34,172 nucleotides of DNA from contig JABGRQ010000030.1 in assembly GCA_018648225.1 (NCBI GenBank), positions 1 through 34,172 on the forward strand, written 5' to 3'. The DNA is from Chloroflexota bacterium (GTDB taxonomy: Bacteria > Chloroflexota > Anaerolineae > Anaerolineales > UBA11858). Position numbers and translations under genes: made by a program. A model generated the notes under the pieces. That model did not search any database. It was given only the letters and a program-made list of their open reading frames with translations, and was not told the origin of the DNA. Shown here one piece after another: positions 1 to 34,172 of the stretch. Position 1 is the stretch's first letter. Every line of letters begins with the position of its first letter.

Positions 1-170
1 AATCGCACCTGGCTTATGTGATTGTCAATGTTCACACTTCCGTTGATGAATACAACAAATGTCATGAATTGAACAAATCAATGCTCCAGTTTGGAACGCG
101 AATATTGCGAAATATTTGTATATTTTCCCCATTCTCGTTAAAGTTCAATACCATCCGCTTACGGGAATCA
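1..170. other. Left-edge non-coding stretch
   Basis: This A+T-rich stretch lies downstream of the minus-strand amino-acid transporter operon. A 65-codon open frame at 18-215 has no ribosome binding site, no recognisable composition, and runs into the terminator hairpin, so I do not call it a gene. I see no other feature here. Confidence 0.5.
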
Positions 171-206
171 AAAACAGGCAGACCCAACCCCTGTCTGCCT
201 GTTTTT
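169..206 (-). terminator. Terminator of the aap operon
   Basis: An inverted repeat with arms AAAACAGGCAGAC (171-183) and GTCTGCCTGTTTT (193-205) closes a 9-nt loop. It is flanked by an A-run on one side and a T-run on the other, so it can act as a rho-independent terminator in both directions. It sits 14 nt past the stop codon of the last operon gene. Confidence 0.8.
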
Positions 207-219
207 GGATACTGATTTT

Positions 220-975
220 CTAATGTTGCAAAATCTGCGAGAGGAATAGCTTGGTGCGATCTTCTTGCGGATTGGTGTAGATGTCTTCCGGTGAGCCACT
301 TTCTACAATCTGGCCTTCATCGAAGAAGAACATGCGATCGGCTACACTGCGGGCAAAGCCCATTTCGTGAGTTACAACCAGCATGGTCATGCCGCTCTTG
401 GCCAGTTCGGTCATTACATCGAGCACTTCTTTAATCATTTCGGGGTCAAGGGCCGAAGTCGGCTCGTCAAAGAGCATGATCTTGGGCTGCATTGCCAGGG
501 CGCGGGCAATCGCCACGCGCTGCTGTTGACCCCCCGAAAGCTGGCCGGGGAATTTTCCGGCTTGTTCGGGGATACCCACCCGCTCCAGAAGCTGCATGGC
601 AACTTCTTCGGCTTTTTCTTTTTTCCACTTATGCACTTGTAACGGCGCCAGGGTGATATTTTGCAACACCGTCAGATGCGGGAAGAGATTGAATTGCTGG
701 AAGACCATCCCGGTTTCCTTGCGGATGGCCTCGATATTACGTACATCGTGCGTCAACTCAATGCCGTCAACGATGATATTTCCGCCCTGATGTTCTTCCA
801 GGCGGTTGATAGTACGGATAAAGGTTGATTTTCCCGACCCCGAGGGGCCGAAGATCACGATGACCTCGCCTTTTTTTACTTCCATATCAATGCCGCGCAG
901 GGCATGGAACTGCCCGTACCATTTATGTACGTCCTGGCAAACGATAATGGGGTCGTTAGTATTTAGTTCACTCAT
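220..975 (-). CDS. aapP: Amino-acid ABC transporter ATP-binding protein (AapP/GlnQ family)
   Basis: This is the cytoplasmic ATPase that powers import of polar or general L-amino acids with the two permeases encoded just upstream. The 251-residue protein has Walker [10 protein letters not shown] at 43-51, the Q-loop in VFQQFNLFP near 91-99, the signature LSGGQ at 146-150, Walker B MLFDEP at 167-172 and the D-loop SALD at 174-177. Length and motif order are normal for the PAAT (polar amino acid) family. The start at 975 is chosen because CAGGAG lies 9 nt upstream; a longer frame to 1056 would overlap the preceding permease gene and add no conserved sequence. It is the last gene of the aapJQMP operon. 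The family is certain; the exact substrate range is inferred from operon type. Confidence 0.95.
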
Positions 976-1009
976 GTTATTAAACTCCTGATACAAGGTT
1001 GCAGTCGGG

Positions 1010-2215
1010 CTATCGTTCGCCCAGGCCCAGAGCAGTTTCCAGGCGTTGGCTGGCATACGACATACCGTAGCTCAAAATCCAGAATACGGCAGCGATAAAG
1101 AGATATACCTCGCGCGAAGTCCCAATATAGTCTGGGTTGCCGAGAACGGCTTTCCCGATGCCCAGGATGTCGAACAGGCTCAGGATCATCACCAGGGTGG
1201 TGTCTTTCAACAAGCCGATAAACTGGCTCACCAAAATCGGGATTACGGCTCGCAGTGCTTGGGGCATAATGATAAACGCCATGGTCTGGAAACCGCTCAA
1301 CCCCAGCGCGTGGGAAGCTTCATGCTGCCCCGCGGGGATCGATTGCAGACCGCCGCGCACATTTTCGGCCATATAAGCCGCGCTGAAGAATGTGATTCCG
1401 ACTAGCGCCCGGATGATGCTTTCGATACGAATTTCGGATGGCAAGAACAGCGGCAGCATCAAATCCATCATAAACAAGATCGTGATCAGCGGAACGCCGC
1501 GTACCGTTTCAATAAATCCAATGCTGACCCAACTAATAATGGGCAGTTTGGACTGTCGTCCTAACGCCAGTGAAACACCGATGGGGAAGGAGAACAAAAT
1601 ACCCAGCACCGACAGTAAGACGGTGAGCATCAGGCCACCCCAAAGCTGAGTGTCTACAACGGGGAAAAAGCCTTCGTCCCCGGTTAGTCCTCGAATAATC
1701 AGCAAACCCACCGGGAAGTAGAGTAACCAGGCAAAGATGCTGACCTTTGAAAAAGTGACTGGTCGTGATTTTGCGATCACATACCCAATCAAGCTAAAAA
1801 CACTCAAGCCCAAAATTTTCAGACGGTCATCCATGCTAAAGGGTAAAACAGCCAAGAATACCGGTATTAGCAAAAGGACAAGTCCCGATAACTCAAACTT
1901 CTTTACCCAAGAACCCCATGACAGGCCAATCACCCAGGTGAGCAAGAAAAGGGCTACCCAAACGCGCCACTCTTGCTCAATAGGATAACGCCCAATCATA
2001 AAAAGTTTCAGGTTGGCAGAAATAACATCCCAACGGGCTTCACCAAAAACCCAAGTGAGGGTTGGCTTCAGCATGGCGTAAGTGAGCCAGGCGGCGAATA
2101 GTGTGAGCAGGGCGTTATACCAGGTGCTGAACAAATTCTTGTGCAGCCAGCCTAACAGGGAGTATCGCTCGGTGGGCGGCGGCAAGACTTTTGATTTTGC
2201 AGTAGTTGTCGTCAT
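1010..2215 (-). CDS. aapM: Amino-acid ABC transporter permease (AapM-like)
   Basis: This is an inner-membrane permease subunit of the general L-amino-acid importer. The 401-residue protein is longer than a simple HisM/GlnP permease because of an extended N-terminal half with several extra hydrophobic segments (about residues 30-185), as in rhizobial AapM. The conserved permease core follows: [10 protein letters not shown] near residue 193, then the EAA loop in [15 protein letters not shown] near 301, with a helix on each side. TGGAG lies 9 nt before the ATG. Two bases separate it from the aapQ stop codon and 34 bases separate it from aapP. It should pair with AapQ as a heterodimer. Confidence 0.92.
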
Positions 2216-2217
2216 GG

Positions 2218-3402
2218 CTATCGCTCCACCAGTTTAATTTTCTTGTTATACCAGTTCATAAACACGGAAGTGATCAGGCTGGTTGAGAGATAAATACCCA
2301 TCATCAGGGCAATTACCTCAACCGAGCGCCCGGTTTGATTGTGCATGGTTCCGGCGATGGCGAACAGATCAGGATACCCAATCGCAACCGCCAGGGACGA
2401 GTTTTTCGTCAGGTTCAGGTATTGACTGGTTAGCGGGGGCACAATCACGCGCAACGCCTGCGGAAAGACGATCAAGCGCAAGGTTTGGAACGCATTCAAT
2501 CCCAGGGCACGGGAGGCTTCAATCTGTCCTTTGGAAACCGAGAGGATTCCTGCCCGAACAATTTCCCCTACAAACGCTGCGGTGTAGATCACTAAACCGG
2601 AAAGCAGCGCCAGATACTCTGGCGAGAAGGTATAGCCACCCTTGAAGTTCAACCCTTGCAGCGCTGGCAGGTCAAGGGTTAGCGGCGATTGCGGCAGGGC
2701 AATCCAGCCGATGATGGCGACAACCAGAAAGGTGATGGTTGTCCAGAGCGCCACCAGCGGCGGGCGTCCAGTGCGTTTGCCGACCAAGTTTAGCTGCCAA
2801 TTCACAATAGCTGCCAGTACCAGCCCCACGCCAAGAATAATCAGATACGTGCGCCAGGTTTCAGTGGGAATACCCCACGGGATGACCATGCCGCGATTGC
2901 TGATAAAAATGGATGTTCCTATGGAGATGGCTTCTTTGACGCGTGGTAGTGTGATGAAGATGCCAGTATACCAAAAGATGAGCAGCACCAGCAACGGGAT
3001 GTTCCGCAAAATTTCGAGATAGATGCTGGATAGTTTGGCGACTAGAAAATTGGTTGAGAGCCGAGCGACACCGAGCAAGACCCCCAAGATGGTTGAAAGA
3101 ATAATACCGACAATACTGACTTGAACCGTGTTTAACACGGCTACCAGCACAGCCCTCTTGTTGAAATCGGCCCGTGCGTATTCGATGAGTCGTTCACCGA
3201 TATCGAATCCAGCCGTCTGATTCAAAAAGGCAAAGCTAGGTGTCATCCCCTGTTTTGCCAGGGCAGTTATCATATTATTGTAAATATAATAACCAAAAAC
3301 GATGACGGCGATGAGGAAGATAATCTGCCCCAATACACGCAAAACGCGCTCATCGCGCCAAAAGGGGATAGTGGCTTGTTGAGTGGTCTGTGTTTTTTCC
3401 AT
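2218..3402 (-). CDS. aapQ: Amino-acid ABC transporter permease (AapQ-like)
   Basis: This is the second integral-membrane permease subunit of the general L-amino-acid importer. The 394-residue protein has a hydrophobic N-terminal segment near residues 24-45, a permease domain start at VAVLNTVQVSIVGI near 87-100, a long insertion between core helices (about 160-260), and the EAA motif in EASRALGLNAFQTLRLIVFP near 298-317, which contacts the ATPase. The insertion and length are typical of AapQ rather than of small GlnP-type permeases. GGGAG stands 8 nt before the ATG. It follows aapJ after a 160-nt spacer with a hairpin and precedes aapM by 2 nt. Confidence 0.92.
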   Translation of the reverse strand: MEKTQTTQQATIPFWRDERVLRVLGQIIFLIAVIVFGYYIYNNMITALAKQGMTPSFAFLNQTAGFDIGERLIEYARADFNKRAVLVAVLNTVQVSIVGIILSTILGVLLGVARLSTNFLVAKLSSIYLEILRNIPLLVLLIFWYTGIFITLPRVKEAISIGTSIFISNRGMVIPWGIPTETWRTYLIILGVGLVLAAIVNWQLNLVGKRTGRPPLVALWTTITFLVVAIIGWIALPQSPLTLDLPALQGLNFKGGYTFSPEYLALLSGLVIYTAAFVGEIVRAGILSVSKGQIEASRALGLNAFQTLRLIVFPQALRVIVPPLTSQYLNLTKNSSLAVAIGYPDLFAIAGTMHNQTGRSVEVIALMMGIYLSTSLITSVFMNWYNKKIKLVER

Positions 3403-3485
3403 AGGCGAAACTCCCCGAAAGAGAAACTTGATTGAACACTAAGTTTTCTTCGTCTGAAATTGAAGCTTGCTTTGACAGATTCGGA

Positions 3486-3516
3486 TTGGGGCATTGCCAA
3501 TCTGACAATGCCCCAA
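3486..3516 (-). other. Intercistronic hairpin between aapJ and aapQ
   Basis: A perfect 11-bp inverted repeat (TTGGGGCATTG at 486-496 of this kilobase, partner CAATGCCCCAA) closes a 9-nt loop. No T-run follows on the minus strand, so it is not a full terminator. Such hairpins after binding-protein genes commonly protect the upstream mRNA or cause partial termination. This would let the binding protein be made in excess over the permeases. The role is inferred. Confidence 0.55.
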
Positions 3517-3562
3517 AGTCCGTATTACGTATTTCGTAGACCCCCGGTTGATCGTGCTTTGT

Positions 3563-4621
3563 TTAGCGGAAAGGCGGAGCGTAGAGCAGACCGCCGTCGG
3601 TGTACAGGCTGTTCAAACCACGCGGGATGTAGGTGGCGGTGTCGGGGCCGAGGTTGCGGTTGTAGATTTCGGCGTAGTTACCAACCAGGCTGATTACGTT
3701 ATAAGCCCAGTCGTTGCTCAGGCCCAGTTTGACGCCCAGATCGCCTTCGGCGCCGAAGAAGGACATTTCGCGAGGATTGGTGGTAGCAGCCATCATTTCG
3801 GCAGCGTTTTCGGAGGTGATGCCGTGTTCTTCAGCGAAGAAGGTGGCGAAAACGGTCCACTGGACAATATCGAACCACTGATCGTCACCGTGGCGGACAA
3901 CGGGGCCGAGGGGTTCTTTCGAGATGGTCTCGTCGAGGATCATGTGATCTTCAGGAACGCTCAGCAGAGTCTGACGGGCAACCAAACCGGATTTGTCGGT
4001 GGTGTAGGAGTCGCAGCGACCTTCTTCGTAAGTGGTCCAACCGGTTTCAACATCTTCGTAAACAACCGGTTCGTAGCTGATGCCACGGGCGGCGAAGGTG
4101 TCGGCCAGGTTCGCTTCGGTGGTGGTGCCGGTCTGAACGCAGACGGTGCCGCCATCCATATCTTCGAGGGTATTGATGCCATCGGCCTTGCGGACGATGA
4201 AGCCTTGCCCATCATAGAAGGTGGTGTGAACAAAGTTGGCGCCAACTTCGGTGTCGCGGGTTAGCGTCCAGGTGGTGTTACGGATCAAGACGTCAATCTC
4301 GCCACTTTGCAGAGCCGAGAAGCGTTCCTGCGAGCTAAGGGGGCGAATTTCGTAAGCTTCAGCGTCGCCGAAAACGGCAGCCGCAACGGCTTTACAGAAA
4401 TCAATGTCGAAGCCATTGTAATCACCAGCTTCATCCAGGAAACCAAAACCAGGTACGGAGGCATTGCCGCCGCAGATTACATAACCGCGTTCCTGAACAG
4501 TTGCCAAAGTAGCGCCGTAGCCAGCTTCCTGAGCGGCGTTGCCAGCGGCAACGGGCAGGCTGCCAAACACGAGGGCGAGCACCATTAATAAAGCTACAAT
4601 CGGGAATAATTTTTTAGACAT
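3563..4621 (-). CDS. aapJ: General L-amino-acid ABC transporter substrate-binding protein (AapJ-like)
   Basis: This is the extracytoplasmic solute receptor that delivers amino acids to the AapQM permease. The 352-residue protein begins with a Sec signal peptide: KK at 3-4, then a hydrophobic core from about 6 to 20, with cleavage probably near the Ala-rich stretch at 23-30. The mature part opens with the family pattern GATLATVQERGYVICG and continues with GFGFLDEAGDYNGFDIDFC. The start at 4621 is supported by GGAGGAGG 7-8 nt upstream. The signal peptide has no lipobox Cys. The protein is therefore predicted to be soluble rather than lipid-anchored, which is unusual if the host lacks an outer membrane. 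It is the first gene of the operon. Confidence 0.93.
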   Translation of the reverse strand: MSKKLFPIVALLMVLALVFGSLPVAAGNAAQEAGYGATLATVQERGYVICGGNASVPGFGFLDEAGDYNGFDIDFCKAVAAAVFGDAEAYEIRPLSSQERFSALQSGEIDVLIRNTTWTLTRDTEVGANFVHTTFYDGQGFIVRKADGINTLEDMDGGTVCVQTGTTTEANLADTFAARGISYEPVVYEDVETGWTTYEEGRCDSYTTDKSGLVARQTLLSVPEDHMILDETISKEPLGPVVRHGDDQWFDIVQWTVFATFFAEEHGITSENAAEMMAATTNPREMSFFGAEGDLGVKLGLSNDWAYNVISLVGNYAEIYNRNLGPDTATYIPRGLNSLYTDGGLLYAPPFR

Positions 4622-4796
4622 TTCGTACTTCCTCCTCCAAAGGGGTGTTGTTATGTTTTTGATCGAAATTTCTTGTAGGCGAACATAATAGATATATTTG
4701 CGTGCCAAGCACCTCCTAATCCTCCATGTTGATTTCTATGTTGTAATAGACGATGGAATTACTACGTGAAAAATGTAAAATACATATCACCTTAAG

Positions 4797-4826
4797 ATTA
4801 TAAAAGAAAATAAGCTATTATGACAG
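4797..4826 (-). promoter_or_regulatory. Sigma-70-type promoter for the aap operon
   Basis: Reading the minus strand, CTGTCA (4 of 6 matches to the -35 consensus) is followed after 18 bases by a perfect TATAAT -10 box at 4802-4797. Transcription would start near 4790 and give a leader of about 170 nt before aapJ. Confidence 0.5.
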
Positions 4827-4854
4827 TCAGGTAGGCAAAACTTCCACGATTTTT

Positions 4855-4884
4855 TTGAATTTTTTATACTTCTATTGGTAGAAT
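4855..4884 (+). promoter_or_regulatory. Promoter of the saccharopine-dehydrogenase-family gene
   Basis: TTGAAT at 4855-4860 and TAGAAT at 4879-4884 are 18 bases apart, and the -10 is preceded by TGG, making an extended -10. The start would lie near 4891, about 57 nt before the ATG. The same GGTAGAAT 8-mer recurs at two other plus-strand promoter candidates in this window. Confidence 0.5.
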
Positions 4885-4947
4885 CCGGAAAATTGGCCTA
4901 ATTTAAATTACATTTCATCAAAATTCATCATTTTAGGAGAACTATCC

Positions 4948-6123
4948 ATGAAAATACTCTTGCTGGGTGTTGGGCTTCAGGGCAAAGCTGCTCTACACGA
5001 TCTGGCGAATAGCGTCCAAGTTTCACACATCATCGCTGCCGATGCCAATATTGCCGCGTTGCGCAGCTATGCCAGCCAACTCAACAGCCCCAAAATTACC
5101 CCAGTTCAGTTGGATGTGCGCGATCACGCCCGCGTGCGCGAGTTGATGCGCGCGGGCGATGTTGTCATTGCCCTGCTGCCGCAAACTTTTCGCCTGGAAA
5201 TGGCACGCCTGGCGATTGACAGTGGCGCGCATTATGTGGAGACTTCGTATGCTCTGCCGGAATATGCCGAACTGGGATGTTCAGCCGCGGCCCGCGGCCT
5301 GACTCTGCTGCCGGAGTTTGGCCTTGATCCAGGCATTGATCTGGTTTTGGTGGGGCGCGCCATCGGCGAGTTGGATGAAGTTCATGAACTGCACGCCTAC
5401 GGAACAGGCGTTCCTGAACCCCAGGCAGCGAACAACCCTCTGAAATACAAAATCTCCTGGACTTTTGCAGGCGTGCTCGGCGCCTACCAGCGCCCGGCGC
5501 GTATGCTTAAAGATGGGCAAGTCATCAGCCTGACCCCCGGCCAGATGTTCAGCAAAGAATTTCTCCACCATGTGGATGTGGAAGACATCGGCCACATGGA
5601 AGCCTATTACAACGGCGACGCGGTCAAATATCTGGATGTTTTCGGTATCCAAGAGACCACCCGCTCCACCGGGCGCTACTCGTTGCGCTGGCCGGGGCAC
5701 TCGGCTTATTGGAAAAAAATGGTCGAGTTAGGTTTTCTGAGCGAAGAGCCGCTTCAGGTGGGGGATGTTCAAGTATCGCCGCGGCAGTTCGTGCATGATC
5801 TGCTGGCTCCGCAGTTGCAATACGCCGCCGACGAGCGCGATATTGCCGCCATCCGCATCGATGTGCGTGGTCTCAAAAATGGGCAGCGCAAACGAATCAT
5901 CTATCAGATGGTGGATCGCCGCGACCTGGAGACGGGTCTACTTGCCATGCAGCGTACCGTGGGCTATACCGCCAGCATCGGTGCACAGATGATCTTGAGT
6001 GGCGCGATCCAAAAACGCGGCCTGCTTGCCCCCGGCAAGGACGTTTCATCCGATGCGCTGATTGCCGAACTACAGAAACGTAATATTAACATCACTCGCT
6101 CCGAGCTGGATTGGTTAATATAA
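4948..6123 (+). CDS. Saccharopine dehydrogenase family protein (lysine 6-dehydrogenase-like)
   Basis: This is an NAD(P)-dependent amino-acid dehydrogenase of the saccharopine dehydrogenase/LYS9 family. The 391-residue protein starts with a Rossmann motif GVGLQG at 7-12. It continues with the family pattern in which two aspartates mark the adenosine-binding strand (AADAN near 31) and the first domain's end (DVRDHARV), then GDVVIALLP near 74-82. The C-terminal part resembles bacterial L-lysine 6-dehydrogenases, notably the stretch GYTASIGAQMI and the following KRG. That resemblance is from memory and not from an alignment. AGGAGA lies 7 nt upstream of the ATG. It is transcribed alone, divergently from an amino-acid importer, so a role in amino-acid catabolism is plausible. 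The precise substrate is not shown by the sequence. Confidence 0.82.
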   Translation: MKILLLGVGLQGKAALHDLANSVQVSHIIAADANIAALRSYASQLNSPKITPVQLDVRDHARVRELMRAGDVVIALLPQTFRLEMARLAIDSGAHYVETSYALPEYAELGCSAAARGLTLLPEFGLDPGIDLVLVGRAIGELDEVHELHAYGTGVPEPQAANNPLKYKISWTFAGVLGAYQRPARMLKDGQVISLTPGQMFSKEFLHHVDVEDIGHMEAYYNGDAVKYLDVFGIQETTRSTGRYSLRWPGHSAYWKKMVELGFLSEEPLQVGDVQVSPRQFVHDLLAPQLQYAADERDIAAIRIDVRGLKNGQRKRIIYQMVDRRDLETGLLAMQRTVGYTASIGAQMILSGAIQKRGLLAPGKDVSSDALIAELQKRNINITRSELDWLI

Positions 6124-6125
6124 GC

Positions 6126-6184
6126 AACCGCAGATAGACGCGGATTTTTATTTCAGCCGCGTTTATCTGCGTCTATCTGCGGTT
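6126..6184. repeat. Palindromic intergenic repeat (CCGCAGATAGACGC family), convergent terminator position
   Basis: The arms AACCGCAGATAGACGC and GCGTCTATCTGCGGTT are perfect complements and flank a second partial repeat of the same words (CCGCGTTTATCTGC). The element fills the whole space between two convergent genes and is followed by TTTT. It belongs to a type of dispersed palindrome seen in many environmental bacterial genomes; here it may also stop transcription from both sides. Confidence 0.7.
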
Positions 6185-7046
6185 TTAATAGAAAATCCAG
6201 CGCGATTTGATCGATGCGCCCCTGTTCGAGATCGGTGCGGTCGTTGATATTTTCATAGGCGACCAGCAGCCCTAAGGCCTGACGTGTGGTGGCATCGTAT
6301 TTACCGTGGATGTCGCCCGCGTAAAATCCCCGCTCAGCCAGTAAAATTTGTAAATTTTGCAAAATCTCGCCCTGCAGCGGCACTTGATCCGCGCGCGCGC
6401 TGGTTTCGTTGTGAATAGTGTGCAGGCGCAGCAATTCGCCGAGTTCTTCCACCGGGTTCGGCGCGTTATCCACGCGGTAATCGATCCAGCGGTCGTTGAA
6501 GCCGCCGTAACCGCCCCCAGCTTTGACGACCAAAATTGCGGCGCTCTGTTTACCGCGTTTGTCGCCCCCGGCGTGGTCCCCGGCCAGCAGGGCCGCGTAC
6601 AGCCTTTGGGGGAGCAGCCCGTTGTGGCGCTCAAAGGTTTCGGCCATCGCTTCGATCACGCCTGGCCCCGCGAGCAGGTTGCCCTGTACCGCGAATCCGC
6701 TTTGGGCGTAGCCCCCGGCCCAGGGCTTGCATTCCACACCGGTGTAAGTAGCTGAACGTCCAGCTTTGTCCACGAGTCCCACCTGTCGGCGTGGACTCCC
6801 TTCATCGGCGGCGATTAATCCGGCTAAGGCTTCTTCTGCGGATTGGCCTTGTTGCATCAAAGTAAGGGCGCGTGGCCCAAAGGATGTATTGGCAAAGGCT
6901 TGTGTGGCAACCGCTCCGGCGCCAACCTGCGCCCAGGGCACGACCGAGCCGACTGCCAAAAACTTGGAGGCCACGGCCACGCCCCAGGCTTGTTCATCGG
7001 GGGCATGGGCAACAATCGAGAATGTAGCGATATTTACTGAGTTCAT
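6153..7046 (-). CDS. DUF1028 family Ntn-hydrolase-like protein
   Basis: The product is about 297 residues. It carries the DUF1028 signature at the N-terminus: TFSIVAHAP, GVAVASKFLAVGSVVPWAQ and GAVATQAFANTSFGP. The central GYAQSGFAVQGNLLAGPGV and DKRGKQSAAILVV are also typical. The C-terminal region (about 235-290) resembles the small peptidoglycan-binding-like domain often attached to this family. DUF1028 proteins are predicted to have an Ntn-hydrolase fold; their substrates are not established, though some occur with amidohydrolases and peptidases. Neither ATG at 7046 nor the one at 7061 has a clear ribosome binding site; I chose 7046 because family members begin right before the TFSIVA motif. 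A dispersed palindrome abuts the start. Confidence 0.85.
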   Translation of the reverse strand: MNSVNIATFSIVAHAPDEQAWGVAVASKFLAVGSVVPWAQVGAGAVATQAFANTSFGPRALTLMQQGQSAEEALAGLIAADEGSPRRQVGLVDKAGRSATYTGVECKPWAGGYAQSGFAVQGNLLAGPGVIEAMAETFERHNGLLPQRLYAALLAGDHAGGDKRGKQSAAILVVKAGGGYGGFNDRWIDYRVDNAPNPVEELGELLRLHTIHNETSARADQVPLQGEILQNLQILLAERGFYAGDIHGKYDATTRQALGLLVAYENINDRTDLEQGRIDQIALDFLLKPQIDADKRG

Positions 7047-7063
7047 CACATTTTTTAACATAA

Positions 7064-7137
7064 GGGCGCAAAGAAGCAGAGACGCAAAGTTATTTTTTTC
7101 TTGGCATCTTTGCGCCTAAGCGACTTTGCGTTGCGCT
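7064..7137. repeat. Palindromic repeat of the GACGCAAAG / CTTTGCG family
   Basis: GGGCGCAAAGAAGCAGAGACGCAAAG on the left is mirrored by CTTTGCGCCTAAGCGACTTTGCGTT-like words on the right, around a T-rich centre. The element lies in the gap between the DUF1028 and dCTP deaminase genes. A related copy lies at 13904-14002 and a diverged one at 7728-7793. The copies are well matched within arms but differ between sites, as expected of an old dispersed family. Confidence 0.65.
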
Positions 7138-7138
7138 T

Positions 7139-7693
7139 TTACAACTTCGGCAACTCAATTGATTGTTGGTATTGGTACTTGCCCTTTTTATCGGCATAAG
7201 AAACTTCACACTCTTCATCGGCTTCGAAGAATAAAACCTGGGCGATGCCCTCATTGGAGTAAATTTTGGCGGGCAGCGGGGTGGTGTTGGAGATTTCGAG
7301 CGTGACGTAGCCCTCCCATTCGGGTTCGAAGGGGGTCACGTTGACGATCAGGCCGCAGCGAGCGTAGGTGCTTTTGCCCAAACAAATCGTGAGTACGCCG
7401 CGCGGGATGCGGAAATATTCCATTGTGCGCGCCAGTGCAAATGAATTCGGGGGGATGATGCAGACATCGCCTGTAAAATCCACCATCGATTTGGGGTCAA
7501 AGTTCTTGGGGTCAACGATGGCGGAATGCACGTTGGTGAAAATTTTGAATTCATCGGCCACACGGATGTCGTAGCCATAGGATGAAACGCCATACGAAAT
7601 TACGCCGTTGCGCACTTGTCCCGGCTCGAAGGGTTCGATCATGCGTTGTTCTTGCGCCATTTTACGTATCCAGTGGTCAGGTTTGAGTCCCAT
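7139..7693 (-). CDS. dcd: dCTP deaminase
   Basis: This cytosolic enzyme converts dCTP to dUTP plus ammonia, feeding dTTP synthesis. The 184-residue protein has the diagnostic segments [13 protein letters not shown] near 34-46, [19 protein letters not shown] near 108-126 (with the Ser and Arg that bind the triphosphate), and the catalytic Glu in YVTLEISN near 131-138, followed by IAQVLFF. It also has the longer N-terminal segment with [14 protein letters not shown] found in many non-enteric enzymes. AAAGGA lies about 9 nt before the ATG at 7693, which decides this start over an upstream extension. Some relatives are bifunctional dCTP deaminase/dUTPases; the sequence alone does not exclude that. 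Palindromic repeats flank it on both sides. Confidence 0.93.
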
Positions 7694-7727
7694 AGTGTGT
7701 TTCCTTTTTGTGGTGAGTAAATATTTT

Positions 7728-7793
7728 TCACCACAAAGGCACAAAGCCACCAAGAAATTTTTTTCTTTGAGCCTTTGTGTCTTCGCGGTTAGT
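7728..7793. repeat. Palindromic repeat of the CACAAAGGC / GCCTTTGTG family
   Basis: CACCACAAAGGCACAAAG is mirrored by a right half with GCCTTTGTGTCTTCGCGG around a T-rich centre. It sits between dcd and the M23 gene and overlaps the last codons of the latter (stop near 7789). This is a common type of dispersed bacterial palindrome related in design to the GACGCAAAG copies. Confidence 0.6.
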
Positions 7794-8889
7794 TATTTTT
7801 TTTCGCATCAAAAGTGATCACCGTCACCATACCGGGCAGGACTTCGATCGTATAGTTTTGCAGCCCGCGGGCCACAAAGCTAATGCGGTACTGACCGGCG
7901 GGGATGTCGCCGAGAGCGAAGGCCTCCCCCCACACATCGTCGCCGTTGACCGTCCAGTCAGCGTAGCCCTCGAGGTAGTAAACGGCCAGGATGTCGCCGC
8001 TCGCCGGGTTGATCTGTTCGATGGTGATGGTGGGGATATAGATCGAATTACCATATTCGTCCACGATATGTCCGGCGATTGCCCCGGTGGGTTGTTCAGA
8101 CTCATCGAGATGGGGTGACAGCCACAGTTCGGGATTGCGCGTGGCTCGATAGCTGTTCTCGCCCTGACGGACTTCGAAATGCAGATGTTCGCCAATTGCT
8201 GCCCCGGTGAAGCCGACCAGTCCGATCACATCCCCGGCGTTGACCTGCTGCCCGACTTCGGCGCGCACCTCGGAGAGATGCCCGTAGAGCGTGTAAACCG
8301 GCATTAGGTAATTAGGTAATTGGGTATCCGGGAAGGTATGTTCAATCACGACGACGTTGCCGTAAAATGCGGGAAAATCAGCCAGGGGGTCTTGATAATC
8401 GTTTCCGGCGATGATGATCAGACCATTGGCAGCGGCCAGCACCGGTGTGCCCTGCGGGTTGACGAATTCTACACCGTGGTGGGTTTTTCGCAGGCCATTG
8501 GCGGTGTTGCCGAAGCGATAGGAGGGGTCTACCACATCGACGAGATCAGGCGCGATCGGGCGCTGAAAGATAAAGTGACCCGCATGGATGCAGAATTCAT
8601 CATTGCAGGGGAGCGGGGTGGGCGTGGGAGGGAGGAGCGTTGGGGTTGGGGGGTTGGGGGTAGGTGTTGAAGGTTGCAGGTTTAACGTTGAAGGTTGGGT
8701 TTCGGTCACCGAACTAATTTCGGTGGTCGCCAGTTCTTGATTTGCAGTGGTAGGCGCGCAGGCAGACAGTGTCGTCAGAAAACCAACGACGAGAAAAATC
8801 TGCCAAACCTGCAACCTGCAACTTTCAACTTTCAACTTGTAACTTTCAACTTGTAACCTGCAACCTTCAACCTTCAACCGTTTCTTCAT
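7789..8889 (-). CDS. M23 (LytM-type) peptidase lipoprotein
   Basis: This is a predicted membrane-anchored peptidoglycan endopeptidase or LytM-like regulator. Its 366 residues show an unusually long basic n-region (1-28), a hydrophobic core (29-40), and the lipobox LSAC with Cys44. A Thr/Pro-rich spacer (65-95), the M23 domain (about 125-260), and a C-terminal carboxypeptidase-regulatory-like beta-sandwich (about 268-362) follow. Zinc-site words are HHGVE at 137-141, YGHL near 202-205 and HLH at 235-237. In the first, Glu141 stands where M23 enzymes have Asp, so activity is uncertain. The start codon overlaps the stop of the upstream gene (ATGA), implying translational coupling. Both the n-region and part of the spacer are encoded by heptamer repeats. 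No alternative Met exists before the lipobox. Confidence 0.85.
8667..8698. repeat. Heptamer repeat inside the M23 gene (spacer region)
   Basis: GTTGAAGGTTGCAGG and GTTGAAGGTTGGG on the plus strand are members of the same 7-nt repeat family found at five other sites. In the gene's frame they encode TLNLQPST in the Thr/Pro-rich spacer at residues 68-75. Confidence 0.7.
8806..8879. repeat. Heptamer tandem array encoding the n-region of the M23 lipoprotein signal
   Basis: There are about eleven 7-nt units. Read on the coding strand, most are GGTTGAA, AGTTGAA, GGTTGCA, AGTTGCA, GGTTACA or AGTTACA. The array starts 10 nt inside the gene and encodes residues 4-28, which repeat every 7 residues ([25 protein letters not shown]). 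Units falling in the phase that would give a TGA stop carry TGC or TAC instead. Confidence 0.85.
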
Positions 8890-10421
8890 GCTAACGCCAA
8901 TCCGCCGCGCTCAGTCAGTTGCACGCGAATTTGCTTCTGCAACTCGGCGGCTTTTGCTTTGATGGCCTGGACTTCGTTGACCAGATTATCGGCAATGTCT
9001 TTGTCGTTCAAGCCTAGAATATTGATGCACACGTTATAGCCCGCGCCGCTCAGTGCAGCCTGCGCCATCGCTGCGCCAGTTCCGGCATCGGTGATGGCGT
9101 TAAGGTTGCCCACACTGACCGCTTGCAGCGCCAACTCCATTACTCGCAGGGATTTCCCCGCCACTTCCAGCGGCACTTTGGCGGCGTGCAGAGTGGCATC
9201 CTGAATAGCCTGCTCGCGGGCGGGGTCGTCCTTGGCGAGCTTGAAGGCCGCCATAATGCCGTCAAAGGCGGCTGCATCGCGCGCCACAGTGGTGGTCAGG
9301 TCGGCGCGCAGGGCTTCGGATTCGTCCAGGATGGCCTGCATTTGCGATTCCACTTCGGCGTATTTCTTTTTGCCCAGGGTCAGCCGCGCCACCATCGAGA
9401 CCAGCCCCGCACCCATCGCTCCGGCATAGGCCGCGGCGGAGCCGCCCCCGGGGGTGGGGTTTCCTTCGGCGAGCGAGTCTATAAAGGTTGAAGGTTGAAC
9501 GTTTAACGTTCCACGGTCAACTTGTTGAGCGGCATATAACTTTTTCTCCAGAATTTGATCCGGCTCAAACTGATCCATCTGCGTGTACCATACGGCCGCG
9601 TCGACCAGGGCATCCTGCGGAATCAGGCCGACCAACTCACTGTGACGGATACCCACCCCGTAGCGCTGTGCCTCGCGCCGGATGGTCTCTACCACCAGGG
9701 CCAGGGGCGTTTTGCGGAAATTGGTCAGGTTCATCGAAACCTGTGCCATGCCATCGACCAGCAAACCCAAACCCTTGACGTAGCGCAGCCCGCCGGATGA
9801 GTTGCGGATAGTTTTGGCGATTTTCTTGGCAATCTCAACATCGTCCGTGGTCAGGTAAACGTTGTAAGCAACGAGAAACTCGCGTGCCCCAATGACGGTC
9901 GCCCCGGCGGGACCGAGTTTTTTAGGGCCATAATCCGGCGCACGGAAGGGGTCTGTGGCGATGATCTCTTTCAGGGTTTCGTATTCGCCCTTGCGGATGA
10001 CTTCCAGGCGGGTGCGGTCGGGGCGTTGGGCGGCTTCTTCGTAGAGATACATGGGAATATTGAGTTCTTCGCCCACGCGCTGCCCCACCCGGCGGGCAAT
10101 TTCTACACAATCTTGCATGGTCACACCGGAGATGGGGATGAACGGCACCACATCCGTGGCCCCAATGCGGGGATGTGCGCCCTCATGCTCATCAAGATTG
10201 ATGAGTTCGGCGGCTTTGGCAATACTGTGGAAGGCGGCTTCTTCCACGCCTTCAGGTGAACCCACGTAGGTGATCACGGTGCGGTTGTGATCGGAATCCA
10301 TGTGATGGTCGAGTACATAAACGTCGTTCACAGCGGCAATTGAATCAGAAATCGCCTGAATCACCTCCGGGCGGCGGCCTTCGGAGAAATTGGGTACACA
10401 TTCAACAAGGGGAGTAGTCAT
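8886..10421 (-). CDS. ftcd: Fused glutamate formimidoyltransferase / formimidoyltetrahydrofolate cyclodeaminase
   Basis: This bifunctional enzyme transfers the formimino group of formiminoglutamate to tetrahydrofolate and then cyclises it to methenyl-THF with release of ammonia, ending histidine breakdown. Of its 511 residues, about 1-300 form the formiminotransferase: ECVPNFSEGR at 7-16, the catalytic His83 in GAHPRIGATDVVPF, and RNSSGGLRYVKGLG near 206-219. About 315-511 form the cyclodeaminase: AEGNPTPGGGSAAAYAGAMG and DAGTGAAMAQAAL. The layout matches vertebrate FTCD (about 540 residues). The interdomain linker (303-314, GTLNVQPSTFID) is encoded by a heptamer repeat. The start at 10421 has CTGAGG upstream; a TATAAT on the minus strand at 10472-10467 could be its -10. 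No hut genes are in view. Confidence 0.93.
   Translation of the reverse strand: MTTPLVECVPNFSEGRRPEVIQAISDSIAAVNDVYVLDHHMDSDHNRTVITYVGSPEGVEEAAFHSIAKAAELINLDEHEGAHPRIGATDVVPFIPISGVTMQDCVEIARRVGQRVGEELNIPMYLYEEAAQRPDRTRLEVIRKGEYETLKEIIATDPFRAPDYGPKKLGPAGATVIGAREFLVAYNVYLTTDDVEIAKKIAKTIRNSSGGLRYVKGLGLLVDGMAQVSMNLTNFRKTPLALVVETIRREAQRYGVGIRHSELVGLIPQDALVDAAVWYTQMDQFEPDQILEKKLYAAQQVDRGTLNVQPSTFIDSLAEGNPTPGGGSAAAYAGAMGAGLVSMVARLTLGKKKYAEVESQMQAILDESEALRADLTTTVARDAAAFDGIMAAFKLAKDDPAREQAIQDATLHAAKVPLEVAGKSLRVMELALQAVSVGNLNAITDAGTGAAMAQAALSGAGYNVCINILGLNDKDIADNLVNEVQAIKAKAAELQKQIRVQLTERGGLALA
9485..9512. repeat. Heptamer repeat in the FTCD interdomain linker
   Basis: AGGTTGAAGGTTGAACG on the plus strand is followed by the partially self-complementary GTTTAACGTT. 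It is a short member of the heptamer family and lies exactly where the two catalytic domains join, encoding TLNVQPSTF. Confidence 0.75.
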
Positions 10422-10521
10422 AAAAACCTCAGGGATTGGGAATCTGGCAATTGGATAACAGGGGTAATTATACCCAACCCCCAAAGGAAGCGCGTAATTC
10501 GGTTACAATTGCAGAGACAAA

Positions 10522-10611
10522 CGCAGAATGATGAATGCGGAATGCAGAATGTTCATCACACCTGCACTTGGCACCGCAGGTACAAGTGTTTATCCTTCTG
10601 CATTCTGCATT
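10522..10611. repeat. Inverted repeat of the GCAGAATG / CATTCTGC family
   Basis: Words such as GCAGAATGATGAATGCGG and AATGCAGAATG on the left are mirrored by CTTCTGCATTCTGCATTT on the right, with an inner CACTTG/CAAGTG-type pairing between. The element forms most of the 5' leader of the penicillin-acylase-family gene and ends 15 nt before its ATG. A second copy lies at 12989-13052, on the other side of the same gene. Confidence 0.7.
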
Positions 10612-10625
10612 TGCCTGGAGTTACC

Positions 10626-12986
10626 ATGCCCGCAAAAAAAACATTCCTCGGATCGTTAGCTCGTTTGATTCTCACGCCGATGAGCCGCGCCCGCCTACCC
10701 CAAACGGATGGCACGCTGACCCTTCAAGGCCTGACGGCTCCCGTCGAGATTATTCGCGACCGTTGGGGCATTCCCCACATCTACGCCGAAAACCGCGCCG
10801 ACCTGTTCTTCGCCCAGGGATTTGCCCACGCACAGGATCGTCTCTTCCAGATGGAACTCAATCGACGCACGGCGCAGGGCACGCTCAGCGAATTGTTTGG
10901 CGAAATAGCCTTTGATACCGACCGCGCTATCCGTACTTTCGGATTTGCCCGCCTGGGCCGCGTTGATTTCGAGCGCGGCGCGCCCGATGTCAAAGACGCT
11001 CTCACGGCCTACGCTGCGGGCGTGAACGCCTTTATGGCGCATCCCAAATCCAAACTGCCGGTGGAGTTCACTTTGCTGGGGCATAAACCTGCCCCCTGGC
11101 AGCCCGAAGAGAGCGCCCAGTTTGCGCGTGTGATGATCTGGCAGCTCTCCCATGCCTGGCAGGGTGAAATTTTACGGGCTGAGATCGTCGAAAAAGTTGG
11201 CCCGGAACACGCCGCCGAGTTGGAGATTCATTTCCCGGCGGGCAACCCTCTGACGTTGCCACAGGGTATCGAATTCAATGCCCTCGACCCCGATGGCCTG
11301 CTGCGCAAAATCCCCAGCCCGTTTCTCGACCGCGGCAAGGGCAGTAATGCCTGGGCCGTTTCGCCGCGTCGCAGCGCTACCGGCGGAGCTGTCTTGAGCA
11401 ACGACATGCACCTGGCGGTCAGTATGCCCTCCCTGTGGTACGAAACTCACCTGCACGCCCCCGATTTTCACGTCACCGGGGTTAGCCTGCCGGGTGTACC
11501 GATGATACTTGTCGGCCACAACGAGCGCATTGCCTGGGGCATGACGTTAGCCTTCATCGATGCCGAAGACCTGTATATCGAGCAGTTGGATGCCGAAAAC
11601 CGCTATCTGTACAAAGATGAATGGCATGCTGCCGAAATCATCGAGGAGCCGATCCGCGTCAAAGGGCGCAAAGAGACGCATATTGAGCGCGTCATCGTCA
11701 CCCGCCACGGGCCAATCATCTCGGATGTGGTCGGCTACCCGGCGCAAAAAGTTGCCGTGCAGTCGATGGCTTTGCAGCCGGTTCCCGCTCTCGAGGGTTG
11801 GCTGCGCCTCAACACAGCTCGCGGCTGGGATGATTTTGTCGAAGCCATGCGCTGCATTGAAGCCCCGCAACTCAATGTAGCTTACGCGGATGTTGAGAAT
11901 AATATTGGCTATTGGGCCAGCGGGCGCGTGCCGGTGCGCGCCAAAGGCGATGGCAGCACCCCCGCGCCGGGTTGGACGGGCGAATTCGAATGGGTGGGCG
12001 AAGTGCCATTTGAGGCGATGCCCCACGCCCTCAACCCCGAGCAAGGCTATCTCGTCACCTGCAATCACAAAGTTGTCCCCGATGACTACCCTCATTTTCT
12101 CGGCAATGTCTGGATGAACGGCTACCGCGCCCGGCGGTTGTCGGACCTCATTGAGGGGCAGGATCAACTCAGTTTGCAGGATCACGCCCGTTTCCATCGG
12201 GATTTCACTTGCTTGCCGGGGATCGAACTCCAAGCGCGGCTCAAAGATTTCCCTGTTCCCGAAGGGGGGGATGCGACGCGTACTCTTGAGTTGTTATCTG
12301 CATGGGATGGAATTCTCGCCCCGGAGAGCGTTGGCGGTGCGGTATATGAAGTCGTGCGCTACACCCTGGTGCGCAATCTGTTTGTTCCCGGCCTGGGTGC
12401 GGAACTTTCCACGCGCGTCATGGGCGAGGGCTTCCATCCGTTGTTGATGCATTCCAATGAATTTTTCGGCCACGATACGGTTGTGCTGCTGCGTATGCTC
12501 GCCAACCCCGACTCGTGGTGGGTGCAGCAGGCTGGTGGATACGAAAACTGGGTTGGGCGCAGTTTGGCAGAAGCGATTGCCTGGTTGCGAGAAACTCTCG
12601 GCCCCGACGAAAGCGACTGGGCTTGGGGCAATTTCCATAAGGTCAATTTTGAGCATCCCCTCGGAGCGCAGAAACCCCTCGATCAGGCCTTCAACCGCGG
12701 CCCCTATGCAATTGGTGGCGACGCCGACACTCCCTGCCAGACGGCTATGGCTCCCGGCGCTCCCTACAACAACCGCGCCTGGTCGCCCACTTTCCGCCAG
12801 ATTGTTGATATGAAAGACCTGAGCCAATCGCTCTCGATGCACCCGCCCGGACAATCGGGTCAGCTTGCCAGCCCGCATTATGACGATCTCGCCGAACTCT
12901 GGCTGAATGTTGAGTACCACCCCATGCTGTGGACACGGGCGCAGGTGGACGAAGCCTCACAGCACACTTTGGTATTGAAGCCTTAA
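10626..12986 (+). CDS. Penicillin acylase family (Ntn) amidohydrolase
   Basis: This is a serine Ntn-hydrolase of the penicillin G acylase / acyl-homoserine-lactone acylase superfamily (S45), which cleaves amide bonds of N-acylated compounds. Its 786 residues follow the family order. The alpha-chain is marked by TAPVEIIRDRWGIPHIYAEN at 37-56 and FFAQGFAHAQDRLFQMELNR at 61-80. A spacer and the autoproteolytic site follow before Ser240 in GKGSNAWAV. The beta-chain opens with Ser240 and contains SNDMHL and an HNERIAWGMT segment. CTGGAG lies 6 nt before the chosen ATG; the frame extends upstream only through repeat DNA. The N-terminus lacks a clear Sec signal, which is unusual for a family generally exported. 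The natural substrate cannot be read from the sequence. GCAGAATG palindromes flank the gene. Confidence 0.9.
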   Translation: MPAKKTFLGSLARLILTPMSRARLPQTDGTLTLQGLTAPVEIIRDRWGIPHIYAENRADLFFAQGFAHAQDRLFQMELNRRTAQGTLSELFGEIAFDTDRAIRTFGFARLGRVDFERGAPDVKDALTAYAAGVNAFMAHPKSKLPVEFTLLGHKPAPWQPEESAQFARVMIWQLSHAWQGEILRAEIVEKVGPEHAAELEIHFPAGNPLTLPQGIEFNALDPDGLLRKIPSPFLDRGKGSNAWAVSPRRSATGGAVLSNDMHLAVSMPSLWYETHLHAPDFHVTGVSLPGVPMILVGHNERIAWGMTLAFIDAEDLYIEQLDAENRYLYKDEWHAAEIIEEPIRVKGRKETHIERVIVTRHGPIISDVVGYPAQKVAVQSMALQPVPALEGWLRLNTARGWDDFVEAMRCIEAPQLNVAYADVENNIGYWASGRVPVRAKGDGSTPAPGWTGEFEWVGEVPFEAMPHALNPEQGYLVTCNHKVVPDDYPHFLGNVWMNGYRARRLSDLIEGQDQLSLQDHARFHRDFTCLPGIELQARLKDFPVPEGGDATRTLELLSAWDGILAPESVGGAVYEVVRYTLVRNLFVPGLGAELSTRVMGEGFHPLLMHSNEFFGHDTVVLLRMLANPDSWWVQQAGGYENWVGRSLAEAIAWLRETLGPDESDWAWGNFHKVNFEHPLGAQKPLDQAFNRGPYAIGGDADTPCQTAMAPGAPYNNRAWSPTFRQIVDMKDLSQSLSMHPPGQSGQLASPHYDDLAELWLNVEYHPMLWTRAQVDEASQHTLVLKP

Positions 12987-12988
12987 AA

Positions 12989-13052
12989 AATGCAGAGTGC
13001 AAAATGATGAATGCAGAATAGAAACCGACATTCTGCATTCACAATTCATCAT
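12989..13052. repeat. Inverted repeat of the GCAGAATG / CATTCTGC family, second copy
   Basis: TGCAGAGTGCAAAATGATGA and ATGCAGAATA are mirrored by TTCTGCATTCACAATTCATC. The element fills the gap between the acylase stop and the serB start (ATG at 13058), leaving no room for an ordinary ribosome binding site. Confidence 0.7.
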
Positions 13053-13057
13053 TAACT

Positions 13058-13897
13058 ATGAACCCTCCTCCCATTTGGCCCATTTCCAATATTGTCGTTT
13101 TTGATTGCGACAGCACCCTCAGCACTATTGAGGGCATTGACGAACTCGCCCGTATGACCGGCCACGAGCACGATGTCGCTTTGCTAACCAAAAAAGCGAT
13201 GGAAGGCGATATTCCCCTCGAAGCGGTCTACGGTCATCGCCTGGTGACGGCCAACCCCACCCAGGCACAGGTGCAACATATTGCCCAGCTTTACCGCGAA
13301 ACCGTGATTCCTGATGCGAAAGCTGTAATCGACGCACTGCAAACATCGGGCGTTAAAGTCTTCATCGTCAGTGGCGGATTGATCGAGCCGGTGCGCGATT
13401 TCGGCGTCTGGCTGGGTGTGCCGCGCGAGCAGATTTTTGCCGTAGATATGGAATACGATCAGCTTTCTGGGCCGTGGTGGCGCTATTGGGAGCATCCCGG
13501 CGGCCGCAATCCCCGCGCTCAGTATATGGATATCGAAGCCAATCCGCTGACGATGATGGGTGGCAAGAATCAGATCGTAGCCCGTATCCGCGCCGCCTAC
13601 CCCGGACGCGTGTTGATGGTCGGTGACGGCCTCTCAGATATGGAAGTGCAATACGATGTCGATTTGTTCGTTGGCTTTGGCGGGGCGGCCTTTCGCCAGC
13701 GTATCGCTGATGAGTCACCCGTCTACATCCATACCCTAACACTTGCCCCCATCCTGCCGTTGGCATTGGGTCAATTGGGCAATACATCCCAGACTGCCCT
13801 CCTGTGGGCCGATGGTTTGCAGCGTATCTATACCGATGAAGTCACCTTCCGCAACCCCGAAACCCGCGCCGCGTTTTTGCACGCGCTGAAGCGGTAA
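13058..13897 (+). CDS. serB: SerB-like HAD phosphatase (probable phosphoserine phosphatase)
   Basis: This is probably the last step of serine synthesis: hydrolysis of O-phosphoserine. The 279-residue HAD-family protein has motif I FDCDST at 15-20 (nucleophile Asp16, acid/base Asp18) and motif II SGG at 105-107. Lys170 in GGKNQIV is motif III, and motif IV is GDGLSDME at 189-196 (Asp190, Asp194 for magnesium). The cap region with EGIDELARMTG matches the SerB family, in which Glu binds the substrate amine. A C-terminal tail of about 60 residues goes beyond short SerB forms. It sits 122 nt before a SerA-like gene, which supports the assignment. A phosphatase for another small phosphate is the alternative. 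No Shine-Dalgarno is visible. Confidence 0.82.
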   Translation: MNPPPIWPISNIVVFDCDSTLSTIEGIDELARMTGHEHDVALLTKKAMEGDIPLEAVYGHRLVTANPTQAQVQHIAQLYRETVIPDAKAVIDALQTSGVKVFIVSGGLIEPVRDFGVWLGVPREQIFAVDMEYDQLSGPWWRYWEHPGGRNPRAQYMDIEANPLTMMGGKNQIVARIRAAYPGRVLMVGDGLSDMEVQYDVDLFVGFGGAAFRQRIADESPVYIHTLTLAPILPLALGQLGNTSQTALLWADGLQRIYTDEVTFRNPETRAAFLHALKR

Positions 13898-13903
13898 AAA
13901 CTA

Positions 13904-14002
13904 TAACGCAACGACGCAAAGGAACAATACCCTAAGGGCACAGGCGACGCAAAGCTTTGATATATTTTTCTTTGTGTCCTGGTGTCTTAGCGACTTTGCG
14001 TT
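13904..14002. repeat. Palindromic repeat of the GACGCAAAG family, second copy
   Basis: TAACGCAACGACGCAAAGG on the left is mirrored by CTTAGCGACTTTGCGTTA on the right, with an inner GACGCAAAG / CTTTGTG pairing and a T-rich centre. It occupies nearly all of the serB-serA gap and stops 17 nt before the serA-like ATG. Confidence 0.7.
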
Positions 14003-14019
14003 AATGCCTTGAGATACTT

Positions 14020-15609
14020 ATGACCTTCCACATTCTCATCACTGACCAACTCGACTCCCCCGGACGTGCTATTTTACACGCCGTTGACGATGTCATCATC
14101 AGCGGGCCGTTTGAAACCCGCGCCGAGATATTGGCCGCGCTCCCCGAAGCCGATGCCGTGATTGTGCGTGCCTCCACCCGCGTTGATGCAGAATTCCTCG
14201 CCGCGGCTCAAAAGCTGCAAGTGATTGCCCGCGCCGGAGAACGCATCGAAAATATTGACGTTGAGGCTGCTACGCACCGCGGCATTCTGGTGTTGAACGT
14301 GCCCGATGTCAATGTCACCGCGGTCGTCGAACATACCTTTGGCTTGTTGCTCTCGCTGGCACGCAGTATCCCCGCCGGGCATAATGCCATGCGCCGTGGA
14401 GAGTGGCCGCGGCATGAAATGCGCGGTTTCTTGCTGGCCGGGAAAACCCTGGGGATTATTGGCTTTGGGCAAACCGGGCGCGCTGTAGCCATCCGTGCTC
14501 AGGCTTTTGACATCAATGTGCTGGTCTATGACCCGTATATCGATCTTTCCTTCGCACGTCAGCAGGGCGTCGAGATTGTCAACTTCCCCGAATTATTGGC
14601 GCGGGCCGATATTCTCAGCCTGCATACGGCCTACTCGGCACAGACTCATGCCATCATGGATGCGGATGCCTTTACGCAGATGAAATCCGGCAGTTATCTG
14701 ATTAACTGCACGCATCCCGGCCTGATCGATGAAACCGCTTTGGTGCAGACCCTCGAGAATGGTACCCTCGCCGGGGCGGCGCTTGACCAATTTTCGGTCG
14801 AACCACCCCCACCCGACGCGCCGCTGCGCCTGCATCCCAAAGTTTTGGTCACGCCCCATTTGGGCGAGAATACGGTTGAATCCCAGCGTCAGACTTCTGT
14901 TCAAATTGCTGAAGATACCCTGGCGGCGCTGCGCGGCGAAGATTATCGCAACGTAGTCAATTTGCCATTCACGCCCGAAACGCCCTATCATGCTGTCAGG
15001 CCGTATATTCATCTGGCCTCGAAGTTGGGGAAGTTGCAGGGACAATTGGCCGATGGCTGGATTACGCGCATTGAAGTAGAGTTGCTCGGTGAAGGATTGG
15101 ACGGGTTGATCCGCCCGGTGGCGGCTGTGTTGCTCAAAGGCTTGCTGCGTCCGGTGGATTGTTGCACTGTCAACTGGGTTTCTGCCCCGATGTTGGCCCA
15201 CGAGCAGGGCATTACTACGGCGCAGGTCAAAGGTCTGGTCGATCAGGCCGATTATCCCAACCTGATTGCCTGCAAAATTTATTGGGAGGGCGGCGAACGC
15301 ATCGTGGCGGGGGTGTTATTTGGCAATGGTGAAGCGCGGCTGGTGCAGTATGATCAGTTTGAAGTGGATGCCTACCCCGAGGGCTATGTGCTGATTTTAG
15401 AGAATGATGATATCCCTGGCGTGATCGGCAAGGTGGGGGATCGCCTGGGACGCGGCAAAATAAATGTGGCCCAATGGCGCTATGGGCGCGAACGACCTGG
15501 GGGCCAGGCGGTTTCTTTTATCAACATCGACGATCCTGTTCCCGCGACCCTGCGCGCCGAATTCGAAAGCGAACCCGAAATCCGCCGGGCGCGGCTGGTA
15601 CATTTATAA
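14020..15609 (+). CDS. serA: Long-form D-3-phosphoglycerate dehydrogenase-like protein with ACT domain
   Basis: By family this is the first enzyme of serine synthesis. The 529-residue protein has the D-2-hydroxyacid dehydrogenase fold (1-310) with the NAD motif GFGQTG at 148-153. An ASB-like regulatory domain (about 325-450) and a C-terminal ACT domain (about 454-529, opening with GYVLILENDDIPGVIGKV) follow. The catalytic Glu261 (SVEPPP) and His280 (TPHLG) are present. The active-site Arg, normally in an NCARGG motif, is missing: the site reads NCTHPG with His at 232. The substrate loop RAGVGVDN is changed to RAGERIEN (71-78). It may have a shifted substrate, be inactive, or be a regulatory partner of the short SerA at 28177. 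Position next to serB supports a serine link. Confidence 0.85.
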   Translation: MTFHILITDQLDSPGRAILHAVDDVIISGPFETRAEILAALPEADAVIVRASTRVDAEFLAAAQKLQVIARAGERIENIDVEAATHRGILVLNVPDVNVTAVVEHTFGLLLSLARSIPAGHNAMRRGEWPRHEMRGFLLAGKTLGIIGFGQTGRAVAIRAQAFDINVLVYDPYIDLSFARQQGVEIVNFPELLARADILSLHTAYSAQTHAIMDADAFTQMKSGSYLINCTHPGLIDETALVQTLENGTLAGAALDQFSVEPPPPDAPLRLHPKVLVTPHLGENTVESQRQTSVQIAEDTLAALRGEDYRNVVNLPFTPETPYHAVRPYIHLASKLGKLQGQLADGWITRIEVELLGEGLDGLIRPVAAVLLKGLLRPVDCCTVNWVSAPMLAHEQGITTAQVKGLVDQADYPNLIACKIYWEGGERIVAGVLFGNGEARLVQYDQFEVDAYPEGYVLILENDDIPGVIGKVGDRLGRGKINVAQWRYGRERPGGQAVSFINIDDPVPATLRAEFESEPEIRRARLVHL

Positions 15610-15626
15610 AACTCATTTAGTTTCTA

Positions 15627-15676
15627 TAAGGAAACCAGGAATACAGGAATTTTTTCTTGGTTTCCTGGTTTCCTTA
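15627..15676. repeat. Palindromic repeat of the AAGGAAACCAGGAA family
   Basis: TAAGGAAACCAGGAA at the left end is mirrored by TTCCTGGTTTCCTTA at the right end, with TTTTTT near the centre. It lies between the serA-like gene and the uvrB promoter and could serve as a terminator for the former. Confidence 0.7.
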
Positions 15677-15686
15677 TTCACTACTC

Positions 15687-15715
15687 CTCACAACTCGAAC
15701 TTTTGTTCGTATAAT
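15687..15715 (+). promoter_or_regulatory. uvrB promoter with an embedded LexA (SOS) box
   Basis: CGAACTTTTGTTCG at 15696-15709 has the perfect CGAAC-N4-GTTCG core of the Gram-positive-type LexA/DinR operator. It is followed directly by a perfect TATAAT -10 box at 15710-15715. CTCACA, 17 bases before the -10, matches 4 of 6 bases of the -35 consensus. A bound repressor would cover the spacer and block polymerase. Transcription would start near 15722. Confidence 0.7.
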
Positions 15716-15720
15716 ACATC

Positions 15721-15754
15721 CAACTTTCAACCTTCAACCTTCAACTTCCAACTC
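15721..15754. repeat. Heptamer repeat forming the uvrB 5' leader
   Basis: This run of 7-nt units (CAACTTT, CAACCTT, CAACCTT, CAACTTC, CAACTC) stretches from about the predicted transcription start to 4 nt before the uvrB ATG. No Shine-Dalgarno is left in the leader. Confidence 0.8.
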
Positions 15755-15758
15755 AAAT

Positions 15759-17794
<2,036 letters not shown>

Positions 17795-17798
<4 letters not shown>

Positions 17799-18859
17799 CT
17801 CGGCTTTCCACCACCCAGAGCGCGTACCAACTCCACCCCCAGCGCGGTCAGTTCATCCAGATAGTCGGGGTTAGCCAGCCCTACCGTGCGCAGCGAGAGA
17901 CCCTTTGGCCCGATATGCAGCACAATCTGGCTGCCGACATTTTTTTGAGTCAGTGGGTATTTGTGCGCCCATTCAACCAGTGGTGAAATCACCCAGGTAT
18001 TGAGAAGCTGCTCCGCGCGGTCTGGTTCATCCCCATAGGCCAGAAAATAAGGTTTCAGTCGCTCTGGTAGTTCAATCGGCGTGGCAGTGGCAATATCCGG
18101 GCTATCCCCCTCACCAAACCCGTAGACGAGCATGGATTGTTTGAAGAGCAGGTTGGTCGCCGATTGCAGCCAGTTGGGCAGCAAATCCTGTTCGGGGGTC
18201 TTTTGCGCCAGAAATAGAAATGAGTCTTGCAGATGAAAATCGGGGGAGCGCCAGTGACTGAGCGGCATACTACTGAAAGCCAGGGTTTCAAAGCTCCAGC
18301 GGACGCCGCGGGTGATATTTTCAATCCCTTGCTCGCCGGTAATTTCTTCCTGCTGCTGTTGAAGTTGACGCTGTAAATTTGCCGCATCAAAAGCCTGGGG
18401 TAACGTCCCCGCACCTCCCTCGCCGATGCCCACAATGGCGCGCAGTTGTTGCGCCTGCTCATCTTTGCGCTTATGCCCACTGGTATAGGCGCTGCGCAGC
18501 GGGACGATTTCGCCGTTGTGCAAGGAAATTTCTACCCGATAAGTGCGGCTGCGATCTTCACGATCCAGTTGATAACTTACCGAGATTCCGGTAATCTCCC
18601 TAAAAGCGATTTTTTGCTGTGATTTACGGATGAGTGAGTGGCGGGAGATGGTCAGCGTGCGCGTGATGCGGTCGGCGCTGACGCTCACGCTGGGCATCAT
18701 CAACAAACCCAGACCGAATAACGCTAAAATGCTAATCAGAAGCCATTGTGCCGGGGCGCGGGTAAAAGAATAAACAGCTCCGGCCAGCATGGACGCGCCA
18801 AAGAGCCAGAATACAATCGGGCGGTCGTGCAAGGTGAGTTCAGAAGAAGAGTTATTCAT
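17795..18859 (-). CDS. Uncharacterised membrane protein
   Basis: I do not recognise this 354-residue protein. Two hydrophobic helices near residues 16-33 and 38-55 are separated by a short polar turn (FTRAPAQ), a typical N-terminal hairpin anchor. A beta-rich stretch at about 57-140 ([49 protein letters not shown]) looks like a PH-like or YdbS/YcxB-type domain seen in small bacterial membrane proteins. A Gln-rich segment near 165-178 may be a short coiled coil. The C-terminal half has no motif that I can name. It is transcribed against uvrB and overlaps its stop by 4 nt. No strong ribosome binding site precedes the ATG. Confidence 0.75.
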
Positions 18860-18909
18860 GGGTAGAATCAGGAAAATCGGGTTGTGATTTTGAATATTCT
18901 TTCTTGGAT

Positions 18910-19012
18910 GTCATTCCGAACGAAGTGATGAATCTCTGAAAAGCGGGGTTGTCTGCCCATGCAGATGTGGTGAATGCAGTGTGCAGGGATTTCTCGCTTT
19001 ACTCGAAATGAC
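18910..19012. repeat. Palindromic repeat of the GTCATTCCGAACGAAG family
   Basis: GTCATTCCGAACGAAGTGA followed by GAATCTC on the left is mirrored by GGGATTTCTCGCTTTACTCG and AAATGAC on the right. The same design is found at 30714-30794. The element takes up the core of a 290-nt gap that otherwise shows no gene. Confidence 0.7.
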
Positions 19013-19149
19013 AATTAATTCAATTGCGCTTTGTGACGTGGCCTATGTGAGAAATCGAGTATGTTCAACCTGAAAAGCATGGCATAATCAAATACACGAT
19101 TCATTATAACGCCAAAATTTTATCCGTTGGCACTATTGTTGAGGAGCTT

Positions 19150-20079
19150 ATGATGCGTAAAAAATTGAAGTGGATCATTTCGCTGGCCCTGTTGGTAATC
19201 GTATTGGCTGTGTATCTCTGGCCGGTGCCGCAGAAATCGTTCCGCGAGCTTGCCGATAAGGTTGAGCCTGAACTCACCGCGCAGTTCCTCGCCTTTCGGG
19301 ATGAGCATCCGCCCCAGACTATCGAGGTGGACGGCCAGCCCTGGGAATATATCGCCTTTGGGCAGGGGGACGAGACGATTCTTTTCCTCCACGGCATGAC
19401 TGGCGCGGCAGATATTTGGTGGCGTCCGATGAACGCGCTGAGTGATCGTTACCGTGTTGTGGCTGTGACCTACCCCCCGGCGGATGATCTAGCCGCCATG
19501 AGCCGCGGCGCGCTGGCGGTGCTGGATCAACTCGGAGTGGAGCAGACGAATTTGGTGGGATCCTCCCTCGGGGGGTATTTGGCCCAATATTTGGTGGCTA
19601 CCCACCCCGAGCGAGTCCGCCGGGCAGTTTTCGCCAATACCTTTCCTCCCAATGAAATTATCGCCGAGAAAAACAAAACTATCGGCGCGCTGCTTCCTTA
19701 CCTGCCCGAATGGTTGGTGATTGATGTGTTGCGCAGTAGTTTCTATGGCAGTGTGTATCCGGCTGCGGGCAATTCGGAGTTGGTGCTGGCCTATATGCTC
19801 GAGCAGTCGTATGGGCGTATGAGCAAGGCGCAGGTGGTGGGACGTTTTCACGGCGTGGTTGATCCCTTTACTGCGCCCGATGTTGCCGCGTTGGGCATCC
19901 CGGTGCTGATTATCGAAGCCGATAATGACCCGCTGGTGGAAGAAGCGCTGCGAGAGCAATTGAAAGCCGCGTATCCCGATGCAGAAGTTCGCATCCTGCA
20001 CGCCGTGGGGCATTTCCCCTATTTGAACGCGGCGGATGATTATATTGCCTTGTTGGCCGAATTTTTTAGCCAGGAGTAA
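19150..20079 (+). CDS. Alpha/beta hydrolase, membrane-anchored or exported
   Basis: This 309-residue serine hydrolase has a basic start (MMRKKLK) and a single hydrophobic helix at about 8-24, so it is probably anchored outside the membrane. The catalytic domain shows the oxyanion region FLHGMTG near 79-85, the nucleophile elbow GSSLGG at 137-142 (Ser139), an acid region IEADNDPLV, and the C-terminal His in AVGHFPYL. This is the complete alpha/beta-hydrolase triad. The substrate is unknown; members of this fold include esterases, haloperoxidase-like and C-C hydrolases. GAGGAG lies just before the two adjacent ATG codons; the second would be spaced slightly better. A hairpin separates it from the convergent alr gene. 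Confidence 0.85.
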   Translation: MMRKKLKWIISLALLVIVLAVYLWPVPQKSFRELADKVEPELTAQFLAFRDEHPPQTIEVDGQPWEYIAFGQGDETILFLHGMTGAADIWWRPMNALSDRYRVVAVTYPPADDLAAMSRGALAVLDQLGVEQTNLVGSSLGGYLAQYLVATHPERVRRAVFANTFPPNEIIAEKNKTIGALLPYLPEWLVIDVLRSSFYGSVYPAAGNSELVLAYMLEQSYGRMSKAQVVGRFHGVVDPFTAPDVAALGIPVLIIEADNDPLVEEALREQLKAAYPDAEVRILHAVGHFPYLNAADDYIALLAEFFSQE

Positions 20080-20087
20080 TGCGAGCA

Positions 20088-20120
20088 AGGAGACAGTCAC
20101 GGATCATGTGACTGTCTCCT
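20088..20120. terminator. Hairpin between convergent hydrolase and alr genes
   Basis: A perfect 13-bp inverted repeat (AGGAGACAGTCAC with GTGACTGTCTCCT) closes a 7-nt loop, just past both stop codons. No long T-run follows, so it may be a weak bidirectional terminator or a 3'-end stabilising hairpin. Confidence 0.6.
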
Positions 20121-20121
20121 G

Positions 20122-21273
20122 CTAACGAATATACACTCGCGGGACGCGCGTATTGATGTTGGTCAGGATTTCATAGGGGATCGTATCCGCCCATACGGCG
20201 AGATTCTCCGCGGTGATGGATTCGCTACCCATTTCGCCGATCAACACCACTTCATCGTCGTTGAAGGCGCTATCTCCCTCGATATTGACCACAATCTGAT
20301 CCATCGAAATTCGCCCCACAACCGGGTAGCGCTTCCCCCCGATGAGTACCTGCGCCTTGTGCGACATGCTGCGGAAATATCCGTCGCCATAGCCTACCGG
20401 AACGGTCACGCCGCGCACTGGATGGTCGCTTTGCCAGGCAGAGCCGTATCCGACAGGATGGTTGGGCTGGATGACTTTGAAATACACCACGCGCGATTTC
20501 CAGCTCAGGGCGGGTTTCACCTGGACACTGCGTTTGACTTCCGGCGAGGGATATACGCCGTAGAGCAAAATGCCGGGGCGCACCATATCGAAGTAGGCCT
20601 CGGGCAACTGCAAAATACCCCCGGAGTTGGCCATATGCCGCAGCGGTGGCGTGGGGAGTGAACGTTTCTCGTAAACATACAAAACTTCCTGAAAGCGTTC
20701 GAGTTGTAAGTGGGCGTGACTCAGATCGGCAGCATCCGAATTGGCAAAGTGGGAAAAGATGCCCTCGATGTTGAGATGCTCACAACTCAGGCTTTTCTCC
20801 AGGAAACTTTCGGCGCTGTAATAATGCACGCCAATCCGTTCCATGCCCGTATCAATTTTCAGGTGGACTTTGGCCTTCACGCCCATTTGTGCGGCGACCT
20901 GATCAACCTGGCACAGTTTTTCAATCGAAGAAGCGGTGAGCGTCAGATCGTGTTGGATGAAATACGGAACCTGATTCCCCAGTATGCCCCCCAGGATCAG
21001 AATTGGGGTGCGGATGCCATGTTCGCGCAACAGAATTCCTTCTTCCAGAACAGCTACGCCAAAATAGTCTGCGCCGAGTGTTTCGAGATGTTGGGCGACT
21101 TCGACAATGCCGTGCCCGTAAGCATTGGCTTTGAGAATGGGCATAATTTTTGCCGGGGCGGTCTTTTGCCGGATGGCGCGAAAATTCTCGCTCAGACGGC
21201 CTAGGTTAACCTCAACCAAGGTCGGGCGTACTACGCCGTTGGTGCTGATGGTGGGGGAGTTTGTAGCTTGCAT
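20122..21273 (-). CDS. alr: Alanine racemase
   Basis: This PLP enzyme interconverts L- and D-alanine for peptidoglycan synthesis. The 383-residue length is normal. The PLP lysine is Lys48 in ILKANAYGHG, and the opposing catalytic base is Tyr276 in PVGYGSAW. RPGILLYGVYP (232-242), VPVGYGDGYFR (291-301) and RISMDQ (321-326) are standard motifs. The start at 21273 avoids overlap with the upstream gene and leaves a weak GAAAGAG site before the ATG; a 17-codon longer frame would run into the M23 gene. It lies 13 nt behind a peptidoglycan-peptidase-like lipoprotein, so the two probably form a cell-wall operon. Confidence 0.95.
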   Translation of the reverse strand: MQATNSPTISTNGVVRPTLVEVNLGRLSENFRAIRQKTAPAKIMPILKANAYGHGIVEVAQHLETLGADYFGVAVLEEGILLREHGIRTPILILGGILGNQVPYFIQHDLTLTASSIEKLCQVDQVAAQMGVKAKVHLKIDTGMERIGVHYYSAESFLEKSLSCEHLNIEGIFSHFANSDAADLSHAHLQLERFQEVLYVYEKRSLPTPPLRHMANSGGILQLPEAYFDMVRPGILLYGVYPSPEVKRSVQVKPALSWKSRVVYFKVIQPNHPVGYGSAWQSDHPVRGVTVPVGYGDGYFRSMSHKAQVLIGGKRYPVVGRISMDQIVVNIEGDSAFNDDEVVLIGEMGSESITAENLAVWADTIPYEILTNINTRVPRVYIR

Positions 21274-21286
21274 AAGGTATCTCTTT

Positions 21287-23095
21287 CTAATTTTCCATCC
21301 GCTGCCGGGCAGCCTGGGGATCAAAAAGCAGCATTCCTGCGCCTTCGATATGGATGAGTAATTGACGATCGCGAATCGGGATAGCCCAGGTCGTTAGGGG
21401 ATTATTGTTGCGGCTGCCGCTCTGAAAAATGCGCAGCATTTCGCCGTTGTTTGGGTCAATCCAAAAAACACTAATCTCGTTGTAGCTTCCTGCCGCGCCG
21501 TTAGTGGGGGCGAACAAGGCATAGATTTCACCATTCAGCGTGAATATTTCCGGTGTGCCTTCAACCAGCCCGGAGATCGAATATTCCCAGACCAGGCTTC
21601 CATTGGCGTTTAGGGAAAGCAGGCGGCGGTCATGGGTATCGGTGTGGGCCAGCAACAGGCCTCCATTGGATAACCCCAACGCGGCGCGCTGATTGGCGAA
21701 TCCGGCGGATAGGGTGTAGACGTGCTGGGCGGTGCGCTGTTCAATATCAAGGCGATAAATGCCATCTGCGGCATAGAGCCACAACTGGTTGCCCGCGGCG
21801 ACGGGGATGCCCGTTGGGGCTTCTTCCCAGATGACCGCGCCTTCGGCGTTGCCAGCCCACAAGGTGGTATTCGTGGTGAAGATGAGCGTATCCTTGAAGT
21901 GAATCCAGTTCGTGATGCCGGTAGCGTCGGGTTCTCGCCACATGGTTTCGCCCGTTGTCGAGATGGCGGTCATGCCGCCTTGCGCGTCGCTGACGAGAAT
22001 GCCGCCGCCGGGCAGGGGCATCAGGCTGAGTTGCAGCGCCGACGAAAGCTCGCGCTCCCAGACGAGAAGCGGTTCGGTATTCATTTGATACGCTCGGAGT
22101 TGGTTTGGCAATTCCACGGCATAGAGCCAGTTTCCCGCCGTGTCTGTTTGCACCTGTTTGAGTACTTCATCAAAACTCAAAGACCAAATTTGCGTCCCAT
22201 TTTCCAAATCCAGCCCCACCAATTGATCGCCTTCGGCCAATATCAGTTGATTTTCGTCCAGCACGTATACAAATTGGCTGCTTTCATCGGTTGAACGATA
22301 CCATTGTGTGCCCGGAGAGACCTGCAGGCGATAGGCGGCGATGGTCTGTGAGGGGGGCAACCAACCTGATTGGGCCGGATCCGTAGACCAGTAGCCGCCG
22401 CCGGGGGTATAGGGCAAATGGGCGCGGATTTCGAAATGCAGGTGTGGCGGGGTGCGTGGGCGGCCAATTTGCCCGATAATTTGACCGCGCGTAATACAAT
22501 CGCCGGGGTTCAGGGTAACACTGGGTGGGTCAAGGTGTCCGTAAAACGAGAGCACTTTGCGTCCATTGGGGAAAGTATGCCGCACAATCACTACGCCCTT
22601 ATCGGCGCCCCATCCTTCAGATTCAGCATAGGTGACTTCGCCGTGGCCGATGGCATACACGGGTTGGCCGAAGTTATCACCGTCAACGAAACGCCAGTCT
22701 TCTCCGGCGTGGAACTTGTCATAGCGTTCGCGGTAGCGCCCAAAATCTCGCCCGCCAGAAGCAGTTGCACCGTCAGGCGGGTCAAGGGGATAGTCAAAGG
22801 TGTCTACCCATCCACAGGCCGCGCCAGACTGAAAAGCGGGATCAAAAAGTGTGTATGCGCGCGGCGAACCTTCCACAGCGAAGGGCTGGGCGGTTGGTGT
22901 CGGCGTCGGTGTTGGGCTGGGGGTTACGGTCAGTGTTGGTACAGGCGTCAGAGATGGGGTGCTGCTGATGGCGGGGACCGTCAGCGTTTCAGGTCGAGTT
23001 ACTTGCGTGCGTGTACAGGCGTTGATGACGAAGAGTAACACGCCGAACCAAAAGATACGAATAAGAAGGGTAGTGCAGCGTTGTTGATTTGACAT
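21287..23095 (-). CDS. M23 peptidase lipoprotein fused to a PQQ-type beta-propeller
   Basis: This is a predicted surface-anchored protein of 602 residues. It has a signal peptide with core at about 10-24 and lipobox Cys27 (INAC), then a Thr/Pro-rich spacer (about 47-70, TPSPTPTPTPTAQP). The M23/LytM domain (about 120-225) has the canonical metal-site words HAGED at 129-133, YGHLD near 185-189 and HLH at 218-220. From about 255 to 600 a set of short repeats follows (for example LVGLDLENGTQIWSLSF and LLSLNANGSLVWEYS), typical of PQQ/quinoprotein-like propeller blades. Unlike the other M23 protein in the window, the His-x-Gly-x-Asp motif is intact, so it is likely an active endopeptidase. It precedes alr by 13 nt, which suggests a shared cell-wall role. 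Confidence 0.88.
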   Translation of the reverse strand: MSNQQRCTTLLIRIFWFGVLLFVINACTRTQVTRPETLTVPAISSTPSLTPVPTLTVTPSPTPTPTPTAQPFAVEGSPRAYTLFDPAFQSGAACGWVDTFDYPLDPPDGATASGGRDFGRYRERYDKFHAGEDWRFVDGDNFGQPVYAIGHGEVTYAESEGWGADKGVVIVRHTFPNGRKVLSFYGHLDPPSVTLNPGDCITRGQIIGQIGRPRTPPHLHFEIRAHLPYTPGGGYWSTDPAQSGWLPPSQTIAAYRLQVSPGTQWYRSTDESSQFVYVLDENQLILAEGDQLVGLDLENGTQIWSLSFDEVLKQVQTDTAGNWLYAVELPNQLRAYQMNTEPLLVWERELSSALQLSLMPLPGGGILVSDAQGGMTAISTTGETMWREPDATGITNWIHFKDTLIFTTNTTLWAGNAEGAVIWEEAPTGIPVAAGNQLWLYAADGIYRLDIEQRTAQHVYTLSAGFANQRAALGLSNGGLLLAHTDTHDRRLLSLNANGSLVWEYSISGLVEGTPEIFTLNGEIYALFAPTNGAAGSYNEISVFWIDPNNGEMLRIFQSGSRNNNPLTTWAIPIRDRQLLIHIEGAGMLLFDPQAARQRMEN

Positions 23096-23156
23096 GAAAA
23101 TGAAGAAATGCTAAAGGTTAATCTTGCAGCCATCAAGAGTAGGAACGAATGACTCA

Positions 23157-23197
23157 AATAACACGAATACCTGGGTGAATTTCAGGCAAAATTCGTG
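23157..23197. repeat. Short CACGAAT / ATTCGTG inverted repeat
   Basis: AACACGAATACC is mirrored by AAAATTCGTGCT across a 20-nt centre in the gap between the aminotransferase and M23 genes. It has the look of another dispersed palindrome type but is short, so chance is possible. Confidence 0.4.
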
Positions 23198-23205
23198 CTA
23201 AAAAT

Positions 23206-24642
23206 TTATATCGCCACAAATTGATTGTGGAACGCAATCCACTGCGGTAATACTTCTGCCAGTAGTTCTTTGGGCGGTAAAAATGCAATTCGCAGGTGGT
23301 ATGTGCCTTCTTTTTGCCCAAATCCGGAGCCGTTGACCGTCACCAGCCCGGTCTCTTCGAGCAACGCCATGCAATAGTCATAGTCGTTTTTGCCCGCGGG
23401 CAGTTTGTTCAGCCGCGGGAAAAGATACATCGCCCCGGTTTTGCCAAAACACTCCACGCCATCCATTTGATTAAAAGCAGAGCGGATCAGGGTGGCTTTT
23501 TCATGCAGTTCGGCCAGAATTTTCTCTCTCTCTTGGGTAAAAAGCCGGTGTGGGCGGCTGCCCTGCTCGGGGGGGCTGACCATGAGATAGGTCAGGATTT
23601 GCCCCGCGGTGTTGGCGCATAAACTAACCGAAGCCTGCTTAAGTAGCAGATCGATAAAATTCAGGTTGGTGCCTGCCACCTGGGGGGGATTACGCACCTC
23701 AAGATACCCACCGCGATGGCCGCACTCGCCGAAGAAACCCTTCGAGATGCTGTGCAGGCTGAAGAGCGGCACAGTAGCCGCGCCCAGGGCTTTGGCAAAC
23801 GAGATGAACTCGCCGCCATACACATTGTCTTGATAAACTTCGTCGGCAATGATGGCAAGATGATGTGCTTTGGCGAAATCAATCACATCGGCAATACTCT
23901 GCGCGTCCAAAATGGCTCCGGTCGGGTTGCCAGGGTTGATAACCACCATCGCTTTGACATTCACGCCATCGCTTTGCGCTTTTTCGAGCGAGGCTTCCAG
24001 TTCGGCGCGGCTCAGGGTCCAATCGTTGTCCTCATCCGGGTAGTAATTAACCTGCACCCCGCCGAACAGCTTGATGCTGGCCGAGTAAAGCGGATATTGC
24101 GGGATAGGAATCATAATCCCATCGTTTTTCTCCGCAATCAACAGGTTGAGTACGCGCTTGGCGGCATCGCTGGCCCCATCGGTGAGGAAGATATGCTCAG
24201 TGTTGGTGCGTAGCTCGCCGGTATGATCATCGCGCTGGTCTATAAATTTGGCAATCGCCTCACGGATGAAGCGAAAACCCTTGCTCTCGGTATAGGCCCC
24301 GGTTCCGGTGCGGCTTTGCGCGAGAATTTTCTCGCTGATGCCAAGCACATACTCCGAGATGAAATCGTCTTCTTTGAGCTGGCTGTGCGGCGTTTCCTCA
24401 AATAAATCTTTAATCTGTCGTTCGCGCGCAATTTTCGATGGTTCTTCGACCAAACTGAGTACCTGACGGTAATAGGTTAAAGGCGATTGCCCCAATGCTT
24501 GCGGATTACCAATATTGCAGGGGATGATATTCTGCCCCTGTTGTTGCATTGCCGCGGCGCGCTGCGGAATTGGCCCGCGTACAGCATATTCCATCTCGAG
24601 GATATTGCGATTAACGATTACCTGTGATTGTGACGAACTCAT
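23206..24642 (-). CDS. Alanine aminotransferase (eukaryote-like ALT family)
   Basis: This is a PLP-dependent class I aminotransferase that probably exchanges the amino group between alanine and 2-oxoglutarate. The 478-residue length and long N-terminal part (NRNILEMEYAVRGPIPQRA at 11-29, NIGNPQALGQSP at 43-54) follow plant and animal alanine aminotransferases rather than compact bacterial AlaA. Core motifs are LTDGASDAAK near 153-162, PIPQYPLYSA near 179-188, NPGNPTG at 236-242 and DEVYQDNVY near 267-275. The PLP lysine is Lys301 in SISKGFFGECGHRGG. AGGAG precedes the ATG by about 10 nt. It faces the secreted-protein gene divergently across 178 nt, which contains an AAGTATACTT palindrome at 24689-24698. 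The neighbouring gene past it on the same strand codes for an M23 protein with alr. Confidence 0.88.
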   Translation of the reverse strand: MSSSQSQVIVNRNILEMEYAVRGPIPQRAAAMQQQGQNIIPCNIGNPQALGQSPLTYYRQVLSLVEEPSKIARERQIKDLFEETPHSQLKEDDFISEYVLGISEKILAQSRTGTGAYTESKGFRFIREAIAKFIDQRDDHTGELRTNTEHIFLTDGASDAAKRVLNLLIAEKNDGIMIPIPQYPLYSASIKLFGGVQVNYYPDEDNDWTLSRAELEASLEKAQSDGVNVKAMVVINPGNPTGAILDAQSIADVIDFAKAHHLAIIADEVYQDNVYGGEFISFAKALGAATVPLFSLHSISKGFFGECGHRGGYLEVRNPPQVAGTNLNFIDLLLKQASVSLCANTAGQILTYLMVSPPEQGSRPHRLFTQEREKILAELHEKATLIRSAFNQMDGVECFGKTGAMYLFPRLNKLPAGKNDYDYCMALLEETGLVTVNGSGFGQKEGTYHLRIAFLPPKELLAEVLPQWIAFHNQFVAI

Positions 24643-24820
24643 AGCCGAAAAACTCCTGTGGGGGAATAGTGTTGTTTACAATGCTATTAAGTATACTTGA
24701 TGCGCCTGGAAATGATTTCCGAATATCGGTTGTCTTGGGTGGTACCACAGTAGGGATTGTAATTAGAGTTAGTGTGTGCATAATGTCTACATATCGTCTT
24801 GAGCCATAAAGGAGCCTTAA

Positions 24821-25747
24821 GTGATTACAAAGCGTATCTGGAAACTGTTCGTCATCATTTCGTATTTAATGATGGTTGCCACCCCGGTTTTTGCCGGTAG
24901 TGGGCTGCCCGATGTGATCGATCCGGAGCCTGTTTCTGGCACTAGAGAAGGTTTAGGTCCCTTTGATAATGCTTTTTACAGTCCTGGCCCGGGTTTTAAT
25001 GTTGGCGATTTAGAAGTAACTTCTTACGATAAAAGGGATAGGGTGACAATTCCATACCCATTGAACGCTTCCCGCTTTTTGGCAATGTGTCCAATTGACG
25101 CTTATCTTCCCAATGGTGAAGATGATGTTTCCTGGTCTTGTACGTGGGAGTTTGATAATACCCGGCAGCAAGCTACTTTTACTTTATCGTCAAATTATGA
25201 TAGCGGAAATAATACGCAAATAGGCGCAACGGCAATACTTATCAGCCTGGATGATTTTGATTTGGTTGACTATGCTGAATTTACCATAACCAACAATAGT
25301 AATGGAGTCTATGCCCTTGATTATTCACCTGGTGATGCGATTGTTATTGCGGTGAATATCTATGAAACCAATACCGATGATGATTTTTCCTTCTCGATCT
25401 ATCCAAATGATTCAACCAGCGCATTTGACTATAAAGTAAATGCCTGGAATGGGAATGATGGCAGTTATATTAAGGGACAAATAGCGGTTTTTAAGCCTCT
25501 TGGCGATGCGTTGATCGCGATTGATGCTGTTAATCTGTACAATAATAACAGCATCGAAAACTATTTTGATTTGCCTTCGGCGGGTCGGACGGCATATTTT
25601 GCGAGCATCTACAGCTATGTTACCAATGACGATGATGATTTTTACGCCTTATCAGCAATGGATCCCTATGGATACCAATTAGCCGAAACTGGCCACGGCA
25701 ATAATGGTAGCAACGCTGCTATTGAATTTGTTATGCTAAAACGCTGA
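24821..25747 (+). CDS. Secreted protein of unknown function, Asp-rich internal repeats
   Basis: I do not recognise this 308-residue protein. The start is a GTG with GGAG 7 nt upstream. Residues 1-25 are a clear Sec signal peptide (KR near 4-5, hydrophobic core 9-22, VFA before the cut). The mature protein is acidic, rich in Asn, Asp, Ser and Tyr, and predicted beta-rich. Its composition suits an extracellular domain. I see about three related segments near 85-120, 140-200 and 230-290. The last two both end in an acidic turn followed by a strand (NTDDDFSFSIYP at 184-195, NDDDDFYALSAM at 269-280), like acidic loops that may bind calcium. The DNA is visibly richer in A+T than its neighbours, a hint of transfer or different expression. 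It is followed by a strong hairpin terminator. Confidence 0.75.
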   Translation: MITKRIWKLFVIISYLMMVATPVFAGSGLPDVIDPEPVSGTREGLGPFDNAFYSPGPGFNVGDLEVTSYDKRDRVTIPYPLNASRFLAMCPIDAYLPNGEDDVSWSCTWEFDNTRQQATFTLSSNYDSGNNTQIGATAILISLDDFDLVDYAEFTITNNSNGVYALDYSPGDAIVIAVNIYETNTDDDFSFSIYPNDSTSAFDYKVNAWNGNDGSYIKGQIAVFKPLGDALIAIDAVNLYNNNSIENYFDLPSAGRTAYFASIYSYVTNDDDDFYALSAMDPYGYQLAETGHGNNGSNAAIEFVMLKR

Positions 25748-25764
25748 TCTACTTGCGTTACTTG

Positions 25765-25808
25765 ACCCAAAAGACCTCCGATGAAAAAAAATCGGGGGTC
25801 TTTTGGGT
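25765..25808 (+). terminator. Terminator after the secreted-protein gene
   Basis: An 18-bp stem (ACCCAAAAGACCTCCGAT with ATCGGGGGTCTTTTGGGT, one G-T pair) closes an A-rich 8-nt loop. The inner words AGACCTCCGAT and GGTCTTTTGG recur at 32294-32396. The T-run lies within the 3' arm, as in a bidirectional terminator. Confidence 0.75.
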
Positions 25809-25903
25809 TGCCTTCATCAAATCTACATACCGTCTTCATCAGATTTGCACATCCATGCGATATGCTGTATTTCGGTGCGTTATAATCAATCAATAACAAA
25901 TCA

Positions 25904-25932
25904 CAACTTTCCAACCTGTAGACTTTCAACCC
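25904..25932. repeat. Heptamer-like repeat before the response regulator gene
   Basis: CAACTTTCCAACCTG and ACTTTCAACCCC are degenerate members of the 7-nt family. They lie between a TATAAT at 25881-25886 and the ATG at 25939, a placement like that at uvrB. Confidence 0.55.
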
Positions 25933-25938
25933 CTGGAC

Positions 25939-26619
25939 ATGCCCAAAATTCTGATTATCGAAGATGAACCCGAACTGGTCAAAGTGCTGCGCTCCTATTT
26001 GGAGAAATCCAACTTTGACGTGATTACTGCTTACCGCGGCGATAGCGGCCTGACCGCCTGGGAGCAGCAAAAGCCCGATCTGGTGCTGCTTGATCTCAAC
26101 CTGCCCGGTATGGATGGCCTGGATGTAGCGCGTGAAATTCGCCGCAAGGCCGATACCCCGATCATCATGCTGACGGCGCGCGTCGAAGAGATGGATCAAC
26201 TCATCGGATTGGAGTTGGGCGCCGATGATTACATCGCCAAACCCTATTCACCGCGGCTGGTGGTTGCCAAAGTGCGGGCTGTGTTACGCCGCGCGGTAGC
26301 AGAACCCATCCCGAGCCAGGTGCTGACCGTCGCCGATATTCAAATTGACCTCGATGCGCATACTGTTCATCAGGCCGGGATTCCCATCGAACTCACCCCC
26401 ACCGAATTTGATCTTCTGGTTGCTCTGGTCGCCCAGCCGGGGCGCGCCTATTCGCGTATGCAATTACTCGAAGCTTCGCAAGGTGCAGCCTACGAGGGCT
26501 ACGAGCGCACCATTGATGCTCATATTAAAAACTTGCGCGCCAAGCTGGAGCCTGACCCAAAAGCCCCGCGCTATATTGAAACTGTGTTTGGGGTGGGGTA
26601 TCGTTTTGCGAGGCAATAA
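25939..26619 (+). CDS. OmpR-family response regulator
   Basis: This 226-residue DNA-binding regulator has a receiver domain (1-120) with acidic residues Glu8, Asp9 and Glu10, phospho-acceptor Asp52 in LLDLNLPGMDG, Thr in IIMLTAR and Lys in YIAKPYSP. A winged-helix output domain (about 130-226) follows, with ELTPTEFDLLVALVAQPGR and the ending YIETVFGVGYRFA. It is expected to be phosphorylated by the histidine kinase encoded 7 nt downstream. The ribosome binding site (CTGGA) is weak and the leader contains heptamer-like repeat DNA. TATAAT at 25881-25886 may be its -10. Target genes are not evident; the secreted-protein gene just upstream or the kinase operon itself are possible. Confidence 0.95.
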   Translation: MPKILIIEDEPELVKVLRSYLEKSNFDVITAYRGDSGLTAWEQQKPDLVLLDLNLPGMDGLDVAREIRRKADTPIIMLTARVEEMDQLIGLELGADDYIAKPYSPRLVVAKVRAVLRRAVAEPIPSQVLTVADIQIDLDAHTVHQAGIPIELTPTEFDLLVALVAQPGRAYSRMQLLEASQGAAYEGYERTIDAHIKNLRAKLEPDPKAPRYIETVFGVGYRFARQ

Positions 26620-26626
26620 ATAAACC

Positions 26627-28006
26627 ATGCGTCTGCGCCTCATCCTTTCCTTTGCTCTTGTTGTGCTCATTGCCACGCTCAGCCTGGTGGTGATTGTGCG
26701 CCTGAATACCGCCGAGGCTGTGCGCAACTTTATGTTTCGCGGCGGCGCGGCGGGGGTTGCCCCACTCGTGGAAGATTTGGAAAGCTATTATCAGGAAATG
26801 GGAAGTTGGCAGGGGGTGGGTAGAACCATCAGCGCCACGCAGCACGGCAACTCTGGCCGCGGCGCGGGAGCCGGGCAGCCAAGCGCGGGCAATAATGCCA
26901 GCGGCGGCAGCCAGAACCTGCATTTGCGCTTGCTCGACTCTGATGGCAATGTGATTTTTGATACCGATGGTAATTGGGCCAACGAAACCGCCACCAGTGA
27001 AGAAATGCAGCGCGCGATTCCCCTGCACCATAAATTTCAAACCGTCGGCTATTTGCTGACCGAGGGCGGGGCGCAGTTCACGACTGACAACGAGACTCAA
27101 CTCGTTGAGCAGTTGAATCGCGCTGCGCTGATCGCTGCGCTGATCGCGGGTGGCGTGGCCTTGCTGCTGGCCTTGCTGCTGGCGCATAGCCTGCTGCGCC
27201 CCGTGCGCGATCTCACCCACGCGGCTGCCGACATGGCTGATGGCGATCTGAGTCAGCGTGTTGAACTGCAGGGCGCGGACGAATGGGTTACACTTGGGCA
27301 GGCCTTCAACCACATGGCTGCCTCTTTAGAGCAGGCCGAAGACCGCCGCCGTGCCCTCACCGCTGATATTGCCCACGAGTTGCGCACCCCCCTGGCCGTG
27401 CAGCGCGCCCATCTCGAAGCCCTGCAGGATGGCATTTACGAACTCACGCAGGAAAACTTGTTACCCATCGAAGCGCAAACGCATATTCTCACGCGTTTGG
27501 TGGATGATTTACGAACCCTGGCTCTGGCGGATTCCGGCCAATTGGCGCTGGAACGCGTCCCGGTGGATTTCTCTGCCCTGGTAGAGCGCGTAGTGAATCG
27601 TTTTCAGCCCCAGGCAGGCGCGCAGCAAACCGGGTTGGCGCTCACCCTCGATGTGGATTCAGTGCATTTCGCCGTTGATCCGCAGCGCATCGAGCAGATT
27701 ATTAATAATTTACTGAGCAACGCCCTGCGCTATGCCGCCGGGGGTAGTATCCGCGTGAGATTGGCACGCACCCCCGAGCGAGTCACGCTTAGCGTTCACG
27801 ACTCTGGCCCTGGCATCCCCGAAAATTCGCTGCCACATATTTTTGAGCGTTTCTATAAAACCGAAAAATCCCGCCGCAGCGCATACGGTTCCACTGGGCT
27901 GGGGCTTTCGATTGCTCGCAAGCTGGCTCAGGCGCACGGCGGCGATTTATCAGCTGCCAATCACCCACAAGGTGGCGCATTATTTACATTGGAATTACCG
28001 CTTTAG
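26627..28006 (+). CDS. Membrane histidine kinase with HAMP domain
   Basis: This 459-residue sensor kinase has a first helix at about 5-25 and an extracytoplasmic sensor of about 140 residues (26-165). The sensor includes a low-complexity Gly/Ala/Asn/Ser stretch near 74-96. A second helix at about 167-187 leads into a HAMP domain (about 190-240). The HisKA domain has the phospho-acceptor His250 in DIAHELRTPL. The ATPase domain carries the N box INNLLSNALRYA, G1 DSGPGIP, F box FERFYK and G2 GSTGLGLSI. It lies 7 nt after the response regulator gene, so the pair is one operon. The sensor is not of a type I recognise, and the signal is unknown. Confidence 0.94.
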   Translation: MRLRLILSFALVVLIATLSLVVIVRLNTAEAVRNFMFRGGAAGVAPLVEDLESYYQEMGSWQGVGRTISATQHGNSGRGAGAGQPSAGNNASGGSQNLHLRLLDSDGNVIFDTDGNWANETATSEEMQRAIPLHHKFQTVGYLLTEGGAQFTTDNETQLVEQLNRAALIAALIAGGVALLLALLLAHSLLRPVRDLTHAAADMADGDLSQRVELQGADEWVTLGQAFNHMAASLEQAEDRRRALTADIAHELRTPLAVQRAHLEALQDGIYELTQENLLPIEAQTHILTRLVDDLRTLALADSGQLALERVPVDFSALVERVVNRFQPQAGAQQTGLALTLDVDSVHFAVDPQRIEQIINNLLSNALRYAAGGSIRVRLARTPERVTLSVHDSGPGIPENSLPHIFERFYKTEKSRRSAYGSTGLGLSIARKLAQAHGGDLSAANHPQGGALFTLELPL

Positions 28007-28038
28007 GGGTACAATATGGGGCGTGTGCCATTATTTTT

Positions 28039-28145
28039 GACTTACGCAAAACGATGAACAATATACCGAAAATAGGGATGTGTGGGGTGTTTCGCACCTC
28101 ACACATCCCTATTTTCGGGCTTTCTTTTGCGAAAGTGCGTAAGTC
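28039..28145. repeat. Compound palindrome with terminal inverted repeats, MITE-like
   Basis: The outer ends GACTTACGCA and TGCGTAAGTC are perfect 10-bp inverted repeats bounding 107 bp. Inside, CCGAAAATAGGGATGTGTG (28066-28084) and its exact complement (28100-28118) form a 19-bp stem that is extended by GGGTG/CACCT. Between outer and inner stems the two flanks differ: the right side carries an additional CTTTCGCAAAAG-like segment. I see no clear target-site duplication. It could be a non-autonomous element or an RNA hairpin between the kinase and serA genes. Confidence 0.6.
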
Positions 28146-28176
28146 CTGTTTTTTTTAGCAAATTGGAGCGCAATAT

Positions 28177-29118
28177 ATGTCCCCTTTCAAAGTCCTTATA
28201 TCCGATAAATTAGATACCCGCGGCGCAGAAATTTTGCAAGCCGCCGCCGATGTTGACAATCAGCCGGGTATCACTCCCGACGAATTATTGCAAGTTATCG
28301 GGGCATATGATGCCCTGGTGGTACGCGGCCGCACGAAGGTTACTGCGGCAGTAATTGAGGCAGGTAAAAACCTGAAAGTTGTCGGGCGCGCCGGTGTGGG
28401 CGTCGATAATATTGATCTCGCCGCGGCGCAATCGGGTAGTGTGACTGTGGTCAACTCACCCACGGCGACGACGATTGCCGTGGCCGAACAAACCCTGGCG
28501 ATGATGCTTGGGTTAATACGGCATTTGCCGCGCGCCGATCATGCCATGAAATCGGGCCGTTGGGAAAAGAAAGCCCTGGTGGGAACGGAGCTGGCGGGCA
28601 AGGTTTTGGGTGTGATTGGCCTGGGGAATATTGGTGCGGCTGTAGCGCAGCGCGCTGCCGCCTTTGGTATGCAAATTATTGCTTTTGACCCCTTCTTCTC
28701 CGGTGATGAAATCCGCCAGCGCGGAGCAGAACCAGTGGAACTCCCCGAGATTTACGCTCGCGCCGATCTAATTACTTTGCACGTACCACTGACACCGAAA
28801 ACTCGCAATTTGATTGGTGGGCAAGCGTTTGCGCAAATGAAGCGCGGGGTGCGTTTGGTGTGTACGGCGCGCGGTGGTGTAATTGACGAGACCGCTCTGC
28901 TCTCGGCGCTGGAAGCCGGTCAGGTGGCGGGCGCGGCCCTGGATGTTTTTGCCGAGGAGCCCCCCGGACTGACCGCGCTGGTGGCGCATCCGCAGGTGAT
29001 CGCCGCGCCGCACCTCGGCGCGCAAACCGCGGAGGCTCAAATCCGCGCTGCAGTGGATATTGCCGGTGAAGTGTTAGCCGCCCTGAAAGATGAACCCCTG
29101 CGTTGGAAAATTGTATAG
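28177..29118 (+). CDS. serA: Short-form D-3-phosphoglycerate dehydrogenase
   Basis: This NAD-dependent D-2-hydroxyacid dehydrogenase most likely oxidises 3-phosphoglycerate to 3-phosphohydroxypyruvate. The 313-residue protein has only substrate and nucleotide domains, with no ASB or ACT domain. Motifs are canonical: GRAGVGVDN at 70-78, GLGNIG at 148-153, catalytic Arg232 in CTARGGVIDE, Glu261 in AEEPP and His279 in APHLG. GGAG lies 8-9 nt before the ATG. A second, long SerA-like protein in the window lacks this Arg. The gene has its own strong terminator and is probably transcribed alone. A related hydroxyacid dehydrogenase function remains possible, since motif-level reading cannot fix the substrate. 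Confidence 0.9.
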   Translation: MSPFKVLISDKLDTRGAEILQAAADVDNQPGITPDELLQVIGAYDALVVRGRTKVTAAVIEAGKNLKVVGRAGVGVDNIDLAAAQSGSVTVVNSPTATTIAVAEQTLAMMLGLIRHLPRADHAMKSGRWEKKALVGTELAGKVLGVIGLGNIGAAVAQRAAAFGMQIIAFDPFFSGDEIRQRGAEPVELPEIYARADLITLHVPLTPKTRNLIGGQAFAQMKRGVRLVCTARGGVIDETALLSALEAGQVAGAALDVFAEEPPGLTALVAHPQVIAAPHLGAQTAEAQIRAAVDIAGEVLAALKDEPLRWKIV

Positions 29119-29128
29119 ATCATATAAT

Positions 29129-29179
29129 CGAGAAAACGGAGGGGTGATACTATTGCCCCTCCGTTTTCTCGGGATTTTT
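29129..29179 (+). terminator. Rho-independent terminator of the short serA gene
   Basis: A perfect 16-bp stem (CGAGAAAACGGAGGGG with CCCCTCCGTTTTCTCG) closes an 11-nt loop and is followed by GGATTTTTT. It starts 10 nt after the serA stop. Confidence 0.9.
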
Positions 29180-29198
29180 TACCCCAAGAGGAGTCTTC

Positions 29199-30701
29199 AT
29201 GGAGAAAAAACTAGCAAAATTCAAGCAAACCGTTGCAGAAATATTTGATATCTATGCCGCAGCGATGGTGCTGGAGTGGGATCAGCAAGTTAATATGCCG
29301 CCGGGGGGCGCCGAGCAGCGCGGCAACCAGATTGCGACGCTGCAGGGTTTGGTCCACTCGAAAACTACATCGAAAAAATTTGGCAAACGCCTTGAAAAAT
29401 TGAGTAAATACGCCGAAGAACTGGACCCCGATTCGGATGATGCGCGCCTGATCCAAAACGTCCAAAAATTTTATGATACCCATGCCAAAGTAACTCCTGA
29501 ATATACCGCAAAATTTTATAAAACCGTTGCTCTGGCTTACAGCGCCTGGGAAGAAGCGCGCGCCGAATCTGATTTTGGCAAATTCCAGCCCTATCTGGAA
29601 GAAATCGTTGATCTGCGCCGCCAATATGCCGAGTTTTTTGCGCCGTATGAGCATGTCTATGATCCGCTATTGGACGTGTATGAACCCGATATGAAAACTG
29701 CCGAAGTGCAGGCGATTTTCGATCAGTTGCGGCCACAGCAGGTGAAATTGATCAAAGCGATTGCTGATCGCCCGCAGGTTGATTCAACGTTCTTGCATCT
29801 TGACTATGATGAGCAAAAGCAGTGGGATTTTGGCGTAGAAATTATCACAAAATATGGCTACGACTGGAAGCGCGGCCGCCAGGATAAATCGGCGCACCCC
29901 TTCACAACCGGCTTTAGCGTCAACGATGTACGCATCACTACCCGCGTCGATAAGAATTACATCCCAACGGCGCTCTTTGGCACGTTACATGAGTGTGGTC
30001 ACGCCCTTTATGGCATGGGCACCAATCCGGCTTTCGAGCGCACCCCGATGATGGATGGCGCCTCAATGGCCGTACACGAATCACAATCGCGCACCTATGA
30101 GAATCTGGTCGGGCGCTCAATGCCTTTTTGGGAGCATTTCTACCCGCGCTTGCAGGAGCTTTTCCCATCACAATTGGGCAATGTGGATTTAGGCACCTTC
30201 TATAAAGGCATCAACTATGTGGAGCCTTCGCTGATTCGTGTAGAAGCCGATGAAGCCACCTACAACCTGCATATTATGCTGCGTCTGGAGTTAGAAATTG
30301 CCCTGATGGAAGGTTCGCTGGCCGTCAAGGATTTGCCTGCAGCCTGGAACAGCCGCATGGAAGAATATTTCGGCCTTACTCCGCCCAATGATGCTCAGGG
30401 CGTATTGCAAGATGTGCACTGGTCGTGCGGCTATTTTGGCTACTTCCCCACCTACGCGCTGGGCAATCTGATTTCGGCGCAATTGTGGGAAAAACTCAGC
30501 CAGGAGATGCCCGACATCGACGATCAGATGCGCCGCGGTGAGTTTGCCAATCTCACCGAGTGGATGCGTTCCAATATCCATGTGCATGGCAAGAAATACA
30601 AACCGCAAGAATTGGTACAGCGCGTCACCGGCTCGAAGATTGACCCCGCGCCGTATCTGCGCTATCTCACCACCAAATACAGCGAAATTTACGGCTTGTA
30701 G
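29199..30701 (+). CDS. M32 family metallocarboxypeptidase (Taq-type)
   Basis: This cytoplasmic zinc carboxypeptidase trims C-terminal residues from peptides. Its 500-residue length is standard for the family. The zinc site is HECGH at 264-268 (His264, Glu265, His268), with the third ligand in AVHESQSR shortly after. DYDEQKQWDFG (202-212), AHPFTTGFSVNDVRITTR (232-249) and GRSMPFWEHFYP further on are family hallmarks. AGGAG lies 7 nt before the ATG. No signal peptide is present. It stands alone between two terminators. A role in recycling imported or internal peptides fits the amino-acid-rich surroundings, but this is inference. Confidence 0.95.
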   Translation: MEKKLAKFKQTVAEIFDIYAAAMVLEWDQQVNMPPGGAEQRGNQIATLQGLVHSKTTSKKFGKRLEKLSKYAEELDPDSDDARLIQNVQKFYDTHAKVTPEYTAKFYKTVALAYSAWEEARAESDFGKFQPYLEEIVDLRRQYAEFFAPYEHVYDPLLDVYEPDMKTAEVQAIFDQLRPQQVKLIKAIADRPQVDSTFLHLDYDEQKQWDFGVEIITKYGYDWKRGRQDKSAHPFTTGFSVNDVRITTRVDKNYIPTALFGTLHECGHALYGMGTNPAFERTPMMDGASMAVHESQSRTYENLVGRSMPFWEHFYPRLQELFPSQLGNVDLGTFYKGINYVEPSLIRVEADEATYNLHIMLRLELEIALMEGSLAVKDLPAAWNSRMEEYFGLTPPNDAQGVLQDVHWSCGYFGYFPTYALGNLISAQLWEKLSQEMPDIDDQMRRGEFANLTEWMRSNIHVHGKKYKPQELVQRVTGSKIDPAPYLRYLTTKYSEIYGL

Positions 30702-30713
30702 TGGTCTTGATAT

Positions 30714-30794
30714 GTCATTCTGAGGAGCGAAGCGACGAAGAATCCCTGCCAAGTTATCATGGATTCTTCGACCCCTACGGGGTCTCAGAATGAC
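30714..30794. repeat. Palindromic repeat of the GTCATTCTGAGGAGCGAAG family
   Basis: GTCATTCTGAG on the left is mirrored by CTCAGAATGAC on the right, and GAAGAATCC by GGATTCTTC inside. It has the same design as the 18910 copy. The element follows the M32 gene directly. Confidence 0.8.
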
Positions 30795-30802
30795 CTAATA
30801 GG

Positions 30803-30840
30803 AGCAGCCTCGTCCGATTTTCGCCGGGGCTGCTTTTTTT
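30803..30840 (+). terminator. Rho-independent terminator after the M32 gene
   Basis: AGCAGCCTCG pairs with CCGGGGCTGCT-type sequence across a short loop (one bulge) and is followed by a run of seven or more T. It follows the GTCATTC palindrome and closes the M32 transcription unit. Confidence 0.8.
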
Positions 30841-30916
30841 GTTCACACACCTTTGAGTGTAGCCCCCCCTCTGCGGGGCGGACCCGCTCAAAATCCACGT
30901 TTGAATTTCTCCTTCA

Positions 30917-30925
30917 TGGTAGAAT
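30917..30925 (+). promoter_or_regulatory. Extended -10 promoter of the stand-alone receiver gene
   Basis: TGGTAGAAT is an extended -10 (TGn followed by TAGAAT), identical to the one at 4876-4884. TTGAAT occurs only 13 bases upstream, too close for a normal -35, so this would rest on the extended -10. The start would be near 30932, about 28 nt before the ATG. Confidence 0.4.
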
Positions 30926-30959
30926 CGTAAATATTTAACCAAACTATCACAGGTGGATT

Positions 30960-31322
30960 ATGGCGCGTGTTCTGTTTGTGGATGACGATCAACTTACCCT
31001 TGAAACGTACGAAAAAATCGTTTCCTATTTTGGGCATCAGGCAATTGTGGCCGATTGCGGTATGGGGGCCATAGAATTGGCGCGAAATAATTCAGTCGAT
31101 TTGATTATTGTGGATCATAATTTGCCCGACATGAATGGATTTGAGCTGCTCGAACATTTGCGCTCCAATGAAACCGCTCTTGAAATCCCTATGGTGATGG
31201 TTTCTGCCAGCCATGATGTTTTTGCCAACCGGGCGCTGGCTGCAGGGGCGCAGGCGTATCACGCGAAGCCACTGTTGACCAAAGATCTCTTGGATATCAT
31301 TGAAGAATATACATCGGGGTAA
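30960..31322 (+). CDS. Stand-alone receiver-domain response regulator
   Basis: This 120-residue CheY-like protein consists only of a receiver domain: acidic pocket Asp8, Asp9 and Asp10, phospho-acceptor Asp52 in IIVDHNLPDMNGF, Ser in MVMVSASHD and Lys in YHAKPLL. There is no output domain. AGGTGG precedes the ATG by 4-5 nt. The lipoprotein gene begins 2 nt after the stop, so the two are co-transcribed and probably translationally coupled. No kinase lies next to it; the kinase at 26627 is 3 kb upstream with its own partner. The protein may act by protein contact in a phosphorelay or with a cell-envelope partner. Confidence 0.92.
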   Translation: MARVLFVDDDQLTLETYEKIVSYFGHQAIVADCGMGAIELARNNSVDLIIVDHNLPDMNGFELLEHLRSNETALEIPMVMVSASHDVFANRALAAGAQAYHAKPLLTKDLLDIIEEYTSG

Positions 31323-31324
31323 CG

Positions 31325-32236
31325 ATGCGTAGACGCGGATTACCGATGTTATGGGCGCTGATTGTATTAACCGCGTGTAGCCTGGGGGAACAGAATGCAC
31401 TGCCCACTTTGATTCCCGCCGAATATTTGCCAACTGTGATTGCCATGACAGCCGCCGCGCTGCCTACGCACACGCCCCCGCCCGTGCAAATAGCGCCGCC
31501 AACGGTGATGCCCATAACACCTACGATCAATGCTCCTACTGTGGCTGTGGAAACATCACTCCCCGCTGTGATTCAGATTCCTGAAGCCGAAATTCAAATT
31601 GTGCGGCCAGGGGCGCTCTCGAAAATTGTTTCGCCAATGTTGATGTCGATTTATGTCATCCCAGGGGCGGAGCGGAAAGCGACGGTGGAATTGTGGGGCG
31701 AGGATGGACGCCTGATTTATCGGCGCATTTTCACTTTTACGAATGTAAACGACCGCACGCAAATTTATGAGGAAATTAACTTTGAAATTGCGGGCGCGGC
31801 TGAAACAGCGCGTTTGGTTGCCAGCACGCACGATGAATATGGACGCGTCTTGTCGCTGGCTTCAACGCCAATAATTTTGCTGGCTGCGGGCGAAGAAGAT
31901 TTATATGCCGTGAATGATGTCATGGCCCCGATTCTGATTCAAAGCCCCTTGGAAAATGTGCTCATCCAGGGGACGGCCTTGCTGGTCTCGGGGGTGGCGC
32001 GCACACTTGATGATGAGCCTTTACTCGTCGAGTTGGTTGCTGCCGATGGGCGCGTGTTGGGTTCGCGTTTGGCTGGCTTTAGCCATTTTGAGCCGGGCAG
32101 GCACAATCTTTTTACCGTAGAAGTGCCTTTTGGGGTTTCAGTGCCAACCTGGGTACGCGTCATCGCTTCTGAGCGCAGCGGCGATGAAATTTCGCCGTTG
32201 AATAGTTCTTCGGTTGAGGTATTGCTCAGTCCTTGA
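31325..32236 (+). CDS. Lipoprotein of unknown function
   Basis: The product has 303 residues and a short signal peptide ending in the lipobox LTAC, with Cys18 as lipid site. A Thr/Pro-rich spacer (about 48-75) follows, then a mature domain of about 220 residues that looks like repeated beta-sandwiches. One half opens near 92 with IQIVRPGALSKIVSPMLMSI and the other near 204 with APILIQSPLENVLIQGTALLV. The two openings are similar (P-G/L, then SP, then strand). This recalls the Gmad2/immunoglobulin-like or spore-germination-type domains of envelope lipoproteins, but I cannot assign it. It is coupled to the receiver gene (2-nt gap). Its stop codon overlaps the -35 of the next promoter. Confidence 0.82.
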   Translation: MRRRGLPMLWALIVLTACSLGEQNALPTLIPAEYLPTVIAMTAAALPTHTPPPVQIAPPTVMPITPTINAPTVAVETSLPAVIQIPEAEIQIVRPGALSKIVSPMLMSIYVIPGAERKATVELWGEDGRLIYRRIFTFTNVNDRTQIYEEINFEIAGAAETARLVASTHDEYGRVLSLASTPIILLAAGEEDLYAVNDVMAPILIQSPLENVLIQGTALLVSGVARTLDDEPLLVELVAADGRVLGSRLAGFSHFEPGRHNLFTVEVPFGVSVPTWVRVIASERSGDEISPLNSSSVEVLLSP

Positions 32237-32260
32237 CAAATCGGACAAACCCGGTAGAAT
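32233..32260 (+). promoter_or_regulatory. Strong sigma-70 promoter of the cysteine synthase leader
   Basis: A perfect TTGACA at 32233-32238 and TAGAAT at 32255-32260 are 16 bases apart. The -35 overlaps the stop codon of the lipoprotein gene. Transcription would begin near 32267 and run through about 390 nt of untranslated, structured leader. Confidence 0.65.
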
Positions 32261-32293
32261 TTATATCAGAATTTTGATAATTATTCTGCGAAT

Positions 32294-32396
32294 CCAGACC
32301 TCCGATTTTAGCAATTTTGTCACCGTAGAAATTGTTTTGCTGTGACAACTCCGTTTGCTAAAAGTGGTTTTGGCAGAAATCTCGGAGGTCTTTTGG
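32294..32396 (+). terminator. Nested three-stem hairpin with terminator-like end
   Basis: Stem A pairs AGACCTCCGA (32296-32305) with TCGGAGGTCT (32382-32391). Stem B pairs TTTTAGCAA (32306-32314) with TTGCTAAAA (32355-32363). Stem C pairs TTGTCAC (32317-32323) with GTGACAA (32342-32348). The stems stack into a long arm with an unpaired 18-nt strand on the 3' side and end in TTTT. Stem A words are shared with the terminator at 25765-25808. It may terminate the receiver-lipoprotein unit or be part of the cysteine synthase leader. Confidence 0.5.
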
Positions 32397-32430
32397 AGTA
32401 ATATTATGATTTCATATTGCATCTGTATGG

Positions 32431-32570
32431 GGCGGGGTTCGTAGCGCTACCTTCCTCGTCACAGTATAACGATTTTTTACGGCCAATAGACTGACGAAGG
32501 GTAGTCGCGACCCCGCAAGCTCAAAGTATCCAACTTTGCAGCAGCGAGTCCGCTGCCCTTTTCTTTTTGT
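32431..32570 (+). ncRNA. Candidate structured regulatory leader or small RNA
   Basis: GCGGGGT (32432-32438) pairs with ACCCCGC (32510-32516). Inside it CTACCTT (32447-32453) pairs with AAGGGTAG (one bulged G), and CGTC (32457-32460) with GACG (32493-32496), leaving a 32-nt loop. A second hairpin follows (CAAAGT/ACTTTG, 32522-32538), then GCAGCG-AGTC-CGCTGC (32541-32556) before TTTTCTTTTT. The loop word ACGGCCAA (32479-32486) is complementary to TTGGCCGT (32575-32582), which stands right before a second T-run. Such alternative pairing is what an attenuator or riboswitch platform looks like. I cannot match it to a known class. Confidence 0.4.
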
Positions 32571-32653
32571 CTTTTGGCCGTTTTTTTATAGGAATGAGTG
32601 ATTAGGAGACAGGTAATCAGATTGTTGCCTTTTCGCTTTTTGGAGAATAAAAC

Positions 32654-33652
32654 GTGTTTACACAAAAAACTGTACAGGAATCTACCCCCTTGAATGCCCT
32701 GGTTCCTGATTACCAAATACTGAAGCCTCAAATTGGTACTATGGAGGGAATGCCGTTAATCCAGGCTGTGGGCAACACCCCGTTGCTGCCTTTGCGCCGC
32801 GTTGCCAGCCACATTTCCCCCGATGTCAAAATTTACGCCAAAGCCGAGTGGTTCAACCCTGGTGGCTCGGTCAAAGATCGCCCGGCTTTTAATATCATCC
32901 GCTCAGCACTCTTCGAGGGTCATTTGCTGCCAGGAATGCGCCTGCTCGATTCGACATCGGGCAATATGGGCATTGCCTACGCCACTTTCGGCGCGGCGCT
33001 GGATATCAAAGTTACGCTGGCGATGCCCAGCAATGCCAGCCCCGAGCGTTTGGCTATTCTGAGGGCGCTGGGCGCCGAAATCGTCTTCACCGACCCGCTG
33101 GAAGGCTCTGATGGGGCTATTCGCGTGGCGCGCCAGATGGCAGCCGAGCAGCCAGCGATATACTTCTACGCCAATCAATACGATAACCCTGCTAACTGGC
33201 AGGCGCATTATCACAGCACCGGCCCTGAGATTGTTGCCCAAACCTCGGGCGCAGTCACCCATTTTGTAGCCGGGTTAGGCACATCCGGCACTCTCACCGG
33301 GGCGGGCAGCTATCTCAGGGAGTATAATCCCCACATTCAGATCATTGCTGCGCAACCCGATTCCCCCTTCCACGGGCTGGAGGGCCTCAAGCACATGCCC
33401 ACCGCCATTCAGCCGGGCATCTTTGATTCCGCGATGCCCGATCAAACGCTCGAAATCCCCACCGAGTCAGCCCATGAAATGGTGCGGCGGCTGGCGCGTG
33501 AAGAAGGCTATTTTGTAGGCATCTCCTCCGGCGCGGCAGCCGTGGCGGCGCTTAAAGTTGCCGAACAACTTGACTCTGGCATGGTTGTGACCGTCTTTCC
33601 CGATGCGGGATACAAATATTTGAGCGATGAAACTTTATGGATTGAAAGTTAA
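32654..33652 (+). CDS. cysM: Cysteine synthase family protein (CysK/CysM type)
   Basis: This PLP enzyme makes cysteine from an activated serine and a sulfur donor. Its 332 residues show the start of the conserved fold at AVGNTPLLPLRRV (38-50) and the PLP lysine Lys74 in NPGGSVKDRPA. The substrate loop is STSGNMGIAYA (a Met where most have Thr), followed by GLGTSGTLTGAG and GISSGAAAVAA. The start is a GTG with GGAG 8 nt upstream; an internal ATG at 32741 has no such site. The JAMM peptidase gene immediately after suggests the sulfur donor may be a thiocarboxylated carrier protein, as for mycobacterial CysM, rather than free sulfide. A structured leader precedes it. The last codons and the stop lie in a heptamer-repeat hairpin. 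Confidence 0.88.
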   Translation: MFTQKTVQESTPLNALVPDYQILKPQIGTMEGMPLIQAVGNTPLLPLRRVASHISPDVKIYAKAEWFNPGGSVKDRPAFNIIRSALFEGHLLPGMRLLDSTSGNMGIAYATFGAALDIKVTLAMPSNASPERLAILRALGAEIVFTDPLEGSDGAIRVARQMAAEQPAIYFYANQYDNPANWQAHYHSTGPEIVAQTSGAVTHFVAGLGTSGTLTGAGSYLREYNPHIQIIAAQPDSPFHGLEGLKHMPTAIQPGIFDSAMPDQTLEIPTESAHEMVRRLAREEGYFVGISSGAAAVAALKVAEQLDSGMVVTVFPDAGYKYLSDETLWIES

Positions 33653-33689
33653 AGGTTGCAGATTCAACCTTCAACTTTCAACCTCTAAC
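33643..33689. repeat. Heptamer repeat hairpin spanning the cysteine synthase stop codon
   Basis: TTGAAAGTTAAAGGTTG on the left pairs with CAACCTTCAACTTTCAA on the right (one mismatch). The left arm encodes the last two residues (Glu-Ser) and the TAA stop of the cysteine synthase gene; the right arm ends 12-20 nt before the JAMM ATG. Confidence 0.75.
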
Positions 33690-33700
33690 CAGTAATTAAT

Positions 33701-34165
33701 ATGACACTAGAAATTACAAAAACTCTATTGGATAAAATTGCCGCCCATCTGGAATCGGCCCACCCCGAAGAGGGCGCCGGTTTTCTGTTGGGACGCGCGG
33801 ACGCGGCCCGGCGCGTGGTGACTGCCATTTTGGCTTTGCCCAACTCCGGGGCGGATGTTGTCCGTCATAACCGCTACTTGCTGACCCCGCAAGATATGCT
33901 GCGCGCCGAAGACGAAGCCGAGCGCCTGGGGCTGGATATAATCGGTGTATTTCACTCGCACCCCGACTGCCCGAATGTACCCTCCGAGTTCGACCGTGAA
34001 TGGGCTATGCCCTGGTTCTCGTACATTATCACTCGCGTGGATGCCGGGCGCGCGGTTAGTTCGCGCTCGTGGCGGTTGAGTGATGATCGTTCACACTTTA
34101 GCGAAGAAGAAATTTTAGGTTCTATGGGAACTGAGGGGGTATACCCAGATGTGGGGGTGAAGTAG
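33701..34165 (+). CDS. JAMM/MPN+ metallopeptidase (Mec-like)
   Basis: This is a zinc isopeptidase-like enzyme of 154 residues with a complete JAMM site: catalytic Glu24 region in EEGAGFLLG, HSHP at 85-88 (His85, His87), then Ser95 and Asp98 in PSEFD. In actinobacteria the homologous Mec removes cysteine from the C-terminus of the carrier protein CysO after CysM has loaded it. The position directly after a cysteine synthase gene supports that role here. Removal of other ubiquitin-like tails is possible. The ATG has no Shine-Dalgarno, since repeat DNA lies just before it; coupling with the upstream gene is uncertain. Confidence 0.87.
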   Translation: MTLEITKTLLDKIAAHLESAHPEEGAGFLLGRADAARRVVTAILALPNSGADVVRHNRYLLTPQDMLRAEDEAERLGLDIIGVFHSHPDCPNVPSEFDREWAMPWFSYIITRVDAGRAVSSRSWRLSDDRSHFSEEEILGSMGTEGVYPDVGVK

Positions 34166-34166
34166 A

Positions 34167-34172
34167 ATGGCA
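34167..34172 (+). CDS. Possible start of the next gene, cut by the window edge
   Basis: An ATG-GCA follows the JAMM stop codon by one base, with a GGGGGTGAA stretch about 8 nt upstream that could serve as ribosome binding site. Only two codons are visible. By context a sulfur carrier protein (CysO/ThiS-like) or its adenylyltransferase (MoeB-like) would be expected, but nothing in the visible bases shows it. Confidence 0.25.

Follow-up and report, generated by a model that had tools for sequence, protein, structure and literature searches.

A cysteine-codon leader peptide and competing RNA helices form a probable transcription attenuator before cysteine synthase in Chloroflexota

Results

We find that the leader of a cysteine synthase gene in a Chloroflexota bacterium is very likely a ribosome-mediated attenuator of transcription whose signal is the level of charged tRNA-Cys. 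Our computational analysis reveals, across the lineage, a short ORF with Cys codons, covarying pairings that compete with one another, and sulfur genes downstream. The leader lies in contig JABGRQ010000030.1 of assembly GCA_018648225.1, of which we analyzed a stretch of 34,172 nt, referred to here as the window; all features described below are on its forward strand.

The leader follows a promoter of the form TTGACA-16-TAGAAT (32233 to 32260), which matches at 11 of 12 positions, and runs for about 387 nt from a predicted start near 32267 to the GTG at 32654, much as the original prediction had put it (a near-consensus promoter and about 390 nt of leader). Sites like this promoter would be expected by chance about once per kb; in relatives, a TTGACA/TATAAT-like promoter occupies the same place relative to the leader, directly before the core and without the large hairpin described below. 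The whole leader folds more stably than every dinucleotide shuffle (z −6.8), as does the core at 32395 to 32588, from which the large hairpin is excluded (z −4.9). Rfam 15 gave no match at the gathering score in the window, any riboswitch class included, and only chance-level matches to the leader.

The large hairpin that had been counted among the attenuator-like folds is indeed present (about 32290 to 32397) and is more stable than its shuffles (z −5.5), but it stands outside the device. Since an arm of this hairpin (arms at 32296 to 32305 and 32382 to 32391) has 23 further matches in the same genome (E ≤ 1), several of them as close inverted pairs, and since the hairpin is missing from the leaders of relatives G001 to G003, it is most likely, judging from the sequences, an interspersed palindromic repeat (32286 to 32393, ends approximate) inserted outside the switch. 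As a candidate aptamer it was ruled out as a repeat insert.

In a DNA search of 101 genomes, most of the genus and parts of the family proved to have the core. A covariance model, R1, built from ten aligned relatives including the window (170 positions, 34 pairs), matched about half of the genomes sampled from the order (138 of 301); 33 of 298 genomes in a sample of the class, in which the order is represented too; and 30 of 400 in a sample of the phylum, all of them labelled as its own, the same order or the same class. The source genome holds one copy, and one genome of the same genus, G006, gave no R1 match. We read 165 places, which are among the matches listed for the order and class searches, with G436, G497 and G409 left out. 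When a fixed leader pattern was run over 84,980 species, with one genome each, it gave 108 matches in 107 stretches, all labelled Chloroflexota except one from Deltaproteobacteria (L217). This match and another from Dehalococcoidia (L298) look like chance matches inside genes, of which about 1.9 are expected. Since the pattern recovers only 49 of the 165 known places, diverged forms may occur elsewhere; the best reading of these matches is that the element belongs to Chloroflexota, mainly Anaerolineae. At one locus (L160:301-748), two tandem copies precede a single cysteine synthase.

In the window, the gene predicted to be regulated encodes a PALP cysteine synthase (32654 to 33652; Pfam PF00291, E 2.9e-70). 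It is followed by a gene for a Mec+-like JAMM/Prok-JAB protein (33701 to 34165; PF14464, E 1.4e-23), and the two are probably co-transcribed as one operon, a pairing that presumably recalls the CysM/Mec+ system of mycobacteria. Across the 165 places, the first downstream gene is cysteine-synthase-like at 136, with 98 showing at least 50% identity to the window protein and 38 falling below that. The other 29 comprise 12 rhodanese genes, 9 DUF4395 genes, 2 genes for O-acetylhomoserine sulfhydrylase, 2 for ThiF, 1 for a sulfur transporter, 1 for carbonic anhydrase, and 2 contig ends; for each type, Pfam named a single gene, and blastp to that gene assigned the others. Some genomes (G156, G226 and G235, among others) carry separate copies of the element before cysteine synthase and before rhodanese. 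The best reading of these gene neighborhoods is that the element heads a sulfur regulon in Chloroflexota.

The core contains a predicted leader peptide ORF, overlooked when the leader was originally described. It encodes MISYCICMGRGS in 12 codons (32406 to 32444), is preceded by a Shine-Dalgarno sequence, GGAG (32395 to 32398, by direct reading), that is conserved in close relatives, and contains the codons TGC ATC TGT for Cys-Ile-Cys (32418 to 32426, with the Cys codons at 32418 and 32424), which we propose as the stall site. The leader thus places, ahead of a biosynthetic gene, a short ORF that includes codons for the amino acid this gene helps to make. At all 165 places, the frame of the model holds C-x-C, typically in the form C-x-C-[LMP]-x-R-G, and a start codon no more than 15 codons away; the residue between the cysteines varies (L, M, I, S, T and others). 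The first Cys codon is TGC at 156 places and TGT at 9, and the second is TGT throughout, a conservation that is partly by construction among matches to a model trained on TGC..TGT. For this reason, a test of frames weighs more than the codon count. In the C-x-C frame, 155 of the 165 places have an open ATG no more than 15 codons upstream, vs 2 and 10 in the other two frames; for a stop codon within 9 codons, the counts are 154 vs 59 and 16.

The leader peptides have a median length of 13 aa. A clear Shine-Dalgarno sequence is present in 70 of the 165 leaders, and many have none. Among 151 loci where a promoter-like match was found, 11 (L117, L125, L128, L173 and others) have a −10 box that ends only 4 to 10 nt before the start codon assigned to the leader ORF, which may mean that these ORFs are leaderless. 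Two leaders depart from the usual motif, with C-x-C-C at L111 and C-x-C-x-C at L045. The preference for TGC in the first Cys codon and TGT in the second perhaps reflects a constraint of decoding speed or of pairing.

Downstream of the Cys codons, the RNA can be divided into regions with alternative partners. Region 1 (GGGGCGGGG, 32429 to 32437) can pair either with region 2 (32447 to 32461) or with the 3' portion of region 3 (GACGAAGGGTAGTCGCGACCCCGC, 32493 to 32516), and the stop codon of the leader ORF (32442) falls between regions 1 and 2. Region 3 alternates between region 2, with which it forms the antiterminator, and region 4 (TCCGCTGCCCTT, 32549 to 32560), the 3' strand of the terminator, which runs into T-run 1 (32559 to 32568). 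Enclosing the terminator is a distal helix of region L (CGGCCAATAGAC, 32480 to 32491) with region 5 (GTCTTTTGGCCG, 32569 to 32580), followed by T-run 2 (32581 to 32587); both T-runs are direct readings. RNAalifold on ten relatives returned the same terminator, 3:4, together with L:5 around it. Among 89 non-redundant relatives, T-run 1 has at least 5 T in 8 positions in 71, compared to 20 after shuffling, and T-run 2 does so in 86, a count that is biased upward because the model ends in T.

In a MAFFT alignment of 24 sequences, 14 of the 23 terminator pairs show double changes, with 48 cells against a shuffle mean of 13.4 and none of 500 shuffles as high, and sliding abolishes the signal. Covariation of the antiterminator 2:3 is weaker in the same alignment, partly because MAFFT misaligns region 2: 8 of 23 pairs show double changes, pairing stands at 81.8% vs 80.5% in shuffles, and the number of shuffles, out of 500, that score as high ranges with the measure from 2 to 32, being 5 for pairs with double changes. 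We also made an alignment-free comparison, in which the duplex energy of each leader's own partner is set against that of partners taken from other leaders. The set came from the 127 of 165 places with a CCCCGC-like anchor (38 were dropped), which reduced to 89 non-redundant leaders. The own partner was better for 1:2 (p 3.8e-6), 2:3 (p 4.8e-13), 1:3 (p 1.1e-5), 3:4 (p 3.6e-10) and L:5 (p 1.9e-14), whereas for the control pairings 2:4, 2:5, 1:4, L:4 and 3:5 it was no better than swapped ones (p 0.17 to 0.68). These p-values ignore kinship, which the five control pairings share. L:5 is the best-covarying helix.

The original prediction had described mutually exclusive pairings beside T-runs as typical of an attenuator and suggested a covariation search of homologous leaders. 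That search finds the pairings conserved among relatives and the terminator covarying, and together with the comparison of own and swapped partners it supports an antiterminator and an intrinsic terminator with a T-run that exclude each other. Two details had to be redrawn. The GCAGCG hairpin with its T-run exists (hairpin 32541 to 32556, with the T-run reaching 32568), but the covarying terminator pairs 32497 to 32510 with 32549 to 32560 and is not the local hairpin alone. The loop that can pair with bases ahead of the second T-run is also present, but the helix comprises 11 of 12 bp (32480 to 32491 with 32569 to 32580) and not 8.

To model how a translating ribosome would bias this choice, we folded the RNA as far as region 3 reaches and masked it with an assumed footprint of 12 nt beyond the start of the A-site, counting 2:3 as retained when at least 4 of its pairs were expected. 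With the ribosome on either Cys codon, 2:3 was retained in 88 of 89 leaders; with the ribosome on the stop codon, it was retained in only 18. For the window leader, the expected number of 2:3 pairs fell from 14.3 for a ribosome on the second Cys codon to 6.8 for one on the stop codon, so that part of this pairing persists there. When no ribosome was present, the fold favored 2:3 before region 4 appears in 80 of 89 leaders, so in the absence of translation the RNA would lean toward read-through instead of being firmly off, unlike the textbook trp case.

From these results, we infer the following mechanism. RNA polymerase would start near 32267, and a ribosome would translate the leader peptide. 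When cysteine is ample, the ribosome would reach the stop codon, where it would cover region 1 together with most of region 2; region 3 would stay free to pair with region 4 as a terminator before T-run 1. Region L would then zip with region 5 around the finished 3:4 hairpin, providing a second stop at T-run 2, and cysteine synthase would be off. A shortage of charged tRNA-Cys would instead stall the ribosome at the C-x-C codons; 2:3 would pair before region 4 is made, and with the terminator blocked, the operon would be transcribed. The enzyme would thus probably be made only when cysteine is short. A pseudoknot of L:5 with 2:3 looks geometrically possible and may also form.

Discussion

A ribosome-mediated attenuator has to be weighed against other readings of the same leader. 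The original prediction raised a cysteine- or O-acetylserine-responsive RNA, and in a broader form the conserved hairpin of regions 1, 2 and 3 would be the aptamer of a riboswitch that binds cysteine, O-acetylserine or another sulfur compound. Such a device would fit the high conservation of GCGGGG and region 3 and the alternative structures beside T-runs, but pairing with CCCCGC accounts for the conservation of GCGGGG, no Rfam class matches, and the conserved stretch holds an open frame, with a start, C-x-C and a stop, that is missing from the other two frames. We consider metabolite binding improbable; the likely sensor is the translated C-x-C leader peptide, and the leader is probably an attenuator, not a riboswitch. 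Cysteine as the signal, the other half of that earlier suggestion, gains support from the Cys codons as well as from the sulfur genes that follow. A marginally smaller chance goes to an arrest peptide, in which the nascent C-x-C-[LM]-x-R-G chain would itself sense a thiol, metal or redox signal and stall the ribosome. Known arrest peptides fill the exit tunnel, for which a median of 13 aa is too short, and the nearly constant R-G, which together with the likewise nearly constant C-x-C spacing and the invariant second Cys codon might have spoken for such a peptide, is explained by RNA structure since it sits on bases that pair with region 3.

Two further readings seem to us very improbable, and equally so. 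One is a T-box that reads uncharged tRNA-Cys directly, an idea suggested by region 3, which in some relatives reads AAGGGTGGTTGCGACCCCGC and resembles AGGGUGG, a sequence we take to be the T-box motif. However, Rfam gave no T-box match even at E ≤ 10, the window reads TAGT and not TGGN at that place, and the Cys codons lie within a frame predicted to be translated, with its own start and stop. The other is a stand-alone small RNA, 6S-like, that lies before the gene by chance. We first suspected a 6S or stand-alone RNA from conservation that spans promoter to terminator, and the element does have its own promoter, a terminator and a length of about 190 nt without the insert. This was set aside once a coding frame was found and the genome's only match to canonical 6S RNA (RF00013) proved to lie elsewhere (G000:C43:32424-32600); in addition, sulfur genes stand behind the element at nearly all places.

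The type of mechanism is already known. In the trp-type attenuator of proteobacteria, four regions compete, the regulatory codons lie near region 1, and the stop codon falls between regions 1 and 2. The leader described here shares all of these features; unlike the trp-type, its terminator is enclosed by L:5, which leads to a second T-run, and its 1:2 hairpin is weak. Mycobacterial polycysteine short ORFs, the subject of Canestrari et al. 2020, reportedly act as cysteine-responsive attenuators of operonic genes and are likewise short ORFs with Cys codons. By description, they are set apart as polycysteine, leaderless ORFs, whereas the Chloroflexota element has no run of Cys codons and places C-x-C in a conserved attenuator with an intrinsic terminator.

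In Rhodobacterales, uORFC-8-2 precedes cysS and has two conserved Cys codons and an intrinsic terminator, for which the source proposes ribosome-mediated attenuation (PMC8632094). An upstream ORF with two Cys codons and an intrinsic terminator is common to both systems. As that source presents it, uORFC-8-2 carries tandem Cys codons at positions 14 and 15 and occurs only before cysS in alphaproteobacteria, whereas here the Cys codons are non-adjacent, C-x-C comes early in a 12-codon ORF, many sulfur genes but no cysS are among the identified downstream genes, and an additional helix encloses the terminator. Candidate cys leader peptides of Actinobacteria also have Cys codons near the stop codon and lie before cys operons; no conserved terminator was found for them according to the source (PMC1262725), whereas the Chloroflexota leaders have a covarying terminator in competition with an antiterminator. 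Our literature search, with most subscription journals outside its scope, returned no description of cysteine attenuation in Chloroflexota, and the family, the lineage and the enclosing helix appear to be new. One Anaerolineae paper uses "leader peptide" for a TAT signal.

For RNA catalogues, the element would be a new family with strong covariation. It is a recognizable mark of sulfur genes across the class Anaerolineae, where most of the lineage records we met are metagenome assemblies, and it makes sulfur physiology testable there. A more far-reaching proposal, which we put forward tentatively and regard as rather doubtful, is a lineage-wide and so far uncatalogued Chloroflexota sulfur regulon under one RNA element that combines the C-x-C leader peptide with a two-stage composite terminator, in which L:5 would zip onto the terminator or, with the antiterminator, form a pseudoknot that locks the ON state. 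The element also predicts a cysteine-starvation regulon that would include DUF4395 and thioredoxin-like genes of unknown role. The DUF4395 genes stand behind the element at L056, L073, L089, L123, L135, L151, L158, L173 and L190, in several cases with a thioredoxin-like gene after them, which hints at a role in sulfur metabolism. At L131, a copy of the element precedes carbonic anhydrase, with no obvious sulfur gene there.
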